64,000 bases of DNA. It comes from Cavenderia fasciculata (lineage: Eukaryota; Evosea; Eumycetozoa; Acytosteliales; Cavenderiaceae). The position numbers and the translations under genes are program-made. The stretch is from positions 1,116,001 to 1,180,000 of the forward strand of contig NW_004457737.1 in NCBI RefSeq assembly GCF_000203815.1, read 5' to 3'. This document shows, in pieces, positions 1 to 64,000 of this stretch. Within the stretch, counting starts at the first letter, position 1. The number at the start of each line of letters is the position of its first letter. The notes beneath the pieces were generated by a model. It did no database searches. It was not told where the DNA came from and was given only the letters and a program-made list of their open reading frames with translations.

Positions 1-1322
1 CGGTCATGACCTTTATGGGCGACTATCCCCTCCCCAAGGGATCAAACTTGGCATTGGTCGCACAAGAAATCGTTCTTCTCGGCATCCAATCACCAGAGCT
101 CCGTGATGAAGTATTCTGTCAGATCTACCGTCAAACCAACCGTAATCCACGTCAAGAGAGTGTTCGTCGTGCCTTCGAGTTGATCAGTTTCCTTGCCACC
201 TCGTTTACTCCATCCGAGTCGTTGATGGCACCATTTGTCGAGCAATTGATGGCCCGTCATATTGCCGTGCAAGCTGCCAACCCATCCCTCTCGACCTTGA
301 TCAACAAGTGCATTGAGAGACTCGAATCACACCCACTTTCATCGGCTCAACAGAGAAAGTACGGTCCATCGACTGCTGAAATCAACTCGCTCCGCTCAGA
401 GGATGCCGAGTCGACCGTCAATGTCCGTGCTGTCAACCAGACAACCGTCGCCTGTATCATCGACTCTTACACCAATGTAAAGGATGTTGCCACATCGGCA
501 CTCCACCAACTCGGTGTGTCTGATGCTGCTGCCCGTAACTTTGGTCTCTACCAAGTCAACGAAGCTGCCGGTATCTGTCGTCCACTTGGAGACGGTGAGA
601 TTATCTATGATATCATGTCGCAATGGGAACAATGGGCCATGTCTGGTGAGAACAAACATATTGTATTGGACAACTTTTACTTGCAGATTCGTCGCAAGTA
701 CTTTGTCGACGACATTACCCGTATCGTCGACCAAGAACACTTGTGGACCAACGATGAGACTTCGTTTGACCTCACCTATACCCAACTCCGTGAAGAGTGG
801 ATCAGAGGTGTCTACACACTCTCTGACAAGGATGCATCTGCCGCATCGGCCATCCTCGTCCAACTCGCTCATCCCAATCAATCGCGTCTCCAACTAGGCA
901 CCAAGGAAGCCCTCCGTCCATTCATGCCAGAGTCTATCATGTCCTCTCAAAACACCAAGTACTGGGCCTCTGAAATCGAGTCACTCTTGTTTGAGATGGT
1001 ATCCCATACACCCGAATACCTCAAACTCCTCTTTATCCAAACATTGGGCAAGTGTCCATTGTTTGGTTGCACTCTCTTTGTTGTCCAACCCAAGGAAGGT
1101 ACCAAGGCTATCCTCGGTGTCTCCAAGAAGGGTGTCTACTTGTTTGACATTCAATCCAAGGAAACCAAGAATTACTGGACATTCCAATCAATCTCTAACT
1201 GGTCGTTTACCGACAGCACCTTTATCATCATGACTGGTAATCTCATGAAACCAGTTAAAAATACCTTTGTCACTACCGATTATTCTGCTATTTCTTCATG
1301 TTACCAATTCTATAATAATTAA
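1..1322 (+). CDS. C-terminal MyTH4-FERM tail of an unconventional myosin (class VII-like), 5' partial
   Basis: The reading frame is open from the window edge, so the gene starts outside; 438 residues are seen from the first Met. The first ~120 residues match a MyTH4 domain (LRDEVFCQIYRQTNRNP is the typical core, followed by a helical block). The rest reads as a FERM domain with F1, F2 and F3 lobes; the F3 part (about residues 345-435) has the hydrophobic beta-strand pattern around GVSKKGVYLFDIQSKE. MyTH4-FERM tails bind microtubules and adhesion proteins. In Dictyostelium they occur at the C-terminus of myosin VII (myoI, filopodia and adhesion) and of myoG. The motor domain is not in the window, so the two cannot be separated, although the family assignment is secure. 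The stop codon is at 1320-1322. Confidence 0.85.
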   Translation, partial: VMTFMGDYPLPKGSNLALVAQEIVLLGIQSPELRDEVFCQIYRQTNRNPRQESVRRAFELISFLATSFTPSESLMAPFVEQLMARHIAVQAANPSLSTLINKCIERLESHPLSSAQQRKYGPSTAEINSLRSEDAESTVNVRAVNQTTVACIIDSYTNVKDVATSALHQLGVSDAAARNFGLYQVNEAAGICRPLGDGEIIYDIMSQWEQWAMSGENKHIVLDNFYLQIRRKYFVDDITRIVDQEHLWTNDETSFDLTYTQLREEWIRGVYTLSDKDASAASAILVQLAHPNQSRLQLGTKEALRPFMPESIMSSQNTKYWASEIESLLFEMVSHTPEYLKLLFIQTLGKCPLFGCTLFVVQPKEGTKAILGVSKKGVYLFDIQSKETKNYWTFQSISNWSFTDSTFIIMTGNLMKPVKNTFVTTDYSAISSCYQFYNN

Positions 1323-1860
1323 TCAACAACAAATATACACATATCACATTAAGATGGATGATATTTTACATACATAATTAACAACAAACACACCAAACAA
1401 TCAAACAAACAAACAAATTAACAAACTTATATAAATTTATAACAATATTAAATGTATAGATAAAAATTAAATTAAATAAAATATATTATTTATTATTTAA
1501 AAAGAATTCCCTAAATTTTAATTTTCGAAATTCGATAATAATCGGTGGATTCTTTAAACAAAGTGAAGGCATTGATCCTAATATTTACGACTCTGACTGT
1601 CAGGACAAAGCATAAATGTTGTTGGTCTGAATATAATTAATTACATGACTCTTGGCCGTGTAGAGCTATTTACAAGTTCACAAAAAAGGTTTTATAAGAA
1701 TAATAATAATAATAATAATACTAAAACAACTAAATCTAGTTACTGTAATATAATGAAATAAATAAATAATAATAATAATAGTACATAATAAATGTTCAAT
1801 ATTCATCTTTCTTTTAATTATTGGAATTAATTAATAATAATTTATTTATAATAATAATTT
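1323..1860. other. AT-rich spacer with a decayed ankyrin-family fragment
   Basis: The spacer lies between the convergent myosin tail (+) and the EGF/TIG gene (-). Most is AT-rich 3' flank. The part from about 1535 to 1790 is not random: it contains broken coding-like frames and ends in a copy of the 3' end of the ankyrin-like gene at 37691-40525 (listed separately). Confidence 0.6.
1535..1790 (+). pseudogene. Remnant of a CaaX-tailed ankyrin-like gene
   Basis: A 36-nt stretch just after an AAT microsatellite (ending at 1755) matches the last coding bases of the gene at 37691-40525 with a single mismatch. It encodes the same tail, TKTTKSSYCNIM, here followed by Lys and a stop at 1759-1761. 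Upstream, two short frames look coding (about 1535-1612, with FFKQSEGIDPNIYDSD; and about 1616-1700, with NYMTLGRVELFTSSQK) but are in different frames. I read this as the decayed 3' end of a dispersed family member. The 3' identity is seen directly; that the upstream frames belong to the same gene is inference. Confidence 0.6.
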
Positions 1861-4800
1861 TTATTTTGGAAGTGGGTTCAACTTGCTTGCCATTTTTTTG
1901 TTATACATATTTGTTTTCATCAACTTTTGTCTATACATTACAGCACCGACTGCAATAGCAACGAGGCCTAGACCCCCGACGACACATCCAACGATGATCT
2001 TCCATTTATTATCGTCTGAACAGCTACCCGATTTATCGTTGACAACCAACAAAGGTGTAAAGTCTGGATCGAGAATACATTGTTGACATTGAGGCAACGT
2101 GATACCAATCATGGCAGACGATTGATCAGAGTCGATAGTGGTTTGATTAATGAGGAGTGTTTGTGAATAGGTTGTACGACCGTCTGCCAATGCAAAGTCG
2201 AGGAATCTTCCGTTGAATTGAATATTGTCTTTAAGTACTCTGAGGTATTGCAATGTACCATAATTGTCGTACGAGAATGGATCGATTTTAGTCTCTTGGC
2301 AATCATACTCTATCGATTGGTCATTGTTTACCGTTGTTTTCATAACCAATCGGAGTGTTGCGAAATTGGAATAATAATGCCATCCATTGATGGATACTGC
2401 CAGTTTGATGGAATTGGGTCCGATTGATAGTTGTTGGTTGCCAAATGTTACTGTTCTAGGTTGTTGCGAGAATGAAATATTGACAGTTACACTGGTCGTG
2501 TTGAGAAGACTAGTGTTGGCAATCACCAAATCATAAACTGCATTGATCACAGAGTTGGTAGTGGTAATATTCGTTATCCAACTATCAGTCAACAACTCTT
2601 TCAGTATCTCATTATCCAATCCAATCTCTTGAATGGCAACTATTTCAAAACCAAATTCAACTCCATCAACCTCAATTTTAGTTGTTGGTGATGTAGTATT
2701 TGGATTAAATGTTGTATTATCAGCAACTATAGATGACAACATAAAAGTTAGGTACATTTTAATAGTTAGTTATTATTGAATTAAATACATACACTTGGTT
2801 AAACAATTATCAACTGGATTATATTTATCTTCACATTGACAAACACCATTGACATTACATGTACCATGTCCATAACAATTTTGAGTTGTCTCTTCGCATA
2901 TTTCTTTTGGTGTCTTTGTACCTCCAGAGGTGGAGGTGGAGGTGGAGGTGGTACCAGTGGGTGGAGAATTGTCAATGAATTTAATGATATATGTTGTACT
3001 ATCAAATGTTAACCCATTTAGATCCAATTGAGCAGATGCGGGTCCAAAGGTTGTTGGTGATGAAACAAGTTGACAATTCATTTGGAATTGAGTGGACTCT
3101 GATTGATTGAAAATACAATTCATTGTATGATTGATTTTAATGGTTACATTGGCCAATGTAAATGGTCCAAAATCACCAAATAAACTAATTGATCTTTGTG
3201 TTGTATTTTGGTCATTAACAATTCCACTATTAATGAATGGATATGCTAGAAAAATAAAATAGAATTAATATTATAGGCAAGATATTATATATAGTATTTT
3301 GAATATTTACGTTTTGTACAATTATTATAATAACTTCTTTGATTTATATAACAATCACAAATACCTTGATTGTTACAGACACCATTTCCAGAACAATGAT
3401 TCGTAATTTGATTGCATTCGTCCAAGACTGTGACAATTACAAATTTGGATACCACCCAAAAACCATTGATTGTGATGTTGGCAGTTGCAATTCTATTCTC
3501 TGTTATTGGTGTTTGTTCGAGTTTGCAGGTAAGTACTTGAGTGAGCCATGACACCACGGTACATATACTTTTCGATCCATCTGGGTTATTAAATTCAACT
3601 GATGATGTAACATTGTTTGGACCAAAGTCTCCAGAAAATTGTATAATACTACCAGGTGCCCAATAAGAACCACCACTGTAAACATAATTAAGACTTGGGT
3701 ATACTAATAAATTAAAAAAAAGAAGAAAGGAGTAAATAATATAGTAGTAGAGTATAATATAATATAATATATAATATAATATATAATATAATATACAAAA
3801 CTAGATGATTGTTTGTAATGCGAACCTTGATTAAAAGTAATTGGATTTTGGATTTGGAGGTATGTATTACCAATTGTGAGAGTATAGTTTTGATTGGGTG
3901 GTGCTGGGATATAGTATGATATGGTCATGGATTGAGTGTCGATGATTGATGAGACCGATTGATACGAATCCATGGTTGCATTGGGGAAAATGTACCAGTT
4001 GACAACAGAAAAAGAAACTCGGACCTGTGCCAATCTACCTGGATATTGAGTGACAGTATATTCGGTGACACTAAACCCAGCCTACATGATGGTGGTATCC
4101 AAGATATAGTTGTAGGTTTGATTGAGTGAGATGGCGAATGGTTGTGGAGGACCGGTTATTGGAGAGCCATAGGTGACCTCTATTTTACTATTTGGCGTCA
4201 ATACTTTGATATTGGTATTGTTGACGTTGGCAAATGTCCATCCCAAGTTTTTACCGGTCAATATACCCTTTCCAAACAACAGTACCAGGGGACTGTCGAC
4301 AGTGTAGTTACACACGAATCCAACTGGTTTGGTGAGTGGACCAGAATACCTGGCAGGTGAATCATAGCACCAAAAACAATCTGGGATCGATGTGATTCCA
4401 TTTTGAGTCTGGAGAGTCAATTTACCGAGCGAACAAAGAGAAGTTTCGTCTATGAGAGGCCCTACAAAACTGCTGCTAAACAAAACCGATAAATCAAGTG
4501 TACCATTTGAATTTTTTAAAATGTTTGTATAGTTGGTGATTGCGCTAAGTGTAGTAACTGCATTAAATGTTCTAAATGAAACAATATGCGGGATGGTTAG
4601 GTTAGGGTAACTAGTGGTGCTAGTAGTGGTAGTTTCCTTTCAAAAACATACAATGATTTTAGATTTGGTGTGATTGGAATATTTGGAATATTGGGAAATG
4701 TCGAATTATAACTACGCATACTTGTTAGACTTGTTGGGAACGTAGTAAACGGATAGCTTGTTGCAACTTGAGAATCACTTGATAGAGTGTGCAAAGGTTA

Positions 4801-5987
4801 AAAAGAATTCATTATTAATAAATGGATGGATGGATGGATGGATGGGTGGAAATGGTTTAAATGTTGGATCTTACATTAGATCAATATTTGGAAAAGTATC
4901 AAGGCTTGGTGAAAAAGTATTGTCACTACCTCTTACATTTCTAGAGTAACAATGAATGAATAATTAATAATAAATAATAAACTTTGATAACTTATCAAGG
5001 CACTTACAAATATTTTAAGACTTGATTATTTTGGAATATACAGTTTTGACGAGTATTGAACAATGTCATTTGGTTGCACATTGGCAAATTAAAAATATAT
5101 GTCAATGGAGAGGGATCTTGAATAAATTGATAACTACCAATAAACCTATATATATACACAGAATGAATGAATGATATTATTAGTTTGGACAATATTTAAA
5201 AAAAGAGGTAGTTAAACAAACATACAATGTAGTTAGGAGAGGGAATGATACTGGCTGGAAATCCAGTGTTTTGTTTGACATTGGGTTGAATTGGAAACTG
5301 AACATATCTAGGTTGGGAAGTCTGACTGTATTGTCGATGACGAGCGTATCTAAGTTGGGTGCAAAGAATTCAATAAAGTTGAGGTGTGGATGACTCGGGA
5401 ACACAAGTGGATCAACAATAAAGGGTGTTGTTAATTTGAGAGTGTACAAATCGGCCAACATATCAAAGTTGCTTGGAAAAGTTTTTAAAGTTGCTTCGTT
5501 ATGAAAACTAATGGAATTAATGAAAAAACATAGATTATTAATCATTCATTCTATTGTATTCTATATCCAATATATATTGGATCATTATAGAACGTACATA
5601 CTAGAGTGTTTGAAGCTTTGGAAAAGAAGTGGCAATAGAGTCGAATAGAGCCAATGATGTGTCGGCTACAAGAAAGTCTGCTGACCTATAGCTAAAATAG
5701 AGAAGTGCCGTCAAACTTAATTGATAGGTTGGTGATGGCATTCCATTATTTCTAGCGAATGGACCATTATATTCACTAAATAGGTGGTGGTATAAGTAAG
5801 TAAGTAGGAGGGAACAACATTGTGTCGATCAGTCGACTATCAAAACATACAAATGCGTTATACGGTATGGTCCATCAGCACCAGCATTTCCACAGGTAAA
5901 AATACCTCCACCAGCACTACATAGACCAGTTTGAGACATGTCAAGTGGAAGGCCATATTGTTGGATCATCCATATCGCTGAGTTTAC

Positions 5988-6022
<35 letters not shown>

Positions 6023-6160
6023 GTAAATTTTGTTTGATAGGACATTGTTTCGTTTCATACAGTCATCAGGTGGGAGTGTCTGTTGTGTCGTTTTTTCAAC
6101 CAAAAAACAAAAATATATTAGTGTTATATAAAAAAGGAGGGATGATCCTTTTTTCATCAT
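1861..6160 (-). CDS. LRR / IPT-TIG / EGF-like single-pass cell-surface protein (comC-like family), 11 exons, one in-frame TAG
   Basis: Exons (minus strand): 6160-6061, 5986-5851, 5775-5602, 5507-5226, 5145-5008, 4940-4875, 4777-4652, 4571-3826, 3703-3311, 3245-2793, 2726-1861. All introns are GT-AG and the exons sum to 3480 nt (1160 codons). Start ATG at 6160 gives a signal peptide (KKGSSLLFYITLIYFCFLV). Residues ~34-340 contain weak leucine-rich repeats. Then come beta-rich TIG-like modules and two EGF modules (about 686-719, with CSGNGVCNNQGICDC; and 836-870, with CYGHGTCNVNGVCQC). A conserved membrane-proximal module follows, then one membrane helix (about 1115-1136) and a 23-residue basic tail. 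The dictyostelid comC/tgr-type families have this layout and act in cell adhesion and signalling; that role is inferred here. Codon 504 is TAG (4084-4082) inside an otherwise continuous exon 8, so this is either a recent pseudogene or a sequencing error. Confidence 0.75.
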
Positions 6161-6568
6161 GTTTTGATCTCTCTCTGGTTGCAATATATGTGTATAATGT
6201 ATATGTGATGATGGAAGATTCAAGTGAAAGATTCGAGTTAAGGTGATGCCTTGGTGGTTACCATAGGCCAATCCGAAAAATAAAAAAAAAAATAGTAATA
6301 TTTAAAAGACGGCATTGGCCATCAAAAATATCTGATAAAAATCATGATCAACACGAAAAACATTCGTTTGTAACGGATGCGAAATTTCGATCATCAAAAT
6401 AATTAATGAACGTTTTTAATTTATTGGTTATTATATTTTCACCTCTTTGAGAGATATTATTCTTTTTATAGTATTCTGTTATTTACAAGAATCCCCATAT
6501 GTACATGTTCCTTGTTTAAGATATCGTTCTTCACCTCTTCACCTGTTGCTCTTACTCTCTTTACAATA
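6161..6568. other. Intergenic spacer, head of the EGF/TIG gene to tail of the next gene
   Basis: AT-rich DNA that should contain the promoter of the minus-strand EGF/TIG gene and the 3' flank of the gene ending at 6569. I see no RNA gene, no further coding frame and no repeat beyond simple AT runs. Confidence 0.5.
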
Positions 6569-8040
6569 TTATGATGATGATGATGATTTAGATTTATCAA
6601 TCCAACCTTTATCTAAAAGGACATTAGTATCATAGATGGAGTATTCTCTCATTTTAGTGGTTATTTTATAACCTGCAACTTCTAGATCCTCCAAACAAGC
6701 ATTGTAACGATTCTCGGCGGTAATCTTGCCGACATTGTACATACGCATGGTAACAAATCTTTGGGTCAATCCATTATCCAACTGTCTAAATGCATTCTTT
6801 GACAAATGAGCTTGGTGTTTTGATACCAATCTACCAAGACTATCATAGTCTGTCGATTGACCAAGTACCAGTTTGATATGAAACTCAAAGTAATTGTCTG
6901 GTGATACCAATTTACAATCGGCATCCTCCATCGGAGCTCCATCATTTGAAAACATTGCTTCAATCTTTACTCTTGTGACTTGATATTGATTGGATGTTAA
7001 TTCTCTTGCCAATTTATATGCTAATATTTGTAATTCCAGCATTGATCTAAAAAAGAGAGAATAGAAAATAAATAAGATCAATATCAATGGACTATTACTA
7101 CTATATAATTATATATCTATATATATTTGATTAATAAATACCCTCTATGATACGATGAAGTCATCATTTGAGTTGGTGAATCACCTTTGGGTAGTTCAAT
7201 AAATACAGGTTTACACTTTATAGTTTCACAAACTTGTTTAAATGTCTCTAATCTAGCTTGTGATCCATCGTGATGAACTGTAATATGAATTTCAAACAAA
7301 CCATTGTATTCATGGTCTCTGGCAACATTAGCCATTTTAAAATAGACAACATCTCTTTTGTTTACAATAAATGATGGACCATTTACATTTAATGGTAGTA
7401 ATTGATCCATTTTCCAGATTTGTCTAGAATAAATTAAAATAAAAAGAAGTAAATAAATAAAATGGTCAATGTTACATTGTTTCATGTATATATATATATA
7501 TATTTACTTTAAAGTATCTTTGTTGTCTAAATTAAAAATAATAGTACCATCTAGACAATCTTGAAATGTTTGGATGGTTGAACCATCGTTGGTATAGAAT
7601 AATCTATTTGTCAAAACAGCTCTTTTGTTGACAAGATCATTTTGTAATATGTGATGATGAATGACATAATCGATACAATCATTTGTGATAGGGATGATTG
7701 TTGTTGTTGTTGTTGTTGGAGTAGAATTGGTTGAATCATGACCACCATCATTGTAAACAGTCAAAAAAGATGCATCAATGACACAATGTGTGTTGTCAGT
7801 GTTGCAAACACCTTTGTTGTTGTTAAAAGTTGATAGTAATGCATCTTGGGCTAGTTGTGAGTAGATTGAGTCAATGGTAGAGTCATCGATGGCATGATGG
7901 GGCAGTTTAAAGGGTTTGTCGGTGAGCTCGGTCAGCTGAAGATTATGGTTAAAGTCGGCGAGCAATTTAACAATCTCATTGCTAAAGAGGTGGTTGTCAA
8001 ATGGACATTTTGACAAGAAACGAAGAGGTTTGAGTGCCAT
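6569..8040 (-). CDS. Conserved protein of unknown function with two similar FE(I/F)HI halves, 3 exons
   Basis: Exons 8040-7508, 7423-7142 and 7046-6569 are joined by GT-AG introns and give 431 codons (430 residues). I do not recognise the family. Two blocks resemble each other: LFEIHITVHHDG in exon 2 and YFEFHIKLVLGQ in exon 3, each followed by a helix-rich stretch and a His/Arg-containing segment, which suggests an internal duplication of an alpha/beta domain. No signal peptide or membrane helix is seen. The C-terminus is a run of serines encoded by TCA repeats. The start is uncertain: the first in-frame Met downstream of a stop is at 8040, but the same frame continues upstream through an in-frame TAG (8106-8104) to an ATG at 8190 that would add an Asn/Ser-rich leader. 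Confidence 0.7.
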
Positions 8041-8190
8041 TGGTAGTTGTTTATGATCTGGTATTGCTACGGTTTGTTCGAGCAAAGAAGAAGAGGGTGA
8101 ATGCTAGGTAACAAGAGATGCAATTTTTGAAGAAGAAGATGAATAAAGATTAATGTTGTTGTTGTTGTTGTTGTTATTACTCGATAACAT

Positions 8191-8999
8191 TTAAATGACA
8201 ATGATTATTGTTTACAATGAAACAATACGTAAACTATTTATAACTAACTATGTATGTATTGTATTGTTATTTGATCGAAAATAAAACAATAGACGGAGAG
8301 TCGTTTGAGTTGGGAAATTTTGGGGATGAGACCGATCCCTCTAAAAAATATACTACCCGAATTTTCTTTTGGAAATCAGACCGCGATCACTTTGAATTCT
8401 TCACAATTCCAATACAATACATTGGTTTTCTCATTTGATCATGATGCATCGTCATCAGCATAGGAGGAGGGAGGGGTGTGTAGTATTTCTTGGTAAATGT
8501 TGAACAACAACTGATAATAATAACAATTATGTCTGTATTTTATTTTTTTTTAGTTTAATTAAATGATGTAATGATGCATCTTCAACTGTTAATAAATAAT
8601 AAGTATTTCTTGAATTGTAGCCATAGACAAATTATCTCATTTATATTATTATTGTTTGGACAGCCATTTTTCGTTGCAATCCATATCCAGTGCGAAAAAG
8701 TGTGCAAAGAGTTGTTCGGCTTGGAGAGTAATAATTATTACCCCTATCTATCTATCTAACTATGTACATACAATCAAGGGAAATCAAATGAAATGAATGC
8801 AAAAATCTTTGAACAAACAACCAAATAAATATATTTAGTTTTATGTTGAGATTTTGCTCAAATTTTAGAAAGAGAGCTGAACTTCAGCAAACAATCTCTG
8901 TTTGTAAATTTCGTTTTTCGGTATGCATACCGAAGTGCTTGCTGTCAATTTAAACACTATATACTCTATAGATATAGAAAGATAGATAGATAGATAGAA
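8191..8999. other. Divergent intergenic region (promoters of the unknown gene and the ACC-synthase-like gene)
   Basis: About 800 bp between a minus-strand and a plus-strand gene, so both promoters should lie here. It is AT-rich with a TAGA microsatellite just before the ATG at 9000 and holds an 18-bp perfect palindrome (listed separately). A 62-codon frame at 8250-8438 has no supporting features. Confidence 0.5.
8917..8934. promoter_or_regulatory. 18-bp perfect palindrome upstream of the ACC-synthase-like gene
   Basis: TTCGGTATGCATACCGAA reads identically on both strands and ends 65 bp before the ATG at 9000. A second, shorter inverted repeat (CTGAA-C-TTCAG) lies about 40 bp upstream. Perfect 18-bp dyads suit a dimeric transcription factor site; function is inferred. 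Confidence 0.4.
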
Positions 9000-9495
9000 A
9001 TGGAGAATTATCTAGTTGAAATACCACTATCAAATAGAGCAAGACGTGAAATGAAGAGGGAAAAGTCCCCTCTTTCAAATGAAAGATTAGATGGAATGTT
9101 TGGTGCATTCTTTGCAGACAAGGTATGGCAATGCTTATTCACATTCATATTCATATTCACATTTCATTTTGTACAATAGTGCAAAAGATAAGATAACCTT
9201 TATATTTCTAATCCCTCCCATTTCTTTCTTTCTATTCTTTTCTTTCTTTTATAAACTATTAATATTAAATATAGCATGACTTTGATACTAATCCCAATGG
9301 GTTTATGAACTTTTGTATTGCAGAGAATACATTATGCTATGACTTGCTAAGAGGTAAATTAGAGTGCGACCCTAATATCAAACAATCTCTAACACAATAC
9401 AGCGAGTTTGGTGGTATCAATACATTTAGACAAGCAATTGCTAATCTATTAGAGTGAGTAATAATTATTATAATATCACCTATGAACAACTCTAA

Positions 9496-9527
<32 letters not shown>

Positions 9528-10711
9528 TATATTTGTATAGACATAAAATATTCCGTTGTGAAAGTGGAGATGTTGACCCTAAACAAATTATAGTTGGATC
9601 TGGATGCACCAGTTTATTAGAGGCATTATTCTATGGATTATGTGATTCTGGTGACTCGATTATTATCCCTTCACCAATGTATCCATCTTTTGTTCATGGT
9701 AATTAATAATAGATAGATAATAGATAGATAATAGATAATAATTAATAATATTAATAATATTTATTTTTTTTAGATGCAAGAATGAGAGCAAATGTAAAGA
9801 TTGAACCTGCTTCAATGACTATTGATGACGGGTTGGGAAATATAAGATTTGCTTTGAGAATGGATAAATTTGATGAAGCTTGGAAAAAGGTGGAAGCTGA
9901 AGGAGGTAAAGTCAAGGCTGTTTTATTGTGTAACCCAAATAATCCAACTGGCCAATTGTTTTCAAGCGATGAATTGTTGGAATTGATTGAATGGTGTCGT
10001 GTACGTCAGATTCATCTCATCTCTGATGAGATTTATGCACTCTCTACCTTTAGCACATCCAACCATTTTGTCAGTGCCTACAACGTTGTCAATGGAAGAA
10101 TGGGTGATAATATCCATATCATATCTGGATTCTCAAAGGATTTCTGTTTGAATGGATATCGTGCCGGTTACATCTACTCTCAAAACAATAACCTTGTCAA
10201 CTATATCAAACAAATATCTCCATTCTTTACTTGCAGTAACGCCGTCCAATCCATTTTAACTAATATTCTAACAGATAAACCATTCCTAAGTTCATTTATT
10301 CATAGTAATCAAGCAAGATTAAAAAGTGTAAGTAAATAGAAAAAAAAACAAAAAAATAACAAAAAAGAAAAAGAAAAAGAAACAAATTAATTAATTAATT
10401 ATTTTTTAAAGGCATATACAAAAACCATTTGTTATTTAAAAGAAGCAGGAATACCATATGTTGAATCACAAGGTGGTATGTTTTTATTGCTTGATATGCG
10501 TTGTTGTATGGCTGAAATTACTTTTGAAGAGGAAATGCGTGTTTGGGATGCTTTGTATGATGCCAAAGTATTGGTGAATCCTGGATGGACATGTTTGAGT
10601 GAAACGCCTGGATTCTTTAGATTCGTATTCTGTCATCACGATGAATCTCTTTATGTTGGAATACAAAGAATATTTAATGTTTATAAACAATTGGTTTTAA
10701 AAAATAAATAA
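9000..10711 (+). CDS. ACC-synthase-like PLP-dependent aminotransferase (fold type I), 5 exons
   Basis: Exons 9000-9122, 9275-9453, 9541-9698, 9774-10327 and 10412-10711 give 438 codons with GT-AG introns, the normal length for the family. Key class I/II aminotransferase motifs are present: GSGCTSLLEAL for phosphate binding, CNPNNPTGQ, SDEIYALSTF (Asp ~238 and Tyr ~241 contact the cofactor) and SGFSKDFCLNGYRAGYI, where Lys ~275 should form the PLP Schiff base. The spacing and the SKD-x-x-L-x-GYRAG pattern resemble 1-aminocyclopropane-1-carboxylate synthase. This enzyme converts S-adenosylmethionine to ACC, the ethylene precursor, and ethylene has been linked to sexual development in dictyostelids. 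An alanine or kynurenine-type aminotransferase of the same subfamily cannot be excluded. Cytosolic: no targeting signal is seen. Confidence 0.85.
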
Positions 10712-10742
10712 ATAATATTCCCAACCGTTAGTTTATTATTAA

Positions 10743-12188
10743 TGTACTAACAAACAAACCAATGTTTTAATTTTTTGCGCAACAGTTCATAATGATCATA
10801 GTTGGTTGGAAATTCAAAAGGATGTAGATAAAAGAGGAATCCTAACATTTATGGCATTTACAAGTATTTATGATAACAAGGCAAATGTATTGGAAGCATT
10901 TATTCAAAGTTTACAAGTAAAACCAAAAGAAAATAGTAGATCATTAATATTGACCAATAATACTGTGGCAGAGAAATCATCATCAAAAAAAGAAGTAGCA
11001 CCAGATTATTTAATTATTTTTGATGATTTATCAAATGAATTAAAAGATCCAAGTATTACCAAACTAATGAAGATTCAAAGACACTTTTCAACCAAGATTA
11101 TTATTAGTACTCAATCATGGACAGACTCTTCATCACACATTAGAAAAGGTAATTTGGATTATGTTTTGCTATTTAAAAATATACCAACAGAAACATTAAA
11201 AATCATTTATGAAGAACTATCACTGACAATTCCTTTTAAATTATTTATAGAGATTTATTCATTTTCAACCAAAGAGAAATATCATTTTCTTTACACAATT
11301 AGAAATGGAGATTATAGAAAGGATTTTAATTTACAACTCGAAATTAAAATATAGATTTAATTATATATAAAGAAAAATGAACAAGAACAGAGTATGGATT
11401 TCAAATGAATGGAGCTTGTATTCACACAACAGGTTTGGCCAACAAGGAGATGGATTTGGAGATTGGTTTAAAAAAGTATGATTTTGTCAAAGAAAACAAA
11501 TTAATATCACGAGGAGCAAAGGCACTCGGTGATGCTGGTGTTCCTTATGCTAGCAAGATTGGCGATGTAGCAGATAAATTGAGATATGGAAAAAAACCAA
11601 GACGAAAAAGAACACAAGCTGGAAAACACAACAAATCAAATTATTTTTGGAGATTTACAAGTAATTTTAAATGTAGATACAACATCACATTCAACAATAG
11701 ACATACCAAGTATTGGAACTAAAAAGGTTGCTCAAGTGGTATTGACAGAAATAGATCAAACAATTAATGGACACAAGACATTTAGTGATAGTTTAAAAGT
11801 CGACAAATCAATTGAATCAAATGAAATGAAAACAAATACAATTACTCCTCAATCGGGTGTAGGTATTACTATTAATGGAACAACAACAGTAAATAATCTT
11901 GAAATAAATGGCAAAGTAAGTATGCAATTGCTGGATATTGCCAACATAGAGTGTGAATCTCTTGCAACAAACAAAATTACTGGAGAAACAATTAATATTG
12001 CACCAATCAAGTCATTATTTATCAATTCACCATCTCTAGAAACAAATCAGTTATCATTTGTCAATCCAATACCAGGTTATATTCCAACACCATTGGATTT
12101 CTATGAATATTATACACACTGGATTCAATTTAAATACAATGTATCTGGAGGATCATATGTGTTGTATAAGCAATACAATAACATATAG
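10743..12188 (+). mobile_element. Fossil fragment of a Polinton / virophage-like virus (packaging ATPase, basic core-like and fibre-like parts)
   Basis: Three adjacent same-strand parts look viral. The first (about 10750-11354) resembles the FtsK/HerA-type packaging ATPase (A32 family) of NCLDVs, virophages and Polintons: YLIIFDDLSNEL fits a Walker B strand, and KIIISTQSW fits the following sensor strand. The second (about 11405-11640) is a small protein ending in a very basic KKPRRKRTQAGK segment, like core or DNA-condensing proteins of adenovirus-like elements. The third (to 12188) has the fibre-type repeat DQTINGHKTFSDSLKVD seen in phage and virus tail fibres. The element is broken and only part of a gene set is present: no polymerase, integrase or capsid gene is seen in the window. 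No terminal repeats were found. It still shows readable coding signal, so it is probably of moderate age. Confidence 0.6.
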
Positions 12189-12263
12189 AGAGAGGAATAG
12201 AATAGGAAATACTACCAAGGGTTAACCACTAGATGTCGCGATCTGTAGTGCACATCGGTAACT

Positions 12264-12326
12264 ACAAATTACGTAAATAGTTGATACTACCAAATGGGGA
12301 TAAAACAAATTATGTAAATAGTCAAT
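12264..12326 (+). repeat. Short imperfect direct repeat
   Basis: An ~21-bp unit, ACAAATTAYGTAAATAGTYR plus flank, occurs at 12264 and again at 12305. It sits between the virus-like fragment and the decayed EGF/TIG fragment. Meaning unknown. Confidence 0.4.
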
Positions 12327-12371
12327 TTCACAACTGGAATTCAATCCATTCGAGAAATTAGTCACTATAAA

Positions 12372-13178
12372 TCAATCGTTCGAACCATGTATATGGATGT
12401 TGTTCTTGGGAGCAAGTCAATCAAACACAACATAAACAGACATCTTATATTGAAACAGTATTTATTGGAAGCATACACAACCAATCAACTCGATTCAATG
12501 TCACAGTTGTTCAATTCGAATACACCAACACCAGTTCATTCTTGGGTGAGGATATTCAAGTATCATCAAACTCGATCAAGTACAATCAAAATTATTGATT
12601 GGATATGGTCATCACCTATCAACACACTCGAAGTTATATTCCATTCTCGATCAGATTCAGTTGAATATGACGATTGTGGTAGGATGAAAATTGGAAATGA
12701 TGTATCTCCAGGTGATCAAATTATATGGACTCGAGTTCAAGTTGGAAGAACATTGCTCAACTGCAAGATAGCTAGTAGAATGATTATCGACAACTCAATA
12801 ATCATGCCATCAAAAGTCACAATCCTTCCAGATGATCCACTCTCTCAACAAACTGACAAACAAGGGTTCAACCTTTTGACAACGTTTCACATACCAAGGT
12901 TCAGCCACTCGGTTGAGCTAGATCCGGTATTCAACGCAGTCATTCTTGATGATGACTCTGCCTTGCCATACGAATGCATAGAGACTACAGATTCACTCCC
13001 AAAAGTCATCGTCTCTGTGCTTTTATCGATATTCCTTCTCTCTATTACAATAGTGGCAATCATTGTATGGAAGGTGGAACCCCCAACGAACAGACCATAT
13101 AGAGAAGCAGTAGAAATGGATCCTATTCCAAATACTGACCAAGAAAACGCTGACCAACAACAACAACAAAATAATTAA
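12372..13178 (+). pseudogene. Decayed C-terminal fragment of a comC-like EGF/TIG membrane protein
   Basis: Two overlapping frames both align by eye with the C-terminal part of the minus-strand EGF/TIG gene at 1861. In about 12372-12590 one frame reads VVQFEYTNTSSFLGEDIQVS, SSNSIKYNQ, parallel to VTFGNQQLSIGPNSIKL of the paralogue. From about 12590 a different frame continues with IKIIDWIWSSPINTLEVIF, then FHIPRFSHSVELDPVFNAV, a membrane helix (PKVIVSVLLSIFLLSITIVA, extending ~4 more residues) and a Gln/Asn-rich tail, ending at 13178. So a frameshift separates the halves, and there is no signal peptide, LRR or EGF part. The 263-codon frame from 12387 is therefore not a good gene model. If transcribed it would be a type-III-like membrane stub. 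Confidence 0.6.
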
Positions 13179-13612
13179 TAATAATAATAATAATAAGTGC
13201 CCAATATAATAATAATCTTAATCTATATCTTTTATAATTGTTACTAGTAATTAATATTCTCTAAGATTATCGTGTAGGTTGTTGTAGGAATAATTATACA
13301 ATTGATTTGTCACCTTTAAATACAAAGGTTTAATAATACTCAACTCTATCTATCTAGTTTGTGTTTTAAATATTATTTATTTATATAATTTAAATAATTT
13401 AAATTGCGGAATTGTTGTTATGGTGTGTAAAATTGGATTGAATAAAGGGAATTGATAATTATTATTGTGAGTTGTTGTTGTATGTGCGGATACAACTAGG
13501 TTTATGTGAATTAATATTCTTTTGGGTTGATAAATATATATAAAATATATATTTTTAATCTCTTTCTTTCTTGTTCTTCTTCTATTATTATTTTTGTTTT
13601 TAGTTATTTGTT
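13179..13612. other. AT-rich spacer, 3' flank of eIF2B delta gene
   Basis: Contains AAT and TTATTTA microsatellites and the 3' flanks of the decayed EGF/TIG fragment and of the minus-strand eIF2B gene. No gene or RNA is seen. Confidence 0.5.
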
Positions 13613-15574
13613 TTATAAAGTAACTTCTTTTCTATATTCTCTAAGTATAACTGGAATTGAAGTTGGAGGGACCATACCAAATTCAGTGATGACTAGAGCG
13701 ATGAATTCGATTGGGGTTAGATCGTACATGAGATTGAGGAGGTTCAAATGTTCGATTGATTTCCAATCCTTGAGGATATTTTGTTCGTTTGAATCCTTTT
13801 CCGAGAGATTCGAGACGAGATCCCAAGGGTCGCCCAAATCGTTTGAGCATATCGAGTCTAGTTGAGCCTTTTCTGTGAATTTATAGGTTTCGCAACACAC
13901 AATGAATGGTACGTTGTAAAATTGGGCCATTGAGGCAACCAAGGCCGTTCCGGCACGTGAAATCAAATTTCCGTTTGAAAGTACTGTACAGGCTCCGACA
14001 AAGACCTTGGTAACCTCCTTCATAATATAAGAGATGGCATTGAGCAAGATATAGGTGCACTTGATCTTGTGTTGGACGAGACGGAACATCAACTCCTTGC
14101 CCTCGTGTTTTGGTCGCGAGTCTACAATGATGACACGGAACTTCTTACCCTCTTGTTGTGCTTGACGAAGGATCATCTCGACAACATGGCTAGATGCGTA
14201 GGTGAGGATGACGTCGCCGTCGGTGATCTTGGACACACCATACTGAGCAATGACCTTGTCGGCCACACCGACACGCTCGATAAAGGCGTCGACACGGTCG
14301 CACAAGTAGGCCTTGGCCTCCTCGTTGGTGAGACGTTGTTCTGACAGACTGGTCAGGCAATTTTGTTTGAAATAGATGATCGAATTGGACATGGAGACCG
14401 ACATGGGACGACAGTCGACGAGGAATTGGATAAGAGGGTTGAGGTGTTGGTTAAACTCTCTGCTAAACTCTTTTTGGGCAGGTACGTGGAAGTCGCGGAT
14501 AACCTGCTTCAACGTGGTCATGAGTGCGACGGCACGGGCGTTGGAGCCCGAGATGGTAAAGTTGGCGTATTTCAAACCGAGAGAGATAATCTCTGGATGG
14601 ATATCGGCCGACACAATACCAAGCGAGTTCTCCAACTCGTATTGAGGAAGATGTGCAAAGAGTGGGATCTGCTTGCTTGCAGGTGAAGCATTGATAATCT
14701 TTTTCTTTGTCAACTTTTCACGTTTCTTTGGATCGTCAAATTGTGATGTAGACGATGTAATTGGGTTTGGTTTCTTGTGATGATGTGATGTCGATGCTTG
14801 TTGTTTATTATGTTCATCTCCACTATCCTCTACAATTGGTGGTGATGATACTGATGGTGTTAATTTATCATTTTGTTGTTGAGATCCTTTTTGTCCTTGT
14901 TGTTGTTGTTGTCCTTTCTTTTGTCCTTGTTGTTGCTGTTGTCCTTTTTGTTGTTGCTGTCCCTTCTTTTGTCCTTGTTGTTGTTGTTGTTGTCCTTGCT
15001 GTTGTTGTTTCTTGATACCTGAATCTGTCGAGTTTGAAATCTGTAATTGTGTAAGATCGGGAACGTCGCTCTTTGGAATCTCAAGTGACACACTCGTGCT
15101 ATTAGTTGTGGTGGTGTTGACTGGTGCTGACATTTGGTTGGTACTAGATGAAGGTGATTGCTTCTTTTCTTTGTTGTTGTTTCTTCCTGATGGACTCTTT
15201 CCGCTCAACGACGACGATGCTGAAGATGACTTGTCTGATGCACTTGACAATGACTGTGTAGCTGATGGAATAGGGATTGGAGAAGATGTCTAAATGATGC
15301 AAGTGTAACAAACAAACAAACAATGATAGAAATAGAAACGACGCGAAAGCGAAAGATCGTGATGATCCCAATGTTAGTCAGAACAATCGAAAATTTGCGA
15401 AAGGAACAATTTGCAACAAAGATGCACAATTTGCACTATATATACAACTTCTATCTATCTATCTATGTATGTACATACCGATTTTTTTCCCTTCTCTTCT
15501 TGTTCATCAATCCATTCACCAAGTTCACGAGTTACTGATGCTTCTCTTTGAATGAATGTGTTCTTGTACGACAT
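13613..15574 (-). CDS. eif2b4: Translation initiation factor eIF2B subunit delta, 2 exons
   Basis: Exon 1 is 15574-15479 (32 codons, starting MSYKNTFIQREAS), exon 2 is 15289-13613; together 591 codons. The C-terminal ~330 residues match the eIF2B alpha/beta/delta regulatory fold: a helical N-lobe, then the Rossmann-like part with DGDVILTYASSHVVEMIL, RVIIVDSRPKHEGKE, VTKVFVGACTVLSNGNLISRAG, and the C-terminal LTPIEFIALVITEFGMVPP. The long N-terminal region is Ser/Thr-rich with a Gln tract interrupted by Gly-Lys (GQKKGQQQQ repeats), a known divergent feature of delta subunits. eIF2B is the GDP-GTP exchange factor of eIF2 and the target of the integrated stress response. It diverges from CDC40 on the other strand. 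Confidence 0.95.
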
Positions 15575-16091
15575 GTCGTTTATCTTTTCTATATTCACTT
15601 GTTATTACTACTAAATAACTACAAGCTAATAACTACTAATAACTACTAATTATAAATATAGAGAATCTAATTCTAGACTATTATCTATTCGGAGTGTTTT
15701 TTGAGTCGTTTGACAATAAACAATCACTAATGATAATGAAAGATAGAAGTGAGGAACTAATGAAGAACCAAGCTGGTTTTGATATTAATATTTTTTTACA
15801 AAAAATAAATTAAAATATAAACATGGTCGCTCCTATTTTGGGATAGTAATACTAATATTAGTAAAGAGAAGATAAGATATGCATATATCTTTATTCAATA
15901 ATGATGATCATCATACTCTAACATTGAGATACATAGATACTAGTACTTAGGGTAGTAATTAAAATGAATGAAAAATTGAAAAGATGGGAGATTTCAACAA
16001 TGAAACTACTTGAAGTATTACTTCATTTCATTTGATTCGATTCGGTTTCGATTTATTTATAAATACAAACATATATATATATATAGTTTAA
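15575..16091. other. Divergent intergenic region between eIF2B delta and CDC40
   Basis: About 520 bp shared upstream region of two housekeeping genes, AT-rich with oligo-T and oligo-A runs and an AT microsatellite just before the ATG at 16092. No other gene is seen. Confidence 0.5.
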
Positions 16092-18010
16092 ATGGACTTG
16101 TTACAGGAATACGGAGATTCATCAGATGAAGAAACAACTACTACAACAACGACGAAACAAGTAGAAGAAAATAACAATAACAATAATAATAATAATAATG
16201 TAACAAAAGAATTTAAATCATTTAAACCTTCATTGTCAATAGCACCGTCAGTAAAGAATATTCAAGTGTTGGAGAACAAGGTAGATCCCAACTCAAAGAT
16301 ACTATCATACAATCCAACAGTAGAGAGTTTATATGGTGAGACTGAAGGTCCTGAAACACCTTTTACAAGATCAAGTATGTAAACTCAAATTAGCTAGTAC
16401 TTACTTACTTACTTACTTACAATCTATCTATCTATCTTATTCTATTCTCTAGAGCAAAGAATTGATCCATCATTAAAGAATCACAAGACAGGAATAGTAG
16501 AGAATTATTATATCAATGACTTTTCATTCAAAGATCAATACTATACATACAAATCATATGGATATGCAGCCGACCCAAATACAGGTGTCATTGTAGGTGA
16601 TAAAGATAGTTATATAAATCATCATGGCGCATCTGTATATAATAATATTAAACAACAAGAAAATAATAATAATAATAGTAATAAGAAAAAGAAAAGAGAT
16701 AATGATGATCCATCAGATGTTAAAGGGTATATGGGACCATGGGCACCAAAACAACACGAGATTGATTTGAGAAACAAACTACAACAACAAGATGAAGAGG
16801 ATGCTGCGACGGTGGGTGTTGAGATGTCGGTTGAACAAAAGGCGTATTTGGACATGCGAAAGAAACAGAGTATACGCGACAAGGAGGCGTCGCAAGTGAC
16901 ATCGGTTTTCTATGGCAAGGAGAGAAAGGATTATATGGGACGCAGCTGGATCGAGCCACCCAGCGACCTCAAGACTGGCGTCGAGGTGGACAGCTTCTTG
17001 CCCAAGAAACTGATACACACGTGGACCGGGCACAACAAGGGTGTGTCGGCCATCCGTTTCTTTCCACGGTACGGTCACTTGTTGCTGAGTGCCAGTATGG
17101 ACAGCTCGGTGCGTATCTGGGATGTAAATAACGACCGTGCCTGCGTGCAGAGCTACCACGGACACAACCAAGCGGTGCGTGACATTTGCTTTGCCAACAA
17201 TGGCCGACAGTTCTTGTCGTCTGGCTATGACCGTCAGACCAAGCTGTGGGACACTGAAACAGGCCAGATTGTGCGTGCTTTCACCAACGGCAAGATCCCC
17301 TACGTCTGCAAATTCAATCCCGACGAGGACAAGCAAAACGAGTTCCTCGTCGGTCTCTCTGACAAAAAGATATTGCAGTATGACGCGCGATCAGGTGACA
17401 TTGTGCAAGACTATGACCAGCATTTGGGTGCCATCAACACCATCACCTTTATCGACGACAACCGTCGGTTTGTCTCGTCGTCGGACGACAAGTCACTTCG
17501 TATCTGGGATTGGGGTATTCCAGTCGTCATCAAGTATGTCAGCGAGCCAGAAATGCATTCCATGCCCGCTGTTGCCCTCCACCCCAGCGGCAAGTACTTT
17601 GCCACACAATCCATGGACAACCAGATCCTCGTCTATGGTGCACGAGACAAGTTTAGAATGAACAAGAAAAAGAGATTTACAGGTCACACCAACGCAGGTT
17701 ATGCCTGTCAACTCAACTTTTCACCCGATGGTAAATACGTCATTTCCGGTGATGCCACTGGTAAAGCTTATTTCTGGGATTGGAAAACTTCTAAAGTTAT
17801 CAAGTTTGTATCAACAACAAAAAAAAAAAGAAAAGAGACAACAATTTGATTATTAATATTAATATTAATATTATTATTTTCTTTTTATTTATTTATTTTA
17901 GATCATTTAAAGCACATGATGATGTTTGTATAGGTATTGAATGGCATCCACTTGAAACTTCAAGGGTTGCAACGTGTGGATGGGATGGTACAATTAAATA
18001 TTTTGATTAA
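16092..18010 (+). CDS. cdc40: Pre-mRNA splicing factor CDC40/PRP17, 3 exons
   Basis: Exons 16092-16374, 16453-17803 and 17902-18010 give 581 codons. The N-terminal half contains the conserved PRP17 motifs ([19 protein letters not shown]-like core, [19 protein letters not shown]). The C-terminal ~310 residues form a seven-bladed WD40 propeller starting at [19 protein letters not shown]. The last short exon supplies the final blade ([26 protein letters not shown]). PRP17 acts in the second catalytic step of splicing. Third positions in the WD40 part are notably GC-rich compared with the Asn-rich N-terminus. The N-terminus also carries an AAT-encoded Asn run. Confidence 0.95.
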
Positions 18011-18358
18011 TACCCATCAAACAAACAATAAAACCAATATTATTAATAATTAAGTTCATGAACTTCAAGTCTTGTCGTGTCTTGTCACTTCAAGGTCAGA
18101 CCTCGTGCATTAGTGTCTTTGCCACCTCAGCTCCATTTCAATTAAAAACATTAAAAAATATCAGTTTTTATTGTGGGTCATTCATTCTCATCACCACCTT
18201 CCCCCCATATTATACTCAAATTCAAGAACTTGCAACATACATACAAACAAAACAATAATATATATTAAAGAGATCATATAGAACAATACATATTATTATC
18301 ATTCATTATACTTTTGTTTTTTATTTGTAATTGTTGATTAGGGTAGTAGTTAGTAGTA
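18011..18358. other. Spacer between CDC40 and the PH-RUN gene
   Basis: Holds the 3' flank of CDC40 and the promoter of the next plus-strand gene. Around 18055-18150 base composition is less AT-rich than usual and an 8-bp ACTTCAAG direct repeat occurs; no gene could be supported. Confidence 0.4.
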
Positions 18359-21300
18359 ATGAGCGACACCTCCACCTCTTCAAGCATTGTGTTGAAGGGA
18401 TATGTAAAGTACAGTACTCTACAACAACCATTGAAAAAGTATTACTTTGTAGTTGATTCCGATCAATGTATTCTTTCACTTTATGAAAGTATGTAGAAAT
18501 TGAAGAATAACATAATAATGAAAGAGATAGAGAGAAGAGAACATGCATGCGACTCTGTTACTTACTTACTCTTTTATTTAAAAGATCAAGGAGATGAATC
18601 ACCATTTACATTTATATTATTGACAATGGTATCTAGAATAGAGAAATCAGAAGAGTATTCGTCATCGTCGAGATATTGTTTAGAGGTGATTGATAGTTCG
18701 TGTTCTCCAACACAGACACATTATTTGGTATCAAAGAAACAAGAATTCAGAGCATCATTGTACAGTGCGTTGGCAGAGTGTATGGAATCAAGAAAGCATA
18801 TTGGTGGACGAAACGTTACAAATATCAAACATCCACCTTCACCATCGGCACCAGTCATTGGAAATCATCACCAACCGGCAAGCAAACCACTAAAGATTGG
18901 CAGTCGTTCATCCACCCCACTTTCATCTTCATCTTCTTCCTCTACCTCTCCCAATTCATCGGTATCAGCATCGGGATCCTATGTCAAAGCATCATTGTCA
19001 GCATCAACGGGAAAGGTCAAACTTGGAAACTCAAGACCTTCTTCAACAATAGTTTTGGGTTCTAAAAAATCTCCTAGCATTTCATCTTCTTTAGACAAGG
19101 AAGGTGAAGAAGGGAATGAACATCATGATCATGAACATGAACATCGTGATCATGAACATGAGGAAGAAGAAGTGGAGCAAGTATTGGAACAAAGAGATGA
19201 GGAACACCAACAAATGGCAACTGAACAACATAATCATTCAACAGTTGGAGCAGAGGAGGTATCCTATCATGAGCATAATCAAGAAGAAGAGGAAGAAGAT
19301 GAAGAAGAAGAAGAGGAGGAAGTGGAAGAGAGAAAGGATGTGGAGGAAGGATCTATAAAACATACTCTAAGTACAAGTAGTATCATCATTCAAGATAATG
19401 GCAATGATGATGACAATATTGATGGTACTATTCAAGAGGAAGAAAAGAAAGATGAAGAAAAAGTTCAATCGATAAATCAAAAAGATTCAATGATATTCCA
19501 AGATGAAGAGGAACAAACATCTGTTCCTGTTAGTTTGACAAATGTTACTTCACCGTTGGGAGGATCAGGTTTGATGATTAGAGAGGTCAAAGTCAATGAA
19601 TTAGAGTTGGATCAAATTGTAAATGAAATATCTAGCACTTCTTCAAGTTTATATAGTGCTGGTAGTAGTGCAAATGGAGATGTTGGAACAACTACTACAA
19701 CGATCAAAACAGAGGAAGAATCTACAGCCGTTGTTGTAGATCCACCAGGTTACAGTCGTAAAACAATCACATCATTTAGAAAGACACCATCCACTTCTCC
19801 AACAATCGTATCAAATGTCCCCACTCACAGTCCATCATCGATGACATTATCCAAACCATCGGATTCAGTGTCTTCATCATCCTCTCCTATTGTTTATCCA
19901 AATAGTTATCACCAGCAAAACAATGTTAATAATATCAATAACAGTCCAGTTTCTTTATCATCATCTGCTGCTCCATCCAATTTAAATTTAAATCAATCAT
20001 TTAATAGAATTGATATTAAGCAACAACAACAACAACAACAACAAACATCATTGTCATCATCTTCATCATCATTACAACATGTTATTGGATTACAAATGAA
20101 TGGATATGGATATTTTGTGATTCAAAATTGTGATCAATTTAGAATGGTGATTGGGAAATCGTTGGCAGGTGACCAATCGTTTGCTGGTGCACTCGTTGGG
20201 CCATTTAAATTGGATTGGAGACCATCCCAGGGTGTTTGGCACATCAACGATGAAGGATCTACAGAGATTGGACCATCGACACCTCCCAAAGACGAGTTGG
20301 TCAAGCGCATCAAAGACAAGATTGAAAAGGCAGAGGCTGGAAACGACAAGATGCTAGCTGATCTCTTGTCTGATCGTTTACGAGTCATTGAACAGTGTGA
20401 AGAGCGATCATTTATTCTAAAGGGTGGTATTGTCGTTGGTTACAGAAACGATAAGTGGGAGTTGCTAGAAGCACCCATTACACTCACCTCTCACAATGTA
20501 TCACCATATCACAGCAGTAATCCAGCAAATAGTAGACAACATAGTAGAAATAATAGCACAAATAATAATATAAATAATAATAATAATAATAACGGCGGTG
20601 GTGTCATTAACCACCATGTACATAATAATAATAATAATAATAATAACTCTAATCATTCATCACCGTTACTTTCGTCATCGTCGTCGATTTTAACTCATCA
20701 ATCATTGACAACTAGTTTGTTGACTACTGAAGAGGCACTTTTAATGCTTCAAAAGGTAAAAGATGTGGTGAGAGAGATTGACAATTACTTTGGTTTCAAC
20801 ACGACGGTTGCTGAAAAGAAGTCGAGAGGTGACGACATTGTCAACAAGCGCATTGCAATGATGGTGCGTGGCAAGTTGGCAACGGCAATGGCCAACATTG
20901 TATCGCACGGATTCCGAACCACGTCGACTGGAATGTTTAAGAAACGACAACATATTTGGGACTTTATCGAGAGCTATAAAAAGATGACGCTGCACACGTC
21001 TGTCTCGGGACTCAGTCTCACCCAGTCGATCCAGGCAGTGTGCGACGTTGACCGTTTGCACGATGTGGTCGGATCCAACTATGATCCCAACATGCGGTTC
21101 AGATCGTTTGTCTGTCAGGGATTAAACACACACCTCATCGACCAATGGCTATTTATGCTGCACAATATGAAAGATGCAGTGTCACACTACTACGATCCCC
21201 AAGCATTCATACTAAACGAAGAATTGTGGAAAGCATTCTGTCAATGTTTTATCCCACTTGTCAACCTTCCCTTTAAACTATCAATCGATTATGAGTATAC

Positions 21301-22066
21301 CCTTAAACTACAAAAACAACAACAACCAAATAACCAAAGACAACAACAACATCAACAACCAATGTCACAGCATCAACAACAATATAATTTAAGAAATAGT
21401 CAAAATCAACAACAATTTAACCATGACGGTAATAATGAAATGTTTGGTAATTTGCGATCGTCTATTTCATCACTATCGTCATCCATCATGGAAACATCGT
21501 CTCAAGTGTGGTCTGGATTACCGACGATAGATGGTCAACAAATCAAACAATCCTTCTCTGACAATATCAATTATCTCACCAATTCAATCAAATCCAATGA
21601 ATTATTTAATCAATCACAACCAAAGGATAGATTACAACAAGCCTATGCTCAATCCCAACAACAAAAAAATATTAATTCAAATCATCCACAGCAACAACAA
21701 CAACAACCAATACCAATTCCATCAAAACAACAACAACAACAACAACAACAAGGACAAGGACAAGGACAAGGACAAGGACAAGGACAAGGACAAGGACAAG
21801 GACAATCACCAAAAATAACGCCATCATCACCATCACAAAGAAAAAAGGTTTCATTTAATATTGGTGATAATAGATCACCAGCACCACCACATCAACAACA
21901 ATCACCAAGACCTGACAACAACAACAATAATAATATTAAGAATAATAATAACCAAAAAGACATGACCGAAGAAGACCAATCATTGACAGGTGATTTATTA
22001 CAAAAAATACAAACAACAATGAAGCCAATAACCAAAAGTATAGAAGAATTTTTTGATGGTTATTAA
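18359..22066 (+). CDS. PH domain plus RUN domain protein, 2 exons
   Basis: Exon 1 is 18359-18488, exon 2 18585-22066; together 1204 codons. Residues 1-~130 look like a PH domain: VLKGYVKYSTLQQPLKKYYF opens it, and a helix with FRASLYSALAECMESR closes it. A long low-complexity middle follows, with Ser-rich, acidic His-rich (HDHEHEHRDHEHEEEE) and Gln/Asn-rich tracts. A conserved block at about residues 530-680 (QMNGYGYFVIQNCDQFRMVI, then LVGPFKLDWRPSQGVWHIND) is not assigned to a family. Around residues 780-960 is a RUN-like helical domain (LLMLQKVKDVVREIDNYFGF, ALMNEELWKAF-type ending). The C-terminus has a (Gln-Gly)n tract from a GGACAA hexanucleotide repeat and a final conserved helix. RUN domains bind small GTPases of the Rab/Rap/Rho type and PH domains bind phosphoinositides, so a membrane-trafficking or cytoskeletal adaptor is likely. 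Confidence 0.75.
21749..21805 (+). repeat. GGACAA hexanucleotide repeat inside the PH-RUN gene
   Basis: About nine tandem GGACAA units, following a CAA run, encode a Gln-Gly tract. Because the unit is a multiple of three, length changes keep the frame. Confidence 0.85.
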
Positions 22067-22423
22067 ATACTTAATAATAATAATAATAATAATAAACCAC
22101 CTAACCCCGTATTTATTTTATTAATACTTTTGGTGAACATCAAACAATTTAATTCCCAAAAGAAGAAGAGGTCATAGAAATCATGTAGATATCGATATTG
22201 ACATTGATATTGGTGCACAGCCAGTCTTTGAGAACTTCCATTCTTGATTCCAAAAATTTTCACTTTATTTAAAATAAAAAACACAATTGAAGACGAATAA
22301 AGAGAAGTGCGAAATCGAACATATTCTAATCTATTTATCTATATTAGCATTACTGTAATCTAATATTTGTATTATTTATTTATTTATTTATTTATTACAT
22401 GTATATATATCTAATATCACGAG
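22067..22423. other. Spacer between the PH-RUN and DNAJC21 genes
   Basis: Contains an AAT microsatellite after the PH-RUN stop and TTTA repeats before the DNAJC21 ATG. A short minus-strand frame around 22160-22245 begins MEVLKDWLCTNI but has no further support. Confidence 0.4.
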
Positions 22424-24612
22424 ATGAGTAAAAAATCAACAAAAACAGCCATTCGATGCTATTATGATGTGTTGGAGGTTGAAAGAACAGCAACAGAAAC
22501 CGATCTAAAGAAAAGTTATAGAAAGTTGGCTTTGATATGGCATCCCGACAAGAACCAACATCAACTAGAGATTGCTGAAGAGAGATTCAAAGAGATTAAT
22601 CATGCCTACTCTATTCTCTCTGATTCAAACGAGCGTCAGTGGTACGACGACCATCGTGAAGCTATTCTTCGTGGCAAGGATGCGACAGGCAGTGACAGCG
22701 TCATCAACCTGTGGGCATACTTTTCGACCGCCTGTTTTGATGAATACGACGATGGAGAGCGTGGATTCTACACTGTCTTTTCACAGGTGTTTGGGAACCT
22801 CGACAATGATGAGGTGGAGGCAGCTGATAACTTTTCACGCGACGGAAGATCACGTGCCAAAACAGCACCTGTCTTTGGTACGAGCACCAGTACCTTTAAA
22901 GAGGTCAATAACTTTTACAACTATTGGCGTGGCTTTGCCACCAAGAAGAAGTTCTCGGGTGCCGATCTATACAATTACTCAGAGGCGCCCAATCGCTACA
23001 TCAAACGTTTGATGGAGAGGAAAACGACAAGGAACGCTCCAAAACACGAACCGACTACAACGACCAAGTCAAACATCTCGCCGAATACCTGTACCGACGT
23101 GATCCGAGAATCGGAGAGTTTTTGAAACAACAACGTGAAGATGAAGAGAAGCGTGCTGTCCGCGAAGAGGAGCAACGTATCATTGCCGAGGAACGACACA
23201 AAGAGATGGTCAAGAAACACAGAGAAGAGAAAAAGGCAGAGTTTGAGAAATTAAAGTCTCAAGGTGGATTCCATTTCATGGAGGCTGAAGAAGTCATCGA
23301 GGATGAACCCGAGTTCTCCTGTATTGTCTGTGACAAGATGTTTAAGTCGGACAGACAATTAAAGAATCACGAGAATTCAAACAAACATAAAGTTGCACTT
23401 CAAAAAATGAAAAGAGAAGTTTCTTTGGATGGTGAATTTGAAGAAGAAGAATTGGAAGAATTGGAAGGAGAAGAAGTAGAAAAAGTGGAAGAAGAGGAGG
23501 TAGAAAAGAAGATTAAAGTAGACACTCCAACCAAATCATCTTCCCCATCAAATTCCTCTTCAAAGAAATCAAAGAAAAATAAGAAAAAGGTTCAACAACA
23601 AGATGATGATGATTATAGTTCACCTCATAGTATGGTTTCTAAAAAGAGTAAAAAAAAGGAAAAGAAGAGATCAAAGAAACAACAAAGTGAAGATGAAGAA
23701 GAAGAAGAAGTGGATGAAGAAGAGGAGGAAGTAATTCCACAACCAGTTAAAAAATGTGGAAAGAAAGATAAAAAGAAATCATCAAATAAGAAACAAAGTG
23801 AAGATGAAGATGAAGAAGAAGAAGATGATGAAGAAATTGAAGAAGATGATGATGAAGTAATTCCAAAACCAGTTAAAAAAGGTGGAAAGAAAGATAAAAA
23901 GAAATCATCAAATAAGAAACAACAACAAAGTGAAGATGAAGATGAAGATGAAGAGGAGGAAGAAACAATTCCAAAACCAGTTAAAAAAGGTGGAAAAAAG
24001 GATAAAAAGAAATCATCAAATAAGAAACAAAATCAAGACGATGATGATGATGATGACCAAGATTTTGATGACGATGTAGAAGAAGAACAATTCAATAATA
24101 TAAAGAAAAAATCATCATCCTCCTCTAAAAAGAAATCAAAGAGTAAAACAATAGTAGTAGAAAGTGAAGAAGAGGAAGAGGAAGAAGAGGAAAAACCAAT
24201 ATCTAAAAACAAGAAAAAGGAAGAAAAATCATCTCCCAAAAAGAAATCAAAAGTTGTACAAATAGAAGAGAGTGACGAAGAAGAGGAAATGGATCAAGAT
24301 GATGATGATGAAGAAGATGATGAAAGTGATGAAGAAATCCAAAAATCAATTTCAAAATCTGAAAAGAAATTAAAATCATTAATGTTTGAAAGTGATGACG
24401 AGAAAACCAAAAAGAAACAAACAACAACTAAAAAGATTGGAAAGGCAAAAGAAAAGAGATTACAACGTCAAGAGAAACAAAAACAACAAAAAGAATCAAC
24501 AGGCAAAAAACCAACAGAGTATAAATGTGCTGTTTGCCATGTTGAATTTGACTCTAGAAATCATTTATTTACTCATTTAAAATCTAATCCAAAACATGCC
24601 AAACCTTTATAA
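22424..24612 (+). CDS. dnajc21: DnaJ homologue DNAJC21 / JJJ1 with a one-nucleotide frame break
   Basis: The N-terminus is a J domain (about residues 12-78) with the HPD motif in LIWHPDKNQH. It is followed by the JJJ1-type segment WAYFSTACFDEYDDGERGFY ... FYNYWRGFATKKKFSGAD ... APNRYIKRLME. Here the frame changes: from about 23021 the expected continuation ENDKERSKTRTDYNDQVKHL lies in the next frame and runs to the stop at 24612. There is no room for an intron, and the total length is one base short of a multiple of three. The C-terminal part carries a basic/acidic coiled coil, a first C2H2 zinc finger (FSCIVCDKMFKSDRQLKNHE), four tandem Lys/acidic repeats built on KPVKKGGKKDKKKSSNKKQ, and a second zinc finger (YKCAVCHVEFDSRNHLFTHL). 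JJJ1 releases Arx1 from cytoplasmic pre-60S ribosomes with Hsp70. Either a sequencing error or a real mutation. Confidence 0.85.
23737..24030 (+). repeat. Tandem coding repeats in DNAJC21
   Basis: Three near-identical units of roughly 100-120 bp plus diverged flanking copies, each encoding IPxPVKK-xGKKDKKKSSNKK followed by an acidic run. Copy number is likely to vary between strains. Confidence 0.75.
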
Positions 24613-24827
24613 ATAATAATAATAATAAAAGATAGACCTATCTTTCAAAGTATGATGATGATTTTAAATAATTAATAATTTCCTTTTTTTTAAATTTATT
24701 TTATATTGATCTTTTAAATTATTATTACCAAATAATAATGGATATGATATGATATGATAATAATAATAACCAACCAACCAAATGTTGTGTGTTTTCTTTT
24801 CTTTTCTTTTCTTTTTCTTTGTTTTTT

Positions 24828-26012
24828 TTAACGTTTGACCAATGGGAATTTCTTTCTGGCTTTGAGTTGACCAGGTTTCTTTCTTTCGACACGACGGATA
24901 TCGTTTTTGAGGAGACCGGCAAAACGAAGAGCCATTCTGTATCCGAGATCATAGTTGGAGATGGCAAGGGCGAGGGCACGGCAAATGGCCTCGGACTGCC
25001 CCTTGATGCCACCACCAATCACCTTGATGTTGATGTCCCACTTCATCAAGGTTTCCGAGATGACGAGTGGACGGATGACGGCATCCTTGTAGGTGATGCA
25101 GTTGCCAAAGTACTCGGTGAGGGTTCTTCCGTTGATGAGGAGCTCTCCACTGCCGAGCTTGATGTAGGCGGTTGCCTTGGCGTCCTTACGCTTCGAGTAG
25201 CCATGAGCAATACCATTGTAGGTGTTTTCAGTACGTACCTTGGGACGTGCTGGGATGAAGGGGGTGAATGTGTCGGCGTCCATGTTATTGAGCTCGTCTT
25301 CCTCGTCAACTTCCACTTCTTCCTCGTCTTCAAACTCGTCAAAGTCGCGTTGAGCCCAATCGGCCGACATCTCGGGATGGTGTACCGTGTCGTCGGCCGA
25401 GGGGGGAGCTATGGGCGAACGAATGTCAAACTTGTCGAGTTGGTCGATATGTGCAGTGTTGTTGCGCTTGTTGAGTTGTTGAGAGAACAACTTGTCGTAC
25501 TGCGAGCGGAGACGCACGTCATAGTGCGACGACATGGCGTCGAGGTTGTCTTGTGCACGATCGCTCTGTTTCTCTGGCAACGTACGGTTGAAAGAAAATC
25601 CCTTGTCAAATTCGCGCTTTGGCATGTTTCTTGTAATCTCTGATTCCTCTTCAAACTCTTCCAAATCAGTATCTACTATATTGTCGTAAGGGTTGTTGGT
25701 GAATGATTCATAATCAAACTCTTCTTCCTTTTTTTTTATGTTGTTTGTCTTTTTTGATCCTCCTGTTGATTTAGTACTATATGTTCTGTTATTTTGTTGT
25801 GATGATATTCTATTTTGTTGGTTATTGTTATTATTATATGAGTAAGATGTACAGGTTGTGGTGTTATTTGTTGTATAGCTAGATGAAGACACCACCGACG
25901 AGAATGATCTGCCATTATATAATTGTAATTGTTGCAATGCAGCACCAAGAAGCTTGACCTTGTTACAAGATGAACCACCTTGTGTGGCACCAAGTAACGA
26001 TAACATCTTCAC
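24828..26012 (-). CDS. mrps9: Mitochondrial small-subunit ribosomal protein uS9 (MRPS9)
   Basis: A single exon of 394 codons. The C-terminal ~130 residues match ribosomal protein S9: GYSKRKDAKATAYIKLGSGE, LLINGRTLTEYFGN, IKVIGGGIKGQSEAICRALA, and the basic C-terminus RVERKKPGQLKARKKFPLVKR, which reaches the P-site tRNA in other ribosomes. The N-terminus is Ser/Lys/Leu-rich without acidic residues (MKMLSLLGATQGGSSCNKVK), a plausible mitochondrial presequence, followed by an Asn/Gln/Thr-rich spacer. The long middle region (about residues 90-260) is charged and helical, as in other mitochondrial S9 proteins, which are much longer than bacterial S9. The gene ends head-on to DNAJC21 with a 215-bp spacer. 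Confidence 0.92.
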   Translation of the reverse strand: MKMLSLLGATQGGSSCNKVKLLGAALQQLQLYNGRSFSSVVSSSSYTTNNTTTCTSYSYNNNNNQQNRISSQQNNRTYSTKSTGGSKKTNNIKKKEEEFDYESFTNNPYDNIVDTDLEEFEEESEITRNMPKREFDKGFSFNRTLPEKQSDRAQDNLDAMSSHYDVRLRSQYDKLFSQQLNKRNNTAHIDQLDKFDIRSPIAPPSADDTVHHPEMSADWAQRDFDEFEDEEEVEVDEEDELNNMDADTFTPFIPARPKVRTENTYNGIAHGYSKRKDAKATAYIKLGSGELLINGRTLTEYFGNCITYKDAVIRPLVISETLMKWDINIKVIGGGIKGQSEAICRALALAISNYDLGYRMALRFAGLLKNDIRRVERKKPGQLKARKKFPLVKR

Positions 26013-26765
26013 TACGACTAAACTACTATATACTATAGTGCTAGCTCTGCAATCAGCTCTCTAAGTTGTGTCATTGTGCTGAAACGAAAGAAATTGATGA
26101 TCGTTTCGAAAAATCAAAAAAATTAAAAAAAAATTCATTTTTTTTTCTACTCCAAGTAGCGATTGTTCAGAAATTAGAGTTTTATAGTAATAATTTAAAT
26201 AGTAATAATAATCCAAACTTATTTGATTGGGTATAGTGGTCGCCAATCAACACCACTCTCTTCCTTCATAGCTTCTCATCCCGAAAGTCATTGTGATTAT
26301 GGAAAATCGTGACATGGAGGAGGAGTAGTATGCCTATCACTATTATCTATTAATTGGCTACTATAATTTGTTTCATAGAGGTCAATCCAACATTAAATAG
26401 AGTTTGCAATTTTAGATATCATCATCGTTTTACATTTGACATGCGAAACATGACCAGACTCTAGGTATGTTCATAGTTGCTATATTTGATCTATGTCAAT
26501 GGGGAATAGAGTTGATGTGTGAGAATAAGAAACAGAATGAGCACATCAATAGATTCAAACAAGGTGGAAGATATTACAATGGAACAATTAAAGATTGGGT
26601 CGTCATAGATTTCTTAAAGGCAAAATCCAAAGTTTTACCATAATCATATTTTTTACAGTAAATAGTGACAAGGCAATTAAAAATAACTACCATTGTATTG
26701 GACCCCTACCTTTCTATCCATTGATCTATTATTTAAAAATTAATTATTTATTTATATATTGGGCG
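26013..26765. other. Spacer upstream of mrps9 containing a small unexplained ORF
   Basis: About 750 bp between the mrps9 start and the 3' end of the bromodomain gene, both on the minus strand. It should hold the mrps9 promoter. A coding-looking 58-residue frame on the plus strand at 26467-26643 is listed separately. Confidence 0.5.
26467..26643 (+). CDS. Small unrecognised ORF (58 aa), possible gene remnant
   Basis: The ATG at 26467 opens a frame ending at 26643. Its composition looks like a real protein rather than AT-rich noise: WGIELMCENKKQNEHINRF and GGRYYNGTIKDWVVIDFLK contain balanced charged and aromatic residues. No domain is recognised. It could be a short gene, the last exon of a lost gene or a remnant of a larger element. 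Confidence 0.3.
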   Translation: MFIVAIFDLCQWGIELMCENKKQNEHINRFKQGGRYYNGTIKDWVVIDFLKAKSKVLP

Positions 26766-29094
26766 TTAATATCTTTTCTTTACACTTTTTCTTGGACCTT
26801 TTTTGTTTTGTTTAAGGACACGTTTTGATTTGGTTGCTTGTGATAGGATGGGTCGTTGTCTTTCTTCTCGTTGTTTCATGACAACACGTGACTTGCATCG
26901 CCACATGCACCACACTGGATCAAAGTACATGTCACGGACACGGTGGGTCTCTTCTTCTTGACGGAGATCCTTCTTTTCCTCCTTGCTGAGTGTTCCCAAG
27001 TCCGAGACGATCTCATCGTTGCCCTCGTAGCCCGAGGTCGATGTTTCAGAGTCGTCATCACCACCCAACACGCCTTCATAGTAGTAGTAAAAGTATTCCT
27101 GTCGCTGCGAGTCAAAGTGGAGCACGGGACGACCCTGGTGACAGTCCTCACACATCCAGGGTGGCTTGGTATCGACGGGCAGACCGAGACAGTGGAGATG
27201 GAATGCACGCAAGCAACTACCCTCGCAGAGGAGCAGTGGAACGGGTGTCATTTCGTCGACGGGTGGGTGTGCAGCAGCACCTTCTTCGGCGGGTGGTTGG
27301 GGTGGACGCTTGTAAGGGACAGGCTTGTGGCCACAAATAGAGCACATATCCTTGATGAGCTCAGCCTGTAGCTGTGCCTCTGCTTGTGCCTCGATAAATG
27401 CCTTTTTGTAGAGATCGTCAAACATCTTGTCGAGCTCTTCGGCAAGCTCATAAATATCGCTCTCCTCTTCATTGTAGGTCATGGCATTCTTGAATACTAG
27501 CTTGATATCAGTGTGTAGCAAGTTGTAGTTGAGGAACTTGCCCGCAGACAATGTTGCGTCGATCGTACCGAGATCGCGTGGGTGCTTGATCACGTCGTTG
27601 TAGTCGGGAATGTTGAAACGGATGGGGTCAACAGGCTCACGGAACGGCTTGGAACGTGGATCCTTGAGCAGTGTGGCCATAATCTCGCGACACTTGCCCA
27701 ACACAATGTTGTTGAGTTCGGCGAGGGTCGGCTCGCGCTTGGGACGCGAGAATGGCAGCTTGTTGACCGTCTGTGGTGCAGGCGCCGACATGAGTGATCC
27801 GCTTGCCACAATCGACTGGTGGGCAATGTGTTGTTGGTGCAACTGCTGTTGCTTCAACATGTGTTGTTGATGTGGTGTCAACACGGGTGGTTGGATCACC
27901 AAAGGTAATATAGGTTGTTGTGGTTTGATTGGAGTCAAAACTGGTGGTAAACTTGCTTGTCTTGTAACTAAAATAGAAATACAATGAATAATAAATGTTA
28001 GAATATATGATGTGATGTGGGTGGGTTAGGTGATTTGGTTTGATTGAATGGTGTCGTAACATACTTTTAGTTGGAGTAGGATGATCATCCATAGAATTGG
28101 AATGGTGGGATGCGGCAGACATGATGTGACTGAGACTGGTCGATCCTTGGTTGAGTCTATTTCTCTTGGAATCTTGTTGTTGACGGATGTAGCACTTTTT
28201 GCACTTGCTGGCACGGTTGTAAAACTCGGTTTGGGGGAGGACGGGACTGGTCAGCCACCACTTGTTGTGTTGGGGGTGCTGACATATTTGGTAGGGGATG
28301 CCGGCCATCTCCATCTCTTGCTGTGTGGGGAAGACCTGGGGTGGCTGGTTGGTCGTAGACGACGCACGTGTCTTGAGGGGTGTGGGGATCGAGTGGGGTA
28401 GTGGGGCAGGCTGCTGCTGAGCGAGCATCGCGGGAGCCTGCGACATTTGATGGTGATGATGATGGTGATGAGAGAGTGGACTAGTGCCCATAATAGCAGG
28501 ATTGACCATTGGCAACGAGAATGGGATGGGGAGAGCAGGTGGCATGACCATGGAAAGACCTGGATTGGTCTGGAGTGGTGTCATCATTGGCAGGGGTGTC
28601 TGTGGGGTCATGGACATACCCACCATACCATTAGGTGTTGCCATGTGGGCACCAGGCGTCGATGATCCGTGTCCATGGTGTGTAGGTGTTTTGGGTGGGG
28701 ATGCAACATATGTGCCACGGATCTCGACTGACGGGTCGAGTGGATCTCCATCCTGTTCGTGACGTGATATATGACGTGAAAAGTTGGCCGATAGCTGCTT
28801 ACCGCACCCAGCAAAGAAACAGGTATACGAGCCATCATCATTCTTTTGAAAGAGATGGGCTCCATACTTTTCCTTTTGGTGTTGCATCAAACCCGGACCC
28901 TCAGTCTGGTGGACCGTGTTGGCATTATTGCTATTACCAGGCGTCGAGGGTGTACCCGGATGATGCAAGTGGCTATGATGCTGTGGTGTAGTAGGAGGTT
29001 GCTGCATTTGCATTGGCGGTGCTCCCATCATCGTATTCATCATTGGCACCTGCATGAACGGATTAATCATAAATGGATTAAATGAATGATTCAT
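26766..29094 (-). CDS. Bromodomain-PHD finger protein with a C2H2-like finger, 2 exons
   Basis: Exon 1 is 29094-28065, exon 2 27967-26766; together 744 codons. The N-terminal half is Pro/His/Met/Gln-rich and contains a C2H2-like finger at about residues 90-112 (YTCFFAGCGKQLSANFSRHI) and a Cys-rich segment (YQICQHPQHNKWWLTSP ... CKKCYIRQQQ). A bromodomain follows at about 425-535: PFREPVDPIRFNIPDYNDVI is the ZA loop region, and the acetyl-lysine-binding Asn lies in AMTYNEEESDIY near residue 509. A PHD-type finger follows at about 549-620 (MCSICGHKP ... LLLCEGSCLRAFHLHCLGLP ... WMCEDC). The C-terminus is very basic (KNKKGPRKSVKKRY). Likely a nuclear chromatin reader of acetylated histones; partner complexes are unknown. 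An upstream sequence of over 1 kb separates it from the divergent CDK12 gene. Confidence 0.85.
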
Positions 29095-30140
29095 CTTTTC
29101 ACTCTATATATATATATCTCTGTATAATGTATGTATATGTATCTGTATGATATTATCTGTTTGTATATATGTTGTATATGTGTGTGTGTGTGGATCTTGA
29201 TTGTTTTTAAACGATTCTATATTTAGAAGTGTGTGTCAGTTCATTTCATTTCATTTCGTAGTTGCACTTTGACTCAAAAGGTCGATCGATATTTTTAGAA
29301 TATATTACACAAGTCTTACCTTTTTTGTTTTTTTAATTAATTTAAAGTGTACGGTGTAACTTTTTTGTTTATATGATATAAATACAACTATGATGTGATG
29401 TGGAAGTGAAGTGAATGAACTTTAAAGTATATGTGTAGAAGAAATAAATAAAGAGATAATCTGTAGTTAGAGATAGAGATAATCTGTGTGTATGTTTATG
29501 TATGTATGTATGTATAAAAAAGATAGAAGAGTATGTACAAATATGCTGTTGCTGATGCTAGATGTGGGGGATGTAGGTTCTGATTGTTTAGTATTAATTA
29601 ATGAACCTCGTGTGTCCAGTCTTTTTAATTTTATTAAATCGACAACAGACAGAGAGATAAGTTTTTTTGTGCTTCAACCTCTCAAAAATACTCTCCTGCT
29701 TGGGTGTGAGGGAGAGAAAAAAGTGACTTGAAAAAAATTCATTTTCATTTTTTTTGCGCTTTTCAAAAACTTGAACTTCGTCGTCTTTGTCATCAACGGC
29801 AAGCTCAGAAGTCGTTGCTGAGAGTGTACGTTTATTAACCCCTGTCCCTATCTATCTATCTTTATTCAAGTTGGGTATTGTATTTGATGAATGTTGATAC
29901 GATAATATTACCTTTTGAATGGGATTGTCGAGTTTTAGTTTTTTGTCTTTGTTGATCGTTGTTTTCCCTTTTGTGTCGACAACAATTCAATACTGAATAG
30001 TTCTTTTTTTTTTAATTTTATGTATTGTGAGGGGAGAGATAGCAATAATATAATATTATAATAGTTTAGTTTAGTTTAGTTTATTGACGAAACCTCACTC
30101 ACTCACTCATATTACATATATATATAATAGGTCGCGTAGT
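29095..30140. other. Divergent intergenic region between the bromodomain-PHD gene and CDK12
   Basis: About 1 kb with TATA and TG microsatellites (29105-29200), oligo-T runs, TATC and TTTAG repeats, and no supportable gene. Both promoters must lie here. An 81-codon frame near 29486 is built mostly from microsatellite and AT-rich sequence. Confidence 0.5.
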
Positions 30141-32092
30141 ATGATGATGGATACAAATAAACACGTTTACGAAAACAACAATAATAATACATCATCGAAT
30201 CATGCACAACATATTAACAACAACAGCAAGCAACCTCAACAACATGTGAATTCATCATCATCTTCCTCTTCATCATCATTTCCACTTCCACCTCCATCAC
30301 ATGTACAATGGGGATCAAGAAGTGTAGACAACTTTGAAAAGATTGAACAGATTGGTGAAGGTACCTTTGGGTATGTAATAAACAAACAAGAAGAAGAAGA
30401 ATTATTATTCGTACCAATCATTTCATTAATGTACTAATCAAATGATCTATCTTAATAATATAATAATAATAGTCAAGTATATAAAGCAAGAGATAAAGAA
30501 GATAATGAAATTGTAGCTTTGAAAAAGGTTATCATGGATAACGAAAGTGAAGGTGTACGTTACAAACACAAACAAAATTAAATTAGAAGATAGATATGTA
30601 TATATTAATAATAATTAATCTATCTATCTATCTATTATTTAGTTTCCAATTACAGCAATAAGAGAGATCAAGATTCTAAGAGAATTAAATCACAAGAATG
30701 TAATTAGACTCAAAGAGATTGTAACTTCAAAAGCAAGTGCACAAAACAATGGTAAAGGAAGTGTATATATGGTATTTGAGTACATGGATCACGATCTCAA
30801 TGGACTCATGGATTCACCAGCATTCAAATTCTTTAATCCCGAACAATGCAAATGCTACCTCAAACAATTACTAGAGGGAATGGATTATTGTCATAGAAAT
30901 AATGTTTTACATAGAGATATCAAAGGTAGATTAGATTAGATTAGATTAATAATATAGGACAAAAACAAGTAAAAGACATGGTCTTATTAATCAATTGTTT
31001 GTTTCTATCTCAATCTATAGGATCTAATTTATTGTTAAATAATAGAGGTATATTAAAACTTGCAGATTTTGGTCTTGCTCGTACCTACAATGTATCGGAT
31101 CCAAAGAAAATGCTTACAAATAGAGTTATCACGTTGTGGTATAGACCACCCGAGCTATTGCTGGGTTCAGAGAATTACGGTCCCGAGATTGATATGTGGT
31201 CGGTCGGTTGTATCATGGTTGAGTTGTTGTCGAAAAAGACGTTGTTCCCTGGACGTAGTCCAATCGATCAGTTGGACAAGATCTTTAATCTGTGCGGTAC
31301 ACCCGACGAGAATGGTTGGACAACCGTCAAAGATTATAAATGGTGGGATCTCCTCAAACCAAAGAAACAATCTAGAAGAATGATTAGAGACCATTTTACG
31401 TATGTTAAATAATATAGATAGATAGATAGATATGGATGGATGGATGAGATGACTAACTTTGATTGATTTGTTGTGGACATTGTAGGGATAAGACATTTTT
31501 CACACCAGAGGCATTTGATTTGATTGATAGGATGTTGTGTTTGGATCCAGCACAAAGAATTACAGCCTCGCAGGCACTCGACAGTCCGTACTTTTGGACG
31601 AAACCATTACCATGCGATCCATCACAATTACCAGCCTATCCATCATGCCACGAATTTAAAACGAAAAAGAAAAGACAGCAAATGCAACAACAGCAGCAAC
31701 AACAGCAACAACAACAACAACAACAACAGCAGCAGCAACAACAATCACATCATCATGGACACCCACAACAACAGCATTATCAACCATATGGTGGAGGACA
31801 AGGAGGAGGTGGTGCACCAATACAAGCAGAGAAGAAACAAAGAGTTGGTGGAGAATATGGACATCCAGGTGGTAAAATGGCACCAACCAACAAACCACCC
31901 CCATCATATAATCAACCACCTGGATCTTATAATAACCAACAACAACCACAACAACAATACAACAATCAAAATAATAATCAACAATTGAGAAATAATAATA
32001 ATTATCCTGTCAATTCCAAACTTCCTTCTAATCCCTCTTCCACTCATAATAATAATAATAATAATAAATCACAACCTCCACCACATTATTAA
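30141..32092 (+). CDS. cdk12: Cyclin-dependent kinase 12-like (PITAIRE kinase), 5 exons
   Basis: Exons 30141-30370, 30473-30554, 30643-30925, 31021-31399 and 31486-32092 give 527 codons. After a ~65-residue Asn/Ser/His-rich leader the kinase domain starts at [18 protein letters not shown] (the glycine loop spans the first intron). It contains the catalytic Lys in IVALKK, the cyclin-binding helix [27 protein letters not shown] and the T-loop threonine in [22 protein letters not shown] rather than PSTAIRE or PITALRE points to CDK12/13, which with cyclin K phosphorylates Ser2 of the RNA polymerase II CTD. The C-terminal ~140 residues are a Gln/Asn/Pro-rich tail with a long CAA run. The chosen start is the first of three tandem Met codons; an upstream in-frame ATG at 30084 is less likely because a polar leader would be AT-noise. 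Confidence 0.9.
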
Positions 32093-32665
32093 AGTAATAA
32101 TACAACAACAACATTTTTAAAAAAAACAAACAGACCAAAAAACAAACAAAACAAAAACCAAGCAGTAAAATTCAAGAAAATCCTTTTATTTTTCCAGATC
32201 ACATATAATGGTAGAGTAACCATCAATCAATCAAACCAACCAACCATCATCTCGATGATGGATAATAATAATTTATATCCATCCTCCTTCAAGACAAAAA
32301 AAAGATTTAAATATTATATATATATATTTATATTTATATTTATATTTGTTTCTACCAACACTCTTTTTTGGGGTTCCTCGAGTACCATTTTTAAACAATA
32401 AATATCTAAAATACTTGAAAATGTATCTTTTTATTTAAATCATTAAAGTGGATGAAAAACACATAATATTGTTATTCACAGATTTTCATCATCTCTTACT
32501 TTTTCCCAATTTCTAATAACAGTGTAAATAATAGATAATAACAACAATAATAGATAGATAGATAACAACAACAACAACAATAATAATAGAAGAACTAAGA
32601 CATAATAGTCATCAAAACCAACATCACATTCATTACACTGTTTATATATTGGGAGAAGTGTGTAA
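32093..32665. other. Spacer between CDK12 and UPF2
   Basis: AT-rich 3' flank of CDK12 and promoter of UPF2, with TATA, TAGA and ACA microsatellites. I see no gene. Confidence 0.5.
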
Positions 32666-35600
32666 ATGAGTAGCAAACCCTCACCTGTGTATATTCCAAA
32701 GGCTAAATCGCCAGCTGCTGCAGCCGATACTACACAATCATCATCATCATCATCAACACCATCAGCTCCTAAACCAACACCAGCACCAGCTGCTTCAAGT
32801 ACTAGTACTACTACTGCAAATGGCAAATCACCAACAGAAAAGAAGGAAAAGAAGGTCTATGTAAAGAAAGAGAAACCTCCAAGAACATCATCTTCATCTT
32901 CATCACAAGACAAGGAGCAAAAAGAGAAAGATTCTACTACTAGTACTACTAGTACTACATCTACTACAGCACCAAAAGATGTAAAGGAAAGACCACCAAA
33001 GAAACCTAGAGAACCTAAGCCTAAAAAGGCTGCTGCTAGTGTTCCCACTACTACATCTTCTCCACCAGATGCTGTTGCTAGTACATCAACTACTACTACT
33101 ACCACTTCAACAACATCACCTTCAGTATCTACTACTACTACTACTCCATCAAAACCAGCACCAAAACCAAAGAAAGAAAGACCTTCAAAACCACCAAAGA
33201 AGGATGAAATCAAGAAAGATGATGATAATAAACCAACAGTAGCTACATCCAAACCACCAAAGAAAGAGACAAGGGAACCAAAAGAGCCAAGAGAACCCAA
33301 ACCAAAAAGAGAAGCAAAACCAAAAGCAATCTTTACAAAGAAGGATTCAGAGGCTGCCAAAGAAGAGGAAAGAAAGAAAAAAGAGGAACAAGAACGATTG
33401 GAAAAGGAACGTAAAGAGGTCGAGGAGAAAAAGAGATTAGAAGAGCTAGAGAAAAAGAAAATTGAAGAGGAGAAAAGATTGGAAGAAGAAAGATTGGAAA
33501 AAGAGAAACAAGAAAAGTTAAATGTAAGTTCAATATATATAGAATATATATAATATTATATTATATACATTGATTTATTAATATTTGGGTTTGTGTTTTG
33601 TGTAGCAAGAAAGATTACAAAGACAAAGAGAAGAATTACAATTAATCTCACAAATTAGATCAGAGAATCAAATGGTCAATAAGAATCCATCATCTAGAAA
33701 TGCATTGATGGCCAAGTTGGACAGTAGTTTTAAGAGAATATCAAACTTTTTGAAAAAGATGAAAGTGATTTCAGATATTGAAAACAAGGAATCATTGCTC
33801 AATGAGATTGCACAACTCAATCTCCAACAATACACCACCGAGATTGTACCATCGATTATAAAGTCATCTTTCAAGACGACCGATATTCCAGTGATTGTTC
33901 GTATCTTTTCACTGTTGCATCAGAGATATGAAGGTGTCGATGCATGTATTCAAGAGTCGTTGTTCCAACTCTTCCAACCACTTGGACTATCGATTAGCGA
34001 ACCCGAAGCTGAACGCAACCAAAAGATTGTAAAGAGACGTAATGCGATTAGATTGATACTCGATCTCTACTATGTCGACATTCTCCACTCTTTTTCACCG
34101 GTCCTCAAACTTGTAGGAAAACTAGCCAACTCTCAAACATTTGAACAAGACAAAGAACTTGGTTATCCATCATTGGTCGTATTATCTAGTTTTGTTCGTC
34201 CAATTACTTTTTATATTGGTTTAAACAAAAATAAGAATCAAGTAAATATATATATATAAACAAAAAAAAAAAGAGAATGAAAGATTGTATTAACAAACTA
34301 TTTAAATTCCATTTAGAATTTAGGATTACCAGATATTTATTCAAATATATTGTCTATTGAAGAACAAACAGCTATCAAGGATATAATAACTGGTTACTAT
34401 ACAAAGATTTGTGATTGTATTCAAAAGGAACAACAATTATTACGTGAAAAAGAAAAGGAAATGAGAAGTATATTGGTAACAAAGGGTGAGTTGACAGAGG
34501 CATTCCAAGCATCGTATGATCTAATGAGAAAGAATTATGAAAAGTTAATTACCAATGCTACCACTTATGCTGATCTCATTGGTGCACCTCTACCATCAAA
34601 TGATTATTCTACAAAGTCTGAAAACTCACAAAACGATCAAAAACAATCCGATCAATTGGAAACTTTTAGTTCACCATTTGAAACTGATGAACAAAAGAAA
34701 TTCTATGAAGAATTATCACCATTACCAAAAGATGATAAGAAACCATCAGCAGCTACATCAACAACTACAACTATTACTACAACAACATCTTCACCACCAG
34801 TTACTCCTTCTACTACCACAACAACAGAAGAGACAGTTGTTGAAAAGAAACCAGAATTGACAGATGCAGAGAAAAAGGCAATTAAAGCAAAGAATAATTT
34901 AATGTTTGAAGAGTTGATTCAAAAATTAAAATCATCAACTTTAAAGATTTCAACTATCGATCAAGCCATCAACATGTATCTCAAACTTAATCTTAAACCA
35001 ACTAAAAAGAAGATTTTGACCAATATTCTCACTCAGTCTAGACAAGATCAAATCCCATTCTTTGCAAGATTTGTTGCTACTTTAAATCAATCATCTCAAA
35101 ATAGAGATTTTGTTCAAGGACTTTGTCAACATGTAAATATCAAAAAAAAAACAAACAACGACCAAGTATATTAAGTTACTTTTTTTTAAAATGATATTAT
35201 TTTAGATTGATGAAGAATTGACAAGTTTAATTGAAAAGAAAGAACAAATTCATTTAGCTGTTAAAATTAGAGTAAGATTAAATTATTTTATTTATTTATT
35301 TTATTTTTTGTATTATTTTATTAATTTTAATTCTTTCTTTAACCCTTTTAGAATATTTCATTTATTGGAGAATTAATTAAATTTAAAGTATTACCAAATA
35401 CAACAGCATTTAATTATTTGAAACTTTGTTTTGATGATTTTACTCATCATAATATAGATATTGCTTGTACATTATTGGAAGTTTGTGGTCGTTATCTTTA
35501 TAGATTGGCAGAATCACAATTTAGATTAAGAAATATGGTAATTATCATATTATAATTATTTCATTTATTAAATTTATTTAAATTAATTTTCTCTGTTTCT

Positions 35601-37204
35601 AGTTGGATATTATAATTAGACACAAGAATGCAAAGGTAATGGAAATTAGACAAGAATCAATGATTGATAATGCATATCTTACATGTAGACCGGCTATTGT
35701 AATCACCAAACAAGTTGATCCAGTCAAACAATTTGCAAAGTTTTTGATATTCCGATTCTTGGCCGATGATGCTACTGCAAAGACTGTATGTGAAAAGTTG
35801 TATCAATTCCCATGGCCATCGTGTCAAGAGTATCTTTGCAAATACTTTTTGGCAGTACAAAAGCAAAAGTTTGGCAATATTTATTTGGTGGCTGATATTC
35901 TCTACCGTCTCAAACGTTGTTACCCCTCGTTTGTGCGTACTGTAGTATGGCGTCTGTTGGAGGACATTACGGTTGGATTTGAACGCAACGACTTTAGCCA
36001 AAACCAAAAGAGAATCATGCAGGCTACTTTGTTTGGTGAGTTGTACAACTCGTGTCTACTCGACACTTATCATATCTTTTCATTGTTGATTGGTGCCCTC
36101 GAGTATGGGTACAGTACTATTCACTTGTTCCCAGTCAATGCAGATGTTGAAAAGGAGATTTTGATGAATCGGTATACTCCCAAGGTCGACGAGTTTGATG
36201 CACCCAACGACAGCTTCCGTGTGCGTTTCATCTGCAGTCTCATCCTCGTCTGCAAGGACTGTTTCTACGACGAAGAGATTGCCAACCAGCTCAAACCATA
36301 TCTCGTGTTTTTACAGCGTTACGCATTCACCAAGCAGCTGTCGATGGAACTCGACTTTATGCTCACTGACTGTATGTCGATCGTACCCGGTATGAAGGTC
36401 TACAAGACATGGGAAGAAGCCAACGAAGAATGTCTCAAAATTGGTAGTATCTTTAGTTTGCTAAACGTCAACAACAAGACCAACAAGAAAAAGACGGAAA
36501 AGGATGTTGCCAAGACCAACGCAAACGGCGACGATGAAGACGACGGACAATCTTTGTCGCGAAAGGGTCACCGAAGAAAGGAGCAAGTCATGGCTGCCTC
36601 TGAGGAAGATGAAAAAGCCAAGACCGAGGAGACACTACAACGCGAAAAGGAAGAAGAAGCAGCTTACCTCTTTTACAAACAACAACAAGAAGAAACAGAA
36701 GAGGATTTGGAATTCATGAGAGAGTTTAAGAAAACAATGCAAGAAAGTGTCGATTCGAGAAAGAATGAAAAGATCAAAGTCAGTTTACCATCGATTCATC
36801 ATAATATTGGATCAAATAGTCCTACAAATAATGATATTTCACCTCCATTGGCTCCAATGATAATGCCAATGATGATGATGATGGGCGGTGGTAGTGAAAG
36901 AGGTATTGGTGGTAGTTTATCACCACAACCATCAACATCATCATCTTTCCAACAACAACAACAGTCACCCATTAAATTACCTACACTTTCAGGTGGCGGA
37001 TTTGGAGAAGGAATGATCAATTCAGAAGGAAAAAGAGTACCATTCCAATTGTTACTCAAAAAGGGTAATAGATCAACAGCCAAAACAATCGATATTCCAG
37101 AAGACACTGAATTTGTTGCTCAAATTAAATTGGCCAAAGAGGAAGAAGAAAGAGTGATTCAAGAAAACAAGAAATTGGTTTTAAAGATGACTCAAAATAC
37201 TTAA
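32666..37204 (+). CDS. upf2: Regulator of nonsense transcripts 2 (UPF2), 6 exons
   Basis: Exons 32666-33523, 33606-34241, 34317-35132, 35206-35271, 35352-35537 and 35603-37204 are all in phase 0 and sum to 1388 codons. The first ~290 residues are Ser/Thr/Pro/Lys-rich and end in a charged coiled coil. Three MIF4G-type helical domains follow: the first from about SRNALMAKLDSSFKRISNFL, the second from about LMFEELIQKLKSSTLKISTI, and the third from about NISFIGELIKFKVLPNTTAF through PFRLADD-like segments to YAFTKQLSMELDFMLTDC. The acidic region and the C-terminal UPF1-binding segment (PFQLLLKKGNRSTAKTIDIP) follow. UPF2 bridges UPF1 and UPF3 in nonsense-mediated mRNA decay in the cytoplasm. Length and domain order match the family. 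Confidence 0.93.
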
Positions 37205-37690
37205 AAACAATAACAAAACTAAAACTTTACACAACTACAATAATAATATAGAATCGTTCATCAACCAACCAATCATCAAATCAAGGATAATTAATTTTCC
37301 AGATGGCTTGGAACGACCAATATTTCCTTTTCAAAAGAGAAATGAATGTTACACACATTGGGATATCAATCATATCAAATCACACAGCCATTTATAGAAT
37401 ATATAATTATTCTTCAAGGTATTAACAAATACAGAACAACAAAGTGAAAGATATTTCAATTTAATTTAAAATTGTTGCAATAAATAATTTCATAATCAAA
37501 AAAAAAAGAAAAAAAAAAAAAGTTTTGGGTCTTCTCTCCCCTCAAGAGAAACTTGTCTCCATAGATATTTCAATCATTTAATCACGAATCAAACAAAAGA
37601 GGAGGAGAGAGATATCTCTTGTGAATAGTAACAACAACAACAACAACAACAACAACAATCATTGATAATGATAACATAAAATATAAAAGG
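37205..37690. other. Spacer between UPF2 and the first ankyrin-like gene
   Basis: AT-rich, with oligo-A and CAA runs near the next start codon. A 40-codon frame at 37303-37425 is preceded by an acceptor-like TTTTCCAG but has no other support. Confidence 0.45.
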
Positions 37691-40427
37691 ATGGACAACG
37701 GTACTACAACTTCTACTTCTACTACTTTGGTAGACATTTCAATACTAAGATTGGTATTGATTAGAGACAAGTTTCTATCAAACAAAATATTTCAATGTAT
37801 TCATGATATACATGAACTGATAGTAAAGAATACTAGGATGCCATCAAAACCACACAAGATGATGGTGATTGTCAAAGGTAGAGAAGTGCGTGTATCTCTA
37901 TTACACATGATTAGATTTGGTTGGACGGATTTATTCATTCAAGAGTTTGATCGAATGGTTGATATGGAGATATCAGATGTCCCCAGTCCACACGATCCAC
38001 GTCGTATACAAATAAAGTTTACTGGGTATGTCCGTGCAGCCTCTATAGTTGGCAACCAAAGAATACTCACCTATTTACATGGGTTCACTAGCCGAGTCGC
38101 CAAAGGAACACATCTAAAAGATATCGTTGACATGCGATTCGCAGACGCCGATGTAACAGATGCTATCAAATTCAACAACTTTGATAATCTAAAATGGTTA
38201 CTCAATCTATTACCTCCATTACTTTTAAATTTTGATACAGATGCTAGACCATTAGCTAGTTGGTTTAAAAGTGCAATCAAATATAAAAAAGGAAAAGACC
38301 AAGAACAAGATATCCAACAACAACAACAACAACAACAAACAAACTCAGAAGAAATGAATAATGAAATGTTAAAGTTATTAATTGAAAAGTATGGAGAAAA
38401 GATAAAGGAATATAAGAAGTTGTTCCCTGGTGTTGGTGTGGATTATTTGTTTTTCGAGTTGGACGGTGATTGGGTAGAGGATTATTGCAATCATCGACCA
38501 AAGAAAGAATTAGTTGAATTTATTAAATTGGTGGTTGACCACAAGATGGTCAAAGAGGCAGCTTGGGCGTTTCTCTTGGCTGCTGCCATCAAACACGATT
38601 GTAAACAATTGGTTCTTGACGCGATACCAAAACAATTGGATCTTTATATTGATCAGTTGTTGGTACTTCCAATTGACTCGGTCGAGTTGATGCAATACAC
38701 TATTGAAAATTTTGTAAAGTCTGATGTAATGTCAAACTTTATTATCAAGATGTATGAAATGGCGGCAAAGAAAGGGTACTATGATATTATAGTCTATCTA
38801 CATTCACTTCAACAACCTCCACCATCATCACTTTTAGAAGTGTCACATCCATCAATCATTAAACGTTTGTTTGTGGAACCAGACCAACAGGCTAGAGACA
38901 TGGTATCAAGTTGGAATAAAAAATGGTGGATTGTTGGTGACCTACACATTGATGTAGTATCAGACTTGACACTACTCGAATTTATATTTAACATGTCAAA
39001 CGTCACTATTCAACCGAGTAGTATGTTTCCTTCATCACTCTACACGAATGGTGGAAAGGAGGCGTTAGAGTTACTAGACCGACTGGTTGTAGAAAGGGAT
39101 GTAGTGGTCAATTACAGCCCTCTTTGGAGTATGGTTACGAGTAGTCGTAAACGTTATAACTTGGATGAAATCAAGTATATCATTGAAAGGTATCCAGAGT
39201 CTGCCATCAAACCAAAGTCAGCACCCATTCGTAGGTTTCCAACACGTATCACATTACCGACGATCGAGCAACTATGCAGTAACATGGAATATGAAAAGGT
39301 ACGATTTCTATTCGACGCCAATGTGGTTGCAAGGAATGAAATATTTCAATTTGGTATTCTCACGTTGACCTCTGGTAGCTGTGTCAACTTTTTCGATCGA
39401 ATGGTTGGATCTGCCCCTATTATACCCATGACATCGTCATTCCCAGCCGATGACATGGACCGTGCCTTTGAAATGTTTAAATACTTGTGTGAACAGGTTG
39501 ACTATCAATCACTTGACAACTATCATCAAAATGTTCTACAACGGTCAACACCCATAGAACTATTCTCAGACAGATTGGTTGACATTGCGATCAAGAGTAA
39601 TCGATTCAGTATGGTTAAATATATTCTCGGCTTTGGGTCACCCCTTTTACACAGAGATTGGAATATCAATGCTAAGGGACTAGTCGAGACTGGTAACTTG
39701 CCACTCATCAAATATTTGGTCACCAACAAACACGTTACATTGACTAGTGAAGTGTTTGAAACATGTTGTTCACATGGTCAAGTTGATATCTTTGACTATA
39801 TGGTGGAAGAGTTAAAGATTGAACCACCAAAACAAGTTTTATTATTGTCTGCAGCATCAAGTAATAATTGGGAAATGGTTAAAAGGGTTGCTGCGTTAAT
39901 ATCAACCAATTCTATACCTAGACCAAAGTTATATCGTAAAGATTTAGGTTTATATTTTAGAAGTATGGTATTAAAGGAAAGAATCAAGGATCAAGACTTG
40001 TTTGAAATATCAAAGTATTTGGTACAATTTTATTGTGATCAGTACCCTGACCACCAATCAACATTGGTTCCAGAAGTGATTGAAGATGTCAAAAACATAT
40101 TCATATCGTCTCCCAGTACTCTACTGTCACTAGCCTTGAAATTTACAGCTGACATTCAAACTGCTGTATTTTTCTTTCAACTATTTTATTTTGGTCAAAT
40201 CACTACCAGTAGTGACAATCAGATTGTACCGATACCAGAACATTTAAAAGATCATTTTTGGAAAATGTTTCCTAGAGATTACACTCATATAGTTTTACAA
40301 GCTTTACAAATTGGTCATCTTCCACTTATCCAATATTTCAAAACAGTTCATCATCTTGTAAAATTGGATGAACCCAAAGAAGAACCAACTGTCCAACAAC
40401 CCTACAATCCAAATAATAATATCAAAA

Positions 40428-40489
<62 letters not shown>

Positions 40490-40525
40490 AAAACAACTAA
40501 ATCTAGTTATTGTAATATAATGTAA
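37691..40525 (+). CDS. Ankyrin-like dictyostelid family protein, tandem copy 1, CaaX tail (CNIM)
   Basis: A single exon of 944 residues. The N-terminus carries the family signature VDISILRLVLIRDKFLSNKI, then a conserved LLHMIRFGWTDLFIQEFDRM block. Most of the protein is made of degenerate ankyrin-like helix pairs such as VETGNLPLIKYLVTNKHVTL and CSHGQVDIFDYMVEELKIEP, spaced about 30-35 residues apart. The last ~45 residues are a poly-Asn tract followed by TKTTKSSYCNIM; the final four residues fit a CaaX prenylation box with Met at the last position (farnesyl type). It is the first of three head-to-tail paralogues. There is no signal peptide. Function is unknown; large families of this kind are common in dictyostelids. 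Confidence 0.85.
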
Positions 40526-40678
40526 TAAATAAATAAATTCAAGGTTTAAATATATACATGTTTCTCTCTTTGAAGATTCTCGTCCTTTTCAAATATAAAT
40601 TAAAAAATTAATTAATATCTACTTTTGGGATGGGACCTTTGGTTTTTGGTCAGGCAACTTTTTTATTATTATTTAAAT

Positions 40679-43594
40679 ATGGATAATAATAGTTGTAATA
40701 ATAGTAATAATAATAATAATAATAATACTCATACGAGTTTAGATATAAATTTATTTAAATCAGTTATTATAAAGAATCGAGTATTATCAAATTATATATT
40801 TAATCATCATGTTAGAAATATACATAGACAAATAGAACGTACAACACCTAAGCGGGTGTTGATGAAAAAGGGTCGTGACATCAAGTCAATGTTATGGTTG
40901 ATGATTATATTTGGTTGGACTGATGACTTTGTTCAAGAGTTTGATCGACTCGTTAATATGGATGTAGCAGAACTATTCCTACCTTTTGAAGGCAACGACT
41001 ATACAAGATTACGTGTTTGTCATTTTGTAAAAGAGGCATCTCGAACAAACGACCATCGATTACTCAACTTTCTACATACCTTTTATTTGCCACCATCTGA
41101 AACACGTCATGCAAATATAAAGTCTTGGGCAGAGGCCTCACAACTAAAGATCAAGAACTTGACCTTTTTCGAATTCTCCAAAGGTATCGTGGACGATGCT
41201 ATCAAAGCGTGTAATGCTGAAGCTTTAAGATGGGTCATTGACAATGTATTCTTTCAATTTTGGACGAATGGTAAACCTCCAACTACCACTGAATCATCCG
41301 CCGGCGATGTTGTTTGGTTATCAATATCTTCAACCCTTGTAACTTGGTTAGACAATATTATACATTATGGTTGTAATCATCCTTCATCCTCTTCATCTTT
41401 ATCCTCTTCATCTTCTTCTTTATCTTCATCACACCCACATGAATTGTTGAAAATATTATTGGACAAGTTTAAAGAAGATATATTAGTATTCAAAGAGATG
41501 ACGGTCGATAAACCTAGAAACGATGATTTGTACTTTAAGTTATCATCGAATCTTGAATGGTCGACCTTTTACAGCAACCGACCTAAACAAGAGTTGAGGG
41601 ATTTCATCGAGATGGCGCAACCACTAAAGTTGATCAGAAACGGTGATTGGCCATCCATCATGTCAGTGGCTATTAAACTCGACTGTAAAGATACCCAACA
41701 CCTGGTACTACAAAACATGAAGGCAAACACACTCCTTTTCGAGCATATACTACTGTTCCCCACCGAATGCTTAGAGATGATCCAATTTTATTTCGAACGG
41801 TCTTTGATTACACCACTGGCCATCCGAGAACTCTATGTCAAAGCGGCACAAAACGGACACTTGGAGACTATCCTCTACATCTACAGCAAGGAACAAAAGA
41901 TACCTCCACTTACCACACTGCTGCAATACGCACATCCAACAATCATCCAAAGTCTGTTTGTCGAACCAATTGAAGACCGTATTCGAGAGATGGTCGATAG
42001 TTGGCGTATGACATGGACCGTTCGTGAACTTGGCGACAACATAGTATCGGATCCTCAACTATTAGATGTGGTTCTCAAGAAGATACCCAACGCCAAATTC
42101 CAATGGGACTCTCAATTTATTTTAAAGATGTATAGACTTGCCAATAGAGATGGTGTCAATAACAACAACAAAGAAAAGAAACCAATGGTATTGGATCAAT
42201 ATGCATCGGCCAAGAATGTGGTAGTCAACTATTCCGATTTATTGGGAGAGGTTGCAAGTCGCGGAGATATGGATGAAATTAGGTACATTGCTACGACGTA
42301 TCCTCAGTCTTGGGTCAAGACCGAGTACGAACCTGTCATATCCTTTCCAACAACTCTTGGGCTATCGTCGATTGAACATTTGTGCAGTCAGCATTTGTAT
42401 CAACAGGTACACTTGCTATTCGAGTTACAACTGGTTTCGTTAAACACTATGTTTGAATACAACAATCATATGTTTACTTCAAATATCCCACCACTATTAT
42501 TCGATAAAATAATCGGGTCTAGTCCAACTCTACCGGTTTATTCACCAGCCAGTAGTACGACAACTGGCGACGACCAATTCTTTAGCCTATTTAAATACCT
42601 CTGTGAAAGTGTCAGGTATCAGAGCTTGGCCAGTTACTCTCGTAATGGTCCACACCCAGTCTCTCCATTTTTCGAATTATATTCACACAAATTGATTGAT
42701 ATCGCCATCAAAAAGAATCGATTCAATATTGTCGATTATATTCTCGGATCGAAACTATCAATCTTTCAATCGGTCGATCGCACCATACACATTGACGTGC
42801 TCTTTGCCACTGGCAGCCAACCTCTGATCAAATTATTCGTCGACCACTCCTATATCACCATTACCAAAGACATGTTTAAATCGTGTTGTGAGAATGCTCA
42901 AATCGATATATTTGATTACATGGTCGATGAACTACACCTTGTACCAGATATGCGTGTACTAAGCTACGCAGCAAAAGGAATGAATTGGGGAATGGTTAAA
43001 TACATCTCGAATCTAATATCAACCAAACCTCATTTATTTGGAAAAGCCACCTCTGAACCATCACCATCACCATCACCAATCCTCATCACAGCCAGTGAAA
43101 TCAACGAGTTGATAAAATGTGTCAATAATGAAAGTCCGAGCCCTGCCACCAAAGATGCTCTCAAAATTACAAAATATTTAATTCTACTCTACTGCAAACA
43201 ATATAGTGACCCTGAAACCAAAATAGATCCAAAAGAATTAATATACCTATTTAACGGTCGAATGGATGCTATTAGACATCACATGTCTGTCGATTCTGAC
43301 TGTGTCATCTTTATATTGCAACTATTTTATTTTGGTAATATTATGACTGTTGACGAGGATGGTAAAGACCTCTCAATGGTTCCCATTCCCAATCATCTAA
43401 GACCACACTTTTGGGTGATGGATACAAAAGGTTACAATACCTATCTCAAAGTGTCACTTCGATTTGGTCACCTTTTACTCATCCAATTCTTTATTGATCA
43501 TCATGATCATCCTAAAAACTTAAAAGTAATAGAATCACATGCTATTACAGAAAAGTATCATAATAGTTATTTTAAATATTGTTCAATTTTGTAA
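40679..43594 (+). CDS. Ankyrin-like dictyostelid family protein, tandem copy 2, CaaX tail (CSIL)
   Basis: A single exon; the first true ATG is at 40679 (971 residues), only ~150 bp after the upstream paralogue stops. The N-terminus begins with an Asn-rich leader and the family signature LDINLFKSVIIKNRVLSNYI, then LWLMIIFGWTDDFVQEFDRL. Ankyrin-like units recur (AAQNGHLETILYIYSKEQKI; CENAQIDIFDYMVDELHLVP). It aligns with copy 1 over its whole length but is strongly diverged. It lacks the C-terminal poly-Asn tract, yet still ends in YFKYCSIL, a CaaX box whose terminal Leu predicts geranylgeranylation. Third positions are less AT-rich than in the flanks, consistent with an expressed gene. Confidence 0.85.
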   Translation: MDNNSCNNSNNNNNNNTHTSLDINLFKSVIIKNRVLSNYIFNHHVRNIHRQIERTTPKRVLMKKGRDIKSMLWLMIIFGWTDDFVQEFDRLVNMDVAELFLPFEGNDYTRLRVCHFVKEASRTNDHRLLNFLHTFYLPPSETRHANIKSWAEASQLKIKNLTFFEFSKGIVDDAIKACNAEALRWVIDNVFFQFWTNGKPPTTTESSAGDVVWLSISSTLVTWLDNIIHYGCNHPSSSSSLSSSSSSLSSSHPHELLKILLDKFKEDILVFKEMTVDKPRNDDLYFKLSSNLEWSTFYSNRPKQELRDFIEMAQPLKLIRNGDWPSIMSVAIKLDCKDTQHLVLQNMKANTLLFEHILLFPTECLEMIQFYFERSLITPLAIRELYVKAAQNGHLETILYIYSKEQKIPPLTTLLQYAHPTIIQSLFVEPIEDRIREMVDSWRMTWTVRELGDNIVSDPQLLDVVLKKIPNAKFQWDSQFILKMYRLANRDGVNNNNKEKKPMVLDQYASAKNVVVNYSDLLGEVASRGDMDEIRYIATTYPQSWVKTEYEPVISFPTTLGLSSIEHLCSQHLYQQVHLLFELQLVSLNTMFEYNNHMFTSNIPPLLFDKIIGSSPTLPVYSPASSTTTGDDQFFSLFKYLCESVRYQSLASYSRNGPHPVSPFFELYSHKLIDIAIKKNRFNIVDYILGSKLSIFQSVDRTIHIDVLFATGSQPLIKLFVDHSYITITKDMFKSCCENAQIDIFDYMVDELHLVPDMRVLSYAAKGMNWGMVKYISNLISTKPHLFGKATSEPSPSPSPILITASEINELIKCVNNESPSPATKDALKITKYLILLYCKQYSDPETKIDPKELIYLFNGRMDAIRHHMSVDSDCVIFILQLFYFGNIMTVDEDGKDLSMVPIPNHLRPHFWVMDTKGYNTYLKVSLRFGHLLLIQFFIDHHDHPKNLKVIESHAITEKYHNSYFKYCSIL

Positions 43595-44202
43595 ATTAAA
43601 CTAAACTTTCTTAAAAAACAATTCTTATTGCTTCTCTAATGGATTGGTTGAAGAAATATTTTAGAGATCAAAAAACTTTATTTGAAATGACAATGTAAAT
43701 TAATTCATATGCATTTACCAAAAAAGTTCTCTCGGTTTTTTCGAATCTAATTGTTTCATTTGGTGTTTCTTTGTTAAACTAGTTATATATTCAGCTGTAA
43801 AAGGTTGATTGTCTGGTGTTTTCATGGGAATTCTAATATTTAATTGCAATTTACAACCATTTTGCTTCAACTTTTTGATAGATTCATTATTTCATTCATA
43901 CTCTTTTCCAGGGAACCGACCCTTAAAAAGTTGTTGTTGGTGTTGTTTGTGTTTTGTTTCCATTTTTTAAAAAATAAATATATAGATATAGATAATATTT
44001 GTTAAATGAATAAATGATCCAAATAGAAAATGTATAAAGATAAAATAATAATTAAAATAATTACAAGTATTGGGTGGTAAAAATTAAAATTCTATTTTAT
44101 TTTCAATTTATTTTTAATACTAGTTTCATCATCAAGGTTATAGCTTTTAATCATAAAAGTTATTAAAATTATAATTATGTTTGACTAGTGAATTCTAAAA
44201 GA
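43595..44202. other. Spacer between ankyrin-like copies 2 and 3, with a coding remnant
   Basis: About 600 bp. The middle holds a minus-strand coding-like frame (43715-43963, listed separately). The rest is AT-rich and should contain the promoter of copy 3. Confidence 0.5.
43715..43963 (-). pseudogene. 82-codon frame with one internal TGA, unrecognised
   Basis: From ATG 43963 to TAA 43715 the frame is continuous except for a TGA at codon 24. Its residues look like real protein: LFKGRFPGKEYE before the TGA, then KLKQNGCKLQLNIRIPMKTP and TAEYITSLTKKHQMKQLDSK after it. It is most likely a decayed gene or exon. A UGA-encoded selenocysteine is possible in principle because dictyostelids make selenoproteins, but the context does not match a selenoprotein I know. 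Confidence 0.4.
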
Positions 44203-46014
44203 ATGATTAGTAGTGATAATGATAGTAGTAGTAGTAATCGTACTACTCTAGATATAAATCTATTTAAAAGTGTAGTTGTCAGGAATAGAGTATTGTCATT
44301 GTTGATCTTTCAACAGCATGTTCGCGACATACATCTACACATACAGAGACAAGAGAAAGAGAAAAAGAAAAAGGTGGTGATTAGAAAAGGACATGAAATC
44401 AAGTCGATGCTGTGGCTGATGATCGTACATGGTTGGACCGATTGCTTTCTTCGCGAGTATGACAGGATTGCGAGATTGGCAGTATCAGACATCTACCCAA
44501 TCAATCAAACCTATCGACCACAACACACAAGACTGATCAAAGAAGCATCGAAAACAGGTAACCTAAAGATACTCAAACGTCTACGTCAGTGGGATGACGA
44601 CCAACCCCACCCTATATCTCGTGTTGATCAACTTTCAGCCAAACCATCAACTCTAAAGGATCTATTCACGTTTAGTCTTGACAGACACAACATTGAAAAT
44701 ATTATAAAGTCTGGTCATTCCGATACACTTGGTTGGGCTCTTTCAACTGTTCCATTCCAAACTAAATCAAGTAAATCTGATCCTCACTATGTCGGTGTGA
44801 ATGTACTTGTCAAGTGGTTGCAAGAAGCTGTCTTTTATAGTTTTGGGTATCAATCATATAAAGGATTGGACATTAATAATATGTCTGCTCAAAAGACAAG
44901 TATACAACTATTGAAAAGACTGCTGGATCGGTTTGGAGACGATATACTCGATTACAAAGACCAAACAAAAAGACAGAAAACAAAAGATGAACTATGGTTG
45001 GAATTTGGAGCATTGGAATACCAGAAACAAGAGTTGATTGACTTTGTCAATCTAGTCAACCCATTGAAACTGCTAACTGAAAGGGGATGGTATATTGTGG
45101 TCAAAGAAGCAATCAAACATGAGAGCAAGGATGTATTAAAGGTGGTTAGACACACCTTGCCAAATTTATCAATCGACTTTTGGTGTCACCCATCTCCATG
45201 TTCGTTGGATATGATTCAATTCCACTTTGACACTTGTACCATATTGGGAGACTTTGAATTCACCCCCACCTACGTACTCAACCCATTGTACAATAAGGCT
45301 GCATCGAGTGGTCGATATGACACCATACTCTACCTCCACCAAAAGTATCCTCGTGTGTGTCCACCAGTGACACTAGTCCAACACGCTCATCCCATCATCC
45401 TTGAACGTCTCTTTGTATCACCCGACCAACAAGCACAGGCCATGATATCTAGATGGAAACAAGACAAACCAATTGAATGGATTATACGTGACCTTCACAA
45501 AGATGTACTATCCAATCCTAGACTATTAGAGTTGGTATTTACACTTCCCAATACAACCTTTCATCTTTTTGATTCATTCATATCGGATGTTTATCAGTGT
45601 GGATGTAAAGAGTCAATAGAGGTGGTCGATCGATTCATAAAAGAAAAGAAATTGGTTGTAAATTACTCGTATCTGTTGTTAAAGGTTGCTCTCTCTGGTG
45701 GCTTGGATGAGATAGAACATATTGTCAGTCGTTATCCAAAATCGAGAGCATTCAAAAAGGAATTATCGGGAACCAAATCTGACGAGGACATGGAACCAAT
45801 AGAGTTCCCAACATCACTTAGTTTTTCACAAATCAAACAACTCTTTCAAGAAGGTCGGTACAAACAAGCTCGACTTCTTTTCCAATTGAATGCAGTGTTA
45901 CGTAATTCAATATACTACCTAAATATACCTGGTATCATTACTCTTCATTCACAATTATATCTTATCGATGAACTCTTATTGTACAGTCCAAGTTTAACAC
46001 CAAATTCCTCAACA

Positions 46015-46070
<56 letters not shown>

Positions 46071-47322
46071 AGATGAAATATATTCAACATTTAAATTCTT
46101 GTGTAAAAATGTAGATTACGATGGTATATCAAGATTGGAATGTGATAAATATGATTCTACCATTTCAAAATTCTCTGGTCTCCCACTCACCGATATTCAC
46201 CCAGTCGATAAATTGACAAATCATGCATTCATATCGGCCATCCAACGCAATCGTCTCGACATTATTAAATACATGGCCACTGCCAACCCACCACTTCTCG
46301 AGATGGTCATACCAAACCACACAGACCTCTTTGCCACTGGCAACGTCGAATTGATTTCCTATATCCGTTGGAACGTCGCCAAAAACTGGGATCCAATAGG
46401 AGTGGAATTTTTATTTAGAGACGTGTATGCCAAAGGTCAAGTGGAAATGTTTGATCTCATGGTCAATGAATTAAAACTCAAACCATCAAGCATCAAAATA
46501 CTGTTGTATTTTTCAAAAAGTTGGGATATGGTGAGACATACAATGAACCTATTCACAACAAACCCATCACTGTTTGGTGAAAATGGTGATATCCCACAAT
46601 TCGATTATATCTTTATCGATGACTGTATAAGGAATCTCTTTTGCAAACGAAAAAACTCTTGTTGTTCACCACAAGACTTGTACAAAATAGTAAATTATTG
46701 GGTTCAATTATATTTGAATCAATTTTACAACCCTACTATCAATGATAATGACAACAACAACAACAACAACAACAAGAAAAAGAAATCAAATAACAACAAC
46801 AACAACAAGAAAACAATGAATTCAAATGAACCAGCAGCAGTCCACAACAAAAGAGAAAAACAAAATGGAACAATGATAACTTGTCCAGAAATGTTCCATT
46901 TCTTTGGTTATATCAAACATTCTTCAGTCGATGGTGCAAAGGATTGTCTTGTATATTTAATCCAATTATTTTATTTTAAAAATATTATTATCTTTAATAA
47001 TCCAATTTATAATAATTATAATAATGATTGTAATAATATTTTATCATCTTCAAAAAATAATAATCATTTTATTTCTCATCCTCAAAATAACAATCAACAA
47101 CAACAACTTATATTTTCAATACCAAAACATTTACACCAATATGTATCAAGGATAGATGATGAACAATTATGTAATTTAATTGATTGTGCACTCGAATTTG
47201 GTTCTTTACCTCTAATCGATTTCTTTATCAGTATTCGAAAACAAACAACAGTTGGTACGAATGATAACCCAAACGACAATCATCACCATCATCATACCAA
47301 CAACAAATGTATAATTAATTAG
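44203..47322 (+). CDS. Ankyrin-like dictyostelid family protein, tandem copy 3, CaaX tail (CIIN)
   Basis: A single exon of 1039 residues from the ATG at 44203; an in-frame GTG at 44188 is not needed. It has the family signature LDINLFKSVVVRNRVLSLLI and LWLMIVHGWTDCFLREYDRI, then ankyrin-like units (AASSGRYDTILYLHQKYPRV; YAKGQVEMFDLMVNELKLKP). Two long AAT-encoded Asn tracts interrupt the helical units (near 46016-46068 and 46740-46810), so it is the longest copy. It ends in a His/Asn-rich stretch and NNKCIIN, again a CaaX-like box, with an unusual terminal Asn. Copies 1-3 share strand, single-exon structure and order, as expected from tandem duplication. Confidence 0.85.
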
Positions 47323-48119
47323 TTATAATGAAGAGTTTCGGATCACCCGAAAAATAAATCTGTTTAAAATTTTGTTGCATAGATATTAATTGAACTCACA
47401 GTCGCCATCTATGCATTCTTCTTCTTCTTTTCGTTGTATTGCAATTTATTCTTCTCTTCACAATACTATCTCTTCATACTATGTCTTACTAAATTGATTG
47501 TTGATGACGATAGTGATTGGATGGATTGTTGAACACAGATATTTATAATTATAAAAAAATGGGATATTTATAATCATTATTTATGAATCAAACAAAAATT
47601 AAAAGAAAGATGGGAAAAGATAAATAAATCATATGAAGATTGGAATTATGGTGTTTGTTTTGTGTGTGATACCCTAACCTACCTCTCTCTAGTCACTTAT
47701 CATCATCATCAACAGATCTCACTCACCCGCACATACAAACAAAAGATCTCTCTCTCTCTCTCACTCATTCAACAACGCTGTCTTTTCTCTCTCTTGGCAT
47801 ACCCCACTCACACCCTCATTCCCACTTACTGTCAAAACTTCTTTGCTCACACACACAAACAAACAAACAAACAAAAGAAAGATAGAGAGCAGAGAAGGAT
47901 AAGCTGAAGTAAGTGTATGAAGGTTACTACCTACCTACCTACCCTCTTACGTAGCATTCACATTATCATACTTTAGTCAACCATTCAAAATTTGCCTCCT
48001 TTTAAGCACTTTGTACCAGTGTGTTCTACCTACCTTCCTTCACTCCTTCACTACCTGCCTACCCTTCACTACTTTGTTGTTGTTAGTACTAAGCAAAGAT
48101 CATTATTATTATTATTATT
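47323..48119. other. Pyrimidine-rich upstream region of the TBC gene
   Basis: After ~300 bp of AT-rich 3' flank, 47660-48070 is unusually rich in C and T on the plus strand (CTCTCT and ACAAAC runs, CTACCTAC repeats). It probably contains the promoter and 5' leader of the TBC gene. No coding frame is supported. Confidence 0.5.
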
Positions 48120-50000
48120 ATGAATAGTACCAACAGCACTAATAGTAACAACAACAACAACAACAACAACAACATTAACAACCATTCAAATAGTTTACAA
48201 GATAATAATAATAATAATAACTCTACCAGTACAAATAATAGTAACATGATAGAAATTATTGATCCAACAACAACAATACCGCAGCAACTTGAAATTGATC
48301 ATCATGAAAGGATAAAGGATATAGATCCAATATTCTTATCAAGCGATGATAGCATTGGAAGAGGTGAAACAACAAATGGAACCATTGGAACTATCAATAG
48401 TTATATGGAATCTCTTCATCTTAATCGATCAAGTAAAGAAGGAGATGCCGATGATAAGTCTTCATTATCCTCTTCATCTTCATCTGTCATTTCTACAACA
48501 CCAATCAATGGTATAACTGGTGCTGATTCTCCTTCTCTTGTGCCTGCTGATGAAACTACTACAACTACAACTACCACCACGACAACAACAACCAAACCAA
48601 ACAAATCTTTGACTAGTACATTTGATCCACGTGATATTAACAATGACATAACAGCAGCACCAACAATTACAACTACTTCCACCACTGATTCCACTGTAGC
48701 AAACAATGGTAATAATAATAATAATAACAATAATAATACTTGTTTAAGTGTTCAAGGAGAAGGAGAAATGATTATCCTTACAAATGCACAAAGATTTCAA
48801 AGATCACCTATATTTAAAGCTTTAAAGTATGTTATTATTATACATAATAATGTAATTCCCCTTTTCTAATTTGTTTATTTATTTTTTAGACCTCCACCAA
48901 TGAGAGAAAATGTTAATGGATTTCCAAAGATACCAAATATAACACATAAAGAGTTTATGTGGTTGGAACAGGTAATTAAATGGAGTAGATACGATAGTGA
49001 AGTCATTTATAAATTGTCTAGAATGGGAATTCCACCGAGAATACGTGGGTTCATTTGGAGATTGGCCAGCGGCGCAATCGAATTGGAAAGAAAAAACATT
49101 GGTGTCTATCAATTCTTTTTAACCAAGTCGGCAGAAGAATATGAATACAAGATATCAAAAGATATATCACGTACATTTCCAAAAATTGAATTATTTGCTC
49201 AAGAACAAGGGTACGTACGACAAAGAGAATAGAAATAATAACAAAAAAGAAAAGAGAATCATATAATCTTTTATTGACTCTTTTTTTTTTTTTCTTTTTT
49301 TTATCTATCATCTAGTCAAGTAACATTGTTTAATATATTAAAAGCATATTGTATATTAGATCCAATTATTGGGTATACACAAGGAATGACATTTATAGCA
49401 GCGATTTTAATGCACGAAATGGATGAAGTTGAATCATTTTGGGCGTTTGTATGCTTGATGAAGAATTATAAATTATCAACCATCTTTTCAAATGATCTAG
49501 CACTCTTGAGAGAGAATCTCTATGTCATTGATCGTTGCATTGAAACTGTCATGCCCAAACTCTTTTCTCATTTAAAAGAGGTTGGTGTCACTCCAGTTTT
49601 ATTTGCTTCGGAATGGATATCGACACTCTTTACCTACAACTTTGAAATAGAAAGTAGTAAACGTATTTGGGATGTATTTTTCTTTGAAGGAAGATACTAT
49701 CTCATTCGTGTAGTACTGGCAGTACTCCGTATCTACGAGAAACATCTAATGTCTTTACAATTTGAGGAATGTGTAGAATTCCTTAAAAAAGTTGGATTTT
49801 CAATTAATATTGATTATTTATTACAAGTTACCGATACTATCATTATTTCAACGTAGGTCATAGAATAATAATATAATATAGATAGGTAGATAGATAGATG
49901 AATTATTTATTTATTCCATTTTTTTTTTTTTAGGGAATTATTTACAAAATTTGAACAAGAATTTAACGATCCTGATGCTCCTCCAAGTGATTACTTTTAA
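48120..50000 (+). CDS. TBC-domain Rab GTPase-activating protein, 4 exons
   Basis: Exons 48120-48826, 48890-49210, 49316-49852 and 49934-50000 give 544 codons with GT-AG introns. The first ~235 residues are Asn/Thr/Ser-rich low complexity from AAC, AAT and ACA repeats. The TBC domain starts at about residue 275 (LSRMGIPPRIRGFIWRLASG). Both catalytic fingers are present: the Arg in KDISRTFP and the Gln in IGYTQGMTFIAA. It should therefore accelerate GTP hydrolysis by a Rab through the dual-finger mechanism. The domain continues through FASEWISTLFTYNFEIESSK and RIWDVFFFEGRYYLIRVVLA to a short C-terminus ending PPSDYF. The particular Rab and compartment cannot be told from the sequence. Confidence 0.9.
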
Positions 50001-50351
50001 ACACAACTTTCCTAATAGTTTTTTTTATACAACAACAACAACAAACAACACAACAATAATAATATTATTTATGAATTCTATCCTATCGATTAATTATAAA
50101 ACAATGATAATATTTCTGTTACAATCAAAACAAAAATCTCCCTCCCTCCTTCTCCTCCCTTCCAAATCCTACCTCTTTTATTCCATTTTAAAATAAAATA
50201 CTGGAATATTAATTAATATCAATATACACATATAAACATACAGATAAATCTATCTCTATCAACTATTCTTTCTTTTTTTTTTTTTGTTTTTGATTTGATT
50301 AATAAATTGATTTAATTTATTTTGAAAATATAATGAAGAAATATAGTTTGT
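50001..50351. other. Convergent 3' spacer between the TBC and ProRS genes
   Basis: AT-rich with CAA and oligo-T runs; holds the 3' ends of two convergent transcripts. Nothing else is seen. Confidence 0.5.
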
Positions 50352-52079
50352 TTAATAACTTCTACCAAAGAGAGTCCATTTGGTGGCTTTGGATTCACAA
50401 CCACAACCAAAACATTGAGTTTCTCCAGTGAGGGCTGGGACCTTTTTGTCGACATCTTCGACATTCAATGGAATACAGAGAGACTTGGCGGCACCAGTAA
50501 GACAGAAGCCCTTTTCAGACTCGGCCTTGTTCTTGGCGTTCTTGAGAGACTCTTCGTTGGAGACCTTTTTGATGTTTTCTTCACAGGCTGGAGCTTCACA
50601 CCATGGGGCAAGGACGATATGTTTCTTGTCGAGTTCTGGAATGAATTCCTCCCATTTGGTAATGACAGAGACATTGTCGTTACGGGTCTTGGTGGCACGA
50701 GCCAAGAGGTTGGCTTGGATTTCGTCGAGGACAGCCTTGGTCTTGAGAGCGAGACCTTCTTCTGGCACAGAGAACTTGCCTTCCTTGCCTGGGACATCAC
50801 GACGACAAAAGACGACGACCTTGTTGACGAGATCCTTTGGACCGATTTCAATACGGATGGGGACACCCTTGAGTTCCCAGTGGACGTGCTTGTCACGTGG
50901 ACTGTAACCGGTACGGTTGTCGACTTGAGCACGGATACCGGCAGCTTGGAGGAGAGCGAGTACCTCGGCAGCCTTGTTGTCAATCTCTTCAGAACTAGTG
51001 TCCTTGAAGTAGAATGGGAGGATGACGACTTGGATGGGGGCGATACGTGGTGGGAGGACGAGACCGTTGTCGTCGCCGTGTACCATGACCATGACACCGA
51101 TCGAACGGGTGGTCAAACCCCACGAGTTTTGCCATGCGAGTGCCTTCTTGCCATCGGTGTTTTCAAACTCAATGTTGAACATCTTGGAGAAGTTTTGACC
51201 GAGAGCGTGAGATGTGGCGGCTTGAATGGCACGTCCGTTGGATGGAATGAAACCTTCGATGGTCGAAGTGTAGAGACCACCGGCAAACTTTTCCTTTTCC
51301 GACTTGATACCCTCGACGACTGGAACGGCCAAGAGATCTTCGTAGACACGCTTGTAGAGACGGAGGATGTTGAACACCTCCTTGTCAGCCTCCTCTTTGG
51401 TGGCATAGACAGTGTGACCCTCTTGCCAGAGGAACTCACGTGATCTGAGGAATGGTACTGGACGCTTGAACTCCCAACGCACAACGTTGACCCATTGGTT
51501 GAGCTTGAGTGGAAGATCACGATGCGAACGGATCCAGTTGGCGTAGGCTGGGTACATGATGGTTTCAGAGGTTGGACGGATGGCGATTGGCTCACTCAAC
51601 TCGCTTTGACCACTCTTGGTGACCCAAGCGACTTCAGGTGCAAAACCCTCAATGTGGTCCTCTTCGGTGGCGAGGGCCTTTTCAGAGACAAACAATGGGA
51701 AATAGGCGTTTTGGACACCGAGTTTCTTGATCTCGCCGTCAAAGAATCCTTGGATTTGTTCCCAGATCGAGTATGACCATGGACGGAGGATATAACATCC
51801 AGAGACGTCATAATAGTCGACCATCTCGGCTCTGGTAATGACGTTGGTGTACCATTCAGAGAAATCTTCCTCCTTGGCGACACCAGCACCGTTGAGCTTG
51901 TCCTTGGCCTCCTTACCACTGATTGGCTTGGCTACTACCTCTTTCTTTTCCTTCTTTTCCTTCTTTTCTCTCTTTTCTCTCTTTGGTGCAGCGTCTCCTC
52001 CTGCAGCAACTACTGGTGTAGCAGCAGCAGCTACTGGTGTTGCAGTAACTTCATTGGTGTTGGTGTTACTTTCAGACAT
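50352..52079 (-). CDS. proS: Prolyl-tRNA synthetase, eukaryotic/archaeal type
   Basis: A single exon of 575 codons. After a ~60-residue Ala/Lys-rich leader the class II catalytic core starts at FSEWYTNVITRAEMVDYYDV. Motif 2 is seen in QWVNVVRWEFKRPVPFLRSR followed by EFLWQEGHT; motif 3 in LTTRSIGVMVMVHGDDNGLV. The anticodon-binding domain (PIQVVILPFYFKD, then QVDNRTGYSPRDKHVHWELK) and the zinc-binding C-terminal domain follow (CEAPACEENIKK and CFGCGCESKATKWTLFGRSY). The final Tyr is typical of this type of ProRS. It charges tRNA-Pro in the cytosol. There is no GluRS fusion, unlike animal EPRS. Strong use of C-ending codons suggests high expression. Confidence 0.96.
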   Translation of the reverse strand: MSESNTNTNEVTATPVAAAATPVVAAGGDAAPKREKREKKEKKEKKEVVAKPISGKEAKDKLNGAGVAKEEDFSEWYTNVITRAEMVDYYDVSGCYILRPWSYSIWEQIQGFFDGEIKKLGVQNAYFPLFVSEKALATEEDHIEGFAPEVAWVTKSGQSELSEPIAIRPTSETIMYPAYANWIRSHRDLPLKLNQWVNVVRWEFKRPVPFLRSREFLWQEGHTVYATKEEADKEVFNILRLYKRVYEDLLAVPVVEGIKSEKEKFAGGLYTSTIEGFIPSNGRAIQAATSHALGQNFSKMFNIEFENTDGKKALAWQNSWGLTTRSIGVMVMVHGDDNGLVLPPRIAPIQVVILPFYFKDTSSEEIDNKAAEVLALLQAAGIRAQVDNRTGYSPRDKHVHWELKGVPIRIEIGPKDLVNKVVVFCRRDVPGKEGKFSVPEEGLALKTKAVLDEIQANLLARATKTRNDNVSVITKWEEFIPELDKKHIVLAPWCEAPACEENIKKVSNEESLKNAKNKAESEKGFCLTGAAKSLCIPLNVEDVDKKVPALTGETQCFGCGCESKATKWTLFGRSY

Positions 52080-52365
52080 TGTTGTTGTAGTAGTAGTAGA
52101 ACTAAGTATTATAATATAATATATATGCTTTTGTTTTGAAATGAAACAATCAGTTATTGAGTACTAGAAACAATAATGATGAGAAGTAATATATAATATA
52201 ATAAATATGAAGATACCTGAGATGAAGCGAATGTTGTCTTAAAAAGGAGCATTTCGTAGGGTTAGTTGAGAAAAAATTTGGTTATTGTTAAAAAAATTAT
52301 AAAAAATTGGTTGGCTCATAGAGCTGGGAAGGGGTTTGCAATATAGTTGTTAATGAATACACACA
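52080..52365. promoter_or_regulatory. Compact divergent promoter region, ProRS and mitochondrial-like gene
   Basis: Only 286 bp separate two divergent start codons, so both promoters and leaders must share it. It is AT-rich with AT microsatellites and oligo-A; no specific motif is claimed. Confidence 0.45.
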
Positions 52366-54282
52366 ATGATGTTTACGAGAAAGAATAGTCTTTTGAAATC
52401 TTCACTCACTCGAATAATCGAGTCAAACTATAATAGTGATAGTTCATCATCAACAACAAACAAACAACAAAAACAACAATGTATACATACATCATCATCT
52501 ATCTGTAAATTAAATTATTCAACCTTTATAACATCACTATTTGATGTAAACAATCAATCTGCGTCGTTACCATCGACGACTACCATTAACAGACATATAT
52601 ACAACAACCATCACCAAAGAAAATATTGTTCAACAACAAATGAAAATGATCATAAAAAGAATAATAATAATAATGAAACAAAACAATTAGAGGAAGATGA
52701 AGTGGTCGAAGAAGAAGAAGAAGATGATGATAGAGTAGAGAATCCATACCTTTCAAATAAAGTATCAAGAGACTATGGAGTTAGATTATTGACCAATAAT
52801 AGTAATTTTTTGGGTAAACAAAAGAATGAGATGGACCAAAAATGATGAAGAAAAGAAATGGGATTATGGAGGTACTATAAAAGCACAATTGGAATCAAAT
52901 AATATATCAGGTTTGTATAATCAAAAATTATAATCAAAAAAATATTATTATACGTACTATTTTCTAATTTAATATTATTTCCAATATATTTAGATGATAT
53001 CAAGAATCAAGATTATGATCAAGTAATGAAAAAGATAAAATCATTAAGAAAAAAGGTGATACCAATGGAAGAACAATTACAAATATTTAAGGATTTTGTT
53101 GAAAAGGAAGAGTTGGATGAAGCAGATTACTATTCAATCTCTGTCGAACAAGTTCAAAGATATCCAGATATGGATCGTCTCTTTTCATACTATAGTAATT
53201 CAATGATTACTATGCTTCGTGCATTGGTGCCCGAACAAAATATCTTGCCTTGGGAAATGGAAAGTTTACCCAAACTCAATGCCAGTGAAAATGAAAGCAT
53301 TGCAATGGAATTTTTGCGTTGGTTTATTGAAAAGGAAGGTTTGGAACCAGAGGATTTCTATGGCTTGCCACAATCAGAACTTACAAAGTATGGTAAAATT
53401 GGTATCGACAATCGAAAGATGTTGGTAAAGTTGCTCAACAAAATCTATCCCGATTTCAACTTTAAGATGGTTCGGTTCCGTCCCGCCCCATTTGACGTTT
53501 GGAAGGAGCCAAATTTCGTGGCAGACATGAAAGAATACATTGTCGAGCATTTCAACATCACCGATCCAAAAAACGAATTTAAACATGTTAGAATCGATTC
53601 TGGGTACTTTATACCAAAACATCTTGTCCAGTTTTTGGGTACGTCCAAGTATGAAATAGCCAAAAAGCTGTGGCCAGAGATCCAGTGGGATCCATCCGAG
53701 TTTCCATCTATCTTGACCTACACGGACGAGGATCTCCAACTACTCAAGAAATCAGATCCATCTCACTACTTTGACATTATGGAAAAGAAGACGAAAAAGA
53801 CAACCATACAGGATTTGGAAAAACACCGTGAAAAGGTCGATACTCTTAACCTGTCCCCTAGATTGGCACAGTATATGAAGAGTCAGATTGACGAGGCACT
53901 ACTCAAAAGTGGAGTAAAGCCAAAAGACCAAGTCGATGTTGACGATGATAAATCACCACTCACCGTTGGTGAAGCACTCATCAAGATTCAAAGTCTAATC
54001 AATCGAAAGAACAATAGAAAGATGGCAGGGTTGTCCCCAACCAGAAAACTATTCGATAGTGTTGCATCAAACAATAGTGAGTTTGAACAATACCTCAATT
54101 CAATGTATCAACGACCAATCTATCAAATTCCAATCTCTTCCATCAACCAACAATTAATTGAAAGTTTAAAAGAGAAACAAAATAGTCAAGATAGTACTAG
54201 TGATATGATAGATCTTATTAAAAAGATTAAAACCAATATGGAATTAAATGCTGCAAATGCTCTTAAAAATAATAATAAATAG
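52366..54282 (+). CDS. Mitochondrial-looking helical-repeat protein of unknown function, 2 exons, one frame break
   Basis: Exon 1 is 52366-52910, exon 2 52994-54282 (GT-AG). Summed length is one base over a multiple of three: the frame must shift between about 52790 and 52820, where a TTTTTT run precedes GGG. Before it the frame reads RDYGVRLLTNNSNF; after it RWTKNDEEKKWDYGGTIKAQ. The N-terminus (RKNSLLKSSLTRIIESNYNS) is basic and Ser-rich, a plausible mitochondrial presequence, followed by a low-complexity and acidic stretch. The C-terminal ~400 residues contain about three degenerate repeats of ~75 residues, each with an aromatic helix and a Trp/Pro turn (SMITMLRALVPEQNILPWEM; KMLVKLLNKIYPDFNFKMVR; LGTSKYEIAKKLWPEIQWDP). 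No known family is assigned. Confidence 0.7.
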
Positions 54283-54461
54283 AATAATAATTATTATTCA
54301 TAATCCATCCAAATATAATAATTATAATATTTAAAGTAATATTACAGCCTAGATATACACATAATATAATGTATCATATATCAGACTTTTTTTGTTTGCA
54401 TTCTATTTTAGTTTCTATAATTCATGGTTGGTTGTTATTGTTATTGTTGTTATTAAAATTC

Positions 54462-55205
54462 TTATTGGTGTTGGAGAGCCTTTCTTTCCTCTACAAACTT
54501 CTTATAATCGATTTCTTGATTCGAGTAATATTTGCTGATATTGAGTTCTGTACAGAAGTGATTAAACCTTGATTAGTATATATCTTATTGATTGATTATC
54601 TGAATATGATAGTTACCCTTTCCTTCAGTTGGTACAACAGAGTGTGGACCAATGATATCTATGTCACCTGCTCTATACTTGTGAACCTTTTCGATTGGGT
54701 TCATTGCGAAACCAGCCTGTCTAAACTTTGCTACATTTTGTGGGAATCTTTCGTATCTAACCTTATCGTTGGCTGCATGTAATCTCAAATTCTTTGCAGT
54801 ATATCTAATTGTTTATATAAGATAATAGAATGATTAATCTAAATGTTGCTATTCTTCTTTAAAACTCGAATCGAATCGAATGATGATCGACGAATGAACT
54901 AACTCTGATGATCAATCATTCAAAAGATAGTAGTTTATATCGTGCTGTTGTTGTTGTTGTTGTTGTTGTTGTAGCCTCGTCTGTATGTATTATTATCTCT
55001 GCTCTCGCCATTATTACTAATACTATTACTATTACTATTCGTCATTCATTCATTCGTTCATTGATCGATTCATTCATTCGTCGCATTTGATCACCTACAT
55101 GAATTCAGTAGCAGTAATGATAGTATCTTGTCTCTTCTTTTTAATTTGTTCAACCAAAGCTAACTCTTGTGGAGTAAGTTGATAGTCGTATTCTTCGTTT
55201 GCCAT
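54462..55205 (-). CDS. Small unrecognised protein, 126 aa, 3 exons
   Basis: Exons 55205-55099, 54804-54617 and 54547-54462 sum to 127 codons with GT-AG introns. The protein starts MANEEYDYQLTPQELALVEQ, continues with KKKRQDTIITATEF, KNLRLHAANDKVRYERFPQN and HKYRAGDIDIIGPHSVVPTE, and ends with KYYSNQEIDYKKFVEERKAL plus QHQ. The third exon is easy to miss, because reading through the last intron gives a shorter alternative C-terminus ending at 54585. It is soluble and mostly helical at both ends, with no signal or membrane segment. I do not recognise the family. The even, non-repetitive composition argues for a conserved gene. Confidence 0.7.
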
Positions 55206-55830
55206 CTTTCTGTAATTACTATATATTCTGTCTGACAAAAATGAACTGAGATATCTCTCTAAGCTGTAATTTCAGGTGCTCATCAATATCATAGTTTTTC
55301 AAAAATAAATTCGAAAAAAAAAAAAGATAATATTATATGTTTTCCATCAAACAAACAATATATATATATATATATTTGGATCAATCATTAATTGATATTA
55401 ATAATTTTTGAATTCATTGGGATATCTTAATTATGAAATAATTTGACTTTTATGAAAAATAGAAAATAAATTATTTATTTATTTAATTGAAGTAGAAGTT
55501 GTAGTTTGTAGTATTATTATATGCTATGGTGTAGGTAGGTGAGTAGGTTGATGATTATTTTTTTAATTAAAAAAACTAATACTTTTTTTTTGGTGAGGAT
55601 GAAATCGATATATATATATATTTTTTTTTGGGTTTGTTGAATATTGTTATACTGTGATTGGTGGATTGGTTGGGATTGGTTGATATGGTTTATAGGAATA
55701 TATGCCCTTATTGATTATATACAGTGTGTGTGAATAATATAACTAGTTTGTTGTCAATTGACTAAACCAAACTAAATACTATTGTGATATGAATGATTAT
55801 AGATGGATTAAAAAAAAAAAAAAAAAAGAA
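55206..55830. other. AT-rich spacer with microsatellites
   Basis: Promoter side of the small three-exon gene and 3' flank of the Pro/Gln-rich gene. It has AT and oligo-A/T runs only; no gene or RNA is seen. Confidence 0.5.
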
Positions 55831-57234
55831 TTATTTATAATTCGTGGTGGTGGTCGTGTGACCAAGATCCAGGGACATGAGATGTGAGAGTGATGGTAAT
55901 TTACCATTCATTGACCATGGTGTCAGATTCTTTTTTGTGCTTGGAGAGGTTGGCAGATTAGAGAATGGTGACATCTTTTGAATATCTGGGAATATGTTGC
56001 CGAATGTGAATGAAGGATTGGTGGCAGCCTCATTGACAGGCGGCAGTGCGTTGGTTCGAGATTTGTTCAATATAATGGTCTGGATCTTTTTACCAACGGG
56101 CGTGGTTGGTGTGGTTTGTCCATCCTTGGTAACTGTCATTCCAACATTGGTTTGTGGTATCAACACACGAAACTTGTTTTCACGTCTGAATCTAGGTACT
56201 GATTGATTGGATGTTTGTTGTTGATCATTTACAGGTTGTTGTTGTTGTTGTTGATGTTGAAGAAATTGTTGTTGTTGTTGTTGTTGGATAATGAATGGTT
56301 GATTGGTGTCACCAACGTTGATTAGCTTGGTATCAGCTATTGCTTGCAGAATCGATGTTCCCGTGATTGGCATTGGGATACCCATTGCTTGGTGAAAATC
56401 CAATGGAATATGGTGTGATAGAGGAGGTTGTGGTGGTGGTGGCACATAGAAATGTTGGGGTGCAAGGGGCATGGGAGATTGTTGGAGTAGTTGAGGAGGG
56501 AGTTGTTGTGGAAAGAACTGAGGTTGTTGTAATAGTGGAGGAGGTTGTTGTTGTTGTTGTTGAATGACCGGCATCATTGGAGGGGCAAGTGGTTGAGGTT
56601 GTTGTTGTTGTAAAAGTGGAGGAGGGGGAGGTTGGATGACTGGAGTTGACGATGGAACGACAGCAGATGGAGGAGATCCAATCGCAACTGACGACGTACT
56701 CTGGATAGGGTGTGGGATGGGCTGTCCAGCAGTTGAAGAAGTTAGAGGAGGTGGTGGAAGATGAGGAAGAGGTGGAGGAGCAAGAGGTGATCCTCCATAC
56801 GATGACATTGGATACGGAGGGATGTTGATGGGTGAGTGGATAAACTGCTGGTGGTTCATAGGTCCATATGGACTAACGGGAACACCACACAAATACGGTG
56901 ATTGTCCAGGACTGGAAGTGTAGGGAGACGAGGGTGTTGACATTGGTGATGGAGCCGGACTGTAGTTGCTGTTGATACTACTCGACGAGTTGGCACCGGC
57001 ATTCGCGGCCATGGTAGCTTTGGGTGTCTGGACTGGCGACGAGGGGACCGATGGCTGGGCGTTGGCGGTAGCCGCAGCCTGTTGCTTTTCAATCAAGTTC
57101 TTTCGGATCTGCTTCTTTTTCTGTCTCTGTTGTTTGTTGTTGTTTCGACGCTCAACAAGTAAATTGTGCAGGTGTTGATAATACATGGTCTGGCTCTCGT
57201 TCATTTCATTCTTTGAATAGTTGATGAAGTTCAT
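55831..57234 (-). CDS. Pro/Gln-rich protein, possible transcriptional regulator
   Basis: A single exon of 467 residues. The N-terminus is a basic helical segment (YYQHLHNLLVERRNNNKQQR, then QKKKQIRKNLIEKQQ) that could bind nucleic acid or act as a nuclear localisation signal. The middle (about residues 65-340) is very rich in Pro, Gln, Ser and Met. A second non-repetitive block follows: RFRRENKFRVLIPQTNVGMT, GKKIQTIILNKSRTNALPPV and NPSFTFGNIFPDIQKMSPFS. This is where a family assignment would be made, but I do not recognise it. No membrane segment is present. The composition is typical of dictyostelid transcription-associated proteins; that role is inference. Confidence 0.65.
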   Translation of the reverse strand: MNFINYSKNEMNESQTMYYQHLHNLLVERRNNNKQQRQKKKQIRKNLIEKQQAAATANAQPSVPSSPVQTPKATMAANAGANSSSSINSNYSPAPSPMSTPSSPYTSSPGQSPYLCGVPVSPYGPMNHQQFIHSPINIPPYPMSSYGGSPLAPPPLPHLPPPPLTSSTAGQPIPHPIQSTSSVAIGSPPSAVVPSSTPVIQPPPPPLLQQQQPQPLAPPMMPVIQQQQQQPPPLLQQPQFFPQQLPPQLLQQSPMPLAPQHFYVPPPPQPPLSHHIPLDFHQAMGIPMPITGTSILQAIADTKLINVGDTNQPFIIQQQQQQQFLQHQQQQQQPVNDQQQTSNQSVPRFRRENKFRVLIPQTNVGMTVTKDGQTTPTTPVGKKIQTIILNKSRTNALPPVNEAATNPSFTFGNIFPDIQKMSPFSNLPTSPSTKKNLTPWSMNGKLPSLSHLMSLDLGHTTTTTNYK

Positions 57235-57842
57235 TTTTCACTTTCCATATCGCGTGTTGAAAAAAAAAAAAAAAAAAACCAGCGGTTTGAAAAAGATATT
57301 TTTTTTTGATTGATGGAAAGTTTGAGTTAAATTAAAGTTGGGAAAAAGATAGAGGGAGAGAGTAAAGTGATAGAGTTGGGATGATTGATTAAAAAAGATA
57401 GTTAGTAACTATGAATGTTGTGAAGGAATGGTACACCTAAAACTTGATATACATACTTTGATATAAAAATACAAGTAATAATAATTATGAGATATTAAAT
57501 TAATTGACTATGAATGTATGTGTGCGAGTGTGATGTACACAACCCTATCTATCTAAGGGTTGATGTATGTGTGTGTATGTTGGTGGTTTAGATATGATTG
57601 ATTGATTATTTATATATATATCTGAAGAGTGTGTATGTTCTTAATTTTCATTTGATGATGCATGGTTGATGGTTTATAAATGATCGATCCTTGGAGAGTC
57701 GTGGTCAGAGCGATTATAGTAGATTGACTTTTTAGGATCGCCTCCACAAAAAAGACATCCCCATACCATGCTCTAAAATAAACACAAGGCTTTCTTGCGA
57801 AGCCGAAATTAGTGTCAATTTTTAAAAAAAGAGTGTGGGGTG

Positions 57843-57885
57843 CCCCAATCAAAAAAAATGTGTCAAATTTTAGAGTTGATTGGGG
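57843..57885. repeat. Inverted repeat (10-bp stem, 23-nt loop)
   Basis: CCCCAATCAA (57843-57852) pairs perfectly with TTGATTGGGG (57876-57885). It lies just 3' of the small minus-strand gene. Confidence 0.6.
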
Positions 57886-57893
57886 CTGTCACG

Positions 57894-57916
57894 CTATTTT
57901 TAGAGCCTAAAAATAG
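57894..57916. repeat. Inverted repeat (10-bp stem, 3-nt loop)
   Basis: CTATTTTTAG and CTAAAAATAG are separated by AGC. The right arm contains the stop codon of the small minus-strand gene, so the hairpin would form at the very end of its coding region in RNA. Confidence 0.65.
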
Positions 57917-58205
57917 GATAGACAGAGTATAGTTATAGAATTGGTCTTATTTTGTGTCGTTTGAACATCTACTTGCGAATGATCTTGAATTAACTTGATG
58001 TTAGCAGTATACATCAACGCGACATTTGGCTTTTGGGCAACCGGTGTTCTAAAATTGACCTCAAACAAGACACCTCTTATGCTACTATACCCTATTACTT
58101 TTACTTACTTTTCAAAAGGTGTCGTTTGTCGATACTCGTAATGTACTTGTCCTTTGATCGATGGATCATGTCCTTTTGACTTTTGTTGTTCTTGTTCGGA
58201 GATTA
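57907..58205 (-). CDS. Small spliced gene or gene fragment, 5' end unresolved
   Basis: Exon A (ending at 58109) encodes KSKGHDPSIKGQVHYEYRQT followed by TPFEK. A 60-nt GT-AG intron (58108-58049) follows. Exon B (58048-57907) continues in frame with TPVAQKPNVALMYTANIKLI, QDHSQVDVQTTQNK and a stop at 57909-57907. Both halves have ordinary protein composition and the junction keeps the frame, so the segment is probably real. Upstream of exon A the frame meets a stop near 58205 and no convincing ATG-containing exon was found. Either a further 5' exon exists or the gene is a remnant. Family unknown. Confidence 0.45.
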
Positions 58206-58681
58206 ATTACCTTGTTGTTGGTTGTTGTTGTTGTTCGATTGAACTACAACTCTATCAATTTAATTAATTAACACAAGAAGGATCTTGACCTTTTGTGATT
58301 TGTCATCGTAGTACTGCTATGACCCTCCCATGTCCCTTTTCGACCTATCTTGTATCTTGTAAACAAACAATTTAATTTAAAAAGGCAAGTGTGCTTGTTT
58401 TGCTAACACTTTAAATAAAACATAATACAAATAAATATAACAATAATTAAATAAATAACTAATTATCTCTACATTTAAATAAAGATAGATAGATATATAG
58501 ATAGTTAAATGTATTATTTAAAATATTAGGTGTGATGCATGATCGATCCATGACGATGAGCGAGAGATAATGTGGATACCATTTTTGACCCTTATGAGCA
58601 AAAAATATTTATTTTTTCATAAGATTGATTACAAAGAGAGAGATAATAGTAATAGATATATAATATTTATTATATAAAGGA

Positions 58682-60868
58682 ATGAGTAATCATAGAGATG
58701 AAGACGACGAGGAAGAAGAAGAGGTAGAGGAATTCGATGTCGATTTGGGCAACAATGAATCATTTCTAGATACTCTTGTTAATCAAGAGACACGCAGAAG
58801 ACCAAAGTATGTAGAGAGACCAGTATTACTACTGTAGAGAGATAGATATATATATATCTTACTAATCTCATTCTTTATTTATTATAAATAATATAGTCAA
58901 TCACCAGTATTTGGTTATATTTATTCACCGAGATGTATGAGAGGAGCAGGCTTGGTCATTGGTATAATAGCTTTGTTATTCTCTGCAGTATTATTATCTA
59001 TATCCTTTTCAGATTTAAATAGTATGTATATACCCAAATACAAATACAATACAAATACAAACTATACAATTATATTAATTGGTTGTCCTCATTATTATTA
59101 TTATTTAAATAGAAACAAATGATAATAGTTCAGATGACACTGCAATAGATTTCACAAACAAACTACCGTTGTGGGTATTAAACAACATCGATATAACAAG
59201 AATCAAATCAAATGTACAGTATTTATCAAGTGATTTATTAGAGGGAAGAGCACCTGGAACAAGAGGTGAAGGTTTGTATTCGAACAACAACGACAACAAT
59301 ATATTATAAATCATATATATATATATTGATATTAATTAATTAATGATTTTAATTTAGAATTAGCAACATTATTTATTCAATCACAATATCAATCAAGTTC
59401 GATTGAACCAATGGGAGAAAATGGAGGTTATTTTCAAAATGTAAATTTATATAGTATCAACAATATAACAACGACGTCATTGAATTTCAGTGCATCGGAC
59501 AAGAGTCCAGTAAACTTGACCTACTTGACCGACTTTGTAACGTCGACAGAGATGCAAGAGAGTAGTATATCATTGTCACAGATATCAGTTGTTTTTGTTG
59601 GCCATGGAGTAAGCTCAAAGGAGATGCAGTGGGATGACTACAATTCCACGACCGTCTCGGTCAAAGGCAAAATTGCTATGATTTTATTGGGTGCACCAGA
59701 ATCGTTTAACAGCTCGGCAACTGCCTACTTTGGACGAAAAGATTATAAACTGTCTGCTGCAAGAGACCATGGTGCAGTCGGTGTTATACTCGTACATACA
59801 GACGCGACCTATGGGTATCCGTGGCCATACGTACAGTCAAAGGCATCAGACACCAAATACATGCTTCAAGAGGCACCCCAGCAATTGCAAGTCGTTGCCA
59901 TGGTCAATGAAGCAGCTGCCAATAAGATCATTGATCAATCGGCCGATCCGACACATCTAAAGGGCTGGCAGGTACGCGCTGGCGACAGTGCATTGGCCAA
60001 ACTGTTTTTACCGTTTGATATTGGTCTTTTGGTCAGTTTTGATTTGGATTGTGTAGGGTCAGCGGTGGTTGGAAGAAATGTGATTGGTGGGATTGTCGGC
60101 GACAAGAATCCCGACCAGGTAGTCATCGTCATGGCACATCACGACCACCTCGGTATGAAGCAGTCGACTGTGCCAGGCGGCGCACCAACCATCTACCACG
60201 GAGCAGTCGACGATGCAAGTGGAGTGGGTATCCTGCTGGAGCTGGCCAATATCCTCGGGTTGTACAACAAGGTTGCCTCAACCAACACGTTTTCACAGGT
60301 TGGCTTGATATCGCCGCCAGACCGCACCATACTCTTTGTCAGCACGACGGCCGAGGAAGGTGGGCTGCTTGGCGCAAAACACTTTCTCTCTGCATTTAAC
60401 AAGACCAAGCAGATTGTTGCAGTCATCAACTATGACGGTGCCAACGTGCTCAACGAGACACTAGACATTGTCAGCGTTGGAATGGGCCTGTCGCCCGACC
60501 TCGACCTCTTTATCAGCACTGCAGCCGACGATGAAAATAAGATGATCGTCACCCAGGATCCCCTCCCCCAACTCCACCTACTCTACCGAAACGACGCACT
60601 TGTGTTTTTACAAAACCAGATCCCTTCGGTCATGTTGTCAATGGGCACACGTTTCAAAGGCATGATGAACGACACCTACTACCAGGCAGTCATCACCGAC
60701 TACTTTACCAATGTCTATCATACACCAGCCGATATTGTCAAGCCCGAATACACATTCCTCGGAGCGGTTCAACAAGTTAAAATCACTGCTAGACTATTGT
60801 ACTATCTAGCCAACAATATTCATTTCATGCCATTATTTTCTCATCCTTTATTTTCAAATGGAATTTAA
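58682..60868 (+). CDS. M28-family metallopeptidase, type II membrane protein, 4 exons
   Basis: Exons 58682-58806, 58897-59021, 59113-59271 and 59358-60868 give 640 codons. A 45-residue acidic cytosolic N-terminus (EDDEEEEEVEEFDVDLGN) is followed by one membrane helix (AGLVIGIIALLFSAVLLSIS), so the catalytic part should be luminal or extracellular; it has several N-glycosylation sequons. A PA-like insert (AARDHGAVGVILVH) precedes the catalytic domain. The co-catalytic zinc ligands of M28 are visible: His and Asp in AHHDHLG (~397 and 399), the bridging Asp in HGAVDDASG (~421), the catalytic Glu pair in TAEEGG, the Asp in VINYDGAN and the His in VYHTPADIV. So it should be an active aminopeptidase or carboxypeptidase, unlike transferrin receptor. 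Substrate unknown. Confidence 0.88.
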
Positions 60869-61258
60869 TTCAATAAAAATAATAATAATAATAAATATTG
60901 GTTAATAATAATAATAATAATAATAATATTTAGTTAATAATAAAGGAATGGAATATCTATATAGGTATGAGTCATGACATTAATGAGTCATTGATAAGGG
61001 AGATATCGATCGTGATCTTTCGAAATTTCCTTCCTTATTTTTGATTTTTCTAAGTCGGTAATTTGGGATTGGGGTCGTTTCCTATATCCATCTTGTAGTT
61101 TAGGGGTTCTCTCTATTGACTGGTGATCATGAATGTACACCCACCTCATCATTACCATCTCGTATACCACTAGTGGTTAGTATAAAAAAAAAAAGTGAGG
61201 TGGGTAATTCATTATACTAGTTTCTTTTGAGAATCAAATAGATAATAATAATAGTACT
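60869..61258. other. Spacer between the M28 peptidase and transporter genes
   Basis: AAT microsatellites, then a less AT-rich stretch (60988-61170) with a minus-strand coding-like frame (listed separately), then the promoter of the transporter. Confidence 0.45.
60988..61170 (-). CDS. Small unrecognised ORF (60 aa), possible remnant
   Basis: The frame reads WVYIHDHQSIERTPKLQDGY, RKRPQSQITDLEKSKIRKEI, SKDHDRYLPYQ and a stop. Composition is charged and protein-like, unlike the surrounding AT-rich DNA. There are no splice partners and no family is recognised. It could be a short gene or the end of a lost one. Confidence 0.3.
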   Translation of the reverse strand: MVYEMVMMRWVYIHDHQSIERTPKLQDGYRKRPQSQITDLEKSKIRKEISKDHDRYLPYQ

Positions 61259-62803
61259 ATGAATCATAGTACTGATGATAATATTCCAATGGAGGTTATT
61301 AAAGATCAACAAGTTGAAAGGAATAAAATGGAGGAAGGAGAAAACAAGAGAAATGAAGATTTTCAACCAGTATCATTAGATTCTAGTCAACTTGATCAAT
61401 CCAACACCAACAATAATGTTAAATATCAAAAGAGACAACTTTTAAAAAAGAGAATTATCGGTCTAAGTATTGTATTATTAATTACTACTGTTAATACTAC
61501 ATCAAGTGAATTATCACAATACATTTTAGTAAATGATTATTATAAACCTTTTTTAATGAGTATGTTATCAATCCATCATTGAAATAATATTAATATTAAT
61601 AATATTTATCTTTTGTTTTTCTACTACTAGTTTACTATAATATGATATGGTTAATTTTAGCATTACCAATTGAATTGGCAGTATTCTATGGCAAACATAT
61701 TAAAAATAATAGTAATGAACCTTTGATACAAAGTTTACATCGAGAATTCTTGATTGACAACAAGGTAACACTTAAAACAGTTGCTTGGGTAACCTTTTTA
61801 ATGTCAATTCTCTACACTGGTCTAAATTATATTTGGATATTAGGTTTACCATTAACTGAAGTTAGTACTTCAAATGCTCTCTTTCGTAAGTTGGAAATAA
61901 TCATAATTGAAAAGAATATATTCTAACAAGCATATCATTTACTTTTTTAGAATCAGCAACTATATACGTATTCTTTTTATCGATATGGATATTAAAAGAG
62001 AAACCTACGATTCTTAAAAGTGTATCGGTAATCTTTTTCATTGCCGGAGTTGTTGGTATATTGTTGGCTGATAGAGCTTCATCGGTTGGTGCCTATGAAT
62101 TCCCAGATGCTGTAAAGGGAGATATTATGATGGTGGCAGCAGCAGCATTGTATGGAGTATGGCAAGTATTAACTGCCAAGTTCCTCGTTGACAAGAATAG
62201 AACCATGGTTCATAGCTACATTGGATTGATGGGTTTCTGGTGTTTGTTGTTTGGTATCCCAGTACTTTTAGCACTACATTATTCTGGTTACGAAACATTT
62301 GAAATGCCAACCACATCTAGATCGGCAGGTCTCATTTCAGTGAGTGCATTCCTAACATTTACAGCCAATTATCTAATTAATTGGGGTCTTTCATTGGTAT
62401 CACCGTTGGCCGTCAGAGGCGCTGAATTATTAATCATACCAGGTAACTACATTCAACCAATAATAATAATAATAGTAATAGTAATACTATACAATCATCC
62501 TAATAATCATTATCTATCTATTATCTATTATTATTATTTGTAGCTACATTACTATTTGATATCTTTGTCAAAAAGGTTGTATTCCCAGCCATTTCAATAC
62601 CAGGGTTCCTCTTTATTATCTTTGGATTCCTTATTATGATGTTTGTCGAGAATATCCAATTAAAGAGAAGACAAAGGACAAAGCATCAACAGCAACAGAG
62701 CCACCAAAGAATGTCTAGTCTTGATGTCGACAATACAGACAACACTAATCCTCCTACATTGTCGCTCAAAATAATCAACTTTATGAGAAGAAATCTTGTC
62801 TAA
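61259..62803 (+). CDS. SLC35F-type drug/metabolite transporter, 4 exons
   Basis: Exons 61259-61559, 61631-61885, 61951-62442 and 62544-62803 give 436 codons. After a ~60-residue acidic cytosolic N-terminus there are about ten hydrophobic helices in the pattern of the DMT/EamA superfamily. Helices include IIGLSIVLLITTVNTTSSEL, WLILALPIELAVFYG, TVAWVTFLMSILYTGLNYIW, YVFFLSIWILKEKPTI, VSVIFFIAGVVGILLADRA and FLFIIFGFLIMMFVEN. The motif LPLTEVSTSNALFQSATIYV and the SPLAVRGAELLIIPATLLFD repeat-end match the SLC35F group (F3/F4/F5-like). The substrate of this group is poorly known, with thiamine reported for one animal member. The C-terminus is polar and cytosolic. Likely located in Golgi, vacuole or plasma membrane. 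Confidence 0.82.
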
Positions 62804-63185
62804 TCCAACCTTGAATACTCTACACTACTGTACTGTATACAGTCACTATGATATAAATAAATCGCGATTACTCTTATGAATGTTATTATTACTATACTTT
62901 ACAAGATAAGGAATGAATGTACTTGTGTGAGTCAGCAAAGGGAAAGGTCAACATCTTTTTTTTTTTTTTTTTTTTTTTTTTTCAGCCCCTTTGAGAGTGA
63001 AGTTCTTGTTTATTGATCAGTAGCCTTTTATTTTCTTGTATTGTATTGTCATCGTCATCTAGTCATCTTTATTTATATATATATTTCAATCACAGATAGA
63101 ATAAGATAGATAAGATAGATAGAGAATAGAAGTAAAAAGACAATCATAATAATAATAATATAGATAGATATAAATATATATAATA
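62804..63185. other. Spacer with a T27 run, promoter of SEC23
   Basis: Contains a 27-base T run (62956-62982), TAGA and AT microsatellites, and the presumed SEC23 promoter. Oligo-T tracts are common upstream of dictyostelid genes. No gene is seen. Confidence 0.5.
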
Positions 63186-64000
63186 ATGGACGCCATTTAT
63201 CAATCAGAAGATGTTGATGGAGTTAGATTCTCATGGAATGTATGGCCAACTAGTCGTGTCGAAGCAACCCGTAAGTTGCTAGTACCATTAGGTGCCATGT
63301 ACACACCAATGAAACAAAATCAAAATACTCTTCAAGTACCATACCCTCCACTACATTGCAAGGGTTTATGTACTGCTGTTTTAAATCCTTTTTGGTAATG
63401 ATCATATGATTTGATGATATGATGATGAATTAGATGGGGATAGGAATACCTATACATTTGTTATATATATATACTTATACTTTTTTTACTTTATACTTTT
63501 TTTAGTACTGTAGCACCACCATATAGAACATGGGTATGTCCATTCTGTTTACAACATAATCAATTCCCACCACATTACAATGGATGTATTACCGATACTA
63601 GCAGACCAAGTGAATTGTTACCAAATGCTTCGACGATCGAGTATTTGTTGCCAACTAAAGAGTCGGCACCACCCATCTATTTATACATTGTTGACACTTG
63701 TCTACCAGATGATGAGTTGCAAAAGTTGATTGATTCATTGACCATGTCGTTGTCATTGATTCCAGAGAACAGCTATGTCGGTTTGATCACTTTTGGATCG
63801 ATGGTGCAAGTGTACGAGCTCGGTTTTACCGCCTGTCCCAAGAGTTATGTGTTCCGTGGTAATTCGCAGACTGCATTCAAGGCAGCTACATTGCTCGACA
63901 AGCTCGGCGCACCTGAAACACTCAATCTTGCCAGCAAGCGTTTCCTCGTGCCCGTAGGCGAATGCGACGACTCGTTGACAACTATTTTGGAGGAGATCCA
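63186..64000 (+). CDS. sec23: COPII coat GTPase-activating protein SEC23, 3' partial
   Basis: Exon 1 is 63186-63394; exon 2 starts at 63506 and runs off the window. The first residues (GVRFSWNVWPTSRVEATRKL, then VPLGAMYTPM) form the conserved SEC23 N-terminus. The zinc-finger region reads LHCKGLCTAVLNPFC ... TWVCPFCLQHNQFPPHY. The start of the trunk (vWA-like) domain follows: PPIYLYIVDTCLPDDELQKL and SYVGLITFGSMVQVYELG. SEC23 is the GAP for SAR1 and forms the inner COPII coat with SEC24 at ER exit sites. The first Cys pair is CX3C, one residue shorter than the CX4C I recall for animal SEC23. About 35% of the expected protein is present. Confidence 0.95.

What the first reader, a model, noticed from the sequence alone, without database searches (positions are those of the whole stretch)
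37691..47322. Three tandem ankyrin-like paralogues all keep a C-terminal CaaX box
The proteins are strongly diverged, yet each ends with a Cys at position -4: CNIM, CSIL and CIIN. The sequence just before it differs completely (poly-Asn in copy 1, none in copy 2, His/Asn in copy 3). Conservation of only the tail is what selection for prenylation would give. It would anchor ankyrin scaffolds to membranes, with farnesyl (Met) and geranylgeranyl (Leu) versions in one cluster. I know of no description of a prenylated ankyrin family in dictyostelids.
Basis: partly seen in the sequence, partly recalled or inferred. Interest (0 to 1): 0.75.

Follow-up and report, generated by a model that had tools for sequence, protein, structure and literature searches.

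The report
Ankyrin-like amoeba proteins with CaaX tails
A social amoeba carries a small family of long ankyrin-like proteins whose ends have drifted almost completely apart, except for a last-four-residue signal of the kind that normally adds a lipid and ties a protein to a membrane.

Summary
The window holds three intact tandem ORFs ending CNIM, CSIL and CIIN. The genome (Cavenderia fasciculata, from the DFA_09544 hit and matching contig length) holds two more full-length paralogues, ending CSIM and CQFQ. So 5 of 5 detected members have Cys at -4, although identity to copy 2 falls to 21% and synonymous sites are near saturation. It is the only Cys conserved in all five. Residues -5 to -30 are 8% identical between pairs. 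Among 80 non-family frames 1 has Cys at -4, and it reads into an apparent intron. A related tandem array lacks the tail (0 of 5).

Best reading: an ankyrin-like helical solenoid tethered by a flexible, prenylated tail, FTase-type for M and Q, GGTase-I-type for L, with CIIN permitted but unusual. Prenylation, localisation and function are inferred. Orthologues in other dictyostelids could not be tested; the protein searches were too insensitive. Prenylated ankyrin proteins are known elsewhere (TIMAP/MYPT3, Legionella AnkB), so this is a new family of a known kind.

The parts
37691..40525 (+). Copy 1: 944-aa ankyrin-like protein, ends SSYCNIM
   Evidence: Single open frame; Ank_3 and Ank_4 above Pfam gathering scores
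40511..40522 (+). CaaX codons of copy 1: TGT AAT ATA ATG (CNIM), then TAA
40340..40510 (+). Copy 1 hypervariable linker (57 aa, poly-Asn) between the last conserved block and the CaaX Cys
40679..43594 (+). Copy 2: 971-aa ankyrin-like protein, ends FKYCSIL
   Evidence: Single open frame; model is a run of paired helices with low-confidence tail 943-971
43580..43591 (+). CaaX codons of copy 2: TGT TCA ATT TTG (CSIL), then TAA
43493..43579 (+). Copy 2 linker (29 aa), mostly modelled without structure
44203..47322 (+). Copy 3: 1039-aa ankyrin-like protein, ends NNKCIIN
   Evidence: Single open frame; Ank_4 below gathering score
47308..47319 (+). CaaX codons of copy 3: TGT ATA ATT AAT (CIIN), then TAG; X = Asn is atypical
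47227..47307 (+). Copy 3 linker (27 aa, His/Asn-rich)
40730..40963 (+). N-terminal module of copy 2 (approximate limits), shared by the five members and, weakly, by the tandem array on contig C18 (found with copy 1 as query); no Pfam match

Best explanation
A family of at least five genes of Cavenderia fasciculata: three tandem copies here, one on contig C17 and a distant one on C3. It encodes long ankyrin-like helical solenoids ending in a flexible hypervariable linker and a CaaX box kept by selection. The likely mechanism is this. The cytosolic prenyltransferases add a lipid to the Cys at -4: FTase for CNIM, CSIM, CQFQ and probably CIIN, and GGTase-I for CSIL. Standard CaaX processing may follow. 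The solenoid is then held on the cytosolic face of a membrane as a protein-binding scaffold. Shown: the ORFs, the tails, their selective conservation, and three prenyltransferase-beta-like loci in the genome. Inferred: the lipid, the enzyme assignment, the membrane and the scaffold role.
For: 5 of 5 full-length family members found in the genome have Cys at -4. It is the only fully conserved one of 47 Cys-bearing columns; 0 of 20,000 random placements of the Cys gave any such column, a control that ignores homology. Flanking tail identity is 8%, against 100% at -4. dN/dS for the closest pair is about 0.2 (dN 0.34, dS 1.60), so the proteins are constrained while synonymous sites are near saturation. 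-2 is I, I, I, I, F. The copy 2 tail is modelled at pLDDT about 31, which fits the flexible linker that PrePS describes (PMC1175975). In the yeast FTase screen the strongest exclusions are D/E/K/R at a2 and K/P/R at X, so by those rules all five tails are permitted (PMC10320760, passages). Three prenyltransferase-beta-like loci are present. A related tandem array lacks the tail (0 of 5).
Confidence: 0.8

Rival explanations
1. The shared Cys is inherited residue rather than function: the paralogues are recent or the tails slow, and Cys at -4 has simply not been lost yet.
For: All five are homologous, so tails are not independent.
Against: Synonymous sites are near saturation in 9 of 10 pairs (dS 1.60-2.89) and past it in one; tails are only 8% identical at -5 to -30; no other Cys of the proteins is kept in all five.
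Confidence: 0.05
2. The tails are artefacts of reading through introns: the true mRNAs splice before or at the Cys and the proteins end elsewhere.
For: The only control frame with Cys at -4 (L030) looks like such an artefact, and the public model DFA_09544 of the C17 paralogue splices the tail away. The Cys codon of copy 1 (GTAATA) and copy 3 (GTATAA) could be read as weak donors (sequence).
Against: At the same codon the other three have GTTCAA, GTTCTA and GTCAAT, which do not look like donors. Alignable sequence runs in frame up to the linker in all five, and DFA_09544 removes stretches that its paralogues keep. Copy 2 starts 153 bases after copy 1 ends.
Confidence: 0.07
3. The conserved C-terminal Cys serves another purpose, such as palmitoylation, a redox or metal role, or a C-terminal peptide recognised by a PDZ-like or degron receptor.
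For: X varies (M, L, N, M, Q), and a C-terminal hydrophobic residue could be a docking peptide in some members.
Against: Exact -4 spacing to the stop together with hydrophobic a2 in 5 of 5 is the CaaX signature; the last 30 residues of each member hold no second Cys.
Confidence: 0.08

Closest known systems
MYPT3 / TIMAP (PPP1R16A/B; gene names recalled), prenylated ankyrin-repeat subunits of protein phosphatase 1
   Same: Ankyrin repeats plus a C-terminal prenylation motif that mediates plasma-membrane association (PMC3560227, passages)
   Different: TIMAP has 567 residues with five ankyrin repeats and a PP1-binding motif; here the proteins have 900-1039 aa and no RVxF-like motif shared by all
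Legionella pneumophila AnkB effector (F-box, ankyrin repeats, CaaX, farnesylated by the host)
   Same: Ankyrin repeats with Cys at -4; shows that host enzymes can farnesylate an ankyrin protein (PMC5506055, passages)
   [quoted passage not shown] no Pfam F-box match here, and the prokaryote scan confirmed no relative
Tandem array of ankyrin-like genes on contig C18 of the same genome
   Same: Similar N-terminal module of about 70 aa (six hits, E 1.8e-4 to 3.7e-3 with copy 1) and tandem arrangement
   Different: Genes appear to have introns; 4 of 5 long C-terminal exons carry a CLIP-containing tail and 0 of 5 have Cys at -4
Dictyostelium lamin NE81 and Ras-type CaaX proteins
   [quoted passage not shown] Ras recalled)
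   Different: Unrelated protein bodies (recalled)

Membership tests
CaaX-box prenylation substrates | Cys at -4 from the C-terminus | tested here: met
   5 of 5 members
CaaX-box prenylation substrates | Aliphatic or at least uncharged a2 and permitted X | tested here: met
   a2 = I,I,I,I,F; X = L,M,M,N,Q, none excluded by the main yeast FTase rules; N at X is atypical
CaaX-box prenylation substrates | Flexible, mostly hydrophilic linker of about 11 residues before the Cys | tested here: inconclusive
   Copy 2 tail modelled at very low confidence; linkers of 15-57 aa, but copy 2 and the C3 copy have hydrophobic or aromatic residues near the Cys
CaaX-box prenylation substrates | Attached prenyl group | not testable with these tools
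   needs labelling or mass spectrometry
Ankyrin-repeat proteins | Recognisable ankyrin repeats by profile | tested here: inconclusive
   Copy 1 has Ank_3 25.6 and Ank_4 25.5 bits, over cut-offs 22.3 and 22.7; copies 2 and 3 are below cut-off; Ank_4 found in 4 of 5 members at E up to 10
Ankyrin-repeat proteins | Ankyrin-like solenoid fold | tested here: inconclusive
MYPT3/TIMAP family | Conserved PP1-binding RVxF-type motif | tested here: not met
   Loose pattern absent from copy 2 and at no column shared by all of the others
AnkB-type F-box/ankyrin/CaaX proteins | F-box domain | tested here: inconclusive
   No Pfam F-box match at E up to 10 for the five proteins or the N-terminal pieces of the three window copies; a diverged F-box could be missed

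The most novel reading that the evidence does not exclude
Dictyostelids have evolved their own class of prenyl-anchored ankyrin scaffolds, to which Legionella AnkB is similar in design. Members sort to different membranes by switching the X residue (farnesyl against geranylgeranyl, one base apart between CSIM and CSIL), as part of a fast-diverging, possibly phagosome-facing or self/non-self gene family.
Probability: 0.1. Interest if true: 0.75.

Novelty: new member of a known kind. Interest (0 to 1): 0.45.

Why it matters
It gives a concrete, testable function (lipid anchoring) to a family of unannotated ankyrin-like genes of a social amoeba. It also suggests that the signal is hidden by a faulty public gene model in one member (DFA_09544). 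If true, dictyostelids have a native ankyrin-plus-CaaX class comparable in design to mammalian TIMAP/MYPT3 and to a Legionella effector that exploits host farnesylation. The CSIM/CSIL pair offers a natural test of whether one base change redirects a scaffold between lipid types.

Tried and rejected
Orthologues in other dictyostelids: three protein searches returned only DFA_09544 or nothing. One search, on residues 18-118 of copy 2, had 6 candidates and did not list even DFA_09544, which is homologous there. So these searches say nothing about absence elsewhere, and no claim of lineage restriction is made.

Viral and prokaryotic relatives: 78 and 591 pattern matches, none confirmed by tblastn. 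A viral or bacterial source is not supported, nor excluded.

F-box at the N-terminus: considered because of AnkB; no Pfam match.

PP1-binding motif, as in MYPT3/TIMAP: not shared.

Intron read-through as the source of the tails: considered because the one control frame with Cys at -4 looks like such a case (L030: frame ends at a GTATGT donor, and the frame after the next TAATAG reads as an ankyrin-like exon). Judged unlikely for the family, but not excluded for copies 1 and 3 by sequence alone.

PDB relatives by sequence profile: none at E up to 0.1. Fold matches absent from the lists are not taken as evidence.

Pooled control: 80 frames, including some that are probably not genes or are exons only. 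The 0 of 45 window control also contains overlapping antisense frames. The C18 tails rest on open frames, without transcript evidence.

In one search the loci whose match lies on the minus strand were read on the wrong strand; one search repeated them correctly for the loci chosen there (22 of those fetched), and the locus part is not used.

Full report
What is there. The window holds three complete single-frame genes in tandem on the + strand, at 37691-40525, 40679-43594 and 44203-47322, coding for 944, 971 and 1039 aa and ending CNIM, CSIL and CIIN. The window lies at 1116001-1180000 of contig C1 of a 31-Mb genome in 21 contigs. The one protein hit of the database search is DFA_09544 of Cavenderia fasciculata, on a contig of 941,765 bases, the length of contig C17 of this genome; its sequence follows the C17 ORF. 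So the species is C. fasciculata.

Family members in the genome. A search with copy 2 gave, besides the three, a full-length paralogue on C17 (54% identity) and a distant one on C3 (25%). Searches with copies 1 and 3 and with the C3 protein gave no further full-length member; these searches score only the best candidates, so the family may be larger. The C17 ORF has 900 aa and ends DSCSIM. The C3 ORF has 967 aa and ends SFCQFQ. So 5 of 5 detected members have Cys at -4. The public model DFA_09544 (699 aa) belongs to the C17 copy but skips stretches that the paralogues keep and replaces the end, so it lacks CSIM. The uninterrupted 900-aa frame and its alignment to the paralogues up to the linker suggest that the model is wrong.

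Is it chance? Identity to copy 2 is 53, 36, 32 and 21%. Synonymous sites are near saturation in nine of ten pairs (dS 1.60-2.89) and past it in the tenth; the closest pair has dN 0.34 and dS 1.60, so the proteins are constrained. Of 47 alignment columns with any Cys, one has it in all five, and that is the CaaX column; none of 20,000 random placements gave any such column, though that control ignores homology. Between pairs, residues -5 to -30 agree in 21 of 260 comparisons (8%), -4 in 10 of 10, and -2 in 6 of 10. The a2 residues are I, I, I, I and F. As background, 48 closed frames of at least 150 aa in the window include 3 with Cys at -4, the family members, so 0 of 45 others. In the window plus fetched loci it is 1 of 80 non-family frames of at least 200 aa; that frame (L030) runs into an apparent GTATGT donor, and an ankyrin-like exon follows downstream, so its end is probably an intron artefact. 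A related tandem array on C18 shares the N-terminal module but has 0 of 5 Cys at -4 in its long C-terminal exons.

Would the tails be prenylated? The comprehensive yeast FTase screen (PMC10320760, abstract and passages) names D/E/K/R at a2 and then K/P/R at X as the main exclusions, and reports I at a2 and M at X as positive in the Ras reporter and Q at X as positive in the Ydj1 reporter. By those rules all five tails are allowed. Yeast GGTase-I's canonical motif has L, or F, I, M or V, at X (PMC11304957, passages), which points to CSIL but would also accept M; some FTase substrates have L at X (PMC1175975 section 6). PrePS adds a flexible hydrophilic linker of about 11 residues (PMC1175975, passages). 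Copies 1 and 3 and the C17 copy fit; copy 2 and the C3 copy have aromatic or aliphatic residues close to the Cys. CIIN is the weakest of the five. The genome has three loci matching the prenyltransferase beta family, the number expected (from general knowledge) for FTase, GGTase-I and RabGGTase; which is which was not tested. The closest pair, CSIL and CSIM, differ at X by one base, TTG against ATG, so a switch of lipid by a single change is plausible but untested.

What it works like, and what it is. [quoted passage not shown] It is not shown to be a member of either family: no RVxF-type motif shared by all and no Pfam F-box match. BTBD11, an ankyrin and BTB protein with CWLS, is named as a putative farnesylation target in PMC3188499 (passage). 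Paper searches for dictyostelid ankyrin proteins with CaaX, prenylation or farnesylation, or for this species and ankyrin, listed nothing of this kind; I saw the listings (20 of 51 papers, 13 of 17), and the library lacks most subscription papers.

Verdict. The selective conservation of the CaaX box is well supported. Prenylation is the best explanation, and a membrane-tethered scaffold is the likely but untested function. The main gap is the absence of orthologues: the protein searches were not sensitive enough to list even the C17 paralogue's public model from its N-terminal part.

Noticed in passing
L002:1432-4134 (G000:C17:189882-192530, - strand) and protein P0001: Public model DFA_09544 appears to be mis-spliced: it drops stretches that the paralogues keep and the likely true end with CSIM.
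   Followed up: partly
L067 and L068 (G000:C18:791001-811000): Tandem array of ankyrin-like genes, apparently with introns, sharing the N-terminal module of the window family; 4 of 5 long C-terminal exons end with a CLIP-containing tail that is not a CaaX box.
   Followed up: partly
G000:C1:40091-41238, G000:C18:1441537-1442758, G000:C3:1389441-1390596: Three loci matching the prenyltransferase beta family (PF00432), as would be expected for FTase, GGTase-I and RabGGTase.
   Followed up: partly
window 1861-2757 (-), window 12387-13178 (+), L002:3-962 (+): ORFs with Asn/Thr-rich, possibly extracellular sequence and one hydrophobic stretch near the C-terminus; one lies beside the C17 paralogue. 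They look alike by eye only.
   Followed up: no
window 47308-47322: Copy 3 alone ends in TAG, the other four members in TAA, and it alone has the atypical X residue (CIIN).
   Followed up: no
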